Shown piece after piece: positions 1 to 64,000 of a DNA stretch of 64,000 nucleotides (positions are counted from its first letter, which is position 1; every line of letters begins with the position of its first letter). The position numbers and the translations under genes were made by a program. This DNA is from Candidatus Poribacteria bacterium (lineage in GTDB: Bacteria > Poribacteria > WGA-4E > WGA-3G). The DNA is taken from positions 1-64,000 of the forward strand of contig JAJDTM010000022.1 of the NCBI GenBank assembly GCA_022827185.1, given 5' to 3'. The notes beneath the pieces were generated by a model. It saw only the letters and a program-made list of their open reading frames with translations. It searched no databases and was not told the origin of the DNA.

Positions 1-239
1 GGATATATTCTGTATATCGCCTATACCGATACGGCGAAGGGCGTTACACAGAGAGCAACCGAAAAAGGGCGGGATCCGTTCAAGGTATGGCGGAACGGTA
101 TTAGCAAACGAGATCGTCAAGAACACTCTCGTCAAGCACGCTAAGTATGGGCTTACACGTCTATCAGGTATCAATGCAAAAGGCTTGTTTGCTCTCTATA
201 GTCTTGGCGGGAAACGATTAACAACGGGCGCGAAGCGAA

Positions 240-330
240 ATAGTTTTAAGGTGCTCACACGACTCAACTTTAACTATAGGAGTGGGCATTCCTCCCCAAC
301 CTAAAGGATGGGGTCTCCTGCCCGAAGATT
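240..330 (+). mobile_element. Putative IS200/IS605 (tnpB-type) right-end remnant with terminal hairpin
   Basis: aggagtGGGCATTCCTCCCCAacctaaaggaTGGGGTCTCCTGCCCg hairpin resembles tnpB-element right ends; no intact tnpB ORF in the 300 bp upstream. Confidence 0.45.
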
Positions 331-331
331 G

Positions 332-790
332 ATGAAAACAGAAAAAAATACATTAGAGATGTTAAAAGCCGCGGCTGCCGCAGCGATGAGTCGCCGGGCA
401 GAAGACGGTGTTATCCTTGATCTGCGCGAACTCGATGGATTCACGGACTTCTTTGCGATCTTCAGCGGGAACTCTGATATCCAAGTAGAAGGTATTTCGC
501 AAGCCGTTCTTGAGGAACTTGAAACCAACTGGGAACAGAAACCTTGGCATCAGGAAGGCACACGTAGAGCAGATTGGATTTTATTAGACTATGTTGACTT
601 TGTCGTACACGTTTTTCTTTCCGAAAGACGTGCCTACTACAACCTCGAACGCTTGTGGGCTGAAGCGGAACGTATTGAATTGCCGGCATTAACAATGCCT
701 ACACATCTGGAAACATTAGAAGCAGAGGAAGTGGATCCAGATGGCGTGTTAGTCTTCGGAGACCAAGAAGAAAGCACATCAGAAACATAG
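332..790 (+). CDS. rsfS: Ribosomal silencing factor RsfS/Iojap family
   Basis: ORF 308..790; internal start MKTEKNTLEML likely; motifs DGFTDFFAIFSGNSDIQVEGI, WILLDYVDFVVHVF. Confidence 0.9.
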   Translation: MKTEKNTLEMLKAAAAAAMSRRAEDGVILDLRELDGFTDFFAIFSGNSDIQVEGISQAVLEELETNWEQKPWHQEGTRRADWILLDYVDFVVHVFLSERRAYYNLERLWAEAERIELPALTMPTHLETLEAEEVDPDGVLVFGDQEESTSET

Positions 791-835
791 TTTCGTTTTG
801 GGAAGACAGACAGGTTTCCATGAAGTTTAAGAAAA

Positions 836-920
836 TAATTCGGTAATTCTATATTCTCCCCAGGCCCGGTAGGTTCGGTTTCCTAACCGAACCGGACAGT
901 CCCAGGAAATTACCGAATTA
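836..920. repeat. Nested palindromic element with 13-bp perfect terminal inverted repeats (TAATTCGGTAATT/AATTACCGAATTA) and inner GGTTCGGTT...AACCGAACC palindrome
   Basis: Direct reading; ends are TA dinucleotides; core shared with 58829-58905. Confidence 0.8.
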
Positions 921-999
921 AAAAATTAATCTTCATCAAAACCTGTTCTGAAAATCTGGGAAAGAGAACTGGGAGGCTGTTAAACTTCGGGTCGGTAGG

Positions 1000-1734
1000 T
1001 CAATCAACAGCTACAAGCAGGACCGTAACGTTATCGGTACCGCCATAATCAAGTGCCTTGTTCACGAGATCTTCACATGCCGCTTCAATATCAGAGGCAC
1101 CCAAGATAATGTCAGCAATCTCACGGTCGTCAATAATTAAGTCGTGTAAACCATCTGTACAGGCAAGCACAATATCCCCGGGGACGAGCGGGTAAGCATC
1201 AGCATTGACAGCAACCGTTGACTTCAAACCGATAGCCTGCGTAATAATGTTCCGTTTTTCATGAACCCGTCCCTCTTCTGGAGTGATTTCACCCTTTTCG
1301 ACCATCTTTTGAACGAAGGAGTCGTCTGTCGTTATCTGTGTGAGGGCTTCATCACGTAAAACGTAGAGCCTACTATCTCCGACATGAACATAAGCGAGGT
1401 AACTGAAGGTAACAAAACCCGCGATGAGGGTTGTCCCCATGCCGCGACCTTTGCCTTGACTCTCGGCGGAAGTGTAGATACGCTGATTCGCTTCCTCCGC
1501 AAGCTCGCTTAGAACACCGAGCCGTTTCATGGGACCCAAATCGCTCTGTGGAGATGCTTGGGTTTCCGCCCACTCCTGAATAACTTCAAGAGCAATACGA
1601 CTCGCGATGTCGCCGCGTTCGTGTCCACTCATACCATCGGCGATAGCAAACAGTTGAAGCTGTCTATCAAAATAGTATAAGTCTTCGTTCCTATCGCGAA
1701 GCTTACCTGTATCTGTTTTCACTGCAAATTGCAT
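1000..1734 (-). CDS. PP2C-family serine/threonine protein phosphatase
   Basis: VKTDTGKLRDRNEDLYYFD, AIADGMSGHERGDIAS, VHVGDSRLYVLRD, ACTDGLHDLI, GGTDNVTVLLV. Confidence 0.93.
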   Translation of the reverse strand: MQFAVKTDTGKLRDRNEDLYYFDRQLQLFAIADGMSGHERGDIASRIALEVIQEWAETQASPQSDLGPMKRLGVLSELAEEANQRIYTSAESQGKGRGMGTTLIAGFVTFSYLAYVHVGDSRLYVLRDEALTQITTDDSFVQKMVEKGEITPEEGRVHEKRNIITQAIGLKSTVAVNADAYPLVPGDIVLACTDGLHDLIIDDREIADIILGASDIEAACEDLVNKALDYGGTDNVTVLLVAVD

Positions 1735-2046
1735 TTTTTTGTGTCCGGGTCACCTGTGGTTGAGAATACAAAAAGACATCTTGTGTGCCATATTCAGGTA
1801 AGGTGCCAAATCTATTCAGAGAAACCACCGATCTTTTTTCGGAATGTCAATAAGTAAAACGATGAAGCCAGATTTCGGTTTCAAAATTCGCACGCAGTGG
1901 AATAGGTCGGACTTACAAGAAAAATAAGCGAAAGTATTGAATTAATGTCTCAATATGCCAATTATGCTATAATTCAACCAACACGTCAAATTAATTCATT
2001 ACCGAAGCAGCAACTTTATGTCAAATGAGTCGGATAAAAAGTACAC

Positions 2047-3207
2047 ATGAAAGTACAAAGACTGTCTATCGGGTCAAAACACCATTTTTTTGGGTATTAC
2101 GGTATAAATCCCTGGGATCGTACGTCAAGGTATCATCTGGCATTAGAGACAGATTTTCATACACACCGCCCTTTGCCAGAAGATGTGGCAGCCGTCGGAC
2201 TTGTTGATCGGGACACGCATCAATTTACACCGCATGCGAAGACTTCCGCTTTTAACCTTCAACAGGGCAGTATGATGCATTGGATAGGTAACATCGCAAC
2301 AGATGACAGTGATCGGGTTGATGCGGAATTTACATTTAACGATTGGGAGAATGGGACGCTTGTATCACGTGCCTTAAACCCTACTACAAGCGCAGTACGC
2401 ACTATACAAGGTGCAATTGCTGCCGTGTCACCAACTGCCCCGTACGCAATCGGTTTGAATTATGGACGGATGGCACACTGTCGCGCTGTTGTTGGGTACG
2501 CCACCGACAGCAAATCCGACAACGTTGAAGCACAACCGGAGGGAGACGGTTTATATCAACTCAACCTCCAAGATGGAAGTTCTAAACTGGTACTCTCTAT
2601 CGCTGATGTTATCCGAGCAAGCGCGGACGAACGCGTGGTAGCAAAACGGACCTGGTTCAATCATGTTTTGTTTAACACGGACGGCACGCGACTCCTATTT
2701 TTTTGCCGCGTTCGTCAGGAAACTGGATTTTACACCTCACTTTGGACAGTGAACCCTGACGGCTCCGATTTGGAAATGCAAATTCCGTTCGGTTACCGCG
2801 TGTCACATTTCGATTGGCGGACACCGACACAGATTCTGGTATCTTCAGACATCCTCGGTGAGATGGGATTTGTTGAATTTACGGATGGCGCGCGCGACTT
2901 TACGCCGATCGGGCGCGGAGTCCTACCAAACGATGGACACGCCTCATTTTCACCTGACCGGCAGTGGCTGCTGTGCGACACATACCCGCGAGGGCCCGAA
3001 CGACTCGCACAATTGATGGTTTACAATATCGCCGAAAATCGAAAGATCGTCTTAGGCGAATTCCATCACGAAGAACAGTTTACCGGAGATATCCGATGCG
3101 ATTTACATCCGCGCTGGGCTCCAGACGGAAAAACAATTACCTTCGATTCCGTTCATGAAGGATCCCGGCAGATATATCTTGTGGATTTACCGTCATCGAT
3201 GAATTAA
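2047..3207 (+). CDS. Oligogalacturonate lyase-like / TolB-like beta-propeller protein
   Basis: GYYGINPWDRTSRYHLALETDF, repeated SPDRQWL/WAPDGKTITFDS blades. Confidence 0.65.
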   Translation: MKVQRLSIGSKHHFFGYYGINPWDRTSRYHLALETDFHTHRPLPEDVAAVGLVDRDTHQFTPHAKTSAFNLQQGSMMHWIGNIATDDSDRVDAEFTFNDWENGTLVSRALNPTTSAVRTIQGAIAAVSPTAPYAIGLNYGRMAHCRAVVGYATDSKSDNVEAQPEGDGLYQLNLQDGSSKLVLSIADVIRASADERVVAKRTWFNHVLFNTDGTRLLFFCRVRQETGFYTSLWTVNPDGSDLEMQIPFGYRVSHFDWRTPTQILVSSDILGEMGFVEFTDGARDFTPIGRGVLPNDGHASFSPDRQWLLCDTYPRGPERLAQLMVYNIAENRKIVLGEFHHEEQFTGDIRCDLHPRWAPDGKTITFDSVHEGSRQIYLVDLPSSMN

Positions 3208-3238
3208 AGAGCCATTTGAATCTGATGAGAGGTTTCTG

Positions 3239-4270
3239 ATGTTGTTAGAGGATTGTTCTGAAGAAAAAATTGGACGACTGCCGGATATGGTGAGATGCGC
3301 GTTTGCTGATATTAAGGAACGACGGGACGCAATCGTTTTGACAACAGAACCGGCATGGAAGGCGGTCAAGGGCATCGATATCAATTCTCATCAACTTATC
3401 TACGTTACAGGAAATACAGACGCTGCTATGGCTGTAATCGCCGAAGCCTGTGAAGGTGAAGTGGTCTACGGAATCGGCGGTGGACTGACAATTGACACCG
3501 CTAAGTACGTCGCAGCGGCAAATGGATTGTCCCTCATCGCACTCCCAACTATTTTATCAACAGACGCTTTTCTCACCGACGCAACAGGGGTCAGAGAAAA
3601 CGGATGTGTCCGGTACCTCCCTACAAAAACACCTGACACCGTTATCGTAGATATGGATATGCTATGCAAGGCACCCGCTGCAATGCGTGCAAGTGGTGCC
3701 GCAGATGTGTTGTCAATCGCAACAGCACTCCGGGACTGGCAAGAAGCGGAGAAGATGGGGGCAAACCCACCCGATCAGCGGCTTATGCCCCAAACAATTA
3801 ACATAGCAGAAACGCTCCTCCAAACGCTTCTCGAAAATGCTCGAGAAATCGGCAGCGGCACCCCTGATGGATTGAAACTGCTATTCGATCTCCTGTGTAT
3901 GGAGGTGCAGCTTTGCAATCTATGCGGGCATAGTCGCGTTGAAGAAGGCAGCGAACACTATTTTACCTATGCTATTGAGAACTATTTAACGTCTACAAGC
4001 GGTAGAAATGTTTTACACGGTGAACTGGTAGGACTCGGTATCTTGCTGATGGCTGCGCTGCAATCGCAACCGTGGATGCAGTATCGTCATGCACTGGAGT
4101 GTTTACAGATTAACTACCGTCCACCGGCTGTTGCTCCTGAAGCAATTGTCGAAACCCTTACTAACTTATCAGAATACGTCGCGCAACATAACCTCCCTTA
4201 TACCGTCGCGACGACGTTACAAATTACGCCTGATATAGCCGAACGAACGATACAAACGGTATTCGATTAA
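3239..4270 (+). CDS. Iron-containing alcohol dehydrogenase / glycerol-1-phosphate dehydrogenase-like
   Basis: GIGGGLTIDTAKYVAAANGLSLIALPTILSTDAFLTDATGVRENG. Confidence 0.75.
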   Translation: MLLEDCSEEKIGRLPDMVRCAFADIKERRDAIVLTTEPAWKAVKGIDINSHQLIYVTGNTDAAMAVIAEACEGEVVYGIGGGLTIDTAKYVAAANGLSLIALPTILSTDAFLTDATGVRENGCVRYLPTKTPDTVIVDMDMLCKAPAAMRASGAADVLSIATALRDWQEAEKMGANPPDQRLMPQTINIAETLLQTLLENAREIGSGTPDGLKLLFDLLCMEVQLCNLCGHSRVEEGSEHYFTYAIENYLTSTSGRNVLHGELVGLGILLMAALQSQPWMQYRHALECLQINYRPPAVAPEAIVETLTNLSEYVAQHNLPYTVATTLQITPDIAERTIQTVFD

Positions 4271-4281
4271 GCCTGAGGATT

Positions 4282-5355
4282 ATGGAACAGAAAAATAGAC
4301 AAACACAATCAGATAAGCAAATCTCGGAACTACACGAGCAAGCACTCGTGATCGATTCGCACAACGATGCCATCGTCGCGCATATTCGTCGAGGCAACGT
4401 GAGTCTTGCTGACGAAAGTGTCCGAAATCCAATGGAACCCACCGGTACTATCGCTTATCTCCGTGGTCCCGTACCGCCGGCAGAAGAAGCTATCGGTATC
4501 CAACTCAACATCCCGAAAATGCGGCAAGGTGGTATTGATGCTGCTTTCTTCGCTGTTGACGTGACGCGCGCCTGGAAAAATCATCTCGCCTACGCCTTAG
4601 ATGCGTTCGGTTGGTTCAACGCAGAAGTGACAGCAAACGCTGACGACATTTGCATCGCTCGGAACGCGAATGATATTCGCGAAGCGAAGGCAGCCGGCAA
4701 ACTTGCCGCAATTCTTGTCATCGAAAACAGCGAGGCAGTTGAACGGAGCCTAAATATACTACGTTCACTCTATCTGATGGGTGTCCGTTCAATCGGCTTA
4801 ACCCATAACCTGAATACATGGGCATCAACGGGAAATGATGAAGAGGATATGGGGGGTGGCTTGACCCGATTTGGTATGGCATTAGTCACAGAGATGAACC
4901 GCTTAGGCATGCTCGTCGATGTTTCGCATATCAGTGAACGTGGATTTTGGGATGTTCTCGAAATCTCGGAACACCCTGTCATCGCATCACATAGCAATTG
5001 CAAGACATTGTGCCGTCATTCACGGAACCTGAGCAACGAACAACTGAAAGCCTTAGCGGCTAATGGCGGTGTTGTGGGGATCACCTTCGTTCCGGGGTTT
5101 ATCACGATAGACGGATGGCAGAAAATGCCACCCCTGGCGCAATTACTTAACCACATCGCCTACGCAATCGACATCGCAGGCATCGACCATGTCGGCATCG
5201 GTTCGGACTTTGACGGCGGCGGAGATTTACTCAAGGATGCCAGTGAGTTCATCAAAATCGCAGAAGGGTTAAGCGAACGCGGCTATTCCGATGACGATAT
5301 AAGAAAGGTACTCGGCGAAAACCATCTGCGCGTCTTTGAGGCGGCGTGTGGGTAA
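4282..5355 (+). CDS. Membrane dipeptidase (peptidase M19)
   Basis: VIDSHNDAI, SIGLTHNLNTWASTG, VDVSHISERGFWDVLEIS.PVIASHSNCK, VGIGSDFDGG. Confidence 0.9.
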   Translation: MEQKNRQTQSDKQISELHEQALVIDSHNDAIVAHIRRGNVSLADESVRNPMEPTGTIAYLRGPVPPAEEAIGIQLNIPKMRQGGIDAAFFAVDVTRAWKNHLAYALDAFGWFNAEVTANADDICIARNANDIREAKAAGKLAAILVIENSEAVERSLNILRSLYLMGVRSIGLTHNLNTWASTGNDEEDMGGGLTRFGMALVTEMNRLGMLVDVSHISERGFWDVLEISEHPVIASHSNCKTLCRHSRNLSNEQLKALAANGGVVGITFVPGFITIDGWQKMPPLAQLLNHIAYAIDIAGIDHVGIGSDFDGGGDLLKDASEFIKIAEGLSERGYSDDDIRKVLGENHLRVFEAACG

Positions 5356-5368
5356 GGAGAGAATTAAT

Positions 5369-5767
5369 ATGAGAAGGACGTACATTGCAGTGGATATTGA
5401 AGTTCCAGTGGCAACGATCTATTCCTACGTGAAGAACTCGGTAATAAATCCGAAGTTTCTCACTGCCTACAAGGAACTTCATCAAGGAAGAAGAGAATAC
5501 TCCGGACGAATTGTGAAGGAGTCTGAGAACCGTCAACTTGTTATCGATACGTTAGCAATTGACAGCGTCACGAGTATACGTTTCAAAGGTTGGACGATAA
5601 CTTACGATTTTGAACCAGTGGGTGAAACAAAAACCAAGGTTGGTGTCTCGGTAGAATATTCTCTGTTCCTTGCCTTTATGGGGATGTCTACCATGAAATT
5701 GCAGTCAATCAACCAAGGGCTGGAGTGCTTACAGCCTCTACTCGCGCTTGAACACACCCAGAGATGA
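5369..5767 (+). CDS. SRPBCC-family hypothetical protein
   Basis: Internal start MRRTYIAVDIEVPVATIYSYV with upstream GGAGAG; START-like organisation. Confidence 0.5.
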   Translation: MRRTYIAVDIEVPVATIYSYVKNSVINPKFLTAYKELHQGRREYSGRIVKESENRQLVIDTLAIDSVTSIRFKGWTITYDFEPVGETKTKVGVSVEYSLFLAFMGMSTMKLQSINQGLECLQPLLALEHTQR

Positions 5768-5808
5768 ACCTGACGAACTATCGTACTTGACAGCGGAATC
5801 CACCTGAG

Positions 5809-6846
5809 TTAGGTAGTTTTCGCCAGCGTGTGGGAGACCGACTCCCATACCTCGTCTACACCGATCCCTTTCATGCAGATATTGTCCTTGCATTTATCCG
5901 TGAACTGCTTGCAAGGGCTACACGGGACAGGGTGACGGATGGTTTGATGCAATGTGCCAAGCGGTTGAAACCGGATGTGATTACCAGGACCAAACAGAGA
6001 TACAGTGGGTGTCCCTACTGCTGCGGCAATATGCATCGGACCGGTGTCGTTGGTGAGAAATAGATCACACTTTTCAATACAAGCGGCTAACTGCCGAATT
6101 TGAAGGTTACCCGCAAACGGAATAGCACGCGCATTCATGAGATTTGCAACGGTCTGCACGAGCGCCGTCTCTCTTTGTCCTCCAAAAATTAAGACATTGG
6201 CGTTGAAATGTTCTACCAGTTTATCCCCAATGGCAGCGAAACGTTCAGGCATCCATTCGCGCAACTTCCATCCTGCACCAGGAAAAAATCCGACCTTTAA
6301 TTCTCCAGCGTTAACACCTGCGATGTCAAACCGTTGCACCGCGTCTAATCGCTCAGATTCAGAGAGAAAGAGTTCCAATCTCTGATCTTCCGCCGGAATT
6401 CCGGCTGCATGCAACAGATCGAAATAGTGCGCTGTCGCGTGTTGGTTACCCCGCTCAGGGACGCGGACGCTACAGAATCTACCTTTACCGATACGTTCAG
6501 CGGCACCGCTGAAATACATTAGCATCTCAGTCCGAAACTTCCGCTGAAGATCAATAGTCAGTGTAAATTTTCGCGCACGCAGAATACGGATCACCCGCAG
6601 CATCTCGCCAGTATCCTTATCTTTAGCGAGCCGATCAAACGTAATTATTTCATTGAGATGCGGATTCTCACGGAGAATCTCTGCCGACTGTTTTGCTACA
6701 AGCATAGCAATATACGCATCTGGGAAACGCGCACGGACGGCTCGGATCGCCGGTGTTGTAAGCACAATATCGCCAAGGGAACTGAGTCGAATCAGCAGTA
6801 TTCTTTCGGAAGCCATTGTCTTATACGCATTGTGAACAGCAAGCAC
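5809..6846 (-). CDS. Glycosyltransferase family 9 (heptosyltransferase)
   Basis: ILLIRLSSLGDIVLTTPAIRAVRARFPDA, FLTNDTGPMHIAAAVGTPTVSLFGP. Confidence 0.92.
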   Translation of the reverse strand: MLAVHNAYKTMASERILLIRLSSLGDIVLTTPAIRAVRARFPDAYIAMLVAKQSAEILRENPHLNEIITFDRLAKDKDTGEMLRVIRILRARKFTLTIDLQRKFRTEMLMYFSGAAERIGKGRFCSVRVPERGNQHATAHYFDLLHAAGIPAEDQRLELFLSESERLDAVQRFDIAGVNAGELKVGFFPGAGWKLREWMPERFAAIGDKLVEHFNANVLIFGGQRETALVQTVANLMNARAIPFAGNLQIRQLAACIEKCDLFLTNDTGPMHIAAAVGTPTVSLFGPGNHIRFQPLGTLHQTIRHPVPCSPCKQFTDKCKDNICMKGIGVDEVWESVSHTLAKTT

Positions 6847-6872
6847 TCTTACAATTTTCCATCAAATAAAAT

Positions 6873-8030
6873 TTAACCGATCACTTGCTTTTCGAGGTTA
6901 TCCAGTGCGTCTTCAACCAGTGCATCTATATCCAGACCCGATTCTGCATTATCTAATTCAGTAAGCGACGCACCGGTGGCAGGATGTTTCGGTACAAAAA
7001 GTGAGCAGCAGTCTTGATGCGGACGTGTAGATACATCAAAGGTCCCTATCCGTTGCGCTTTTGCAATAATTTCAGCCTTATCCTCGCCGATAAGTGGGCG
7101 CAGGATCGGGATTTCGGCGATCGATTCAATCGTTCGCAGGTTCGTCAACGTCTGTGAAGCGACCTGTGCGAGACTCTCTCCAGTAACAAGTGCCTCTGCA
7201 TCCACCATCGCGGCGACGCGTTCCGCGATTCGGGTCATCATCCGCCGATACAACAAAACCCGGAATGGCGCCGGTGTTGAAGCGACAATGGTTTGCTGGA
7301 GATCCGCAAATGGAACGAGATAGATTGTGCTCCGGTAATTTGATACCGCCAAGATCTGAGCAATTTCAATCACCTTCTCCAAAGAAGCCTTATCTGTGTA
7401 AGGATAACTATAAAAGTGAATAAAAACGGCTTTCGCGCCACGCTTAATCATTTGCCATGCAGCAACGGGGGAATCAATCCCACCGGATAACATGACGAGC
7501 ACCTTACCACTCACGCCGACGGGTAAACCACCGATGCCTTGATTTTTTTCTGTAGAAATATAGGCTGCTTTCTGTGTTATTTTAATCCAACAAACCACGT
7601 CGGGATTATGCATATCCGCACGGACACCCGTCGCCTTGACGAGATACCCGCCGACCTCCGCACTAACCTCTGGTGAGGTTAATGGAAAGGTTTTGTCCGA
7701 TCGCCTTGTCTCGACTTTAAACGACTCGCAAGAGACATTTTGGATTTGTCGCAGTGCTGCACCTTTAATAGCTGCGATGTCGGTTTTGGTACAGCATGAG
7801 AGTTCAAAATGGGCGATACCCATAACTTGACGTAGCCGTTCCTTAATTTCAGATATATTGGCATGTTCACCAAGATGCACCAGAATCCGATCGTGAAGTC
7901 GTTCTACTTCAGCATACCCGGTACCGCGCAAGGCGAGTTTGATATTGTTCGCAAGCCGTTTTTCAAAAAATACTCTATTCTTCCCTTTAAGCCCAACTTC
8001 GGCATAATGGATACTAAACAATTCTTCCAT
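6873..8030 (-). CDS. thiI: tRNA 4-thiouridine synthase ThiI (no rhodanese domain)
   Basis: IHYAEVGLKGKNRVFFEKRL, VLVMLSGGIDSPVAAWQMIKRGAKAVFIHFYSYPYT, TGESLAQVASQTLTNL. Confidence 0.93.
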   Translation of the reverse strand: MEELFSIHYAEVGLKGKNRVFFEKRLANNIKLALRGTGYAEVERLHDRILVHLGEHANISEIKERLRQVMGIAHFELSCCTKTDIAAIKGAALRQIQNVSCESFKVETRRSDKTFPLTSPEVSAEVGGYLVKATGVRADMHNPDVVCWIKITQKAAYISTEKNQGIGGLPVGVSGKVLVMLSGGIDSPVAAWQMIKRGAKAVFIHFYSYPYTDKASLEKVIEIAQILAVSNYRSTIYLVPFADLQQTIVASTPAPFRVLLYRRMMTRIAERVAAMVDAEALVTGESLAQVASQTLTNLRTIESIAEIPILRPLIGEDKAEIIAKAQRIGTFDVSTRPHQDCCSLFVPKHPATGASLTELDNAESGLDIDALVEDALDNLEKQVIG

Positions 8031-8070
8031 GATTTCTCTCGTACTACAAATAATTTTCCAGAATTAACGT

Positions 8071-8165
8071 TAGGACTTACGCACTATCTCTTAAAGTCCC
8101 CCTGATAAGAGGCGGGGAATGCCATGCGGCATTCATACCGTTGATTCTTTAGGGGGTTTAAAATA
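8071..8165 (+). repeat. Element family A, long-core subtype; right end unclear
   Basis: TAGGACTTACGCACT...AAGTCCCCCTGATAAG..GGCGGGGAATGCCATGCGGCATTCATACCGTTGATTCTTTAGGGGGTTTAAA. Confidence 0.8.
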
Positions 8166-8188
8166 ATGTTGGCAAGGAGATATATTGC

Positions 8189-8905
8189 TTACAGAGCACG
8201 GACAGCATCGGTCAAATTAAAATGGAGTTTCGCGACGTTTCCTAATGCCTTACTCCCGTGCAGCGCCACAAATTCTCTACCGGCTTCAATAACCTGATAC
8301 GCACCCCGCGGTAAGCGAATCTCATATTTTTCCGACAATGTATCCATCCCTGTCAAAAAAGCATCGCGAGCGATAATAGAGGCTGCAGCGACTGCGATAT
8401 CGCGTTCCGCCTTTGTTACCTGTCTGATTTCTATCCCAAGCCTCACAGGCACAGCGCGCACACTGTCACGCTGTAAATGGGGTCCGTTATTCGCGCGTTG
8501 GGCGAATTGTCCGGTGATAAGGTCATCTTTAGCAAATTTGTCAACAAGGGCATGTTTCGCACCGACGCTGTCCGCCAATGTCCGAATAGCCTCAGCATGA
8601 AGCGACGCGAGTAGATGGTTTAGGTTTTGTCCCCGCCTGCGGAGAGTGGCGTAAAGGGAATTATATTCAGCAGGCATCCTTTCCACAATAACGACATGCT
8701 GCGCATTATGACAACGGATTAATTCCGAAAGGTTTCGGATACGGCGTGTTGACAAGGTCTTTCCATCAGTAATGCCTAAATCTGAGAAGGTTTCTCGGGA
8801 TTCAGCATCCACGTAAACAGCCGCGACAACGAGTGGTCCGAAGTAATCACCTTTACCTGCCTCGTCTGTGCCGATCCATGTGTTCCAATTGTGTATTGCG
8901 TTCAT
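8189..8905 (-). CDS. rnhC: Ribonuclease HIII-like
   Basis: WIGTDEAGKGDYFGPLVVAAVYVD, ITDGKTLSTRRI, HALVDKFAKDD, AAASIIARDAFL. Confidence 0.85.
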   Translation of the reverse strand: MNAIHNWNTWIGTDEAGKGDYFGPLVVAAVYVDAESRETFSDLGITDGKTLSTRRIRNLSELIRCHNAQHVVIVERMPAEYNSLYATLRRRGQNLNHLLASLHAEAIRTLADSVGAKHALVDKFAKDDLITGQFAQRANNGPHLQRDSVRAVPVRLGIEIRQVTKAERDIAVAAASIIARDAFLTGMDTLSEKYEIRLPRGAYQVIEAGREFVALHGSKALGNVAKLHFNLTDAVRAL

Positions 8906-8936
8906 TGAATGATTTCAATCCGTTGTAGCTTTGGGT

Positions 8937-9506
8937 TTATGTTGAATTCCGAAGTGCCGCGAATTCGGTAACCTGTTTACCGACGGCTTCGACACGTGCA
9001 GCCAATTCAGGATCGTGCAAATTACCCTCAGCATCAAATGCCTGAGATGAGTTCGGGATAGATGCGTCTTTCGGGACGACCCAAGCGTGGAGTGCTGTGC
9101 CAACCGTGCGCAACATAGAAAGCGCATTTGCCGCACCCATCCGTCCACCGGAGACACCAATAAGCCCGATGACCTTGTTCTCAAATTCATCAAAGCCCAT
9201 CAGATCAAGAGCACTTTTAAGGACACCGCTGAAGCTGCCATGGTATTCAGGGGAACCGAGAAGTATACCGTGCGCACGTTTCACCTTTTCCCGGAGTTTG
9301 AACACGCCAGGCGGATAGTCACTTTCGTTAGCGACAGAACCTTGAAAAACGAGTTCATACTCGCCAAGCTCAAGCAATTCGACCTCGGCACCTGCCTCTT
9401 TCGCGGCAGCAAGCGCAATTTGGAGTGCCGCGTGCGTTGAACTGCCTTTCCGTAGGCTTCCACAGATAGCGACAACATAGACAGGTTGGTTATTGGTACG
9501 CTCCAT
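8937..9506 (-). CDS. NADPH-dependent FMN reductase
   Basis: ORF 8937..9632 with probable internal start MERTNNQPVYVVAICGSLRKGSSTHAAL; LGSPEYHGSFSGVLKSALD. Confidence 0.88.
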   Translation of the reverse strand: MERTNNQPVYVVAICGSLRKGSSTHAALQIALAAAKEAGAEVELLELGEYELVFQGSVANESDYPPGVFKLREKVKRAHGILLGSPEYHGSFSGVLKSALDLMGFDEFENKVIGLIGVSGGRMGAANALSMLRTVGTALHAWVVPKDASIPNSSQAFDAEGNLHDPELAARVEAVGKQVTEFAALRNST

Positions 9507-9805
9507 TTTTAGTATCCCTTTCAGTAAGTTCCCTAAACATACGCAACCGTAGCAAAAAATGAGACAGTGCGGATCCATCGTGATGCTTCCTGAACCGCAT
9601 CTTAGCATAACACAGCAACAAAGGCATGTCAAAAGGTTTTTTTACCACAAGGAACATCAGCAGCAGTCGTGCAAACGTTATATTCGGTGAAATTATACCA
9701 CATCTTGCCGAGCCGATGCCAAACTAACTTCACCTTCAGTCGTGCGAAGCGACCTTGCACGCAAAATCGAAACGATCAGAAAACTAACTCGTTTTATATA
9801 GGTGA

Positions 9806-9842
9806 AGATTTTTTCTTGACAATATTTAGAAGTTTCTTTTAT
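9806..9842 (+). promoter_or_regulatory. Sigma70-like promoter for LamG gene 1
   Basis: TTGACA-18 bp-TATAAT in ttttttcttgacaatatttagaagtttcttttataatac; paralogous promoter conserved at about 11005-11040. Confidence 0.7.
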
Positions 9843-9936
9843 AATACTTTTGTAAGTTAAAACGCGAGTCGTTCATCGAATGGATGGGTTGAAAGCCTTC
9901 TCTAATGTGAGCCGCTCGCATCGTACGTTAATTTGT

Positions 9937-10036
9937 TAGGATTTACGCATTTGTTCTCAAAGTCCCCCTGATAAGGCGGATTTAGGGGTTTAAAAATCAA
10001 AATCTACCGCTATATGCTAAATTTGCGCAAGTCCTA
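9937..10036 (+). repeat. Element family A, short-core, both TIRs present; lies in the 5' leader of LamG gene 1
   Basis: TAGGATTTACGCA...CCCCCTGATAAGGCGGATTTAGGGG...TGCGCAAGTCCTA; absent from the paralogous leader of LamG gene 2. Confidence 0.85.
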
Positions 10037-10064
10037 TTTGTTTTAGACATGAGGAGGTTTACTC

Positions 10065-10853
10065 GTGCGTTTAATAATGTATTCACTCGCCGTTGCTCTA
10101 CTCATCGTAGGCAGCGCGCTCACCACACATGCCGTAGTCCAAGACGAAGGCTTAATCCTTTACTTCAGTTTTGATGAAGCAGATGGAAATATGGTTAAAG
10201 ATGGAACAGGCGGCGGAAATGATGGCGTCATTGATGGTGCAGAGATTGTTAGCGATGAAGTCGTCCACGGTAAAGGGTCGGCATTGTTCGACGATGGCAA
10301 CGATAGTGTAACGGTTGAATCCTTTGCCGCGTTAGAGAATTATACCGATAATTCCTATCTTTTCTGGCTCAATTTTGGTGCATTGAATTCCGGTGCTTGG
10401 AACCAAATTATAGCGAAAAAAGCACCAGGGTCTGACCGTTCGCCGGGTATCTGGACCTGCAACCGCGTTAGTTTACACATCCACTATCGGTTCAATCCCG
10501 GGAATGCCGGAAGCCTTTGTGTCGGTCCTGAGGGAGAAGGGGACGAGTTCGCTGCTGGTGACTGGCACCATATTGCCGGTATCAAAGAAGGTACGGGCTT
10601 CAAATTTTACATTGATGGCGAAGTCGTTGATGAACAGACCGTTCCAGCAAACCACGCGCAAGGCGAAGAGAAACTCTATATCGGTAAAACAGGCTATGCT
10701 TCCGCGCTCTTCTATATTGATGAACTCTTTGTCTACGATAGAGCATTGAGCGGCGACGAGGTTATAGATGTAATGGAGGGCTTACTCACCCCTGTTGAAC
10801 CCCAAGATAAACTCACTACGACGTGGGGACACCTGAAAACAGGTCGCGATTAA
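10065..10853 (+). CDS. Secreted LamG/concanavalin A-like domain protein (copy 1)
   Basis: Signal peptide MRLIMYSLAVALLIVGSALTTHAVV; LILYFSFDEADG, ADWHHIAGIKEG, FYIDELFVYDRALS-type LamG motifs. Confidence 0.85.
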   Translation: MRLIMYSLAVALLIVGSALTTHAVVQDEGLILYFSFDEADGNMVKDGTGGGNDGVIDGAEIVSDEVVHGKGSALFDDGNDSVTVESFAALENYTDNSYLFWLNFGALNSGAWNQIIAKKAPGSDRSPGIWTCNRVSLHIHYRFNPGNAGSLCVGPEGEGDEFAAGDWHHIAGIKEGTGFKFYIDGEVVDEQTVPANHAQGEEKLYIGKTGYASALFYIDELFVYDRALSGDEVIDVMEGLLTPVEPQDKLTTTWGHLKTGRD

Positions 10854-10872
10854 TTTCACACGCTGAAACGTT

Positions 10873-10894
10873 GGGACGGCTTTCATGCCGTCCC
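10873..10894 (+). terminator. Hairpin downstream of LamG gene 1
   Basis: GGGACGGC TTTCAT GCCGTCCC followed by a pyrimidine-rich tail. Confidence 0.65.
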
Positions 10895-11152
10895 ACATCC
10901 CTTTTCTCACCCGGAACATATTTACTCTCTAAAACGCCCACTTTCCTCATTTCCCCGAAATGAAAATCGACACTTCCACGGCTTTAGCATAAACAAATGC
11001 AGATTTTTCTTGACATATTTAAGCGTTTCTTCTACAATATCTGTGTGGGTTAAAACGCGTGCCCTATTATTCAAGGGTTGGAAACCGGCCCTAACGTTGG
11101 GTCTCGCATAGCACATTAATTGGCTTTACTTTTGATATGAGGAGATTTACTT

Positions 11153-11944
11153 ATGCGTTTAGTTATGTATCTACTCACTGTTGCTCTACTCATAATGGGC
11201 AGCACGATCACCACACACGGTGCCGTTAAAGACGACGGTTTGATCCTTTACTTCAGCTTTGATGCAGCAAAAGGCGGAAAGATAATAGATGAAACCGGCG
11301 GTGGAAATGATGGCGACATAGTTGATGGTGCGAAAATTGCCACCGATGAAGTCGTCCACGGCAAAGGCTCAATATTGTTCGACGCTGCTGGCGACAGTGT
11401 GCAGGTCGATTCCTTCAAAGAATTAGAAGATTATCAGGATAACTCCTATCTCTTCTGGGTCAACTTTACTAAGGCGAACTCCGGGGGTTGGGATCAGATC
11501 ATCGCGAAAAAGGCACCCGGTTCTGACCGTTCACCCGGTATCTGGACCTGTAACCGTGTGCCGCTGCACATTCACTATCGGTTTAACCCCGGTAACCAAG
11601 GCACACTCTGCGCAGGTCCCGACGGCGAAAATGACACATTTGAAATCGGCGAATGGTACCATATCGCAGGTGTTAAAGAAGGCGCCAAGTTGGCGTTTTA
11701 TGTCAATGGCAAAAACGTCGCGGAACCAGGTGTGCCGAAAGATCACGCACAAGGCGCAGAAAAACTCTATATCGGTAAAACGGGTTATAGCGCCGCGAAG
11801 TTCTACCTCGACGACCTCTATGTCTACGATAGAGCTGTGGATGCCGACGAGGTGGAAGATATTATGGACGGTAAACTCCTCCCCGTCGAACCGGCGGACA
11901 AACTCGCCACGACGTGGGGACAAGTGAAGAAACGTCGTGATTAA
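11153..11944 (+). CDS. Secreted LamG domain protein (copy 2, tandem paralog)
   Basis: MRLVMYLLTVALLIMGSTITTHGAVKDDGLILYFSFDAAKG; near-identical KKAPGSDRSPGIWTCNRV.LHIHYRFNPGN block. Confidence 0.85.
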   Translation: MRLVMYLLTVALLIMGSTITTHGAVKDDGLILYFSFDAAKGGKIIDETGGGNDGDIVDGAKIATDEVVHGKGSILFDAAGDSVQVDSFKELEDYQDNSYLFWVNFTKANSGGWDQIIAKKAPGSDRSPGIWTCNRVPLHIHYRFNPGNQGTLCAGPDGENDTFEIGEWYHIAGVKEGAKLAFYVNGKNVAEPGVPKDHAQGAEKLYIGKTGYSAAKFYLDDLYVYDRAVDADEVEDIMDGKLLPVEPADKLATTWGQVKKRRD

Positions 11945-11963
11945 TTTCACGCTCCGAAACGTT

Positions 11964-11985
11964 GGGACGGTTCTCATGCCGTCCC
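11964..11985 (+). terminator. Hairpin downstream of LamG gene 2
   Basis: GGGACGG ttctcatg CCGTCCC, paralogous to 10873..10894. Confidence 0.6.
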
Positions 11986-12007
11986 ATATTCATCTTCTCA
12001 TCTCGGC

Positions 12008-13354
12008 ATGCCTACTCGTCAATGCTATCTATTCCCCATACTGAAAAGTATTATTCTCTCTTTTACCCTGATTGTCCTACCCCCATCGGTGGGGTGGTGC
12101 GATGCTGAACAGGAAATTAACATCCGGTTTGAACGCGGTGTCCGCTATCTTGACGCGGAGCAGTACAATCAGGCACTCGCCGAATTTCAAGCTATTCAAA
12201 AAGAATATGCCACCTCAGATGACATTGGGAGTCTCGCCCAATACTACATCGGTATTGTGTATCAAGAACTCAATAGTCTGAGCGAGGCTGCAGCCGCATA
12301 CCAGAAAGCATTGGCACTTAAAGCACCACAGGAGGTACACGGGAACGCACACCTGCACTTAGGCATCGTCTATAAAGCACAAGGTAAATTAGCACTTGCT
12401 GAAGATCATCTCAAACAAGCACTCATCCTGTTGACGCAATCTGCGGAAGCACACATCCATCTTGGCGATGTATGTGTGCTCCAACGTAGATTCAACGCCG
12501 CTGAAAAGGCTTACCGTGAGGGCATCCGTCTGAACCCAAACCACACTGAATCCTATTACGGACTCGGACGGATAGCAGAGATGCAAAATCACCTAAAACA
12601 GGCTATGGAATATTACGATGCCGCGCTCGCGCGAAACCGATATTCATCGCAGACGCATTATAGGCGCGCACTCACGTATCAGAAACTTGGAGACAAAGAG
12701 AAATCCAAAACTGCTATGGCACAGTTTCAACGTTTAAAGACTTATGAGGATCAGATGCACCGATTTCGAGAGGCAATTTATACAAATCCGAATCTGCCGG
12801 TGCTATACATTAAACTCGGCGAACTCCATGAGGCTCATGACAACTTAGCAGAAGCGGCACAAATTTATGAAGTCGCCACGCAGGTGTACCCGTCCTATCT
12901 GCCAGCGTATCTTCACCTCGGCGAGATATTTATTCGGCAACGTACGCTTGAAAAAGCGGTGCGCGTGTATGAAAAAGCCACAGAAATCGCACCGGATAAC
13001 GCACAAGTCCAGATAAAGTTAGGCGTTATCTATATCAACCAACGCCAGTTTGAACCAGCAATCGCGGCTTTCAAGCACGCCACTGCTGTTGATAACACTG
13101 CAGCAGAAGCCTACAACAATCTCGCGCGGCTCTATGCAGGACTCGGTAAAGAGATGCAACAAGCAATAGATTTAGCACAACAGGCGGTCACTTTGGCACC
13201 GACGGCGAAACATTATGACACACTTGCATACACCTACTTCCGCAATGCCCAATATACACAGGCTTTGGACGCTATCAATCAAGCCATCGCATTAGCACCG
13301 AATGTAGATGCATACAATAAACTACGCTCACAGATTCAAAAGGAGAAAAAATGA
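12008..13354 (+). CDS. Tetratricopeptide repeat protein
   Basis: Multiple TPR units (EAHIHLGDVCVLQRRFNAAEKAYREGIRLNPNH etc.); N-terminal hydrophobic segment. Confidence 0.88.
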   Translation: MPTRQCYLFPILKSIILSFTLIVLPPSVGWCDAEQEINIRFERGVRYLDAEQYNQALAEFQAIQKEYATSDDIGSLAQYYIGIVYQELNSLSEAAAAYQKALALKAPQEVHGNAHLHLGIVYKAQGKLALAEDHLKQALILLTQSAEAHIHLGDVCVLQRRFNAAEKAYREGIRLNPNHTESYYGLGRIAEMQNHLKQAMEYYDAALARNRYSSQTHYRRALTYQKLGDKEKSKTAMAQFQRLKTYEDQMHRFREAIYTNPNLPVLYIKLGELHEAHDNLAEAAQIYEVATQVYPSYLPAYLHLGEIFIRQRTLEKAVRVYEKATEIAPDNAQVQIKLGVIYINQRQFEPAIAAFKHATAVDNTAAEAYNNLARLYAGLGKEMQQAIDLAQQAVTLAPTAKHYDTLAYTYFRNAQYTQALDAINQAIALAPNVDAYNKLRSQIQKEKK

Positions 13355-14139
13355 AAAAAGGGATATGTATCGGATCATTACCGGGCGGTTCAACCGAAGC
13401 GCGGTTTAAACTCGCGAAAGAAGCCGGGTTTGACGGCGTTGAAATCAACACGCTTGGAAATGACGACGACCGACTTCAGACAAAAGAGATCGCCACACAA
13501 CACGGATTAGAAGTCTTCAGCGTGATGAATAGCAAACACTGGGCATGTCCGCTCTCCGATGCTGATGCCGATGTTCGTGCAGAATCGCGCGACGGAATGC
13601 TCGATTCAATAGCAACCGCGACGGCTGTCGGCGCAGACACTGTGTTGCTTGTTCCTGCCGTTGTCAACGATAAGACCAGTTACGAGGACGCATATCAACG
13701 TTCACAAGCGGAAATTCATAAACTGATTCCTAAGGCAAAAGAGAACGGGATCACAATTGCACTCGAGAACGTTTGGAACAAGTTTCTACTCAGTCCGATA
13801 GAATTCTGTCGCTACCTTGACGAGTTTGACAGTGAGACGATAACCGCCTATTTTGATGTAGGTAATATCGTGCTGTACGGCTATCCACAACACTGGATTC
13901 GTTCTCTGGGGAACCGTATTTCTAAAGTGCATGTCAAAGGATTCAATGCAACCGACAGTCGGTGGACCTATCTGATTGAGGACTGCACGATTGATTGGAA
14001 CGCTGTCATGTCAGCATTTGAAGAGATTGGGTACAACGACTACATGACAGCAGAACTTCCGGTTGATGAGGACAACCCAGAAGGTAGAGTACATAGCATC
14101 AGCAGTGATATGGACAAAATTATCGCTGGAAATGTATAA
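13351..14139 (+). CDS. Sugar phosphate isomerase/epimerase (xylose isomerase-like TIM barrel)
   Basis: AKEAGFDGVEINTLG, GITIALENVWNKFLLSP, ITAYFDVGNIVLYGYPQHWI; ATGA overlap with upstream TPR gene. Confidence 0.85.
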   Translation: MKKGICIGSLPGGSTEARFKLAKEAGFDGVEINTLGNDDDRLQTKEIATQHGLEVFSVMNSKHWACPLSDADADVRAESRDGMLDSIATATAVGADTVLLVPAVVNDKTSYEDAYQRSQAEIHKLIPKAKENGITIALENVWNKFLLSPIEFCRYLDEFDSETITAYFDVGNIVLYGYPQHWIRSLGNRISKVHVKGFNATDSRWTYLIEDCTIDWNAVMSAFEEIGYNDYMTAELPVDEDNPEGRVHSISSDMDKIIAGNV

Positions 14140-14249
14140 TATTAGATTAAGTTAGCAAGAATCCTTTGAGCAATGTATACGGTTGAGGCGAAGCAGTCTC
14201 GCCCTATAAATCGAATTAGGATGTTTGGAACGCGGAACCTACGAAACAA

Positions 14250-15041
14250 ATGGAAGTTATTATTCAACCGACTTATGAGCAGCTCGCGGCGGTTGCGGCT
14301 GAAATCGTCCGAGACGCGCTCTTAAAAAAACCGAACCTTGTTTTAGGACTTGCCACCGGTAGCACACCGATCGGTGTCTATGAAGCCTTAGTCCGGATGC
14401 ATAAAACAGAGGGACTCGATTTCTCAGGTGTAACCACCTTCAACTTAGATGAGTACGTCGGGATTCCACCGAACCATCCGTATAGCTACCACACCTTTAT
14501 GGAGACGCATCTTTTTAATGCCGTTAACATTCCCACAGAGAATCGCCATATCCCCCAGAGTACAACGGTCAAACATGAGGAATTCTGTGAGCAGTACGAA
14601 GCGGCAATTGTGGATGCTGGCGGCATTGACATTCAAGTACTCGGCATCGGAAAAGACGGGCATATCGGTTTTAACGAACCGAGTTCTTCCCTCGGTTCGC
14701 GGACGCGTATTAAAACACTGACACAAAGTACCCTTGAGGCAAACGCACCGCATTTCGGTAGTACCGTCGACGCTGTCCCAAAAATGGCGATTACGATGGG
14801 AGTCGGCACAATCATGGAGGCAAAACAGTGTCTACTGTTGGCAAGCGGAGAATCAAAAGCGGAAGCGATCGCAAACGCCGTAGAAGGACCGATCACGGCA
14901 GAAGTCCCAGCATCGGTACTGCAGATGCATCCACAAACGGTTGCCATCATTGACGAGACGGCTGCTTCACAACTGAAACGTGTAGACTACTACAAACAGG
15001 TCTACGCGAATAAACAAGAATTGCTATCTCAGGACCATTAG
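14250..15041 (+). CDS. nagB: Glucosamine-6-phosphate deaminase
   Basis: LGLATGSTPIGVYEALVRMHK, FNLDEYVGIPPNHPYSYHTFM, GIGKDGHIGFNEPSSSLGSRTR. Confidence 0.95.
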   Translation: MEVIIQPTYEQLAAVAAEIVRDALLKKPNLVLGLATGSTPIGVYEALVRMHKTEGLDFSGVTTFNLDEYVGIPPNHPYSYHTFMETHLFNAVNIPTENRHIPQSTTVKHEEFCEQYEAAIVDAGGIDIQVLGIGKDGHIGFNEPSSSLGSRTRIKTLTQSTLEANAPHFGSTVDAVPKMAITMGVGTIMEAKQCLLLASGESKAEAIANAVEGPITAEVPASVLQMHPQTVAIIDETAASQLKRVDYYKQVYANKQELLSQDH

Positions 15042-15062
15042 GATCACGATGTCAGCATAACA

Positions 15063-16574
15063 CTATAGCTCTTCTTCATCAAACAACCCGTATTCTTTTA
15101 CTTTCCTTTGGATTGTCCGACGACTCACCTTAAGTATTTCTGCGGCTTTTGCTTTGTTATTATCCACAGACGCAAGGGTTGCCCGGAGTGCCTCTCGGTT
15201 AATTTCATCAAGTGACATACCGACTTCTACATTTAAGTGCTGTTTATCCTCAATTGTATCGACCGGTTTCCAGATATCGGGAACAGAAAGTAGATTTGAA
15301 AATGCGATGCCAGCTGCCTTGAGGATGCGTTCAGGTAAGTCAATTTGTTGGATTGTCGATTGAGTGGACGTTACAACAATACCTTCAATACAGTTTTTCA
15401 ATTCGCGCACATTCCCTGGCCACTCATATTTCATCAGCGTTCTAATTGCCTCTGGTTCGAGGGTTATCAGAGGCTTTCCATTCTGCTGGCAAAACTCTTC
15501 AAGAAAATCCTTCACAAGTAGCGGAACATCTTCAATACGTTCTTGGAGCGTAGGGAGATGGATAGGCACAACGTTGAGCCGATCGTAGAGATCCGGTAGG
15601 AATTCTCGTCTCTTGGATGCGGCTTCCAAATCGTGATTCGTAGCACATACGACGCGGACATCAACCCGAATCGTTTTGTCGCCGCCAACCCGTTCAAATT
15701 CGCGTTCTTCAAGAACCCGTAAAAGACGCGCTTGATTGGATAGACTGAGTTGTGAAACTTCGTCAAGAAAGAGCGTACCGCCATGTGAGAGTTCAAATCT
15801 CCCTTTGCGCTGATAGTATGCCCCACTAAACGCCCCACGTTCATGCCCGAAAAGTTCGGATTCTGCAAGGTTTTCGTTGAGTGTCGCACAATTAAAGGCG
15901 ATGAGAGGCCCCCGGCGCAAACTTCGGTGGTGAATCGCACGAGCGACCAGTTCTTTACCCGTACCGCGCGCACCGTGAATCATTACAGTCGCTTTTGTTG
16001 GCGCGATCTGGGTAATCATGTCGCGAATCCTGATGATTTGCGGCGAATTACCTGTGAGCCGGCGCAAGCCTTCCTTCTCATCTATTTGTGATTGGAGTTG
16101 TCGATTCTCAAAGGTGAGGCGTTGATTTTCAAGGGTTCTATGTAGCAGTGCCTCCAGATGCACAGGGTTAACTGGCTTCGGGAGAAAACAGGTGTCTTTG
16201 TAAGCGAGCATCGCTTTGATACCGATATCGGTCTCTAAAATGTTCGGTTCTGTAATAAAAATCACGCCGACATCCGGGTGATGCTGTATTGCCGCATCTA
16301 ACAGTGCTAATCCGTCAATTCGCGCCGCTTTCAATTGGGCAATAAGGATATCTATTTTCAAGTGCTCAATCTGATGAAACGCCTGATACATATTGCCTGT
16401 GACAAGAAGACGAAGCCCTTTACCCGCAAGTGTTTCGCAGACAAGCTCGCGTTCACTCCTATCGGCATCAACAATCAGTACTGTTTTTTGCGCGTTTGTT
16501 GTGTTCATAATTGACGGAGTTACAAACCCTACCAGTGAAAGCAGGTCTGTGGATTGCTGTTCGTTGAATATCAA
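15063..16574 (-). CDS. Sigma-54 dependent response regulator (NtrC family: REC-AAA-HTH_Fis)
   Basis: HGARGTGKELVARAIHHRSLR, GAFSGA, GTLFLDEVSQLSLSNQARLLRVLEEREFERVGG, AAEILKVSRRTIQRKVKEYGL. Confidence 0.93.
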   Translation of the reverse strand: MIFNEQQSTDLLSLVGFVTPSIMNTTNAQKTVLIVDADRSERELVCETLAGKGLRLLVTGNMYQAFHQIEHLKIDILIAQLKAARIDGLALLDAAIQHHPDVGVIFITEPNILETDIGIKAMLAYKDTCFLPKPVNPVHLEALLHRTLENQRLTFENRQLQSQIDEKEGLRRLTGNSPQIIRIRDMITQIAPTKATVMIHGARGTGKELVARAIHHRSLRRGPLIAFNCATLNENLAESELFGHERGAFSGAYYQRKGRFELSHGGTLFLDEVSQLSLSNQARLLRVLEEREFERVGGDKTIRVDVRVVCATNHDLEAASKRREFLPDLYDRLNVVPIHLPTLQERIEDVPLLVKDFLEEFCQQNGKPLITLEPEAIRTLMKYEWPGNVRELKNCIEGIVVTSTQSTIQQIDLPERILKAAGIAFSNLLSVPDIWKPVDTIEDKQHLNVEVGMSLDEINREALRATLASVDNNKAKAAEILKVSRRTIQRKVKEYGLFDEEEL

Positions 16575-16697
16575 TAGCGTCTCAGATTTTGCTATGACCT
16601 GAAAAAAAGTATTGTTTAAAATTGAAAATTTAGGTAAACTATAAAATCATTATCCGCAACATAATAAATTTTTGTTGACATTTTTCGGAGGAATTGA

Positions 16698-17336
16698 ATG
16701 GAAAAACAACTCAGCTCGCTGTATAGACTCGGCGGGCTCACTGGCATCTTGAGCGGTCTTCTCATGGTAGCGTCAAGTATTTGGTTTATCTTCGGTTTAT
16801 CTTCTATTAGCTCAGACCCGTCAGCGGAACAGTTTGGAAGCATCGGAATTTTTCATGGAATCGGGGTCGTCACAATCATTTTGCTCGTGCCGACCTTATT
16901 AGCCAGTTATGGTTTACTCTCTTCAGAAGCAGCGGCACGTAGTGCCTTAGGCGCAAGTATGGCGGTCCTGTGGCTTGTCATAGAATTGGTAGCCCACTGC
17001 TCACAAACTGCGCCAATAAACGCACTATCGGAATTAGTAGGCAAGTCCACTACCGCTACTATCGCCGCACCCTTTCACGCGCTCTGGGTAGAGTGGGGCG
17101 AAGCCCTCTTTATGACAGGTGCCTTCCTCTGTGCATTGTTAGCACTCTGTTATGGCTCAGCGATCCATGCCTGGGGAAATCCAATTGCGGGATACCTATT
17201 CTTTCTTGCGATAATAGCCTTTCCAGCAGGTATTTTCCTAAACCTTGGTGTTCAATTGCACGTGCTAATCCGGGGCATCGCGTTTTTGTTCCTGGGCGGT
17301 GTGCTTATACAAGCACCAGACGAGGAAGATATATAA
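16698..17336 (+). CDS. Multi-pass membrane protein (DUF4386-like)
   Basis: Five or six hydrophobic segments; strong SD ggaggaattgaATG. Confidence 0.6.
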   Translation: MEKQLSSLYRLGGLTGILSGLLMVASSIWFIFGLSSISSDPSAEQFGSIGIFHGIGVVTIILLVPTLLASYGLLSSEAAARSALGASMAVLWLVIELVAHCSQTAPINALSELVGKSTTATIAAPFHALWVEWGEALFMTGAFLCALLALCYGSAIHAWGNPIAGYLFFLAIIAFPAGIFLNLGVQLHVLIRGIAFLFLGGVLIQAPDEEDI

Positions 17337-17469
17337 TGAATGCCGAAAGGTAAAGTAAAGATACTTTGCAGCACCGAATCTGCTCATGGCGGCTGACGTG
17401 CTATAATAGATCAATTTAGTGCTTTTGCAGCCTCAATCTTCCATCCGAAGGTTCTAACAGAAATTGATA

Positions 17470-18264
17470 TTATGCGTCGTCCTCATTTAGCAATCTTTCC
17501 AATTCCGCCAAGATATCTTCTTCGTCGCCTTCCGCCTCTTCTGTCTCTTCTGCCTCTTCTGTCTCGGTAGTCTCGGTATCAAGTGTTTCCAGATCGGACC
17601 GAAATTCTATAAGATTGCTAAGATAGCGTTCACGCGTTATATTTTCGGCTTCGCCGTGTTCCTCGCGTAGACATTCACCACAGAATTCTCCAATCTGTTG
17701 AATGCCGGTATCAATATGCCGTAGTGCTGCCTCGGCATCATTGTCCTGCAGACGCAATTCCGCGTTGGCGATGCTGTGCATCATAAGCATATAGCCTTTG
17801 TACTGATAACTCTGCCAAGCGATTTCGGATGGCGCGCATTCGCGTGCCAAATTCGTTACAGCGATATTGGTAGCCGTATCGCGTTGGACATCTTGCCACC
17901 GTTTAATGCCAGCAAAAAGGAGATAGCGGGTATACCGATGGAAAGACTCCTCGAAGAGAATCTCCCATTCTTCTGACTCCAATTGGAACCCGTCACGCGT
18001 GCCGTGTTGTTCTTCATATTCCTGCAATTTTTCAAAGAAATAATCATAATAGGAATCCACACCGTGTGGACGCATACCATCAGGACGACCAGTTGCATAG
18101 ATGCGCGAAATAGTGAAGGCGTTGGGTTGCACGACAATAACCTCCCGACCATCTTCAATCTGCAGGACACTCACCGGGCGATCTGCGTCAAGATTAACCA
18201 TCTCAAGGATCCGATCAAAGGTTTGAACCCACCGGGTGTTTCTCTGTATAGAATCATTCGCCAT
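17470..18264 (-). CDS. Hypothetical protein with acidic C-terminal tail
   Basis: Long ORF; tail TETTETEEAEETEEAEGDEEDILAELERLLNEDDA. Confidence 0.6.
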   Translation of the reverse strand: MANDSIQRNTRWVQTFDRILEMVNLDADRPVSVLQIEDGREVIVVQPNAFTISRIYATGRPDGMRPHGVDSYYDYFFEKLQEYEEQHGTRDGFQLESEEWEILFEESFHRYTRYLLFAGIKRWQDVQRDTATNIAVTNLARECAPSEIAWQSYQYKGYMLMMHSIANAELRLQDNDAEAALRHIDTGIQQIGEFCGECLREEHGEAENITRERYLSNLIEFRSDLETLDTETTETEEAEETEEAEGDEEDILAELERLLNEDDA

Positions 18265-18283
18265 TTTTTTATCCTTTTTTATT

Positions 18284-18434
18284 AGTTGTCAGTTATAAGT
18301 TATAAGTCTGGTTTCTGATGCGTTATCATCTCTTTGTAAGGGTGGTTACCGAATTGAAGCACCAACGGTTACCAAAAAATATTTGACAACCGGAAACCTC
18401 TTAACTAAAAACTTATAACTAAAAACTAAAAACT
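18284..18434. repeat. Element family C: palindromic intergenic repeat abutting the carB stop codon
   Basis: AGTTGTCAGTTATAAGTTATAAGTCTGGTTTC ... GGAAACCTCTTAACTAAAAACTTATAACTAAAAACT (imperfect inverted repeat). Confidence 0.65.
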
Positions 18435-18435
18435 A

Positions 18436-21400
18436 TCAAAGCATCCGAAAATAATCTTGGAGCGGTGTAACAGTAATATCTCCACGCTGTAGGGCGTCAA
18501 TAGCATTAACGGCTGCCGCTGCGCCGGGTATCGTGGAAAAAATCGGGATATCGTGTGCGATCGCCATTTCACGAATCAAGAGTTCATTCGGGCGGTGCAA
18601 GTCGCCAGTAGGCGTATTAATAATCAAGTCAACAGCGTGATTCTTGATATAATCGTGAATTGTCGGCCTTCCCTTTCCGATGCTAAAAACGAGTTCCGAC
18701 TCCATTCCATTGCGGAGCAGTACCTTCGCCGTTCCATGTGTAGCGATGAGCTCAAAACCCATATCCGTCAGTTTCTTAGCGATGAAGATAATCGCGCGTT
18801 TGTCTTTATTTTTAACACTGATGAAAACCTTACCACCGAGTGGTAAACTGTAACCACATGCTTTCTGTGCCTTCGCGAAGGCACGAGAGACATCAGTATC
18901 AATTCCCATGACCTCGCCCGTTGATTTCATTTCGGGACCCAAGCGCGTGTTTGAACCGGGAAAACGGTTAAACGGAAAAACGGGTGCCTTGACACTGAAA
19001 TAAGCAGGTTCAATCTCGCGCGTAAATCCGAGTTCATCAAGCGTCTTACCTGCCATCACGCGGGCAGCGAGTTTCGCCAAGGGGACACCGATCGCTTTGC
19101 TAACGAACGGAATCGTTCGAGATGCGCGTGGATTCACCTCAAGCACATAAATTTCATCGTTCTTTATCGCATATTGGACGTTCATCAGCCCGCGGACATG
19201 GAGTGCTTTCGCTAAGTCATAAGTGAAGATTTTGAGCTGCTCAATCTGTTCATCTACGAGTGTATAAGGTGGCAACACACAGTCGCTGTCCCCAGAATGG
19301 ATACCGGCTTCTTCAATGTGTTCCATGATACCACCGATAACGGTCAGATCTCCATCAGAGATCGCATCAACGTCTACTTCAATTGCCTCTTCAAGATATT
19401 TATCAATGAGTACAGGATGTTCCGGTGATGCTTCGACTGCGGTGTTCATATATTCGTGTAGGAGTTCTTCGTCGTAAACGATCTGCATGGCACGTCCGCC
19501 CAACACATACGAGGGGCGGACAATAACAGGATAACCGAGTGCGGCAGCAATCGGGGTAGCTTCCTCGCTCGAGGTCGCTGTTCCGTTCGGTGATTGCATT
19601 AACCCGATGTCATCCAATACTGCCTTAAAGAGTTGCCGATCTTCGGAGCGTGCTATATCTTCAGGACTTGTGCCGATTATCGGTACGCCCGCGGCTTTAA
19701 GCGCAACAGCGAGATTCAGGGGCGTCTGTCCACCAAACTGAACGATGACACCGGTAGGCTTCTCTTTGTGATAAATATTTAGAACATCTTCACGCGTCAA
19801 CGGTTCAAAATAGAGTCGATCAGAGGTGTCGTAATCGGTGCTAACAGTTTCAGGATTACTGTTCACCATGATGGTCTCATAACCATCGTCTTTGAGTGCA
19901 AGCGCGGCATGGACACAACAGTAATCAAATTCGATGCCTTGCCCGATCCGGTTGGGACCCCCACCAAGAATCATGATCTTCGGCTTATCAGAGGGACGCA
20001 CCTCATCTTCACTTGAACAGGTAGAATAGTAGTACGGTGTTTCTGCCTCAAACTCTGCGGCACAGGTATCGACGGTTTTGAACGTTGCCTCAATGCCGAG
20101 TTCTTGCCGACACTCACGGATAGCCTCTTCGGATACGTCGTAGATGTCCGCTAACTGTCGGTCAGAAAACCCAAATTGTTTTGCCTGATACAAGAGTCTT
20201 TTTGTGAAAACGCCATCTGTTCCACCGTTTTGTGGCGCGTGATTTGATACAATATCTTGTAGATGTTGTTTTATATGTTGTCGCGCATCCGATTCGGATA
20301 AAGCATTTTCAAAGTCAACTATTTCTTTCAAATTATAAAGAAAAAACGGGTCGATATGCGTGTAAGCATGAATTTCCTCAATGCTCATTCCACGCGCGAG
20401 TGCAGCTTTAATATAAAAAATCCGTTTGACATTAGGAATGCTGAGTTTACTCGGGAGTTCAGATAAAGGGAGTTCCTCAAGTGGGTGATTATCTAACCCA
20501 AACCATCCCGTCTCCAAGGACCTCAACCCCTTCTGTAACGCCTCTTTAAAGGTTCTACCGATAGCCATAGCCTCACCGACAGATTTCATCTGTGTTGTGA
20601 GTGTTTCATCGGTACCTTGGAACTTCTCAAACGCCCAGCGCGGGATTTTGACGACAACGTAATCAATTGTCGGTTCAAAGCAGGCAGGGGTCTCAGCGGT
20701 GATGTCGTTCGGAATTTCATCCAAGTTATAACCGACAGCGAGTTTCGCAGCGATTTTCGCGATTGGGAATCCCGTGGCTTTTGACGCAAGCGCAGAACTA
20801 CGAGAGACACGCGGGTTCATCTCAATAACGACCTGTTTACCTGTCTTCGGATCAACAGCAAATTGGATATTGGAACCACCCGTATCAACACCAATCTCGC
20901 GGATAATCTGAATCGCGGAATCCCGCATCAGTTGATATTCCTTGTCTGTCAATGTTTGGATAGGTGCGACGGTAATGCTATCACCCGTATGGACACCCAT
21001 GGCATCAACGTTTTCAATGGAACAGATGATGACGACATTGTCCGCACCATCGCGCATCACTTCTAACTCAAATTCCTTCCATCCGATGACGGATTCCTCA
21101 ATGAGCAATTCACTGATTGGGCTTAGAGCGAGACCTGTAGCGACCATCTTCTCGTATTCTTCGATGTTGTAAGCGATACCGCCACCTGTGCCACCGAGTG
21201 TAAATGCCGGACGGATAATCGCTGGAAAACCGATCTGATCGACAAGTGCAAGTGCCTCTTGCACAGTGTGTGCAATGCCACTCTGTGGGACCGCCAACCC
21301 GATTTTCGTCATTGCCGCTTTGAAGAGAGCGCGGTCCTCCGCTTTTTGGATGGCGGGCAATTTCGCACCGATCAGTTCAACCCCATATTTATCCAACGCA

Positions 21401-21717
21401 CCGGATTCCGCAAGTTCGACAGACACATTCAAGGCAGTTTGTCCACCGAGCGTCGGCAGCAACGCATCAGGACGTTCTTTTTCAAGCACAAGCTCCACTG
21501 TGTCCGCCGTTATCGGTTCAATATACGTCTGATCCGCGAAATCCGGATCCGTCATGATAGTGGCGGGGTTGCTGTTGACGAGGGTAATCTCGTACCCCTC
21601 CTCTTTCAGCGCTTTACACGCCTGCGTTCCTGAGTAATCGAACTCGCACGCTTGTCCAATGATAATCGCACCGGACCCTATAATTAAGATCTTTTCTATA
21701 TCTGTTCGCTTTGGCAT
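18436..21717 (-). CDS. carB: Carbamoyl-phosphate synthase large subunit
   Basis: [35 protein letters not shown]...; duplicated ATP-grasp halves. Confidence 0.98.
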
Positions 21718-21898
21718 CTTTTATATTACCTTGCGGTTCGGTAAGGTGAGACTATGATGTCAAAGTACCTTTCCGTATATCCGTCCCGGCGCGTTGCTTG
21801 GGACTATGTTTTTTGGTGTGCCTCTTTATGTCCTTAGTCAGAAACCCGATTTGGACACCGGACAAATCGGACCAGAAACCCAATATTTAAAAATCCGA

Positions 21899-23044
21899 CT
21901 AACGGCTTTCCGTATCCATCATTTCTGTAAAACGTGAAAAGAGATAACTCGCATCGTGCGGACCAGGAGATGCCTCTGGATGATACTGTACAGAAAAAAT
22001 GGGATACTCCCGATGCTGTATCCCTTCAAGTGTGTCATCATTTAGATTGATATGCGTAATATCAACGCTGTTCGGTAATGAATCAATATCAACGCAGAAT
22101 CCGTGGTTTTGTGAGGTAATCTCAACCTTGTCGGTTTCAAGATGCTTGACAGGTTGATTCGCCCCTCGATGTCCAAACTTCAGCTTGAAGGTTTTTCCAC
22201 CGAGGGCAAGCCCCAGGAGTTGGTGCCCCAAACAGATCCCGAAAAGCGGTTTTTTGTCCATCAAACCTCGGATCGTCTCAATCGCATAGCCAACTGGCAT
22301 CGGATCACCCGGACCGTTTGAAAGAAAAACGCCATCTGGCTCCGCAGCGAGAATCTCTTCTGCAGCTGTCTTTGCTGGTACAACTTGGACCTCGCAGCCG
22401 TGTTCAGTGAGTTGACGCAAGATATTATATTTAATGCCGAAATCAAGGGCGATGACTTTATGACTTTCGGCTTCCGGCTTTCGACTTTCAGCAAGGCGGT
22501 TTTCTGGCTGATGGCTGACGGCTGATGGCTGACGACTATTACGCCACGCATACGGATTTGGGCATGTTACACGTTGCACCAAATCCCAACCCACCAAGCC
22601 GTGCCATGCTTTGGCTTTCGCAACGAGGCTTTCAGGATTCAGGTCCTCCGTAGAGAGACACCCGTTCATCACGCCGTGAACTCGGAGACGGCGGGTGAGG
22701 GCGCGAGTATCAATCCCTTGTATACCAATGATACCGTGTTCGGAGAGGTAAGTATCTAAACTCCATTCTGAACGCCAATTGCTATGGTACGCGCTATATT
22801 CACGAACAACAAACCCTTCCACCTGCGGACCAATCGATTCAACGTCTGCTTCGTTGCAACCGTAATTACCGATCAAGGGATAGGTCATCGTAACGATTTG
22901 TCCTTTGTAGGAGGGATCGGTCAACACCTCTTGGTAACCCGTCATACTGGTATTGAAGACAACCTCACCGACGGTTTCGCCGGTCGCGCCAAACTGCTCA
23001 CCCTCAAAAACTGTTCCATCGGCTAATGCCAGAATCGCTTTCAT
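21899..23044 (-). CDS. carA: Carbamoyl-phosphate synthase small subunit, with a 27-aa repeat-derived linker insertion
   Basis: Start [88 protein letters not shown] insert. Confidence 0.96.
22457..22537 (-). repeat. In-frame repeat-derived segment inside carA
   Basis: AGTCGTCAGCCATCAGCCGTCAGCCATCAGCCAG...GAAAGTCGAAAGCCGGAAGCCGAAAGTCATAAA (coding strand), tandem AGCCRTC and GAAAGYC units. Confidence 0.75.
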
Positions 23045-24318
23045 ATTTTCTTTCCCTCTCGGAGTGTAATCGTTTGCCAACCTTTGAGTTCCCATCCTGT
23101 GAAAGGTGTGTTTCGGCTTTTTGAACGAGATTTTGTTACGTCAACCTGATTTATCGCGTCAACATCAATAACAGTAACGTCCCCAACAGCACCAACAGAG
23201 AGCGTCCCGCGATCAATACCGAGTATATTCGCTGGAATGGCGGTCATTTTTGCGATCGCTTCTGTCAAGGTCAGGTGTCCCGGTTGAACAAGATACGTCA
23301 ATACAAGCGGTAGACATGTCTCTAAACCGATAATTCCGTTAGGTGCATCAAGCATACCTTGTGCTTTTTCCGAAGGCGCGTGCGGCGCATGGTCGGTCGC
23401 GATGGCATCAATCGTTCCATCGCATAGCCCCTCAATAATAGCGTCAATATCGGTCTGTGTGCGGAGCGGTGGATGCATCTTGGCATTCGTTCCCTGTTTC
23501 TCAACTTCAGTATCCGTGAGAATCCAGTGGTGTGGACACACCTCAGCGGTTACATAAACGCCCCGTTTTTTCGCTTGACGGACCAATTCAACGGCACCCG
23601 CAGTGCTAACATGTAACACATGGAGATGTCCACCCGTCATCTCTGCCAACATAATATCGCGTGCGACGATGATGTCTTCTGCAGCGTTTGGGCTACCGAC
23701 AAGTCCCAACTTTCGGGAAGTCTCTCCCAAATTCATGACGGCACCGGCGTTAAGGTTATGCTCTTCGCAGTGAACCATGATCGGAAAACCGAGCTCTGCG
23801 CTCAATGCAAGCGCGTCGCGCATAAGCGCGGCATTCATGACAGTAACACCGTCATCACTGAAACCGATTGCCCCTGCGGAACGCATCCCACGCATATCCG
23901 TCAGTTCTTCACCCGCGAGGTCTTTCGTGATACTACCGAAGGGGAACACATTCGTCTTCGCAGTCTTATCCGCGATGTCGTAAATCTGCGCAATCTTTTC
24001 AGGCGTGTCTATCACCGGTGACGTGTTTGCCATGCAAGCGACAGATGTGAATCCGCCCGCCGCTGCCGCCGCTGTGCCGGTAGCGATTGTCTCCTTATGC
24101 GCAAACCCAGGTTCACGGAGGTGGACATGCATATCGATTAAGCCCGGTGCAACAATCATCCCTGTCGCATCATATACATCGGTGTTTTGAAGCTCAGTTA
24201 ACGCTTCCTCACCGCCGACTTTGGTGATCTTGCCATCGGTAATAGAGAGATTCCCAATCTCATCAATATTATTACCCGGATCGATAATATGTCCCTTAAT
24301 GATACACGCGTCGCTCAT
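23041..24318 (-). CDS. pyrC: Dihydroorotase
   Basis: [45 protein letters not shown] overlap with carA. Confidence 0.95.
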
Positions 24319-24869
24319 TCACCCTCCCTTTCGTAAATGGTCGCTGAATCTACGCCACCTTCTTCGGCAAGTCGTACCCGAACAAATTCTCTTCGGGAGG
24401 TGGGTACATTTTTGCCTACGTAATCAGCGGCAATCGGCAACTCGCGATGGCCTCTGTCGATTAGCGTCGCCAATTGAATTGCAGCCGGACGGCCGAAATC
24501 CATGAGTGCGTCCATTGCCGCGCGAACCGTACGTCCCGTATAGAGGACTTCGTCTACTAAGATAACCCACTTGCCAGTAATGTCAAACGGTAGTTCGGTA
24601 CTACTAACCTGAATCTGCGTCTCACGGAGGTTAATATCGTCTCGATAGAGCGTGACATCAATGGCACCAACATTGACTTCTATCTCTTCGATACGTTCAA
24701 GGTTCTCAGCGATGCGGTGTGCAATAAAATCACCTCTACTTTTAACCCCGACAAGTACGAGTTCTTCAATGTGTTTATGATTCTGCTCTAAAATTTCGTG
24801 AGCGATTCTGAGCAAAGCGCGACGAATCTCTTCGACGTTCATGACTTGTGCTTTTTCACGCATTTCCAT
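24315..24869 (-). CDS. pyrR: Bifunctional pyr operon regulator/uracil phosphoribosyltransferase PyrR
   Basis: [79 protein letters not shown]. Confidence 0.95.
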
Positions 24870-24898
24870 TGTTTTGTTCCGTGAGATATCTTAATAAT

Positions 24899-24934
24899 AA
24901 AAAAGCCTCCCCCGTCTAAAGTGACGAGAAAGGC
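24899..24934 (-). terminator. Rho-independent attenuator upstream of pyrR
   Basis: Minus strand GCCTTTCTCGTC ACTTTA GACGGGGGAGGC followed by TTTTTT. Confidence 0.85.
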
Positions 24935-24998
24935 ATCATCCAATAAATTCCGATGGACAGTCTAAATTTTGGCTCCGATTCAAATTGTGGTCTTGCAT

Positions 24999-25033
24999 CC
25001 TTTTTTCAACCTCTCTGGATTGGATTAAAAAGG
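24999..25033 (-). promoter_or_regulatory. PyrR-binding RNA hairpin
   Basis: Minus strand CCTTTTTAATCCAATCCAGAGAGGTTGAAAAAAGG: AAUCCAGAGAGGUU matches the known PyrR recognition loop, on a CCUUUUU/AAAAAGG stem. Confidence 0.85.
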
Positions 25034-25063
25034 TTTTAACACGAACGCTCCATTTATCTTTAT

Positions 25064-25092
25064 ATTATACCATATTTGTGCATTAATTGCAA
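25064..25092 (-). promoter_or_regulatory. pyr operon promoter
   Basis: Minus strand TTGCAA-17 bp-TATAAT. Confidence 0.65.
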
Positions 25093-25151
25093 ATTTTTAT
25101 TTTTTCCAGGAGCGATATCAGGTTTCCAAGGTTAAAGTTGCCGCAGAAAAA

Positions 25152-25757
25152 CTAAACCTTTTGCTCTATCATGCTTGCGAGGATGCCGAGAATTTTATCG
25201 CACTGCGCGATTTGGTAGACTGTTATATCAATAGACAAGTGATTTTCTTTCAATTTAAGGAATTTCCACTCTGTCCCTGTCGTAGCAGCTCCATAAACGC
25301 AAGGAATATCATTCCCTTTTTCAGCATTGAAACGTTGCGCCGCGAGCATCTCAGCGACGCACTGCCCGAGACCGGGGGCGGGATCTTCCTTCTTCGCTTC
25401 AACAAGTACGATAACAGGTGCCCGCAAAAGAGATTGCATCGGCGATAGGCTTATTAAGAAATCGCATACCCCTGTCAATCCATTTTCCGGATCAACATTA
25501 AAGTCAATGCCAGAAAAGAGACTAATGCGACGCTCAAATTTCTCGCGGAGTTCAATCAGAACATTGGCGACAATCAGTTCAGAACGTGCTTTTTCCGTAT
25601 TTACGGCGGCAGCCACAGGGACTTTTTTTTCTAACTCCACCATTAGTTCCGCACTTGGTGCTATGGGGTCTATGTTAGCAAAAATGTCTACAGATTCAAC
25701 AGTTTCCAATTGAAATGTTGTCAATACCTCTTCTAATGTAAAATTGCTATACGCCAT
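25152..25757 (-). CDS. PD-(D/E)XK nuclease-like protein (paralog 1)
   Basis: Start MAYSNFTLEEV; E (EKARSELIVANVLIEL), D (GVCDFLIS), EAKK (VLVEAKKE), Q (QCVAEMLAAQ) motif order. Confidence 0.6.
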   Translation of the reverse strand: MAYSNFTLEEVLTTFQLETVESVDIFANIDPIAPSAELMVELEKKVPVAAAVNTEKARSELIVANVLIELREKFERRISLFSGIDFNVDPENGLTGVCDFLISLSPMQSLLRAPVIVLVEAKKEDPAPGLGQCVAEMLAAQRFNAEKGNDIPCVYGAATTGTEWKFLKLKENHLSIDITVYQIAQCDKILGILASMIEQKV

Positions 25758-26053
25758 TGCTGAAACCTCCTTTCCCAAAAAACTGAAATAATGGTCTTGC
25801 TTTCGTGTGTTCAATTCTATCTACGGAAACGTGAATGTTCCAATCCTGATTCAGATAGCAACAGGTTTAGGTCTCTCAACTGAGATTTTTTGCCGCATTT
25901 CGCGAACTTCTTCTATTACACTGCATTCCATAATTTAAAAATTCTCAAATTCTATAAACATGTCGCCCCGCTGGGGTTGATTCGATCTGTGGAATGTTTG
26001 TACGATTCATCGGTCCCTCCAGGGTCTATATTGAAAGTGCTTCTTCACGGACC

Positions 26054-26659
26054 TTATACCTTTTGCTCTACCATACTCACGAGGATACCGAGGATTTTGT
26101 CGCACTGCCCAATAGAATAAAATTCTTTATCAATATAGAGTTGCTGTCCTTCTAATTTAAGGAATTGCCATACTGTGCCCGTAGTAGCAGCCCCATAAAT
26201 GCAAGGGATTTCATTTCCTTTTTCGATATTAAAACGTTGTGCGGCAAGCATTTCTGCCACACATTGCCCAAAACCAGTCGTCGGTTCATCCTTCTTTGCT
26301 TCAACAAGGACAATGATAGGTGCCTCCAAATAAAATTGCGTAGGCGAGTGACTAATCAAGAAATCGCACACACCCGTCAACCCGTTTTCCACATCAACGT
26401 TGAAATCTATACCTGAAAATAGACTGATACGCCGTGTGAAGTACTCACGGAGTTCAATAAGAACACTGGCGACAATCATTTCTGATTTCGCTTTCTCTGT
26501 CCCTATAGCAACAGCTAACGGCACATTGCGCGCCAATGTCGTAATGAGATACTCACTCGGTGGCACAGGCTCTATGCCCGAAGAAATGTCTGCGGCTTCA
26601 TCAGCCTCCAGCTGAAATGTCTTGCGAACTGTTTCTAAGGTGAAATTGCTATATGCCAT
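26054..26659 (-). CDS. PD-(D/E)XK nuclease-like protein (paralog 2)
   Basis: Strong similarity to 25152..25757 along its full length; same E/D/EAKK/Q motifs. Confidence 0.6.
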   Translation of the reverse strand: MAYSNFTLETVRKTFQLEADEAADISSGIEPVPPSEYLITTLARNVPLAVAIGTEKAKSEMIVASVLIELREYFTRRISLFSGIDFNVDVENGLTGVCDFLISHSPTQFYLEAPIIVLVEAKKDEPTTGFGQCVAEMLAAQRFNIEKGNEIPCIYGAATTGTVWQFLKLEGQQLYIDKEFYSIGQCDKILGILVSMVEQKV

Positions 26660-26773
26660 TTGTGCTAACCCTCCTTACGCAAAATTATTATAACAAATTG
26701 CCAAGGGATTAATAGCCAATAGATATTATACCCCACCAACGTCAGAATTCTCAATAAAGAAGGACAAACCCAT

Positions 26774-27556
26774 CTATTCCCCCTGCACAGCACTAATCTC
26801 ATCTTCTGAAATCTTATGAACGCTTTTCGGATTGAACGTCTGTGTCGTATCAACACGCAGTGCCACCTCAATCCTACCACCGGTCAACACAAAGAACTGA
26901 ATCAGGAAACCACCACCCTGCATCGACTCGACCTGATACGCTTCTTCGTCAAGATCACCAAGCCATGTCGGTAGAGATTCATCAAATTTTGGGTGTGAGA
27001 GAACGTTCTCTGGCAACGCAATAATCAAGGTCCCCGGCGCATCACCGATAGCATCACCGATAACCTTCCGCTTCTCTACCATAAATGGTACTACACGACT
27101 GGCGTATTCAAAATCATCGGGGGTCGCGCGTTCCGGTGCTACAAGTCCCCACGTCAGATGATGAATAAACGGGTTGCCATATCCCTGTCCGAGCATGTGC
27201 TCCAGTGCCGCTTTATCAACAGGATGCACAACAGCGACGTACTCAAACCACCCTTCGCTGCGTGCCGGACTTTCTGCGGGCAATTGCGCAGAAACATTGA
27301 TATAGTCACAACCGTCAACAGGCGACGGATAACACCGCGCATCCCATCCGTTGACATAACCGAGTTGTTTCAAACCATCTGCAACGAGGTGCGGCGGGTC
27401 GCAGAAGATCGCAGCGTGATCCATGTTCGGATGGATTTCTACGCCTGCATCGATGACGCGTTCAGCAACATCGGTCGCCTCTCTGAAACGGAGATCAGCA
27501 TTTTCAATCGTCAGGTAATCATCAAAATTTGTTGGTAATGTAATTAAGTTTTCCAT
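26774..27556 (-). CDS. Conserved hypothetical protein
   Basis: Long ORF with coding-like composition, no recognised family. Confidence 0.5.
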   Translation of the reverse strand: MENLITLPTNFDDYLTIENADLRFREATDVAERVIDAGVEIHPNMDHAAIFCDPPHLVADGLKQLGYVNGWDARCYPSPVDGCDYINVSAQLPAESPARSEGWFEYVAVVHPVDKAALEHMLGQGYGNPFIHHLTWGLVAPERATPDDFEYASRVVPFMVEKRKVIGDAIGDAPGTLIIALPENVLSHPKFDESLPTWLGDLDEEAYQVESMQGGGFLIQFFVLTGGRIEVALRVDTTQTFNPKSVHKISEDEISAVQGE

Positions 27557-27768
27557 GAGAAACCTCTGTTTGCATCTTGAAGGAAGGGGGTATTGAAGAA
27601 GTCAATAAGTCCAATTGAGATGGTACAAGTTTAACAGAAACAGTGTTGATAAGCAAGCATTTTTTGGTCTTCTTTCAAGCCAAAAGTTGTTGAAAAAAGT
27701 ATAGATTTCTGGTAATGTTAATATAGGCTTGAATGCTACGTCCTATACCCAAAACAGAGGAGAGATTT

Positions 27769-28557
27769 ATGAGGAAAAATACGTTTAGAGAACTACTCAA
27801 CGCTGATAAACCGACAGTCGGCACGCATATCCATACCACTTGGCCCTCCATCGTTGAAGCGATCGGTCATACTGGGTTGTATGACTATGTGGAATTCGTC
27901 GGAGAATACGGACCGTTCGATCTGCACGATCTGGATAACCTCTGCCGTGCAGCTGAACTTCACAATATCTCAACAATGATTAAGGTTGACCAGGAGCCTC
28001 GCGGTTTCATCGCACAACGCGCCATTGGCTCTGGCTTCCAGAGTGTGCTTTATGCGGATTGCCAAAACGTTGAAGATGTAAAGGAGTGCGTACGCACGAC
28101 GCGGGCGGATACACCGGAAGATGGAGGCACCTATGGTGTGGCAACCCGCCGGTTTTCTTATATGGGCTACGGTGGCGGCAAAGAATACGTCCAAGCCCTC
28201 CGCGATGTCGTCAACGTCATTATGATTGAGAAGAAAGGCACCGTTGACAACCTCGAAGAAGTGCTGTCCGTTGAAGGTGTTGACATGATTCAGTGGGGCG
28301 GTTCAGACTACTCAATGAGCATCGGGATGGTCGGTCAGCGCGGCGCCCCTGAAATCGGAGAAGCACACGACAAGGTGTTTAAGACCGCCATAAAGATGGG
28401 AGTCCCACCGCGCGCGGAAATTGGAAGTGCCGACGACACGAAACGCTATCTGGATATGGGGGTTCGGCATTTCTGTATCGGCACCGATATTTCCATTCTC
28501 TACAGCTGGTGGCGTGAACATGGTGACGGCGTAAGGAAAGCTATTGACGGACATTAG
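27769..28557 (+). CDS. HpcH/HpaI aldolase/citrate lyase family protein
   Basis: Start MRKNTFRELLNADKPTVGTHIHTTWPSIVEAIGHTGLYDYVEFVGEYGPFDLHDL; EKKGTVDNLEEVLSVEGVDMIQWGGSDYSMS. Confidence 0.82.
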   Translation: MRKNTFRELLNADKPTVGTHIHTTWPSIVEAIGHTGLYDYVEFVGEYGPFDLHDLDNLCRAAELHNISTMIKVDQEPRGFIAQRAIGSGFQSVLYADCQNVEDVKECVRTTRADTPEDGGTYGVATRRFSYMGYGGGKEYVQALRDVVNVIMIEKKGTVDNLEEVLSVEGVDMIQWGGSDYSMSIGMVGQRGAPEIGEAHDKVFKTAIKMGVPPRAEIGSADDTKRYLDMGVRHFCIGTDISILYSWWREHGDGVRKAIDGH

Positions 28558-28574
28558 GGTGGTTATGAGTCGTC

Positions 28575-28755
28575 AGTTATCGGAAAATTTTAAAATCCGT
28601 AAAGTGTACTAAAGTGTTTTTGCTTGGGTGTTTCCGCTAGTAAAGTAGTCAACAACTTTAGTACACTTCGCAACTTTAGATACACTTGCAAACTTCCTGA
28701 CCGCTGATGGAATCCTCTTAACTCTCACTGCGAGGCAAACTGATAACCGATAACT
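28575..28755. repeat. Nested palindromic intergenic element abutting the creatininase stop codon
   Basis: Outer AGTTATCGG/CCGATAACT; inner AAGTGTACTAAAG (28602..28614)/CTTTAGTACACTT (28656..28668). Confidence 0.75.
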
Positions 28756-28756
28756 A

Positions 28757-29485
28757 TTAAAGCATTGACTGCATTTTCTCGGCTACCCAGTCCACAGCGA
28801 CATCAATCATCGCGTGTCCTTTGTCGGCTGTCGCCAATTTCGCTTGATGATGATATTCGCGATCGGATTTCGCCTGCCCCTCATTGGAGATCGTGAGTTT
28901 TGCACTGTCGTAATCCACGCCATTCCAATCGACATTCTCCGCAAAGGCAGCGAGCGCAAACGCTGTCTCAAACTCAGCGGCGTGTCCAGGACAGACACCG
29001 GATTCCATCTGTTCTTGCACTAACTCTGGAGTGTACGCCTCCCAATAGGAATGGAATTCTATATTAATGCCGAGTTTCTCGCGGTAACCGTCCAAGCGTT
29101 CATGCACCGGACCCGCGTTCCCCGCATGTCCATTGACAATCAAGATGTTGCTGATCCCGTGCCGACGCATGCTATCGGCGACATCGTATAACACCTCGCC
29201 GAAAACCTCCGCACGAAGCGTGAGCGTGCCTTTGTGGTCCATCCAATGTTCCGATACACCGATCGCCAGAGGCGTTGTCACAATCACCCGCGGAAACAAC
29301 TTTTCAGCCGCCAATTTGGAGACATAGACCGCGCTTTGCGTATCGTGATACATTGCCAAGTGTTCGTTGTGTTGCTCCGTGCTACCCGTAGGAATGATCG
29401 CACCTTCAAGCGTGCCAGCATCAATCGCCTCACGGACATATCGCCGTTGGTTTTCCCAAAGGAACACTGATTTGATTTGAGACAT
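28757..29485 (-). CDS. Creatininase (creatinine amidohydrolase) family protein
   Basis: GAIIPTGSTEQHNEHLAMYHDT, ILIVNGHAGNAGP, CPGHAAEFETAFALA. Confidence 0.9.
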   Translation of the reverse strand: MSQIKSVFLWENQRRYVREAIDAGTLEGAIIPTGSTEQHNEHLAMYHDTQSAVYVSKLAAEKLFPRVIVTTPLAIGVSEHWMDHKGTLTLRAEVFGEVLYDVADSMRRHGISNILIVNGHAGNAGPVHERLDGYREKLGINIEFHSYWEAYTPELVQEQMESGVCPGHAAEFETAFALAAFAENVDWNGVDYDSAKLTISNEGQAKSDREYHHQAKLATADKGHAMIDVAVDWVAEKMQSML

Positions 29486-29488
29486 TAT

Positions 29489-30535
29489 CTAACCTCCACT
29501 ATTTTTCGGTAGGAGATTATACCTACCGAGTGTATTTCGGACAGCTGCAATACCATCTTCCATCAACGCCTGATTAGGCGGTAGATAGTCTTGCAAACTC
29601 TCCCAATCGTATTCGTTCTGCTGCGCGTCATCGTTTTTAAAGAGGATTTTGGTGCCGTAATCTCGGATCTCATTGAGCGTCCATTCGTAGATATAAAAGC
29701 CGAAAATATCTGCATATAGAGCCGTACTGTCCTGTCTTTCCGCCAGATAAGTTTCTAAAACCACATCAAACCGTTCACCCGTAAAAGCGACGAGATCCTT
29801 CTCAACCGGACCTAAAGAGACACCGTCCCAATCAATTATGTGAAGTCGGTTTTCAGCATCTATAATCAGATTGCCGGGCGTCGGGTCGCCGTGTGTAATC
29901 ACAAAGGGTGTTTGTAGTGCCGTCGCTGAACGTCCTAAATCATCGTATCTACGCAACGTCTGTAAGATAGCAGACCGATGTGCCACGAGTGCCTCAAGCA
30001 GCTGCTTCTGATATTTATTTTCTAATGATGTCTTTTTTTTCGCTGCTTCAAGCACTACATAGAGTTCATGCCGTAGGGGCAAATCATATTTTGCTACAGG
30101 TAGACAATCCAGATCAACCGGATCCGTAGCATCGTGGATTGTTGCTAACAGCGCAGCAGTCTGACGGAGTTCAGTGTCGGTGAAATCCTTTCCGACCTTC
30201 CACAGATCCCACTGACTTTTACCTTCAATAAACGGAAAGAGTGAAACGTTAAAACCTTGCCACGGAAGACTCAGCATGCCATCTTCCGTTTCCAACGGAG
30301 CGACAACACCTCGAATATCGCATCGGTGCCGCAAAAGCGAGGCAACGTGCAGAGATACCGACGATATAGAAGTAGAGGCTTTAGCAAAATACTTTTCACC
30401 GGTGCCGGAGCAAACGATGTAACCGTAACTGTCTTCACCTTCCGGGAAAAAGGTTATGGATTGTAAAGGTAAACCGTAGGCGGTACTGAGCTGTTCGAGT
30501 AATTCCGTTTTATCAAAGGCATTGTCAACTTTCAT
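29489..30535 (-). CDS. Aminoglycoside phosphotransferase/kinase-like protein
   Basis: Probable start MKVDNAFDKTELLEQL; FVITHGDPTPGNLIIDAENRLHIIDWDGVSLGPVEKDLVAF. Confidence 0.82.
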   Translation of the reverse strand: MKVDNAFDKTELLEQLSTAYGLPLQSITFFPEGEDSYGYIVCSGTGEKYFAKASTSISSVSLHVASLLRHRCDIRGVVAPLETEDGMLSLPWQGFNVSLFPFIEGKSQWDLWKVGKDFTDTELRQTAALLATIHDATDPVDLDCLPVAKYDLPLRHELYVVLEAAKKKTSLENKYQKQLLEALVAHRSAILQTLRRYDDLGRSATALQTPFVITHGDPTPGNLIIDAENRLHIIDWDGVSLGPVEKDLVAFTGERFDVVLETYLAERQDSTALYADIFGFYIYEWTLNEIRDYGTKILFKNDDAQQNEYDWESLQDYLPPNQALMEDGIAAVRNTLGRYNLLPKNSGG

Positions 30536-31052
30536 ATCTAAATTTCTCGAAATAACTATCAATCTCTGGTCGTAACTCGATACCAGCCTGCTCAAAGGCA
30601 TCCAGCAGATCTGCGTAAGTTCCTTCACCACCCAAAAAATCCCAGAGTTCTTCTGCGATTAAAACTTCATGATCCCGATCTAGCATCCCTTTTAGTGTCC
30701 ATCGCTCATAAGGATTGTAAGGTATGCCAATCATCGTATTTACAACAACCTCTGGATCTCTTGCTAATTCAGCAGCTGTCCATTCTAGGTGAGTTCGTTT
30801 GTACCCTTCAATATGATTCCAACTGGGTTTCACAGGTTTCAAATCAATTAAAAATAATGCACCATCATAATTTTCGATCCAGATGTCCACCGAGGTCTGT
30901 TTCACTCGTTTCAAAGTTCCAGTTTGGCAAACCTGTCTAATTTCTTCCACTTCAACACACCTATTGGGTTTCCTTTCTGCAACCCAGAGTTCATCCATTA
31001 TGGTCTGAATCTGTTGCTGTGCATCAGTACTAATTCTATTAAAAGGCTTCAT
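30525..31052 (-). CDS. TdeIII-like type II restriction endonuclease, C-terminal portion
   Basis: VDIWIENYDGALFLIDLKPVKPSWNHIEGYKRTHLEWTAAELARDPEVVVNTMIGIPYNPYERWTLKGMLD..EELWDFLGGEGTY. Confidence 0.7.
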   Translation of the reverse strand: MKPFNRISTDAQQQIQTIMDELWVAERKPNRCVEVEEIRQVCQTGTLKRVKQTSVDIWIENYDGALFLIDLKPVKPSWNHIEGYKRTHLEWTAAELARDPEVVVNTMIGIPYNPYERWTLKGMLDRDHEVLIAEELWDFLGGEGTYADLLDAFEQAGIELRPEIDSYFEKFRYES

Positions 31053-31288
31053 TTGGCTTCTGCAACCTTAAATCTTTCTCTTCCCAGTGCAATTGCTACC
31101 GGTTCATAAAACAAGGTACCAAATTCTGTATTCAAGAAGTGAATAAAAGAAAATAAAGCTATTTTATCTTTACCAAGCAAACGATGATGAAAAGGCATAT
31201 TCCTCACTTCAGGTTTATAGGACTGCAGCTTAGCACGCATACAATCTTTAATTTTCTCTGTAATCATTGTCTGTCGTTGCGAAGACAT
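31049..31288 (-). CDS. TdeIII-like restriction endonuclease, N-terminal portion (split from 30525..31052)
   Basis: NMPFHHRLLGKDKIALFSFIHFLNTEFGTLFYEPVAIALGRERFKVAEAK*, ATGA overlap with the downstream ORF. Confidence 0.65.
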   Translation of the reverse strand: MSSQRQTMITEKIKDCMRAKLQSYKPEVRNMPFHHRLLGKDKIALFSFIHFLNTEFGTLFYEPVAIALGRERFKVAEAK

Positions 31289-31373
31289 CTATCAATTCCT
31301 TCTTTTAGGTGGAATATTGTCTCGGAGTATGCTGATACACGATAGACATTGCCTATCCACCGCGACAGCTTAC

Positions 31374-31835
31374 TCAATCTGCTGAAAGCGACTCTACCTT
31401 CTGAAGCACCACTTTGCTTTCGCTCTTCAACTTCAAGGTTTCAGAGATATTTCCCATATTAATCGCAATTTTGAACTGTTTGGTAGAAGTCGAAAACCTG
31501 CCCAAATAGTCCCCAACCGGAACATCTCCATAGTTTTCAACGAATTGTATCTGAATCTGCTGTCCCGTTGCAAACGTCGCTTCAAGCGTGTCCCCGAGTT
31601 TCCAACCGCGTTCGGTAAACGGCGCGATTTCAAGGTTCGTCACAGCATTGCCATGGTCGTCGATTTCAACAATTGTCCCAGTGAGCGATGCCGTTTGAGG
31701 AGTCTCCGGGGTCCCCATCTTTTGACTGCACCCAATAAAAAGTCCTGTTGCCACCAAAACAACTATGAGTGCTGATTTCCAGTAATATGAACAAGATTGA
31801 TAGCGGAATTTCACTATGATATATACCTCCATACG
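31374..31835 (-). CDS. Lipoprotein with a domain resembling the C-terminal barrel of SAM hydroxide adenosyltransferase (DUF62)
   Basis: Lipobox-like VATGLFIGCSQ; GTIVEIDDHGNAVTNLEI, ENYGDVPVGDYLGRFSTS, IAINMGNISETLKLK. Confidence 0.6.
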   Translation of the reverse strand, partial: RMEVYIIVKFRYQSCSYYWKSALIVVLVATGLFIGCSQKMGTPETPQTASLTGTIVEIDDHGNAVTNLEIAPFTERGWKLGDTLEATFATGQQIQIQFVENYGDVPVGDYLGRFSTSTKQFKIAINMGNISETLKLKSESKVVLQKVESLSAD

Positions 31836-31908
31836 TCTTTTAGAAATTGTCTTAAGTATAGTGAAAAAGCAGACAAATGTCAAGCGAAAGTAGTTGGATA
31901 ATTTCGGT

Positions 31909-31937
31909 TTGACATAGAGGCAGGTTTATGGTATTCT
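31909..31937 (+). promoter_or_regulatory. Sigma70-like promoter for the 32037 gene
   Basis: TTGACA-17 bp-TATTCT; about 100-nt leader with GCGATC AGAA GATCGC hairpin. Confidence 0.55.
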
Positions 31938-32036
31938 CTTTTTAGCACAGTTTTTCACGGGCAATAGAAAATCAATATTGGTTGCGATCAGAAGATCGCC
32001 GCTTAGCAAAGTCCCCTCAATTTAAAAACTGAGAGA

Positions 32037-33164
32037 TTGGAGATGAATATGATAAAAAAAATGAATTTTTATAGCAAGTTTTCAAAATTTGTCAGTTCCA
32101 TCAAAATTATGCTGCTGTTGTTCGGGATTTTATTCAGCCTTTCGGGCTGCGAAAGAATATCGGACCCGATGCTACCGGATGACAGTACATTAGAAGCGGA
32201 ACCCCTCACAGTGATGACTTACAACGTTTACGTCGGGAGCAGCGCAGAGCCACTTCTATCTGTAGAGACTCTGGCGCAAGTTCCAACAGAAGTCGCCAAC
32301 ATGTATACCAACGTCATGGCATCCGATTTTCCCGGACGTGCCGTGGCGATTGCCAAATCTATAAAAACATATCAACCGCATCTCATCGGATTACAAGAGA
32401 TTTCGCTCATTCGCCGTCAAAGCCCAGGTGATTCTATTACGAACAGAACTCCTGATGCTGAAGAGGTCGTCTTGGATTATCTCCAAATTTTGATGGACGC
32501 ACTCCAAGCAGAAGGCTTAAACTATCAAGTCGCTGCGAAAGTCGAAAACATAGATGTCGAAATGCCAATGTTCACGGCCGCTGGAATTGTCGATGTCCGA
32601 CTCACCGATTATGATGTGATTCTGTCTCGTAGCGACGTCGCTATATCACGTCCTACAAACGCAAACTATGAGAATGTGTTGACAATCGAGATGCTTGGTC
32701 TTGAAATAGAAAGAGGATACACTGCCATAGATGCCACTGTTTCTGGTGTCACTTACCGCGTTGTCAATACACACTTAGAAGCATTTGTGCCAGAAAGTCG
32801 GATTCCACAAACACAGGAACTCGTGGATGTTCTGAGCCAGGAGACCCTGCCGATTATCCTATTAGGAGATTTCAATACACCAGCACCTGATGGGACTGCT
32901 TACCAAATTTTATTAGCGGCGGGATATGTTGATGTCTGGCAGATGGATTCCATCGGCACCGGCAATACGTGTTGTCAAGCCGATGACATCTTGAACCCAA
33001 TGAGCGGGCACACGAAACGGATCGACCAGATTTTCGTCCGAAATCTGGAACTTCCGACTTCTGTGATGACAAATACCGTAGGCGATAAACCGTCTGACCG
33101 TCTGTCTTCGGGGTTGTGGCCCTCCGACCACGCTGGAGTTGTCGCACATTTCACTTTTGAGTAA
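32037..33164 (+). CDS. Endonuclease/exonuclease/phosphatase family lipoprotein
   Basis: LFSLSGC lipobox; LTVMTYNVYVGS, HLIGLQEI, ILLGDFNTPAPDG, SDHAGVVAHF. Confidence 0.88.
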   Translation: MEMNMIKKMNFYSKFSKFVSSIKIMLLLFGILFSLSGCERISDPMLPDDSTLEAEPLTVMTYNVYVGSSAEPLLSVETLAQVPTEVANMYTNVMASDFPGRAVAIAKSIKTYQPHLIGLQEISLIRRQSPGDSITNRTPDAEEVVLDYLQILMDALQAEGLNYQVAAKVENIDVEMPMFTAAGIVDVRLTDYDVILSRSDVAISRPTNANYENVLTIEMLGLEIERGYTAIDATVSGVTYRVVNTHLEAFVPESRIPQTQELVDVLSQETLPIILLGDFNTPAPDGTAYQILLAAGYVDVWQMDSIGTGNTCCQADDILNPMSGHTKRIDQIFVRNLELPTSVMTNTVGDKPSDRLSSGLWPSDHAGVVAHFTFE

Positions 33165-33257
33165 TGCGAAATCGCTGACTCCGTAAAAAAGCAAAGCGCG
33201 ATGCAACTGGATTTGAAAATCCATCGCAGCGCGCTTTTCATTTCACTGGTTTTAGAC

Positions 33258-34454
33258 TTACTCAGGGTCAGCAAGTACGGGTGCCGCCTCAATTATGTCA
33301 GAATAGGGTTCTGGCTGCCCATTAACCATTTTCCGCACCCCGACGCTTTTAACAGGGTTACGGTTCGAGTCGAAATGAGAAATACTTGTAGCACCTTCGT
33401 AGTCAGTGATTGCTGCGATTGCGTCCCGAATTGCCCCCGGGTCATCGGTTGATCCCACCGTTTCGATTGCCATTTTCAAGATTCTCAGGGCATCATAGCC
33501 CGCAGCTGCAATGCCGTCAACAGAGCCGTATTTCGCCTTATAAGCAGCATTAAAATCCACAGCATCCGAATCTAAGTTGGTACAATAGTAACCATCAACA
33601 GGTTCATTATCCGCTAAAGTCGTAGACATCAGCGGATCGTCCCAACCATCACTACCAATAAAGGTAGATTCAATTCCCATGTTCCGTGCTTGTTTCATTA
33701 TATGCGGATTCGCTGGTGGAAAACTGGCGAGAAGAAGGACATCAGGGGCTGCATCTTTAACCGCAGTCAGTTGTTCAGTAAACATCATCGCCCCACCCTC
33801 ATAGGTTTTCTCGACAACTACGCTCCCGCCAAGTTTTTCAAAACTTGCCTTAAATGATTGCACAAAACCCTCAGAATACACATCCATATTTTGCCAAATC
33901 ATTGCAGCGGTTTTCTTATCAAGTTGATTTACAACGACTTGTGCCAGAAGTTCCGCCTGTAATACGTTGGAACCAGCAATGAGAAACATAAAATCGTTTG
34001 GGTCAGTTGCGTCTGCCGTGACCTCTGCCCTTGTTGCACCCAAAAGTACCGGGATATTAATAACAGGTCCAACTTTCACAGCATGACTCGAAAAGAGAGG
34101 CCCCAATATCGCAACAACCCCTTCCATTTCAGCTAATTCTGTTGCAGACTGAGCAACTGTATCTGTCGTTTCTTCCCTAAAACTCAACTCAACCTGCATG
34201 TTGAGAATGCCCCCAGCTGTGTTGATTTCAGCTTGGGCAAGTTCAGCCCCTTTGCCAAAACTGGTGTAATTTGGCTGAGGATGAATCAAACCCACTTTAA
34301 GTGTAGGCATAGTCGTTTCATCAGGCGGATCGACTATCTCGTCGGTCCCTACTATGTCACGCATCCGTTCACACCCAAACAGCAATGCAACTAAGAGTGA
34401 AAGGAATACACAGAGCATTAACTTAAAAACTTTTATGTTCATAAAATTCTCCAT
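33258..34454 (-). CDS. Branched-chain amino acid-type ABC transporter substrate-binding lipoprotein
   Basis: LLFGCERM; LKVGLIHPQPNYTSFGKGAELAQAEINTAGGILNMQVEL, VVAILGPLFSSHA. Confidence 0.88.
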   Translation of the reverse strand: MENFMNIKVFKLMLCVFLSLLVALLFGCERMRDIVGTDEIVDPPDETTMPTLKVGLIHPQPNYTSFGKGAELAQAEINTAGGILNMQVELSFREETTDTVAQSATELAEMEGVVAILGPLFSSHAVKVGPVINIPVLLGATRAEVTADATDPNDFMFLIAGSNVLQAELLAQVVVNQLDKKTAAMIWQNMDVYSEGFVQSFKASFEKLGGSVVVEKTYEGGAMMFTEQLTAVKDAAPDVLLLASFPPANPHIMKQARNMGIESTFIGSDGWDDPLMSTTLADNEPVDGYYCTNLDSDAVDFNAAYKAKYGSVDGIAAAGYDALRILKMAIETVGSTDDPGAIRDAIAAITDYEGATSISHFDSNRNPVKSVGVRKMVNGQPEPYSDIIEAAPVLADPE

Positions 34455-34541
34455 TTAATAGCAGCAAGTACACACTATTGCTAAAACAATAGTATTAACG
34501 TTTCACTGTTAGAATATAATACAAAATTAGTTTCAGTGAAA

Positions 34542-37532
34542 CTAATTCCGTGCTTCAGGTGTAACTGTCAGTTTTACCCGTTCTCCGTCGCGCAGAACAA
34601 CAACTTCCACAGATTCCCCAATTTTCACAGCATCCAGTGCATAAGTATAGTCATAGATATTGGTAATCTTTTGTCCACCAAATTCGACGATAACATCGCC
34701 ACCCTTTAAACCGGCTTTATCGGCAGGTCCTCCCGCACGGACACCGGAGAGTTTAACACCAGTGCCTTCGGTTGTATAGTCAGGAATCGTACCAAGATAC
34801 GCACGCAGTGTATCACGACTCCCTTCCTCTGACTGATGCCGTTCAACCCGAACGTACTCCGGACGTTCGATAGCACTAATTAGGTCCAAAACGATACCGT
34901 GTGCAAAGTCTGAAATCCGGTATATACCACCATAGTTAAGTGTCTCCGGATCGTCCGTTGGACGATTATAGTCCTCATGCCCACCTGTGAAGAAACTGAG
35001 TACCGGTACCTCTTTCGGATAGAAGGCGGTCACATCTGTGGGTAGATAAGGGTCTTCTTGGAGCGTTAGATTAAAACCGATAGGGATATTCCGCTTTTCA
35101 ATCAACTTCGGCCACACAGACGATGAACCGACACCCTGCAAGATAAGTTTGTTGTCACGGAGTCGTCCGACCATATCAAAGTTAACGTACGCTGCGACTT
35201 CCTCTAAAGGGACGACGGGGTGGTTGACAAAGTGGGTAGAGCCGATAAGTCCGAGTTCCTCACCTGACCAGAGCGCGAAGATGATCCCCCTGCGGAACTT
35301 TTCAGGGTATTTCTGGTGTGCCTCACTAAGCGTGGTAGCCAATTCCAATACGACAGCAGTGCCAGAGGCGTTATCATCTGCGCCGTTGTGAATCTGACCC
35401 TCTTCGCCCTTCCGGGCAAGTGAACCGATTTCACCCCGCCCGATATGGTCGTAGTGCGCGCCTACAATAATATACTCGGTTGCAGCTGTTAATTCCGGTG
35501 GCGCAAGCAGCGCGACCACATTCTGGTCGGTTTTCTTTACTTTCTCAACCGAGACGACAATCTTGATTTTGACATTCGGCAGCGGAAATTGCCCAAGGAA
35601 ATGTGGATTTTCTACATCCAGACCGGATTGAACATCTGTCAGGTTTTTACCCGATGGTGCGAAGAGCGCAGTCGCGACAGTATCACTGATGGATGCTGCA
35701 ACAATCCCTGAATCCGCAAGACTACTGTCAAAATCGAGCGGTATCAATTTACCCGCGTTTGGAGAGTTCGGACCGGCAACAACGAGAAATGCCTTTGCCC
35801 CTTGTTCTCGGGCTTGCATTGCTTTGTAACGGAGCCCCGCATACCGATTCAGTTGTTGACGACGTTCGGGTTCAACACCCTCCGGCACATAGCGAAGCGC
35901 GACGACGATTTTATCTTTCACATCCAAACCCGCATAAGCGTCATAACCTTCACCTAACTCGCCTGGAACAGTTAACCCATACCCAACGAACACCAATTCA
36001 CCTTCAACGACACCATTCCGCGAAAAAGAGAGCGGTTGGAAATCTTGTTCCACACTGAACTCCATCACCTGCTCAGCACCGTGCATCTGGCGTGTGATAT
36101 GAAAGCGGTTCTCCTCCGCTATAATCCGTCTTCCCGCGGTGAATTCAAATTCTTGGAAGTAACTCGCTTCGTCGCCGATAGGCTTGAGATTAAGGTGCGC
36201 GAATTGGGCGGCGATGTGTTTCGCCGCCAACGCTGCCCCCTTAGAACCAGTCATTCTACCTTCCAACTCATCAGACGCGAGAATTTCTATGTGATGCCGA
36301 GTGTGGATGCCTGTGAGACCTGGCTGAATGCTAAACGCTGGTCCCGTTTTGGTCGCCCCGACCCCGACAAAGGCACCCATTTCCGAGGGTACAGCAATTG
36401 CCGATAACAATGCCTCCAAGGCCGCTTGATGATTCCACTCTGCCAGATAAAGTTGTGAAACCCCTTGGCTATTTCGCTGAGAGGTCCAACACAAGCGATT
36501 TCCGTCAGGCGAGAAAACAGGCAGTCCATCAAATCCGTCTGTGGTGGTAACACGAACCGGTTCCTGTCTACCCCTTGCATCAACGAGATACAACTCAAAA
36601 TTAGAGAATCCGAGTTTGTTGGAAGCGAAAATAACATAAGCACCACTCGGATGGAAGTAAGGTGCCCACGACATACTCTTGAAATCGGTCAGTCGTCGCA
36701 CATTTGAACCATCTATCCGCATCGTATAGATATCCGCTTGGCTACCATCAGGCGTGAAGTGCCGCCACACGATGTGCTGTCCATCGGGTGTGAAGAAAGG
36801 ACCGCCGTCGTACCCGGGTGAATCCGTCAAACGCACCTGATCTGACCCGTCAGCATTCATGATATAAATTTCGCCGAAATAGGCGGGATCAACTTCAAGT
36901 TGCTTTAGGGCCTTAGCGGAAAGTTGGCTTTTAGGATATGCATCTCGAAGTGAACAGAAAACGATGCGTTTGCCATCGGGTGAATATGAGGCTTCAGCGT
37001 CGTAACCGGGCGCGCCTGTTAATTGCTTGAGGTTGCTGCCGTCCCGATTTGCCGAGAAGATGTCCATCGCCTCATCATAATCCCAACTGTAGCGTCTCTC
37101 TTGCCCCGACGCTCGGAATTTCAGTTCCTCTTCCTGTTTTGCCTGCGCGAAAGCGTCGTGGTGTGTTGAGGCGTAAAGCACCTCATCGGTCCCCGGCCGG
37201 AAAAAGGCACAGGTTGTTTTCCCGATACCGGTTGAGACGCGACGCGTATCACCGGTCAGCAGGTTTAGTAAATAAATCTGATAGAACGGGTTATCGGGTT
37301 CACGTTCACTTTGGAAGATGAGCGCGTTGCCGTCTTCAGAGAAATAGCCTTCCCCAGCGCGTTTCCCGTCATACGTGAGTTGTCGGATATTACTGAGAAA
37401 CCGTGATTCGTCACCAGCATTCGTTTCTGTTTCATCTGGCGTTGTCTGCTGTGCCACAATATCGCCCGTTAGGAAAATAGCAAAGAGTATTGTGCAGAAC
37501 AGCCCAATCAATTTAATGCAACGCATTTCCAT
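34542..37532 (-). CDS. M28 family peptidase with N-terminal TolB-like propeller and C-terminal PDZ domain
   Basis: SPDGKRIVF blades; GAHYDHIG, HNGADDNASGTAVVLELA, LWSGEELGLIGSTHF; PDZ GVKLSGVRAGGPADKAGLKGGDVIVEFGG. Confidence 0.93.
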   Translation of the reverse strand: MEMRCIKLIGLFCTILFAIFLTGDIVAQQTTPDETETNAGDESRFLSNIRQLTYDGKRAGEGYFSEDGNALIFQSEREPDNPFYQIYLLNLLTGDTRRVSTGIGKTTCAFFRPGTDEVLYASTHHDAFAQAKQEEELKFRASGQERRYSWDYDEAMDIFSANRDGSNLKQLTGAPGYDAEASYSPDGKRIVFCSLRDAYPKSQLSAKALKQLEVDPAYFGEIYIMNADGSDQVRLTDSPGYDGGPFFTPDGQHIVWRHFTPDGSQADIYTMRIDGSNVRRLTDFKSMSWAPYFHPSGAYVIFASNKLGFSNFELYLVDARGRQEPVRVTTTDGFDGLPVFSPDGNRLCWTSQRNSQGVSQLYLAEWNHQAALEALLSAIAVPSEMGAFVGVGATKTGPAFSIQPGLTGIHTRHHIEILASDELEGRMTGSKGAALAAKHIAAQFAHLNLKPIGDEASYFQEFEFTAGRRIIAEENRFHITRQMHGAEQVMEFSVEQDFQPLSFSRNGVVEGELVFVGYGLTVPGELGEGYDAYAGLDVKDKIVVALRYVPEGVEPERRQQLNRYAGLRYKAMQAREQGAKAFLVVAGPNSPNAGKLIPLDFDSSLADSGIVAASISDTVATALFAPSGKNLTDVQSGLDVENPHFLGQFPLPNVKIKIVVSVEKVKKTDQNVVALLAPPELTAATEYIIVGAHYDHIGRGEIGSLARKGEEGQIHNGADDNASGTAVVLELATTLSEAHQKYPEKFRRGIIFALWSGEELGLIGSTHFVNHPVVPLEEVAAYVNFDMVGRLRDNKLILQGVGSSSVWPKLIEKRNIPIGFNLTLQEDPYLPTDVTAFYPKEVPVLSFFTGGHEDYNRPTDDPETLNYGGIYRISDFAHGIVLDLISAIERPEYVRVERHQSEEGSRDTLRAYLGTIPDYTTEGTGVKLSGVRAGGPADKAGLKGGDVIVEFGGQKITNIYDYTYALDAVKIGESVEVVVLRDGERVKLTVTPEARN

Positions 37533-37583
37533 CCCTCCCTCTTGAACGGTTCACTATCTTACAACGTGAGTTTGATAAATACT

Positions 37584-37750
37584 TAGGACAGACGCATTTG
37601 CTCTTAAAGTCCCCCTGATAAGGGACGGGGAATGCCATAAGGCATTCATACCGTTGATTCTGATTCTGATTCTTTAGGGGGTTAAATCTGTAAAAATCGT
37701 CCCTTCTTGGATCAATATATTACTTTTCTGCCGAATTTGGGTCTGTCCTA
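37584..37750 (+). repeat. Element family A, long-core, with distinct TIRs (TAGGACAGAC/GTCTGTCCTA)
   Basis: TAGGACAGACGCATTTGCTCTTAAAGTCCCCCTGATAAGG...GAATGCCATAAGGCATTC...GATTCTGATTCTGATTCTTTAGGGGG...GTCTGTCCTA. Confidence 0.85.
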
Positions 37751-37783
37751 ACTGCTAATACTTTTTTTCAAATTGGCGTTATC

Positions 37784-38635
37784 TTACAGGTACTCGGCTG
37801 CTTTCTGCTTAAGGAAGGCGAGACCGTCTATGGCGAGGCTCTCGGCACTCGGTGCGATGTCGCGCCAGATGCACGTCGCAGCGGCGATCTCCTTGACAGC
37901 CGGCGTAAACGATTCAATCACGAGCCATCTGTCGTAGTTAACTTGTGCCAACGCTCCAAAAACGCCGTCCCAATCAACCAGTCCTGTGCCGGGAGTGCCG
38001 CGGTCATTTTCACAACAGTGCATGTGATGCAAGAAATCACCCGTCGCAACAATAGCATCTGCCTGATTTTTTTCCTCAATGTTCATGTGGAATGTATCCA
38101 GATGCACCTTGAAATACGGACTATCCACCGCTTCACAAAGTTTAACAGCATCTTCGGCGATGTTGACGAAATAGGTTTCAAACCTATTGAGCGGTTCACT
38201 GGCGAGAGTGACCCCGTGTTTCCCACCGAATTCGGCGACTTCTCGTATACCTTCAACGCACCAGTCCCATTCTTGTTCGTTTCTGGCGCGTCCAACGAGT
38301 TTACCGACAGCACTATACATCGGCCCAACGAGCGTATCGGCACCCAATTCGGCAACAATTTCACAACAACGCTTGAGATAGGTTCTTCCGTTTTCGCGAA
38401 TCGCAGGGTCTTCATCAATCGGATTCCTATCCCCTGCCATAATGTTACATCCGATAGGTTCTAAGCCAGTATCTTTCAGCAGTGCTTGGGTGTAGGGAAT
38501 ATCTACTGTATCCGGATCAAAGATGGGGATTTCGACACCATCAAAACCCATTTCAGCAACTTTCGGAATCAGGTCCGCAGTTTCTCGATCAAACTTATCT
38601 GCCCAGAGCAATAAATTGACACCAAACTTTGGCAT
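37784..38635 (-). CDS. Sugar phosphate isomerase/epimerase (psicose/tagatose 3-epimerase-like)
   Basis: FGVNLLLWADKFDRET, EMGFDGVEIPIFDPD, LASEPLNRFETYFVN, FKVHLDTFHMNIEE. Confidence 0.88.
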   Translation of the reverse strand: MPKFGVNLLLWADKFDRETADLIPKVAEMGFDGVEIPIFDPDTVDIPYTQALLKDTGLEPIGCNIMAGDRNPIDEDPAIRENGRTYLKRCCEIVAELGADTLVGPMYSAVGKLVGRARNEQEWDWCVEGIREVAEFGGKHGVTLASEPLNRFETYFVNIAEDAVKLCEAVDSPYFKVHLDTFHMNIEEKNQADAIVATGDFLHHMHCCENDRGTPGTGLVDWDGVFGALAQVNYDRWLVIESFTPAVKEIAAATCIWRDIAPSAESLAIDGLAFLKQKAAEYL

Positions 38636-38796
38636 TATGTGTTGTTCTCCTTAATTTAATAACGTGTAATAATTTTTTAGTTTAGCACAAATAACAAACC
38701 GTTTTCAAGTTTTTTCCAGAAGCATCAGAGGCATTCAGTTTTTAATCAGTAATTGCTATGGTAATCAGCAATTAAATATTAGACGATAACTCGCAA

Positions 38797-40116
38797 CTAT
38801 GCAGAATCATCTGATCTAAATAGGTACTTCGGTGCCAACGCCGTCAGCGATATACCGCGGGCGACCAGAAGCACCGTCAACGCCCCCCACAACCCGTGAT
38901 TGCCAAAAGGTATCAGTAGGTATACCGTACTCAAAAAGAGAAGTGTTGATAAAATCACAGAATTCCGTAGTGCCTTCGAAGCCGTGGCACCGAGAAAAAT
39001 ACCGTCCCAAATGTAAGCGGCGACATTGACAACAGACGCAACAATTATCCAGATAAGATACGGTTTCGCTTGTTCAATCAGCGGCATCTGATCCGTGAAG
39101 AGATGCAGTAACGGCTCCCCAAACAGAACAAAGATTAACATAATCACACCACCGAACAGAAACGCCCAGAGGAAGATTTGACGGATCGTCCTTTTGAGGT
39201 TTCGCATATCCTGCGCGCCCTTATATTTACCAATCAAACTCTCCGCCGCAAAAGCGAACCCATCAATCGCATAAGACATGAGATTGATAAACTGAAGGAG
39301 AATCGTGTTAACCGCAAGGACAGTATCACTCAGGGCAGCAGATTTCGCTGTGAAAACGGCGTGGCTAAACACGAGACAACAGGTCCTGATGAAGATGTCA
39401 CCACTAATGTTAAGGAATCGCTTGAGTTTAGAAAGTGCCAAGACCTCTCGAAAACGCCACCCTCTCAAAAGACCTCGATAGTATCTCGAAAAGAGTAGAA
39501 CCGCTAAGAATAATCCGACATATTGTGCGATGACAGTCGCTAAGGCGACACCTTCTACCTTCATACTGAACAACCGCACAAACACCAGATTCAGGACGAT
39601 ATTGACGAGGTTCACCACAATCGTCAGTAGCATCGGATAGCGGGCATTCTGTACCCCCAAAAAGACACCGTGAAACGCGTGTAGGCACAATGTGGCTGGT
39701 GCAGCATAGATGCGAATATGGAAATAGACGCGGGCAAGGTGTTCGACTTCTGGACTCGTCCCAATGAGCAGGAAACTGACATCCGCAAGCTGCCACTGGA
39801 GAATAAAGAGCAGTAGACTTGCAGTGATCCCAATGCCTATCGCCCTTAGCAGCAAACATCCGCATTCTTGGAGATCTCTTTCTCCAAAGGCTTGCGCTGT
39901 CAACCCAGTTGTCGCCATTCTGAGAAACCCAAATCCCCAATAGATAAAACTGAAGATAATGCCGCCGATGCCGACGGCACCGAGGTAGTGTATGGATTCC
40001 AACCGACCCATCAAGGCAGTATCTACTGCCCCCAGAAGCGGGATAGAAAAGTTGCTAACGATATTCGGGAGCGCGAGGCGATAAATTTCTTTATTGACGC
40101 TTTCAGGAGTATGCAT
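38797..40116 (-). CDS. MATE family efflux transporter
   Basis: IYRLALPNIVSNFSIPLLGAVDTALMGRLESIHYLGAVGIGGIIFSFIYWGFGFLRMATTGLTAQAFG. Confidence 0.93.
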   Translation of the reverse strand: MHTPESVNKEIYRLALPNIVSNFSIPLLGAVDTALMGRLESIHYLGAVGIGGIIFSFIYWGFGFLRMATTGLTAQAFGERDLQECGCLLLRAIGIGITASLLLFILQWQLADVSFLLIGTSPEVEHLARVYFHIRIYAAPATLCLHAFHGVFLGVQNARYPMLLTIVVNLVNIVLNLVFVRLFSMKVEGVALATVIAQYVGLFLAVLLFSRYYRGLLRGWRFREVLALSKLKRFLNISGDIFIRTCCLVFSHAVFTAKSAALSDTVLAVNTILLQFINLMSYAIDGFAFAAESLIGKYKGAQDMRNLKRTIRQIFLWAFLFGGVIMLIFVLFGEPLLHLFTDQMPLIEQAKPYLIWIIVASVVNVAAYIWDGIFLGATASKALRNSVILSTLLFLSTVYLLIPFGNHGLWGALTVLLVARGISLTALAPKYLFRSDDSA

Positions 40117-40370
40117 AGGGATGTCCGTTCTGTCTTAGAGTCTACCGCGAATCACAGTGAAAATCAAGCGATATTTCAGCACCAAATCCCGACTTCTACT
40201 GACAACTGATAACTGACAACCATCCCTCTGACAACTATGCCTCATAAAAAATAAAGGGAATCTACATTTAATGCAACAAAGTATCGAATTCTACGCATAC
40301 ACCGCAGGATTCGCGTCGCTTTAGATTTTTTTTTGTAATTTCGCGGGAAATTTAGTATACTATATTAACA

Positions 40371-41243
40371 ATGAAAGATTGGTGCTACGCGTTTGCTGCC
40401 AAATTGGTCGGGTTTTGCGTGTCTCGATTGCCGCGCGGTATAACATTAGTTATTGGCGGAGGGTTGGGAACACTCGCTTTTTGGCTTGCACCGCAACAGA
40501 GAGAACTGGCATGCGATCACCTACGGCGCAGCTTGACGCTTTCAGATGAACGTCGTGTCAGAACAATTGCCAAACAATGCTTTCAACACCTCGGCAAAAC
40601 TGTCGTAGAGTTCATGCAGTTTCCGCGCTTAGATAGAGCGCAAATTCAACGATATGTCACTTTTGAAGGCGTTGAGCATGTCGAGCAGGCACTCGCACAC
40701 GGGAAAGGCGCGATTATTTTAACAGGGCATTTCGGGAATTGGGAACTTCTCGCTGCCAGTATTTCTGCCACAGTTGCCCCGCTGACGCCGATCGTTCGTG
40801 AATTGCGTTCTCCGCGTTTAAATGCATTAGTCTCGCGTTACCGAGAGAAAGCAGGGTATGCCACCATTGACCGAGATACAGGGATACGTCAAGCACTTCA
40901 GTGTCTTAGACGCAATGAACTGCTTGGCATCGTCGCCGATGTTGATACGACTGTGAGCGGTGTTTTCGTCGATTTTTTCGGCAGACGCGCCTATACGCCC
41001 TATAGCCCAGTCGCTATTGCCCTCAAGACAGGGGCAACAATACTACCGACGTTTATTATTCGTCAACCCGATGGTTCACATCGCGCAATTATTGAATCAC
41101 CTCTGGCGTTGAAACGGACAGACACAAAAGAGAAAGACCTTGTTATCAATACACAGAAATTCACGAAAATTATTGAATCTTATATCCGGCAATATCCAGC
41201 ACAATGGATTTGGATGCATCGACGGTGGAAAACAGAGAATTAG
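40371..41243 (+). CDS. Lysophospholipid/lipid A acyltransferase (LpxL/HtrB family)
   Basis: GAIILTGHFGNWELLAASIS, DVDTTVSGVFVDFFGRRAYTPYSPVAIALKTGATILPTF, QYPAQWIWMHRRWKTE. Confidence 0.93.
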   Translation: MKDWCYAFAAKLVGFCVSRLPRGITLVIGGGLGTLAFWLAPQQRELACDHLRRSLTLSDERRVRTIAKQCFQHLGKTVVEFMQFPRLDRAQIQRYVTFEGVEHVEQALAHGKGAIILTGHFGNWELLAASISATVAPLTPIVRELRSPRLNALVSRYREKAGYATIDRDTGIRQALQCLRRNELLGIVADVDTTVSGVFVDFFGRRAYTPYSPVAIALKTGATILPTFIIRQPDGSHRAIIESPLALKRTDTKEKDLVINTQKFTKIIESYIRQYPAQWIWMHRRWKTEN

Positions 41244-41814
41244 TCCCGTTTTCATAGGATTGTTTTTCTGTTTGCTGTTCGGTGTAACATGTTGCAAAAG
41301 CACAGAAACACCGGTCAGTGCAACGGACGAAGGTATAGAAGCAGTTCCAAAGCAAAAACTCGATGGGTTTTCCACACAACACACCGAAGCAGGTGTCCTC
41401 AAATGGACGCTTATCGGTGATACTTCAACATTTCACGGAAGTTATGTTGAAGTGGAAAATCCGACTGTTCAGATTTTTGAAAATGGTGTTGTTTCTATCA
41501 CTTTCAATAGCGAGACAGGCAAACAATTTCTCAATGGCACTAAGAGGAACAATCTTCACCTGACAGGGAATGTTGTCGGTGTCAGTAAAGATGGTAAACT
41601 CTTCACTGAGACACTCCATTGGCAGAACCTCGCAGGTAGATTGTATGCACCCGATGAAGCAACAGTCGTGCGTGGAGACTCTACCTGGACAGGAACGGAA
41701 ATGTTCGCGAATCCGACGCTTGAAACCGTGAAGATGAAAAATAATGAATTTACACTTTACCCAAAAGACGAGAAAGCACATGAATATCATAATACCTCCA
41801 TTGAACCAGAGTAG
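41140..41814 (+). CDS. lptC: LPS export ABC transporter periplasmic protein LptC (true start uncertain, overlaps the lpxL 3' end)
   Basis: Hydrophobic N-terminus; GVLKWTLIGDTSTFHGSYVEVENPTVQIFENG; syntenic with lptA-lptB. Confidence 0.75.
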   Translation: MLSIHRNSRKLLNLISGNIQHNGFGCIDGGKQRISPVFIGLFFCLLFGVTCCKSTETPVSATDEGIEAVPKQKLDGFSTQHTEAGVLKWTLIGDTSTFHGSYVEVENPTVQIFENGVVSITFNSETGKQFLNGTKRNNLHLTGNVVGVSKDGKLFTETLHWQNLAGRLYAPDEATVVRGDSTWTGTEMFANPTLETVKMKNNEFTLYPKDEKAHEYHNTSIEPE

Positions 41815-42700
41815 ACGTAATCGCGGGTCTCAACGCTGCAAACTCTGTGCGTCCATCGGATTCCTCGCGTTTCTGACCTTCCTGATTTCTGCAACTGTCG
41901 TTGCTGAAGATACGAAACCGCCAGCGACCAATACGGTAGAGACACAAACAACAGAAAACACCGCCCAAAAGGCGGATACCGCCGAAAATACGGATATCAC
42001 GTCAGAAATGCCGAAAGAAAAGATCACCGGCACCGCAGATAAAATGGAAAGATATGATAAGGACGGTATAACAATCCTTATCGGCAATGCCAAGACAATG
42101 CGGTATAATGAACAGGATATTGAAATCGGGTTTCTCAACGCCGACAAAATCACCCTCAAAGCCGACCCAGAAACTGGAACAACAACCGAAATTGTCGCTG
42201 AGGGGAATGTAGAAATCCGAGACCAAGACATCTTTGCTACCTGCGACCATGCCATTATGAATAATCTGACGAATATCATTACCCTTAAAGAGAACGTTGT
42301 CGTCTTACAAAACAAGGACAGACTCGAAACCAAACTTTTCACTTTCAATCGGACGACCGGAAAACAGACCGGCGAAGGGGGCGTTAAATTTAAGGTTACT
42401 GTTACACAGGCGGCACCGGTAAATACAGAAACTGATGAGAACACCGAAAACGGCGCGGACGCCGGTGAAGAAAAACCCGACACAACTGCTCCTGAGAAAA
42501 CAGAAGATAACACCGAAAAAAACCCAGACACCGAAACCGACAGTGCTGACGGCGAAGCGGAAGATAAACCCGATGCAGATGCCGAAAACTCCGAAGATGC
42601 GGATTCAAAACCAGAAGAAACGGATACAGATGCCGAGAATCCCGATGACGCGGATGACACCGACGCGAACGATGAAACAGAAGCATCCGAGAACGATTAG
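41780..42700 (+). CDS. lptA: LptA/OstA-like LPS transport protein with a long acidic C-terminal tail
   Basis: ITGTADKMERYDKDGITILIGNAKTMRYNEQDIEIGFLNADKITLKAD.TTTEIVAEGNVEIRDQDIFATCDHA; tail about 90 aa rich in D/E/T/P/N/A. Confidence 0.85.
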   Translation: MNIIIPPLNQSRRNRGSQRCKLCASIGFLAFLTFLISATVVAEDTKPPATNTVETQTTENTAQKADTAENTDITSEMPKEKITGTADKMERYDKDGITILIGNAKTMRYNEQDIEIGFLNADKITLKADPETGTTTEIVAEGNVEIRDQDIFATCDHAIMNNLTNIITLKENVVVLQNKDRLETKLFTFNRTTGKQTGEGGVKFKVTVTQAAPVNTETDENTENGADAGEEKPDTTAPEKTEDNTEKNPDTETDSADGEAEDKPDADAENSEDADSKPEETDTDAENPDDADDTDANDETEASEND

Positions 42701-42875
42701 TCAATTGTGTAATCCGAGGGTTTCGCGCTTCTCCAGAACTTTTTTGTCAACACTTATACGGTAGAGGCGTTAAGTCTTAAAAGATTAGAAATTCTGGTGA
42801 AGCACAATTTGGATTTACTTTACATCCGATTGACCGAATATGTCAATCATAGAGAGACTTTATAATTAAAAAATC

Positions 42876-43616
42876 GTGGCAACAGAATTACAAGCACACA
42901 GACTCGTAAAACGCTATACAAGAAACGGTCCAATCGTTGTTAACGAAGTGAGTCTATCGGTACAGCAGGGTGAAGTCGTTGGTCTGCTTGGTCCCAATGG
43001 TGCTGGCAAATCAACAACGTTCTACATGGTCGTAGGCTTAATCCGCCCGAATGCAGGTAGGATTACGTATGACGATAAAGACATCACCTTCTATCCGATG
43101 TATAAGCGGGCACGGCTCGGCATCGGTTATCTCGCACAAGAGACATCAATCTTTCGTAAACTGACGGTTCAACAGAACATTGAGGCGATTCTTGAGGCAC
43201 AAAGGATACCTAAATCTGAACGCGGCGTTCGTATCCGTGAACTGACAGACGAACTTGGCATTTCAAACTTGCTACCTCGCAAAGCATACACGCTATCTGG
43301 TGGTGAGTGCCGCCGAGCAGAGATCGCACGCGCGCTCGCAGCACAACCAGATTTTATTTTGCTGGATGAACCACTTTCTGGAATCGATCCGATTGCAGTC
43401 GCAGACATTAAGCAACTCATCCTGCATTTACGGGACCGCAATCTCGGTGTGCTCATCACGGACCACAATGCTGCCGAAACTCTCGATATCGTAGACAGAG
43501 CCTACATCATCGTGGATGGAAAGATCACTCTCGCTGGAACACCTACAGAACTCGTCAACAACGAAACCGCAAGAGATCTCTATTTTGGACACAATTTCTC
43601 CTATCGGGTAGAATAG
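42876..43616 (+). CDS. lptB: LPS export ABC transporter ATP-binding protein LptB (GTG start)
   Basis: LLGPNGAGKSTTFYMVVGLIRPNAGRITYDDKDITFYPMYKRARLGIGYLAQETSIFRKLTV. Confidence 0.96.
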   Translation: MATELQAHRLVKRYTRNGPIVVNEVSLSVQQGEVVGLLGPNGAGKSTTFYMVVGLIRPNAGRITYDDKDITFYPMYKRARLGIGYLAQETSIFRKLTVQQNIEAILEAQRIPKSERGVRIRELTDELGISNLLPRKAYTLSGGECRRAEIARALAAQPDFILLDEPLSGIDPIAVADIKQLILHLRDRNLGVLITDHNAAETLDIVDRAYIIVDGKITLAGTPTELVNNETARDLYFGHNFSYRVE

Positions 43617-43648
43617 CAACGTAGCTGAACACCCCGGAGACTTATGAA

Positions 43649-45517
43649 ATGTACAAAGCGCAGCTCACCCAGACACCTCAATTGACGCAAAAAACGTCTA
43701 TCACACCCAGGTTACAGCAAGCACTTAAAGTGCTGAACATGCCGCTGCAGGAACTCACACATTTCATTAGTCAAGAATTAGAACAGAACCCGTTCCTTGA
43801 ACTCGAAGACGAGGACGAAACCACACCCTCCATCGAAGAAGAATTAGATCCAGCATCTGAATGGAGCGAACCGGAAAGCAATATTGACCAAGAAGATAAT
43901 TCCGTTGATATTGATTGGGAAATCGCTTTTGAAGACCGAGTCTCACTGAGTGAACGCACGAATTCCAGACACTCAGACGCTGATGAACCGCCACCAGATG
44001 TAGCATACGAGTGTTCTCTGCATGAGCATCTCGCTGAACAACTGGACCTCGCTTCATCCGATATTATAAGGTCAGAAACAGAACGCATTATCGCGGAATA
44101 TATTCTTGGAAATTTGAACGATGATGGACAATTAGAACTCAAACTGTTTCAAATTCCGTGCGAATTCCTAACAACCTTGGATTCAGAGGACCTCTCAGCA
44201 GAATTACACGCTATCATTCAGAAAGGTTTACAAACGGCAGCGGGCGACAGTGAAGTCCAATTCTCAAAAACTGCCACAATCACTGCAAAAAAGGCAACCG
44301 GCACGTCCATAGAAAATGAAGGCACACGTATAAACCGCTCATGGAAAATTAATGACACAGACAACAATAAAACTTATACTCTCATATATGAATATACGCC
44401 TTGCAGTTATAAACCGACCCTGAACTTCTATCAACTCACCTTGGAAGATATTGCCGAAACGATTGGCTGTGAAACAGCACTTGTTGAAACGATACTTCGT
44501 GAAATACAAGATAACTTTGAACCCATAGGCATCGCACATCGAGATATAAGAGAAGCATTGCTCATCCAAATTCGTAACCAGCACCCAGAAGGGATACGAG
44601 AAGTCGCGAGAAATTTGGATGTAGAACTGGTCGGGTGTGAACATTTCCTAAAGAAAAACGTGTCTGTCCAGTATCTCGCCCAAGAAATTGTTGAAAACCA
44701 CTACAACACCTTTCTCAATCAGCAATGGAATTGCCTCACAGAAGCACTGCAAGTTGACATCACAGTTATTGACACAATCCTTAAGTGGATAGGAAGGTTA
44801 TCCCCGCATCCGGGGCGCCACTTCACGGATCCAGCGATGCACGCACTTAACAGAATCCCGCGTACGGACATCATTACTCCCGATGTGGAGATACAATACC
44901 TCAATGGAAAATATCAGGCAATCTCTGTAGATAGTTACATACCTCGCTTACAGATGAATCCATACTATCTCAATCTAATGCGAAACCGCCAAGAAACTTT
45001 AGATGCCAAAGCAAAAGAATGGATCGAAAAACGTTATCGGGATGCAACAAATTTGCTCAGCAGCCTCGCACAGCGCGGCAGCACGATCGCCCGAGTCACC
45101 GAAGCCATTTTCGAGGTGCAAACAGAATTCTTAACAGAAGGTGCTAAAAGTATTAAACCTTTGACATTGAGAACAATCGCTGAAAAAATAGGGGTCCACG
45201 AGTCAACTGTCAGTCGAGTGACAAGCAACAAATACGTACAAACGCCACACGGTATGTACCCGTTACGATTCTTTTTTAGTAATGAATTGACCACGACACA
45301 AGGGGAAGCCGTCTCCGCGAAGCAAGTGAAAAACCTTATTCAAGAGATGGTCGATGCTGAGACACCCACCAAACCCCTCAGTGATCAGGCGATTAGTAAT
45401 GCCTTGAAAGTGAAAGGGGTCTTGTTAGCAAGACGGACTGTCCAGAAATACCGCGACGAATTAGGCATTCCAACATCGCGTGAGAGATCCGCTGTCCATA
45501 TCAGTACGCATAACTAA
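43649..45517 (+). CDS. rpoN: RNA polymerase sigma-54 factor with an internal insertion of about 100 aa
   Basis: QLTQKTSITPRLQQALKVLNMPLQEL, LQMNPYYLNLM, RTIAEKIGVHESTVSRVTSNKYVQTPHGMYPLRFFFS, ARRTVQKYRDELGIPTSRER (RpoN box). Confidence 0.96.
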   Translation: MYKAQLTQTPQLTQKTSITPRLQQALKVLNMPLQELTHFISQELEQNPFLELEDEDETTPSIEEELDPASEWSEPESNIDQEDNSVDIDWEIAFEDRVSLSERTNSRHSDADEPPPDVAYECSLHEHLAEQLDLASSDIIRSETERIIAEYILGNLNDDGQLELKLFQIPCEFLTTLDSEDLSAELHAIIQKGLQTAAGDSEVQFSKTATITAKKATGTSIENEGTRINRSWKINDTDNNKTYTLIYEYTPCSYKPTLNFYQLTLEDIAETIGCETALVETILREIQDNFEPIGIAHRDIREALLIQIRNQHPEGIREVARNLDVELVGCEHFLKKNVSVQYLAQEIVENHYNTFLNQQWNCLTEALQVDITVIDTILKWIGRLSPHPGRHFTDPAMHALNRIPRTDIITPDVEIQYLNGKYQAISVDSYIPRLQMNPYYLNLMRNRQETLDAKAKEWIEKRYRDATNLLSSLAQRGSTIARVTEAIFEVQTEFLTEGAKSIKPLTLRTIAEKIGVHESTVSRVTSNKYVQTPHGMYPLRFFFSNELTTTQGEAVSAKQVKNLIQEMVDAETPTKPLSDQAISNALKVKGVLLARRTVQKYRDELGIPTSRERSAVHISTHN

Positions 45518-45607
45518 TTGATTAGATTTTGGACGCGCGGGGATACGTTTTTGAGACTATTAAGCGATTTGCTCACCTCGAACTTGACTCAAGGGATATA
45601 TATAAAG

Positions 45608-45667
45608 TAGGACTTACGCACTGCTTCTTAAAGTCCCCCTGATAAGGGGGATTTAGGGGGTTTAAAG
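45608..45667 (+). repeat. Element family A, short-core, left TIR only; abuts the hpf start region
   Basis: TAGGACTTACGCACTGCTTCTTAAAGTCCCCCTGATAAGGGGGATTTAGGGGGTTTAAAG. Confidence 0.85.
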
Positions 45668-45680
45668 AAAGGGGCTCGAC

Positions 45681-46238
45681 ATGAAAGTAACCTATTCCGG
45701 ACATAATCTAAAAATTACTGATGATATTTATGCTTACATTTTAAAACGTGCTGACAAAATTGAATCCCGTTTTGGAGACATGCAGGAACTCAACGTCATC
45801 CTCAAATCCGAAAAACATCGGTTTGATGCTGAGATGATAGTGACAGCACCCCGCGTATCATTCTTTGCAAAAAGCGAAACAGATGAGGTGTTGTCCGCAT
45901 TAGATAGCGCGACAAACAAAATTGTCAGTCAGATCCGTCGCTACAAGGACCGGGTAAAAGATCGACGGCATAACGCCCCACATCGTGAAGTGGTCGCACA
46001 ACTCAATCCGGACGATGAAACAACGCCAACAGAAGTTGATACACCCGATGCACCTGTCATCGTAGCAACACAAGAAAAATTTGCATCAAAACCGATGACT
46101 GTTGCCGAAGCCGCAACCGAACTCCATGCCTCAAATGCCGCGTTCCTGCTGTTTTTAAACGCCGAGACGCGACAGGTTAACCTCCTTTATCAAATGACGC
46201 AAGGGACTTATGGATGGGTGGAGCCACTCTTTGCCTAA
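45681..46238 (+). CDS. hpf: Ribosome hibernation promoting factor, long form
   Basis: MKVTYSGHNLKITDDIYAYILKRADKIESRFGDMQELNVILKSEKHRFDAEMIV; C-terminal KPMTVAEAATELHASNAAFLLFLNAETRQVNLLY. Confidence 0.92.
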   Translation: MKVTYSGHNLKITDDIYAYILKRADKIESRFGDMQELNVILKSEKHRFDAEMIVTAPRVSFFAKSETDEVLSALDSATNKIVSQIRRYKDRVKDRRHNAPHREVVAQLNPDDETTPTEVDTPDAPVIVATQEKFASKPMTVAEAATELHASNAAFLLFLNAETRQVNLLYQMTQGTYGWVEPLFA

Positions 46239-46453
46239 TGGTTATCGGTTTTCAGTTAAGAGGTTTCTTTGTAACAATCTCCGCCACTTGGAATATTTCA
46301 GGGCATCGATCAATTGTTACAGACCACTCTTAACCGACAACGGACAACTAACAACTGTAAATATGAGGGATGGTTATCAATTATCAGTTACAAGAGGAAA
46401 CTGTTTTTAAACGAAAATCTCTTAACCGATAACTGACAACTGAGAACTAAAAA
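46239..46453. repeat. Element family C: two tandem palindromic units filling the hpf-valS gap
   Basis: GGTTATCGGTTTTCAGTTAAGAGGTTTC...CTCTTAACCGACAACGGACAACTAAC then GGTTATCAATTATCAGTTACAAGAGG...CTCTTAACCGATAACTGACAACT. Confidence 0.75.
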
Positions 46454-49132
46454 ATGACAAATCTCCCGAAAATCTACACCCCTCAAGAGATTGAGGGGAA
46501 ATGGTACCAATTTTGGCAAAAAAACGATTACTTCCACGCCGAGGCTACTTCCGACAAACAGCCTTACGCAATCGTGATTCCGCCGCCGAATATCACGGGT
46601 AGCCTACATATCGGACACGCCCTTGATAATACACTCCAAGATTGTCTTATCCGTTGGCGGCGCATGCAAGGCTATAACGCGCTCTGGATGCCGGGCACCG
46701 ATCACGCCGGTATCGTCACTGAACTGATTATGGAGCGAAAACTCGCCGAGGAAGGCACCAGTAGAATCGAACTCGGCAGAGAAAAATTCACCGAACGCAT
46801 GTGGCAATGGAAAGCGGAATCTGCCGGCTACATCGTCTCACAACTCCAACAACTCGGTTGTTCCTGCGATTGGGAACGTGAGCGTTTTACACTTGATGAA
46901 GGGTTGTCCAAAGCCGTCCGCACCGCCTTTGTCAAACTCTATAACCAAGGACTCATCTATCGAGATACCTACATGGTAAATTGGTGCCCAGAGTGCAACA
47001 CAGCTGTCAGCAATCTTGAAGTGGAACCCATTGAAGTCGATGGAAACTTTTACCACATCCGTTATCCGGTGAAAGATACCGATGTTGTACTTGAAATTGC
47101 GACAACGCGCCCGGAAACAATGTTAGGCGATACCGCTGTCGCTGTACATCCCGACGATGAACGGTATCAACACGTCATCGGAAAAACTGCACTTTTACCA
47201 CTCTGTGACAGAGAAATCCCGATAATCGCTGATACCTACGTAGATAGAGAGTTTGGTACCGGGGCATTGAAAGTAACACCCGGACACGATCCAAACGATT
47301 ATGAAATCGGTCTGCGGCACGAACTCGAACAACGCACGATCTTCACGCAAGACGCGCATATTAGCGAAGCAGCACCCGAAAAATACGTCGGATTATCCCG
47401 ATGGGAGTGTCGCAAACGGGTCGTGGAAGATTTAGAGAACTTAGATTATCTCGTCAAAATCGTACCGCATCGGCACGCCGTTGGACATCATGACCGGTGT
47501 GACACGATCGTTGAACCTGCCATATCGCTGCAATGGTTTATGAACGTTCGTCCACTGGCGCAACGCGCCATAGAAGCAACCCAAAAAGGCGAGGTCCAGT
47601 TCATTCCAGAACGCGAAACCGATCGCTTCTACCACTGGATGGAGATTATTGAACCTTGGCCCATTTCACGTCAGCGGTGGTGGGGACATCGACTCCCGAT
47701 ATGGTACTGCAACGTATGCGACGCAGTTACCGCCGCAATGGAAACACCGCAGCAGTGCAAGTGTGGTGCCACCGATTTGCACCAAGAAGAAGATGTCTTA
47801 GATACATGGTTCAGTTCCGGGTTGTGGCCCTTCTCCACCATGGGCTGGCCAGAAGAGACAGAAGAACTGAAAACTTTTTATCCTACCTCTGTTCTTGTAA
47901 GCGGTTGGGACATTCTTTTCTTCTGGATAGCGAGAATGATCATGTTAGGGATCGGATGTATGGATGAGGTGCCGTTCCGAACCGTCTATTTGCATGGACT
48001 TATTGCCGACGAAAAAGGGCAAAAAATGAGCAAATCGAAAGGGAACAGCATCGACCCCTTAGAGACAATCAACACCTATGGAACGGATGCATTCCGCTTC
48101 GCACTTGCCAATGTAAGCACACCAATCCCTTATGTTCCACTCCCAGAGTCGCAGATTGAATCCGGTAGACGCTTCGCCAACAAAATCTGGAACGCTGCCC
48201 GGTTCATCTTCATGAATTTAGAGAAATATCCGCTGCCCGCAGGCGCAAATGCGATAGAAACCCACCAAGAAACGCTCGAAATAGCGTGGATACAAAGCCG
48301 CCTTAGCCATACCATTAAAACAACAACCGATGCTTTGGAAAACTTCCGTTTCTACGAAGCAACGCAAATACTCTATGCCTTCCTCTGGCACGAATTCTGT
48401 GATTGGTATCTCGAATTCACCAAACAACGGATCGCTCAAGAGGAACCCACAGCACTTTGGGTAGCTGCCGACGTTTTGGAACAGACCATGCGGCTCCTCC
48501 ATCCGTTCATGCCTTTCTTGACTGAGGAAATTTGGCAACAACTGCTACAAAACGGAGCCACTACTCACCGCCAAGGCGATACCTCTGTGACAATCGCACC
48601 TTGGCCCGAAGCGAAAATCGAAAATCCAACAGCAGAGAGCACTATGGCAACGCTCACGGAAGTTATTGAGAGCATTCGGAGTATCCGAGGCGAGTTGAAT
48701 GTTCCCATCGGCGCAGCTGTAGAGGTCCATATCCAATCGCCGAACACGGAAGTCCGGGAATGCCTCGAAACGTACTTAGGACAGTACCTACCGGCTTTCA
48801 CACGGGTAGCAAGTATTACTATCGCTGAATCGTTGCAAAAACCGCCCGCTTCAGCTGAAGCGGTTATCGGAGAACTTGCCATCTATATCCCGCTTGCAGA
48901 TGTAATTGATCTGGATGCTGAACACGCGCGACTCAGTAAACGACATCAACAGGCAATGAAAAACGTAGCAGCGGCACAGAAGACATTAGATAACCCGAAT
49001 TTCGTCGAGCGCGCACCAGAAAATGTCGTTGCCCAAAAAAGAGCACAACTTGAACGGCTCTTGACAGAGCAAGATAAATTAGCACGAAGTCTCGCAATGC
49101 TTACCGAATCAGGACGTGAAAATGGCGATTGA
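46454..49132 (+). CDS. valS: Valyl-tRNA synthetase
   Basis: PPPNITGSLHIGHALDNTLQD, MPGTDHAGI, KMSKSKGNSIDPLE, C-terminal coiled coil. Confidence 0.98.
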   Translation: MTNLPKIYTPQEIEGKWYQFWQKNDYFHAEATSDKQPYAIVIPPPNITGSLHIGHALDNTLQDCLIRWRRMQGYNALWMPGTDHAGIVTELIMERKLAEEGTSRIELGREKFTERMWQWKAESAGYIVSQLQQLGCSCDWERERFTLDEGLSKAVRTAFVKLYNQGLIYRDTYMVNWCPECNTAVSNLEVEPIEVDGNFYHIRYPVKDTDVVLEIATTRPETMLGDTAVAVHPDDERYQHVIGKTALLPLCDREIPIIADTYVDREFGTGALKVTPGHDPNDYEIGLRHELEQRTIFTQDAHISEAAPEKYVGLSRWECRKRVVEDLENLDYLVKIVPHRHAVGHHDRCDTIVEPAISLQWFMNVRPLAQRAIEATQKGEVQFIPERETDRFYHWMEIIEPWPISRQRWWGHRLPIWYCNVCDAVTAAMETPQQCKCGATDLHQEEDVLDTWFSSGLWPFSTMGWPEETEELKTFYPTSVLVSGWDILFFWIARMIMLGIGCMDEVPFRTVYLHGLIADEKGQKMSKSKGNSIDPLETINTYGTDAFRFALANVSTPIPYVPLPESQIESGRRFANKIWNAARFIFMNLEKYPLPAGANAIETHQETLEIAWIQSRLSHTIKTTTDALENFRFYEATQILYAFLWHEFCDWYLEFTKQRIAQEEPTALWVAADVLEQTMRLLHPFMPFLTEEIWQQLLQNGATTHRQGDTSVTIAPWPEAKIENPTAESTMATLTEVIESIRSIRGELNVPIGAAVEVHIQSPNTEVRECLETYLGQYLPAFTRVASITIAESLQKPPASAEAVIGELAIYIPLADVIDLDAEHARLSKRHQQAMKNVAAAQKTLDNPNFVERAPENVVAQKRAQLERLLTEQDKLARSLAMLTESGRENGD

Positions 49133-49553
49133 AAACAATGATAACTGCTTTGTTTGCGGTATGAAAAACCCATTCGGCTTTCAGGTAAAACCTGAAATTA
49201 TAGGGGATGGTGCAGCTGTTCGCATTGAATGTACACCCGCCGAACACTTGCAAGGTTGGGCAAATATTCTACACGGCGGCATCCTCAGTACCTTGTTAGA
49301 TGAAGCGATCACCTACGTCGGAATAGGCACCTTCGATCAGCCCGCAGTAACAGCACAACTCGAAGTCCGATTTCGTAACCCGGCACCAACCGCTGTGAAA
49401 CTCTTTGTCTGTGCTGAGCGTACTAAAGTTTCCAAGAGGTTAGTGGAAGCAAAAGCAGAGGTAACACTCGGTGATGGCACCCTTATAGCTACGGGCGCAG
49501 GTAAAGTCGTTCCAGTCGGTGAGAATTTTGCACCGAAGGTACCGGCTCAGTAA
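49116..49553 (+). CDS. PaaI/hotdog-fold thioesterase
   Basis: NNDNCFVCGMKNPFGFQVK, LQGWANILHGGILSTLLDEAI. Confidence 0.88.
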   Translation: MKMAIENNDNCFVCGMKNPFGFQVKPEIIGDGAAVRIECTPAEHLQGWANILHGGILSTLLDEAITYVGIGTFDQPAVTAQLEVRFRNPAPTAVKLFVCAERTKVSKRLVEAKAEVTLGDGTLIATGAGKVVPVGENFAPKVPAQ

Positions 49554-49644
49554 CGTAGTCCCGTAATGAAATGGAGGGACGGCATTTGGACACAAACTTT
49601 AGATACATCAAAGCCCTTGACACACCGCAAGGTAACTTAAAAAC

Positions 49645-51312
49645 ATGGAAAATCCAATAGCTGCGATGAACCCAGAGGGGCATTTAAGTTGGGACACCGA
49701 TGTACTTATTATTGGGAGTGGTGCCGCTGGATTGCGTGCTGCCCTCGCTGCAAGTGAGCACGCCGATGTAACATTAATTACCAAAACGACACTGACTGAA
49801 AGCAACACGCATTATGCCCAAGGCGGCATCGCTGTTGCTATGAACCTCGATGATACAATCGCCTTGCACATAAAAGATACCACTGCCGCGGGGGCCGGGC
49901 TTTGTGATGTCAAAGCCGTTGAGATGATGGTATCTGAAGGCATCCCACGGGTTGCGGAACTGTTAGATTGGGGTGCGAACTTCGACTGGGAAGGAACGTT
50001 GCCACGCTTTACACAAGAAGCCGCGCATAGCCGTCGTCGGATTGTACATAAAGGGGACGCAACAGGACGGGAAACAACGGACGTTCTCATTCAGCGCGTA
50101 CGCAATACGGAACGTATCCAGGTCCTGCAAAACACATTCGCTATCGACCTACTGACGGATGCGGATGCCTCAGAGAGACACGAAGATATCCTCACATGCT
50201 ACGGTGTTACAGCAATTGTAGAAGAACAGATTGTCTGTATTCGCGCCAAAGCTACGATCCTCGCGACCGGAGGACTTGGACGCATCTACCCGTGTACTTC
50301 TAACCCGAAAGTAGCAACTGGTGATGGATTCGCTGCAGCATGGCGTGCCGGATGTGAAATGATAGATATGGAATTCGTGCAATTCCATCCAACGACACTC
50401 TTTTTAGACGGAGCACCCAACTTCTTAATCTCCGAAGCAGTCCGTGGTGAAGGCGGTAAACTCCTGAACATTCGCGGCGAACGCTTTATGGAGAAATACC
50501 ACGAGAAAGGCGAACTCGCACCCCGTGATGTCGTCAGCCGTGCTATTCAAATCGAGATGGACTTGACAGGGTTCCCCTGCGTCTACCTCGATATTACGCA
50601 TAAACCCAAAGACTTTATCCTTGAGCGATTTCCTACCATCTCTGATACCACAAAACACTACGGTTTAGATATTAATATCGACTTAATCCCTGTCCGACCG
50701 GGGGCACACTTTATGATGGGCGGTATCCGTACAAATACGGATACACAAACAAATCTCAAAGGGCTTTATGCCTGTGGAGAAGTGGCGTGTACTGGCGTTC
50801 ATGGTGCCAATCGTTTGGCGAGCAACTCTCTTCTTGAATGTCTCGTTTACGGTGCCCGTGCTGGCACAAATGCCACAGCATTTGCCAGATCACAACCTGA
50901 AGATCCACCAAATATACCCGTCCCAAGTAACGTCGGTCCATCCCTCGCACCGCCCGCTGGCGAAGCAGTGGAAACGCATACAGAAGCCACGAAAAATGCG
51001 ATCCGGGAGACACTCTGGGAAAATGTTAGCATCGAACGAAACGGCGAGGGCTTACAAGAAACCCTCGCCGAATTACAAGACTTAACAGCAAATTTAGAAA
51101 ACCTGCTAACAAACCCAGAAGTAAAAGATGTAGCAACGATTGAAACGGTTAACATGCTCAATGTCGCCTTGATGATAACGCAATCCGCATTGACCCGAAC
51201 AGAGAGCCGTGGTGCCCATTACCGCGCCGATTTCCCGACACCAAACGATCCCACTTGGCAACGACGTGTTCTCATTACGCGAGACAACCCATTGGAAGTA
51301 GTCCCGCTTTAA
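49645..51312 (+). CDS. nadB: L-aspartate oxidase
   Basis: DVLIIGSGAAGLRAALAA, THYAQGGIAVAM, MEFVQFHPTTLF, HFMMGGIRTNTDTQTNLKGLYACGEVACTGVHGANRLASNSLLE. Confidence 0.96.
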   Translation: MENPIAAMNPEGHLSWDTDVLIIGSGAAGLRAALAASEHADVTLITKTTLTESNTHYAQGGIAVAMNLDDTIALHIKDTTAAGAGLCDVKAVEMMVSEGIPRVAELLDWGANFDWEGTLPRFTQEAAHSRRRIVHKGDATGRETTDVLIQRVRNTERIQVLQNTFAIDLLTDADASERHEDILTCYGVTAIVEEQIVCIRAKATILATGGLGRIYPCTSNPKVATGDGFAAAWRAGCEMIDMEFVQFHPTTLFLDGAPNFLISEAVRGEGGKLLNIRGERFMEKYHEKGELAPRDVVSRAIQIEMDLTGFPCVYLDITHKPKDFILERFPTISDTTKHYGLDINIDLIPVRPGAHFMMGGIRTNTDTQTNLKGLYACGEVACTGVHGANRLASNSLLECLVYGARAGTNATAFARSQPEDPPNIPVPSNVGPSLAPPAGEAVETHTEATKNAIRETLWENVSIERNGEGLQETLAELQDLTANLENLLTNPEVKDVATIETVNMLNVALMITQSALTRTESRGAHYRADFPTPNDPTWQRRVLITRDNPLEVVPL

Positions 51313-53588
51313 AAACCCTCTAATCGCTTTTGTTTCACGTCCGTTGTCGAATTCACCGCGGGGGGTTCATCAGTTCTCTGATAGATCTCGACATAATTAT
51401 CGTAACTATCAATAACTTTCTTGATATGAAGCCGTGTCTCGCGGATAGTGATTTTCTCAACAAATTCGTCGATATCCTTAATATTTTTCGTTGACACCCA
51501 TCGCCCCATCCGTCCGGGACCACCATTATACGCACCGATGACGTGCATCATATTGCCATCAAACCATGAATTGAGTTCGCCAATATACTTCGTCCCCATC
51601 CGAATATTAATATCAGGCTGCTTAAGCATTGACGTCCGGAACCGTCGGATCTTGAGTTTCTGAGCGAGTTCTCGCCCAGTAGCAGGCATAATCTGCATTA
51701 ACCCAATCGCACCCGCCCAACTCACCGCCTCAGCATTATATCGGCTCTCTTCGAGAATCATAGCCGCTATTAAGAAAGTATCAACCTTATACATCTTGGC
51801 ATACTTCTCAACAGCATCGGCATAGTAGCGGGGATAAAGTTTGTGATGGAGTTTCTCCAAATCTACGCGTGTCGCATTCGCGAAAGCAGGGCTCTCAAGC
51901 GACTGTTCAGTTACCTTCCGCGCTTTATCATACATTGCAAGTCCTTCATAACAGGCGATCAGGTCATAAAAACACTTCCGCTCAGAAAGAGAAGCCGTGT
52001 TAATATGCTGATTTAATTGCGCAATAGCATCTTCATAAAGCCTAAGTTCCATCAACATCGCTACCTGTGGCGGACACCCCTCACGCATCGGCAATTCTGC
52101 ATCCTGAACGGCTTTTGGTTCTAATTCGGAGCCAGTAACACCCAAAATTGCCTTTGCCCTCGCAGAATAGTACCAATAGCGTGCTTCTGCAACTTCTTTG
52201 TATAATTTTCGTGCAAGAGCAGGTTTGTTTTGACGTTCACGTATTTTCGCCATCCAGAAATGCGCGCCCATTGCATAGCGATTCCCAGGGAAGTGTTCCT
52301 TCAACCCTTTAAAAGCGTTGTAACTCTCCTCATAGCGACGTTCGTCAAAACGCTTCCAACCCGTTCGCCATGCCGCGAGATCAGCGTATGGACTTTTCGG
52401 TGCTACCTCGATTAAACGTGAATACGCCTCAAGTGCTAACTCCGATTTTTCTTGTTTTTCTCGGATCTGTGCGATATTGTACAAGGCATCATCGACTAAC
52501 TCATCCCCAGAATAGGTTTTCACGAAACTCTCAAATCGACTCACTGCTGTTTTCAGGTGCCCTTTTTGTCGATAGCATTGCGCTATCTGATACGCCGCAC
52601 GCGCGATATATTCATTTTCCCCACCCAGCGCAATCACGGCGTTAAACTTCTTAATCGCCGTATTAGGCCACTTACGTCCCTGATAACTCCGCCCAATGAG
52701 GTAAAGTGCTTGCGCGCGGAGATTCAAATCCGAAGTTTTGGGGACTAATTCAAATTCTCTGACAGCAGACTGCCATTGCTTGTTAGAATAGAACACCAAA
52801 CCACAATTAATCCGATCAACCGGGGTCAATTTCAGCGATTTATGTCCCCTGACCAACAATTTCAACCTACCGAGTGAATCTTCAGAAACGCTATACCCGT
52901 GTTTTTTCTTTATGAGTTCACGATAAGCATCAAACGCAGCAGAAACATTGCCTAACGCTTCATTACAGCGTGCTAAGACGAAGGCTGCTTCTCTGGCATA
53001 TTGCGGCGTTTGGACGAGGTCCACTACGTACGACTTGGCTGTTTCATACGCCTTCTGCTCCAAGTGAAGCTGCGCCAAAGCCCACTTCGCTTCTGAGAGA
53101 TAGAAACTTCTCGGATAGTCTTTGACGAGTTGCGTATACCACTTTATCGCACGTACGCTATTATCCATACCTTCATAAAGCTGAGCAAGACGATAAACGG
53201 CACTATCTGCCAAAGGATAACTCAGTGTAGCGACCCGCGCATAGTGACCAACCGCCTTCGGACGATTCCGCAGCTTCTCATAGTTGTAACCAAGCGCATG
53301 ATGGATTTTAAGTTTTTCCGACTCAGACAAGCCGGTTTTCAGTAAACCTTCCAACTTTGAAACTGCGCGTCTACGCTCACCCTTGTCAACGAGTGCAAAG
53401 GCTTCTCGCCACGCCTCACTACGCGTTTCATCCGCGGAAACCAATGTTCCCACTACAAAGCAGCCATAAGCCAGCACAAGCACCACGAAAAAAAACTTGT
53501 AGATTATAATGGAATCTAATACAGTGCTTGGATTCACTTGTTTGCGGGACTGAACTCGGTTTCTGCTAAAGAATTTTATATACTCCAT
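51309..53588 (-). CDS. Soluble lytic murein transglycosylase-like protein with TPR/alpha-superhelix N-terminal region
   Basis: LIAAMILEESRYNAEAVSWAGAIGLMQIMPATGRELA, MLKQPDINIRMGTKYIGELN, IGAYNGGPGRMGRWV. Confidence 0.93.
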   Translation of the reverse strand: MEYIKFFSRNRVQSRKQVNPSTVLDSIIIYKFFFVVLVLAYGCFVVGTLVSADETRSEAWREAFALVDKGERRRAVSKLEGLLKTGLSESEKLKIHHALGYNYEKLRNRPKAVGHYARVATLSYPLADSAVYRLAQLYEGMDNSVRAIKWYTQLVKDYPRSFYLSEAKWALAQLHLEQKAYETAKSYVVDLVQTPQYAREAAFVLARCNEALGNVSAAFDAYRELIKKKHGYSVSEDSLGRLKLLVRGHKSLKLTPVDRINCGLVFYSNKQWQSAVREFELVPKTSDLNLRAQALYLIGRSYQGRKWPNTAIKKFNAVIALGGENEYIARAAYQIAQCYRQKGHLKTAVSRFESFVKTYSGDELVDDALYNIAQIREKQEKSELALEAYSRLIEVAPKSPYADLAAWRTGWKRFDERRYEESYNAFKGLKEHFPGNRYAMGAHFWMAKIRERQNKPALARKLYKEVAEARYWYYSARAKAILGVTGSELEPKAVQDAELPMREGCPPQVAMLMELRLYEDAIAQLNQHINTASLSERKCFYDLIACYEGLAMYDKARKVTEQSLESPAFANATRVDLEKLHHKLYPRYYADAVEKYAKMYKVDTFLIAAMILEESRYNAEAVSWAGAIGLMQIMPATGRELAQKLKIRRFRTSMLKQPDINIRMGTKYIGELNSWFDGNMMHVIGAYNGGPGRMGRWVSTKNIKDIDEFVEKITIRETRLHIKKVIDSYDNYVEIYQRTDEPPAVNSTTDVKQKRLEGF

Positions 53589-53865
53589 TTCAATCCTTTT
53601 TTACTCCTCCTGATATTAATTCGCGTTTTATATTCACCATAATAGAAAGATGATGGATTTCCTATTTCTATTGTAACGTTTATCACGAGCGAAAAGCAAC
53701 AAAAAAAGTAAACAGTGATAGAAGTACTCGCGAACAACAGAAATCGCTTGCCAAATTTCAAGCTGTTATGTTACACTTAATTCAGACTTAACCGATTGCT
53801 GAATTTATGGTGAATTATAGAAATAAGTTGACGTTTATCAATAACCCTGTCCTTTTCAAAGCCTT

Positions 53866-53932
53866 CAAAGTCCCCTGATAAGGGGCGGGGAATGCCCATA
53901 AGGCATTCATACCGTTGATTCTTTAGGGGGTT
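53866..53932 (+). repeat. Element family A core, long-core subtype
   Basis: AAAGTCCCCTGATAAGGGGCGGGGAATGCCCATAAGGCATTCATACCGTTGATTCTTTAGGGGGTT. Confidence 0.8.
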
Positions 53933-54014
53933 GACTTTGCATTAAGAGTGTATAAGTAATTCTAAAATCTACCATAGATTGGAAGTAAATCTCAAGAAGT
54001 AAGGAGAAGTTCTA

Positions 54015-54788
54015 ATGGAAATTGTATCACTTGGGCAAACAGGTTTAAATGTTTCACGGCTTTCAATAGGCACCGGATCGAACGGTTGGAACGGCCGTTC
54101 AAATCAGACCGATTTGGGGTTTGAAACATTCCGAGATCTATTGTTGTTTTCTTATGAAAAAGGCGTAACGTTCTGGGATTCCGCCGATCAGTACGGAAGC
54201 CACCCACATGTCAAAGCAGCACTCGAGGAGCTGCCACGAGAAAGCGTCACGATCACCACAAAGACAACATCCCGCACGCGGGAAACTGTCGAAGCAGACA
54301 TAAAGCGGTTTCTCAAAGAGATTGGCTCTGATTATGTAGATATTGTGCTGCTCCACTGCCTCACACAAGTAGACTGGCCACAACGATACCCAGATGCGAT
54401 GGAGGCACTCGTCCGTTGTAAAGAGCAAGGCTTAATTCGGGCACACGGCGTATCTTGCCACGACTACGGCGCATTCCAAACATCCGCAATGACAGAATGG
54501 GTTGATGTCGTCTTAGCGCGGATTAATCACGCAGGTGTTAGCATGGACGCATCACCCGCAGATGTCATCCGAACGATGGAGCAGATGGCGTTTGCTGGCA
54601 AGGGGATTTACGGTATGAAAGTCTTAGGCATGGGGAAATTGGCACAAGACGCAGAACAGCAACGCGAGGCAATTGAATTTGTGATGAGCCTCCCCTGTGT
54701 CCACGCCATGACGATCGGCATGACCTCAGAGAATGAGGTAGAAGCGAACGTCGCCGTTGTCAACGAATTCTCGGAGAAAGGCTTATAG
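54015..54788 (+). CDS. Aldo/keto reductase family protein
   Basis: LGQTGLNVSRLSIGTGSNGW, GVTFWDSADQYGSHP, VDIVLLHCL. Confidence 0.9.
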   Translation: MEIVSLGQTGLNVSRLSIGTGSNGWNGRSNQTDLGFETFRDLLLFSYEKGVTFWDSADQYGSHPHVKAALEELPRESVTITTKTTSRTRETVEADIKRFLKEIGSDYVDIVLLHCLTQVDWPQRYPDAMEALVRCKEQGLIRAHGVSCHDYGAFQTSAMTEWVDVVLARINHAGVSMDASPADVIRTMEQMAFAGKGIYGMKVLGMGKLAQDAEQQREAIEFVMSLPCVHAMTIGMTSENEVEANVAVVNEFSEKGL

Positions 54789-54887
54789 AAGATTCTTATT
54801 CTACTGTGGCGCGAGATGTCCTGCTTTGCATCTCAAGGTAGGGGCTCGCGCTGTTTATCGTAGTAGGTATCTAAAACGTAGGGCATT

Positions 54888-54966
54888 TAGTTTTCCATGA
54901 AAAATGCGGAAAGTCCCCCTGATAAGGGGGATTTAGGGGGTTCTTTCAGGCAAAAATCGAAAACTA
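54888..54966 (+). repeat. Element family A, short-core, with a third type of TIR (TAGTTTTC/GAAAACTA)
   Basis: TAGTTTTCCATGAAAAATGCGGAAAGTCCCCCTGATAAGGGGGATTTAGGGGGTTCTTTCAGGCAAAAATCGAAAACTA. Confidence 0.8.
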
Positions 54967-54996
54967 AATAGCTCCATCTAAAACGAGAGTAAATCC

Positions 54997-56442
54997 ATGG
55001 AAAAATATGAGATAGTCATCGGTTTGGAAATCCACGCGGAATTATGTACAGAAAGCAAACTCTTCTGCAACTGTGCTTATACTTTCGGGGCAGCGGCAAA
55101 CGACTGCACCTGTCCGATCTGTTTAGGGATGCCGGGGACACTACCGGTTGTTAATAGACGCGCCGTTGAGTTTGCAATCCGAGCAGGGTTGGCGATGGGA
55201 TGCGAAATTACGGCTTCCAGCAAATTTGATCGGAAGAACTATTTCTATCCAGACCTGCCGAAAAACTATCAAATCTCGCAATACGACATCCCGTTGTGTC
55301 AAAATGGACAGGTAACATTTGAATTTAATGGAGAACCCCGTACCGTCGCGCTCCGCAGAATACATCTTGAAGAGGACGCGGGAAAATCCATTCATGCCGA
55401 AGTTACAGGCGATCCGACCCGTAGTTTCATGGACTTCAATCGGGCCGGGGTGCCACTCCTCGAAATTGTGAGTGAACCCGAACTACATTCCCCCGAAGAA
55501 GCGATTGCTTACTGTCGCGCTGTTAAGGAAATCTTGGAATATATTGAAGTCAGCGATTGTAACATGGAAGAAGGGAGCCTGCGATGCGAACCGAACCTCT
55601 CGCTACGCCCCAAAGGCAGTAAAGAGTTAGGCACCCGGACAGAGATTAAGAACAAAAACTCGTTTCAGGAACTGATTGATGCGATGGAGTATGAGGTGAA
55701 ACGGCAGGCGCAGATCTTAGATGCCGGTGGAGAGGTCGTCCAAGAAACACTCCTATTTGACGCAAGCACTGGTAAAACGGTGGCGATGCGTGGCAAGGAA
55801 GAGGCAGATGACTACCGCTATTTTCCTGAACCCGATCTCGTTCACGTTCAGATCAGCGATGCATCGATTAAAGAAATCCGACCGACACTCCCAGAACTTC
55901 CCGCAGCGCGTCGCAAACGTTTTATCACGGATTACGGTATCTCCCCTGAAAACGCCGAGTTCCTGACCGCTACTCGGCCCCTTGCTGAATTCTTTGATGC
56001 AGCCGCGCAACTCAGTGGTGAACCTACCGTCTGTGCAAACTGGATGATGGGAGACCTCACTCGACTCCTCAACACAGCAGAAATTGAGATCCAAGATTCA
56101 AAGGTTACTCCCGCGCACCTCAACGAACTCATCCAACTGATTGACAACGCAACCATCAGCGGTAAAATCGCCAAATCCGTGCTTGACGATGCCTTTGAAA
56201 CAGGCAAGATGCCGAAAGAGATTGTCGCTGAAAAGGGCTTGGCACAAATTACGGACACCTCAGAGATAGAAGCCATCGTCTTACAGGTTGTAGAGGAGAA
56301 CCCCGGTCCCGCGCAGGACTATCGTGATGGCACGAAGAAAGCAATCGGATTCCTCGTAGGGCAGGTAATGCGCGCCACTCGCGGAAAGGCAAACCCACAA
56401 CTGGTGAACCAAATCCTGACGCGGATCCTATCTACCGAGTGA
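54997..56442 (+). CDS. gatB: Aspartyl/glutamyl-tRNA amidotransferase subunit B
   Basis: YEIVIGLEIHAELCTESKLFCNC, CPICLGMPGTLPVVN, DFNRAGVPLLEIVSEPE. Confidence 0.97.
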   Translation: MEKYEIVIGLEIHAELCTESKLFCNCAYTFGAAANDCTCPICLGMPGTLPVVNRRAVEFAIRAGLAMGCEITASSKFDRKNYFYPDLPKNYQISQYDIPLCQNGQVTFEFNGEPRTVALRRIHLEEDAGKSIHAEVTGDPTRSFMDFNRAGVPLLEIVSEPELHSPEEAIAYCRAVKEILEYIEVSDCNMEEGSLRCEPNLSLRPKGSKELGTRTEIKNKNSFQELIDAMEYEVKRQAQILDAGGEVVQETLLFDASTGKTVAMRGKEEADDYRYFPEPDLVHVQISDASIKEIRPTLPELPAARRKRFITDYGISPENAEFLTATRPLAEFFDAAAQLSGEPTVCANWMMGDLTRLLNTAEIEIQDSKVTPAHLNELIQLIDNATISGKIAKSVLDDAFETGKMPKEIVAEKGLAQITDTSEIEAIVLQVVEENPGPAQDYRDGTKKAIGFLVGQVMRATRGKANPQLVNQILTRILSTE

Positions 56443-56549
56443 GCGATGCTATTTTAAAATCTGCGGGGTGAAGTCTTCGTGTCTTTTCTGATTGCGTTTT
56501 AGGGTAACCCTGCTAACGTGTATTCGTAAATATAATCACTAATCAAGGC

Positions 56550-57641
56550 ATGACGACAGGACAGATTATCCTCACATCCGTAACAAAACAGTTCGGCAAC
56601 ACAGTCGCAGTTGATGACGTGTCATTACAGGTAGAGGGTGGCGAGTTCTTTTCGCTGCTCGGACCGAGCGGGTGTGGAAAAACAACAACACTGCGCATCA
56701 TCGGTGGGTTTGTGTATCCCACCGCTGGAGAGGTCCACATCAACGGCGAATTGATGGCGGAAACACCCCCGTACCGCCGTCCAGTCAACACCGTCTTCCA
56801 AAACTACGCACTGTTCCCGCACAAAACAGTCGCACAGAATATCGCGTTCGGGCTGCAGATGAAAAAAGCATCGAAGGCAGAAATCTCAGATGCTGTAGAA
56901 AGTTCACTGGATTTAATTCAGCTGCCCGGATACGGGGATCGGAAACCAGACGAACTCTCCGGTGGCGAAAGACAGCGCGTAGCACTCGCGCGGGCGTTAA
57001 TCAACGAACCCACCATCCTGCTATTAGATGAACCCCTCTCCGCACTCGACCTGAAACTCCGAAAACAGATGCAACTGGAGCTCAAAGCATTGCAACGCAA
57101 AGTCGGCATTACGTTTGTCTATGTTACGCACGACCAAGGGGAAGCGTTAGCACTGTCGGATCGCATTGCAGTGATGAACGAGGGAAAAATCCTTCAAGTC
57201 GGAACGCCGTCGGAAATCTACGATTCGCCGCAGAACCGTTTCGTCGCCGACTTTATCGGCACTTCTAACTTCCTTGAAGGCACACTTATCAGCGAGAATG
57301 AAATCACCCTGACAACAGAACCCCCGCTCAAGATCATCTGCACGCCAAACAGCAAGGTGCCACCGAACACACCCGTCACTATCGCGATTCGTCCAGAACG
57401 TTTTGACTTGCGGATAACGCCTATTTCTGATGCCCCGAATTTCTTACGCGGCGTGATCCAAGACGAAAGTTATCTCGGCACAACGCTGCAATACACCGTG
57501 CAGACCGGCTATCCGACACCACTCATCGCCCACCAACAGAACACAGGTACCCGCGAGACACATCGCTTTCAACGCGGCGACACAGTCTATCTGCAATGGA
57601 CACCAGAGAACGCAATTGTCTTAAAAAATGATGAAGACTAA
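56550..57641 (+). CDS. Spermidine/putrescine-type ABC transporter ATP-binding protein (PotA-like)
   Basis: LLGPSGCGKTTTLRIIGGF, ELSGGERQRVALARALINEPTILLLDEPLSALDLKLRKQMQLELKALQRKVGITFVYVTHDQGEALALSDRIAVM; TOBE region. Confidence 0.92.
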   Translation: MTTGQIILTSVTKQFGNTVAVDDVSLQVEGGEFFSLLGPSGCGKTTTLRIIGGFVYPTAGEVHINGELMAETPPYRRPVNTVFQNYALFPHKTVAQNIAFGLQMKKASKAEISDAVESSLDLIQLPGYGDRKPDELSGGERQRVALARALINEPTILLLDEPLSALDLKLRKQMQLELKALQRKVGITFVYVTHDQGEALALSDRIAVMNEGKILQVGTPSEIYDSPQNRFVADFIGTSNFLEGTLISENEITLTTEPPLKIICTPNSKVPPNTPVTIAIRPERFDLRITPISDAPNFLRGVIQDESYLGTTLQYTVQTGYPTPLIAHQQNTGTRETHRFQRGDTVYLQWTPENAIVLKNDED

Positions 57642-58642
57642 CCGCCAGCCAACGGCAGTTTGACTTTCCCGTTATCGCGCTGCTGCGAGGTTAAGAAACC
57701 GATGATAATCTGGACGACTTTGTAACCCTCACTCCCAGGCGAAACAGGTTGTCCGCCCTCTGCAACAAGACCAACTAACTCTCGGACACCAGCAGGGATA
57801 CCCGTCATATCCCACGACGGTGCCTCAATCGTCTCAACAGCGTCGTCTTGATGAAGTGTTGCCCCTTTGTCACTGATGAGAATATAGCCGTTGGTCCCAA
57901 CAATCTCTACACGGAACCCAGAGAGGGTCGTCTTTGGACCACCAGCGTAGTAACCACGCACACCGTTCGCAAAATGGATATATCCGTGCGCCGAAGGTTC
58001 CGTTGCTGGCACATGTCCACCATCGCCTTTATACTCGTTATAATCCTCATACCCGTCTTCTAATTCAGCAGAGACCCACTCCGGATCAGAGTCAGCAAAA
58101 TAGCAGATGGCATCAACAAGGTGTGTCCCGTTTCGGAAAAGCATTGCGCGACCGCCGCTCAACGTACCGATGACATACTGGACATCACCAATACGTCCAC
58201 CACCGACAATCACATCATGCGTATGCCGCCACAACGGTTGCCACCGACGCGTATGGTCGATCGATAGAATCGTGCCGTTTCGCTCGGTTGCCTCCATCAT
58301 TCTGTCCGCATCCTCGACACTCGTCGCCATCGGCTTTTCACAGAAGATACCTTTCACACCAGCATTCGCCGCGTCAACGACGAGGTCAGCATGTCGATGG
58401 TCAGACGTCGCCACCGTCACGACATCTAAATTCTCAGCGGCGAGCATCTCCTGATGGTTAGTATACAGAGAGATGTTATCCCAGGTATCCTGATATTTTT
58501 CTTTGAAAGCATCTAAGGTACTCTGAACAAAATCGCAGCCAGCAGCTAATTCAACATTCGGCATACCGACGATCCCAGATGCATGTGTCGTACCGATGCC
58601 ACTACAACCAATAACCCCAACGCGTAAATTTGCCATGTCCAT
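57638..58642 (-). CDS. Gfo/Idh/MocA family oxidoreductase
   Basis: RVGVIGCSGIGTTHASGI, VTVATSDHRHADLVVDAANAGVKGIFCEKPMATSVEDADRM. Confidence 0.92.
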   Translation of the reverse strand: MDMANLRVGVIGCSGIGTTHASGIVGMPNVELAAGCDFVQSTLDAFKEKYQDTWDNISLYTNHQEMLAAENLDVVTVATSDHRHADLVVDAANAGVKGIFCEKPMATSVEDADRMMEATERNGTILSIDHTRRWQPLWRHTHDVIVGGGRIGDVQYVIGTLSGGRAMLFRNGTHLVDAICYFADSDPEWVSAELEDGYEDYNEYKGDGGHVPATEPSAHGYIHFANGVRGYYAGGPKTTLSGFRVEIVGTNGYILISDKGATLHQDDAVETIEAPSWDMTGIPAGVRELVGLVAEGGQPVSPGSEGYKVVQIIIGFLTSQQRDNGKVKLPLAGG

Positions 58643-58828
58643 ATCCTCCGCTATTCTGTAGTTTCAAACCACAGAGAACCGAAAACGAGATGACTATGAA
58701 ATTCACTGCTTTGTCACGGAAACGATTATACACCGTGCCGAAATAGAAGTCAAATTTTTTGTCGGACCTTGAAAGGTAATTCAGCCAGAATTATTTAGTT
58801 TCCATTCTTCGCTCTAATTTTCACCCCC

Positions 58829-58905
58829 CAGGTCCGGTAGGTTCGGTTTTGCGGTGTACTCACCCAAATGCGACCTGCATTCCTAACCGAACCGGATACT
58901 ACGCC
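58829..58905. repeat. Palindromic element related to 836..920, different outer flanks
   Basis: AGGTCCGGTAGGTTCGGTTTTGCGG...CCTAACCGAACCGGATACT. Confidence 0.65.
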
Positions 58906-59048
58906 GAAACCTTGAAGACTCCAAAAACCTCTTGAATCCCGTAGGGATGGTATCTCTGTAGAGAAACGCAACCTCACAGACCTAAGCCCCGTAGGGGCGG
59001 CATCTACACGGATCCGCAAGGAGTTGTCTCACACCGTGATGGAATTCT

Positions 59049-60029
59049 CTAATATCCATCCGTATACCAAAAGATATGATGCGACTTGATGCCTTGTGCT
59101 AAAGGTGGGAGTTGATTGTGTAGGAGACTCGGAATTGAATCGGACGAATTGGAAAGCGCGGCGGGTTGATTGATGCGATACATCGTACTGCCGTGTTCGT
59201 TAATCTCGGGTGCATTGAAACCGTCTGCAATAGGTGCCGGATAGACAACCTCAAGCGATTCCGCATCCAACTGGGCAATAACATTGGAGAGCATATCTTC
59301 AAAAAGTTGCTTACCGCGCTCGCGTGCAAAGGCTGCTTCCGAAGCAACAAATTCCTCGACATTCAATTGATCTTCGCGCCGGACAACAGAAACATAACCT
59401 TCAATACCACCATCGCGTTCAGCGACCCAAGCGTCTGGCGACTCAGTGCACACCCAATCCGTCCAATACGCCATCTCATCTCTGACGAAGGGACCGTTGA
59501 ATTTACGTGCGTATGCGTCATAGATAGCAGCAATCCGCTGGACTTCGGCTGCATCATCAAAATTCGCTGGACGCACATCCCACGTCACCCGTTTTTTAGC
59601 CGTGAACGGTTGTTTCGCATAGTAGCGCGGCACCTTCTCCCACCCTTCAACCGAATAGATCCGTTGGCTGCCGTGGAGCGAAGACATCACTATATCGCGG
59701 GATTCCATGAACCGAATTGAATCCTTGAGAAGCTGCGTCGCAAGTCCACGCCGTCGGTATTCTGGACGCGTGCTGACCTCACCGATACCGCCGACGGTTA
59801 CCGGTTCGCCGTGCAAAAACATCTTACGGATAAAAACGCGCACCGTGCTGACAATCGTGCCATTGTCAACCGCAATCCGGATACCTTCTGGGTCCCGCCA
59901 CGGGTCATTGTGCCAGTGGTTAGAGAAATATTGGCGACCGCCTGTAAAGACATGCGTGACATGGTCCAGCCACTTCTCTAACTCATCAGGATAAAGTGCG
60001 CGAAACTCCATATTAACAAAAAACCTCAA
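59049..60029 (-). CDS. GNAT family N-acetyltransferase
   Basis: VGGIGEVSTRPEYRRRGLATQLLKDSIRFMESRDIVMSSLHGSQRIYSVEGWEKV. Confidence 0.85.
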   Translation of the reverse strand: MRFFVNMEFRALYPDELEKWLDHVTHVFTGGRQYFSNHWHNDPWRDPEGIRIAVDNGTIVSTVRVFIRKMFLHGEPVTVGGIGEVSTRPEYRRRGLATQLLKDSIRFMESRDIVMSSLHGSQRIYSVEGWEKVPRYYAKQPFTAKKRVTWDVRPANFDDAAEVQRIAAIYDAYARKFNGPFVRDEMAYWTDWVCTESPDAWVAERDGGIEGYVSVVRREDQLNVEEFVASEAAFARERGKQLFEDMLSNVIAQLDAESLEVVYPAPIADGFNAPEINEHGSTMYRINQPAALSNSSDSIPSLLHNQLPPLAQGIKSHHIFWYTDGY

Positions 60030-62045
60030 AATTTTATGGTTAACTCGCCAAGGAACTGGCGTGCCTGATTACGACTTCCAAACACCTCATAGAGATCACC
60101 AGAGACATCGTAAAATCGCCGGACAAAATTGCGACTCGTTTCCGCGGGATTGAGATCCGCATAACGGAGCCATAGATTTGTCCGAGACCAGATATCCCAA
60201 TTAAGTTCAATAACCGTGGAACTCGCATCCCCGGTGTCAACCCGCCGTTGCTTATTGAGATCCTGAAAGAGCGCGTCCTGCGTTAAATCAGAGGTGCCAT
60301 CAACACGTCCGACCGATACATTTAACTCCTTATACCGATACGGATTCGGGTTGGTGATAAATTTCAGATTCGCGGCGAAGGCGTTCTCTAATGCCTGTGT
60401 CCCAAAGTCATAACTGTCCTCCACCTTCGCAGGCGTGATGTAACGTTCATCTTGCTCAGCGTACGTCAGTTCATCAAGAAACGTCAAATGCCATCGCTCA
60501 GAGAGGCTATACGTCCATCCAAATAGATTCTTCAGTTCCAATTGATTAAGTTCATCTTCAACATCCGTTGAAACATCGATGTCCTCATAATCCTCGAAGT
60601 ACTCGTTGTAAAGATTAGCGGCACGGAGGCTATAAAAACCGTTCATGTGGGACGGTTTCACAGTAAACCCTGTGATAGAATATTGCGCGATCGTAAAATC
60701 GCTCGCATCCCGTAGATAAAGGTGCCCTGCAGCATCAAGATCCAGGAAAGTTTGATCGTGCTTATCTTCGCTGAGTTGATCCGTCTCATAAACAATCCGT
60801 CCAATATATCGTCCGTTGTTGTCAAACTTCTGGATACGTGAAATGACGTTATGAAAGAGCGTCAACCGAATGTCTTTGCGCTTCAGTTCCTCAGCGAGTT
60901 CTGCATCATCTTCATAGTCCGTTTCTTCATCAGCATAGTGGCGGTTGTACTCGGCTTCCTCAAGCAAGCGTACGCGTCGATTCAAGGCAGCGGTATCGGC
61001 AGCCACCGCAGGACGCTGTGCAAACGGACCGTATTGTGACCGTGTCGCATTCGTAATCGTGTCAGCGAGTTCAGCCTGACCTGGCGTTCCCTCCGTCAGC
61101 TGCGTCAGTGTCGGTGAGAGAACGACAACCTCTGGAAGTCCGCCTACTTTTCTACGGAATCGGCTGGCATCTTTAACGAGGACTTCGCCGGTTGGAAGTG
61201 TCGAGAGTGCTATCGGTTTCACGAATTCACCGTTGCTCCGCCCTTTTCTACCGAAACTGCCAAGCGATTTCCCCATCGGATCAAACTTCACCACCCGGTG
61301 ATTACCCGTATCAGCGATAAGCACATTTCCACGTCTATCAATTGCAATGTCCGCGGCATCCGTATCAAATTCACCCGCACCCGCACCGTACCTCCCAAAA
61401 GCGACCAACTTTTCGCCATCGGCACCGAACTTATGGACACGTCCGCGTTCCGCATCTAAAACGTAGAGTTCATTTTCGGCATTGAGCACGACCCGGAGGG
61501 CTCTGTCATGTCCTTTCGGTTGAATACCGAAAGCCGTTTTTCCGCTTTCGTCAATGATAAAGTTCCCTACCAAAACAACCTTGGGATAGACATCCACTGG
61601 ATCCACAAAATAGGTATCCAACAATTCACCGACTCGACTGAATTTATGCACACACGGCGCGAACATATAAATTTTGGGATCGGCGGTTTCGGCGATGTGA
61701 TGTGCAGTCACGTCAGCAACGTAAATATTTCCGACGCTATCCACAGCGAGATGCCCCGGCTTTCGTAAGATATTGTCTGGAGATTCGGGGGCTTCGGGAA
61801 ATTGCAATAGAAATTCTCCGGTCGCCGACAACTTCTGAATTAGCCGGTTCTCGGTATCACTCACATAGATGTGTTGGTTATCAAAGGCGAGGTGGATATC
61901 CTTGCTAAATCGTCCTTGGGTTTCACCTTTGCCAGCAAATTCACGCTCTAATTGGATAAAATCGACTGAAAAAGCGGAATGGATCCCGATACATAACAAA
62001 CAGAGAAGGGATAGAAACGGTAGAATAACGGTGTATTTTTTCATA
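60026..62045 (-). CDS. Secreted NHL-repeat beta-propeller protein
   Basis: Signal MKKYTVILPFLSLLCLLCIGIHSAFS; IAIDRRGNVLIADTGNHRVVKFDPMGKSLGSFG, LAVDSVGNIYVADV. Confidence 0.85.
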
Positions 62046-62125
62046 ATTTCATGGTGTGTAGTTTTCAGTAGTCCTCCTACTTTGCAGGCGAAGTTTTCTA
62101 CCTCACCGACTAACAACTAATTTAT

Positions 62126-62219
62126 TAGGACTTACGCACTGTTTCTTAAAGTCCCCCTGATAAGGGGGATTTAGGGGGTTTAAAATTTACCATCGCGTGC
62201 TAAATTTGCGTAAGTTCTA
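62126..62219 (+). repeat. Element family A, short-core, both TIRs present, TA bounded
   Basis: TAGGACTTACGCACTG...AAGTCCCCCTGATAAGGGGGATTTAGGGGGTTTAAAA...TGCGTAAGTTCTA. Confidence 0.9.
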
Positions 62220-62302
62220 TAATTTATAATACGCGGTATTCACTCGGAATGTCAAGATAAAACGTTTTCGGTATCCTAAATCGACACCTACAGTGCGATT
62301 GC

Positions 62303-64000
62303 TTAATCTGGCAAAATCCGATACCCCGTGCTAATCCCAGTAATCATCCCGATAATTGCCCAGAGGCCAGCACACGTCATCTCTCCGAGAACCAACCCAA
62401 GAAATATAGGTCTCGCCGTCCGATACGCCTTCAATCCGCCATATTTCACAATACTAAATTTCAATCCCCAACCCAAAAATATAGAGAACCAGAGTTTAAA
62501 CGTCGCCCAAGAACTCAGCATCGTATAACCGAGCGGATGCAAGGGCCACCACACAAAGGTTTGACGCATCCACATCAAAAACACCGTGAAGGCGCTCCCG
62601 AATAGCATAAATCCAGTGTTCGTCCAATTCGTGCTCGTCTTCGGGCTTGTCAGAAGTCCTTCAAGTTGCCGCATAAACCAACTGCCCCCCGTATAAGGCG
62701 CACCGTGTGCGTAACTAATTCTAATCGCAGAATAATAGGAAACCGCAAGCCCGATAACCATCGCAACCGCCATAGCGATAAGGAGTTGCCGCCGCTTGAC
62801 GCGCGCCTCGTCTGCTGCCTTCAACCCGTTCATGATGTTCGGCATCATAAATTCACGCAGATCTAACGTGAGGCACACCGGATGCATCATTATCGAAGTC
62901 AATGTGGACGGGTGAATTTTTGAGGTCCCGAGCGTTGTCAGGAAAAAACTTTGGGGTGAAAACGAAGGATTGATGAACGGGATACCGCCGTTGATGACCT
63001 GCCACGTCAGCACAACATACATCGCAAGCAGAAACAGCACGAAACCGAACGCGAAGATAATAGACATACCCATCATGTGATTGAAAAATACCAGCACACA
63101 GATACCGCCGAGGAGTCCGAAGATTGTAACGCCGTGCGGAAGTGCTTCGTCCGATGGACGGAACTGGAGCATGTTCTTAATGTGATGCCGCATCTTCCAG
63201 AGCGCGATCGCCACAAACGCCAGACACGCCCCCGCCTCTTGTGCCGCACTAAACGACTTACCTGTCCACTGTACACCCGGTCCCGAAGTCAGTTGAAAAC
63301 CGAGCATTACCCCTAAGAGGCATTGCAGCTTGTAAAAGACGAAGAAGAACCATATACTAAACGATACCTCCAAAGTTAGCAGATAACTAAACCCCACCAT
63401 CGACCAGAAGATAACAATTTGAAATGGGCGCAAGGCACTCCAAGGACGTTCAACGAGGTACTGATTCAACCAAAAATCACGTGGGATATGGGGTGTGTTC
63501 GGAAAAAACGTATGCAAGCCGTTCATCGTATGCAAAAATACAGGGAACGCAAATCCGAACCAGAGCGCGCTGTTCTTAAAAAGTGGTCCGAGGCTACCCC
63601 TGCCTTGTGCCGCCATCTCCACAGGCAACTTAACGAGCGGGAAGGCACACCGCTCATACTCTACCCACTGTTTGCGGAGCAGCACTGAGAGGCAGATCAT
63701 CACGAAATAGACAACCAGTACATAAGCACTCCACGTCAAGATCGGGACGATCCACGCACCCCACGGCACCGATTCGCCTGCAAACAACCCTTCAAAGAAT
63801 GACTGTGCTGCGCTATGGTCTTGCACCACGCGCCAATGCGGAATATAGTGATGAAATAGCGATTCCCAGTCGTTCTCCGGCGTGGCGAGGTATTTATAAG
63901 CCACCATCGGGCTGAGTGCATAGCGCATCATCCCTGAAGACGGGATGCCTGCCGGCGCGAGCATGATACACCAAATCGTGACAAGCTCTCCAGATGAAAA
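62303..64000 (-). CDS. DUF6785-like multi-pass membrane protein (5' partial, runs off the window)
   Basis: ORF 62303..63964 stays open upstream (SSGELVTIWCIMLAPAGIPSSGMM); many TM helices; VLRKQWVEYERCAFPLVKLPVEM. Confidence 0.75.
   Translation of the reverse strand, partial: FSSGELVTIWCIMLAPAGIPSSGMMRYALSPMVAYKYLATPENDWESLFHHYIPHWRVVQDHSAAQSFFEGLFAGESVPWGAWIVPILTWSAYVLVVYFVMICLSVLLRKQWVEYERCAFPLVKLPVEMAAQGRGSLGPLFKNSALWFGFAFPVFLHTMNGLHTFFPNTPHIPRDFWLNQYLVERPWSALRPFQIVIFWSMVGFSYLLTLEVSFSIWFFFVFYKLQCLLGVMLGFQLTSGPGVQWTGKSFSAAQEAGACLAFVAIALWKMRHHIKNMLQFRPSDEALPHGVTIFGLLGGICVLVFFNHMMGMSIIFAFGFVLFLLAMYVVLTWQVINGGIPFINPSFSPQSFFLTTLGTSKIHPSTLTSIMMHPVCLTLDLREFMMPNIMNGLKAADEARVKRRQLLIAMAVAMVIGLAVSYYSAIRISYAHGAPYTGGSWFMRQLEGLLTSPKTSTNWTNTGFMLFGSAFTVFLMWMRQTFVWWPLHPLGYTMLSSWATFKLWFSIFLGWGLKFSIVKYGGLKAYRTARPIFLGLVLGEMTCAGLWAIIGMITGISTGYRILPD

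Follow-up and report, generated by a model that had tools for sequence, protein, structure and literature searches.

PyrR is the textbook case of RNA-only attenuation and is best known in Firmicutes. Another arrangement reportedly occurs in the pyr leader of Thermus strain ZO5, for which Van de Casteele et al. are said to have proposed in 1997 that a translating ribosome prevents formation of the terminator, without an antiterminator. Translational repression by PyrR is ascribed to Mycobacterium smegmatis in the part of PMC13328217 that cites Fields and Switzer (2007). The PyrR motif is a moderately distributed RNA motif (PMC3766115), and a PyrR box outside Firmicutes is therefore not new in itself. 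A literature search found no paper connecting Poribacteria or Omnitrophota with PyrR. The pyr leader described here is a genuine PyrR attenuator in a diderm bacterium; its sensor part is an ordinary member of the Rfam family RF00515, and its output part is a leader-ORF variant.

The leader was analysed in a stretch of 64,000 nucleotides (the window) from a metagenome-assembled genome of Candidatus Poribacteria, a group of uncultured sponge bacteria; the assembly comprises 6.1 Mb in 65 contigs. A promoter, a PyrR hairpin and a GC-rich terminator with a T6 tract had been proposed upstream of pyrR by an earlier, sequence-only reading, and all were located on the minus strand. The sigma-70-type promoter, TTGCAA-17-TATAAT (25064–25092), matches the consensus at 10 of 12 positions and has a TG before the −10 element; the same promoter is seen upstream of an N-gap in a relative (L018). 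The predicted PyrR-binding hairpin, CCTTTTTAATCCAATCCAGAGAGGTTGAAAAAAGG (24999–25033), has a stem CAAUC/GGUUG, a lower stem CCUUUUU/AAAAAGG and the hexaloop CAGAGA (25017-25012). An intrinsic terminator, composed of GCCUUUCUCGUC-ACUUUA-GACGGGGGAGGC and U6 (24899–24934), has a 12-bp stem with a folding energy of −18.8 kcal/mol and is conserved in relatives. Between the hairpin and the terminator lies a short minus-strand ORF (24998-24936) encoding MQDHNLNRSQNLDCPSEFIG, with its TGA 1 base before the terminator, which the sequence-only reading had omitted from its account of the window.

The leader is followed on the minus strand by pyrR-pyrC-carA-carB, and family-profile matches bear out the gene order given previously. 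The pyrR gene (24315–24869) encodes a bifunctional pyr regulator and uracil phosphoribosyltransferase (NF003549, 234 bits, cut-off 138), pyrC (23041–24318) a dihydroorotase (TIGR00857, 423 bits, cut-off 279), carA (21899–23095) the small subunit of carbamoyl-phosphate synthase (TIGR01368, 516 bits, cut-off 307) and carB (18436–21717) the large subunit (TIGR01369, 1513 bits, cut-off 1027). The true start of carA is probably near 23044, as the family match begins at residue 18–20. The PyrR match is at equivalog level, and each of the closest solved structures is itself a PyrR (Thermus 1ufr and 1non among them). Upstream of the operon, two tandem paralogous ORFs on the minus strand (25152-25814 and 26054-26659) have no Pfam or NCBIfam match. 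The window also contains lpxL-like (40371-41243), lptC (41140-41814), lptA-like (41744-42700) and lptB (42876-43616; TIGR04406, 340 bits, cut-off 240) genes; the diderm context with LPS-type export, suggested earlier from these genes, is thus correct.

The RF00515 element spans 24896–25036 on the minus strand and is matched over the full length of the model (1–115) with an E-value of 1e-6. Its score of 53.4 bits lies 0.6 bit below the gathering score of 54 bits, so that a default Rfam scan returns no match, a threshold effect, and the element was found once an E-value threshold was used. Homologous leaders of 26 relatives score above this cut-off, and the element is assigned to the PyrR-binding family. 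In 21 diverse Poribacteria hairpins, the upper stem of five pairs comprises 97.1% standard pairs and shows 17 two-sided changes, and the hairpin covariation score is 0.606; shuffles give 0.309, and slid controls do not exceed 0.142. Nearly all Poribacteria hairpins carry the hexaloop CNGNGA, enclosed by a covarying stem, as is typical of RF00515. In Omnitrophota hairpins (L197-L245), the pair closing the hexaloop is C-G, U-A or G-C, and the loop remains CNGNGA.

PyrR is present in 80 of the 85 Poribacteria genomes, including all of the good ones (56/56), and an RF00515 match was found in 72 of the 85, above the cut-off in 26. After those of Poribacteria, the PyrRs most similar to that of the window are mostly from Omnitrophota, where the RF00515 element occurs in 80/117 genomes. 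Seven Omnitrophota loci cut at contig ends, with coordinates that did not fit, were left out. Among Bacillota, used as a control, it occurs in 82/101 genomes; two Bacillota searches that sampled identical genomes are counted once. Thermus composti, one of the control genomes, also has an RF00515 match. A pattern scan of viral contigs found no control leaders.

The second PyrR box that the sequence-only reading had raised as a possibility before pyrB was not found in the source genome, which has a single RF00515 match; upstream of pyrB, where a pyrD-like gene ends, no motif rises above chance. An apparent second box in another genome (L003, G049:C117) was rejected as an assembly artefact, in which the two boxes flank an N-gap and the leader and the first pyrR codons are repeated. 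A missing leader in one genome (G061) corresponds to an N-gap, and in G030 and G046, where the leader is also missing, a transposase-like sequence lies between the leader and pyrR. In two relatives (L077, L078), the leader position and pyrR have between them a transposase-like sequence, by eye resembling IS200/IS605 OrfB, which would cut the operon off from its attenuator.

In the window, the leader ORF (ATG CAA GAC ... GGA TGA) begins at 24998, directly 3′ of the hairpin strand AAAAAAGG. Its frame is preserved across the phylum. The count, made by hand from a table, covers 64 Poribacteria leaders that have a start codon (ATG, otherwise GTG or TTG) and in which a terminator was called; 62 of them keep this frame open as far as the terminator, compared with 4 and 24 for the two alternative frames. 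The ORF thus runs from the PyrR site to, or into, the terminator, the layout expected of a Thermus-type leader. Within the genus of the window, exactly 1 nt usually separates the stop codon from the terminator that follows, and a 12-nt deletion leaves the frame intact; in six leaders of the genus (L011, L017, L029, L030, L065, L066), the stop at the terminator foot is lost and the ORF enters or crosses the terminator. The rest of the family has linkers of 95–274 nt with a median pairwise identity of 47%, and here the frame is open in 13/15 leaders, the other two stopping 5–7 nt early, with the other frames open in 1/15 and 0/15. Dinucleotide shuffles of these leaders remain open in 0.3–8% of cases per leader (38% in one case). 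The product of the shuffle probabilities over 14 leaders, including the two that stop early, is ~6e-23, and ~1e-19 without those two. These values assume independent leaders; at such low identity the assumption is acceptable, though only approximate. Codon-level selection on the leader peptide was not found in the genus, where the peptide is not conserved (pN/pS of 0.99). The case for the leader therefore rests on the open frame rather than on the peptide, and it is translation, not its product, that would matter.

The leaders of Omnitrophota have the same layout. An ATG is present behind the hairpin in 30/34, in most of them 4–9 nt after an AAGG that is Shine–Dalgarno-like and lies inside the hairpin, at a spacing normal for a Shine–Dalgarno sequence; the four leaders without an ATG have a GTG 3–7 nt after the hairpin. 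The leader frame is open in 25/27, and the other frames in 4/27 and 9/27. In some Omnitrophota genomes (L206) the ORF passes through the terminator and extends over the start codon of pyrR. In the Bacillota control, an ATG occurs in only 8/27 leaders, at scattered positions (Fisher p of 3e-10 against Poribacteria and Omnitrophota together).

A further layout occurs at L102 and L107. No terminator is present there, and the hairpin lies immediately ahead of the first gene's start codon, an arrangement compatible with control at the level of translation initiation. The first gene in both is an HD_3/YfbR-like nucleotidase. A gene for such a 5′-nucleotidase lies between the leader and pyrR throughout the other Poribacteria families of the class (L089-L109, for example G022:C39:38717-39145) and is absent from the family of the window.

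In almost every relative a leader ORF bridges the hairpin and the terminator, which points to ribosome-mediated control. Judging from sequence comparisons, we consider it likely that the leader is a PyrR-controlled attenuator of pyrR-pyrC-carA-carB that uses a translating ribosome as its readout, rather than an RNA antiterminator. At low UMP, a ribosome would initiate at the AUG abutting the PyrR hairpin and translate the leader ORF as far as the terminator foot, and with the ribosome on the 5′ arm of the terminator, RNA polymerase would read through; a ribosome whose translation ended at 24936 would shield the greater part of this arm. At high UMP, PyrR–UMP would clamp the hairpin that holds the ribosome-binding purines (GAGAGG or AAAAAAGG), the leader ORF would stay untranslated, the terminator would fold and transcription would stop. 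Binding of PyrR and UMP, translation of the ORF and the effect of the ribosome on termination are the steps that we infer. In the family of the window, the ATG abuts AAAAAAGG with zero spacing, and the Shine–Dalgarno sequence would therefore be the GAGG of the loop, 10–11 nt upstream. Counted against this mechanism are the contact between the ATG and AAAAAAGG, the unconserved peptide, the lost stop codons, a 10-bp duplex that can form between the loop and the terminator, and the Ala or Ser at the position of Arg146 in PyrR discussed below.

The sequence-only reading had implied the Bacillus mechanism, in which the hairpin region would pair with the 5′ arm of the terminator as an antiterminator, and the hairpin stabilised by PyrR–UMP would serve as the anti-antiterminator; on this view the ORF would be incidental. 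The RF00515 architecture speaks for it, and the loop AGAGAGG can pair with CCUUUCU of the terminator arm. In the window, antiterminator pairing is indeed possible, as the strongest duplex that upstream sequence can form with the 5′ arm of the terminator, at the loop GAGAGG, reaches −10.3 kcal/mol, compared with −18.8 kcal/mol for the terminator, but it is of chance strength (z of 0.1 against shuffled upstream sequence). The best duplex mostly falls on the loop and is strong in two leaders (L079, z of −3.9; L100, z of −4.8), yet the mean z over 67 Poribacteria leaders is −0.33, compared with −1.20 for Bacillota in a similar test. In a common test, the mean antiterminator z is −0.45 in Poribacteria, +0.15 in Omnitrophota and −1.20 in Bacillota, with median ratios of duplex to terminator energy of 0.60, 0.52 and 0.80, respectively. 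Moreover, the pairing does not track changes in the loop: the A to C changes in L007 and L011 have no matching change in the terminator arm. No antiterminator is conserved among these leaders, and it may not be what evolution kept in Poribacteria. The Bacillus mechanism, which also leaves the preserved open frame unexplained, is thus an unlikely account of this locus. Less probable again is a combination of a weak antiterminator with leader translation, by which control would be partly RNA-only and partly ribosome-mediated; the same leaders do contain both the ORF and the complementarity (~60% of the terminator energy), but this complementarity is at chance in most of them and absent in Omnitrophota (z of 0.15).

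A different possibility is that PyrR acts solely as a uracil phosphoribosyltransferase, with a leader that is either a relic or an attenuator working constitutively. It draws on the residue equivalent to Arg146 of Bacillus subtilis PyrR, a position which we take to be implicated in RNA binding. This residue is Ala or Ser in all of the Poribacteria PyrRs scored (57/57) and Arg or Lys in Bacillota and Omnitrophota, save for one Gln outside Poribacteria. The RNA itself argues the other way, as compensatory changes accompany the retention of the hairpin throughout the phylum, its hexaloop is nearly invariant, and it lies nearly always beside pyrR or a nucleotidase–pyrR pair. We regard a purely enzymatic PyrR as highly improbable.

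Readout by a ribosome on the leader ORF therefore remains the preferred explanation. The comparisons suggest that in two large uncultured diderm groups the same pair of PyrR and RNA would be read out by a ribosome engaged in translating a leader peptide, extending PyrR control to Poribacteria and Omnitrophota. More tentatively, and with somewhat more doubt than confidence, ribosome-coupled leader ORFs may be a widespread mode by which PyrR regulates genes in diderm phyla generally (Poribacteria, Omnitrophota and Thermus), with one element serving interchangeable outputs. Within Poribacteria the output would convert between leader-ORF attenuation and direct occlusion of the start of the first gene, and the Bacillus antiterminator would be a Bacillota-specific alternative.

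The closest relative among known systems is the leader of Thermus ZO5, which reportedly also has a PyrR box, a leader ORF and a terminator before pyrR. The idea of a leader ORF is accordingly not new in principle. The Thermus case is one sequence from another phylum, whereas ~100 leaders from two candidate phyla are considered here, and the operon of the window is pyrR-pyrC-carA-carB, without pyrB; if the proposed mechanism is true, a single-sequence proposal would become a phylum-wide pattern with natural variants. The leader resembles M. smegmatis, as far as the cited account of PyrR hairpins occluding a ribosome-binding site goes, in the layout of L102 and L107 before the first gene; unlike in that account, the start that would be occluded in the window is that of the leader ORF, with a terminator downstream. 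With the attenuators of B. subtilis and B. caldolyticus the locus shares PyrR, a hairpin with a CNGNGA hexaloop, a terminator and a pyr operon. Bacillota often have 2–4 PyrR boxes per genome, compared with usually one here, and in place of the antiterminator of Bacillus-type leaders, which is not conserved here, there is a leader ORF.
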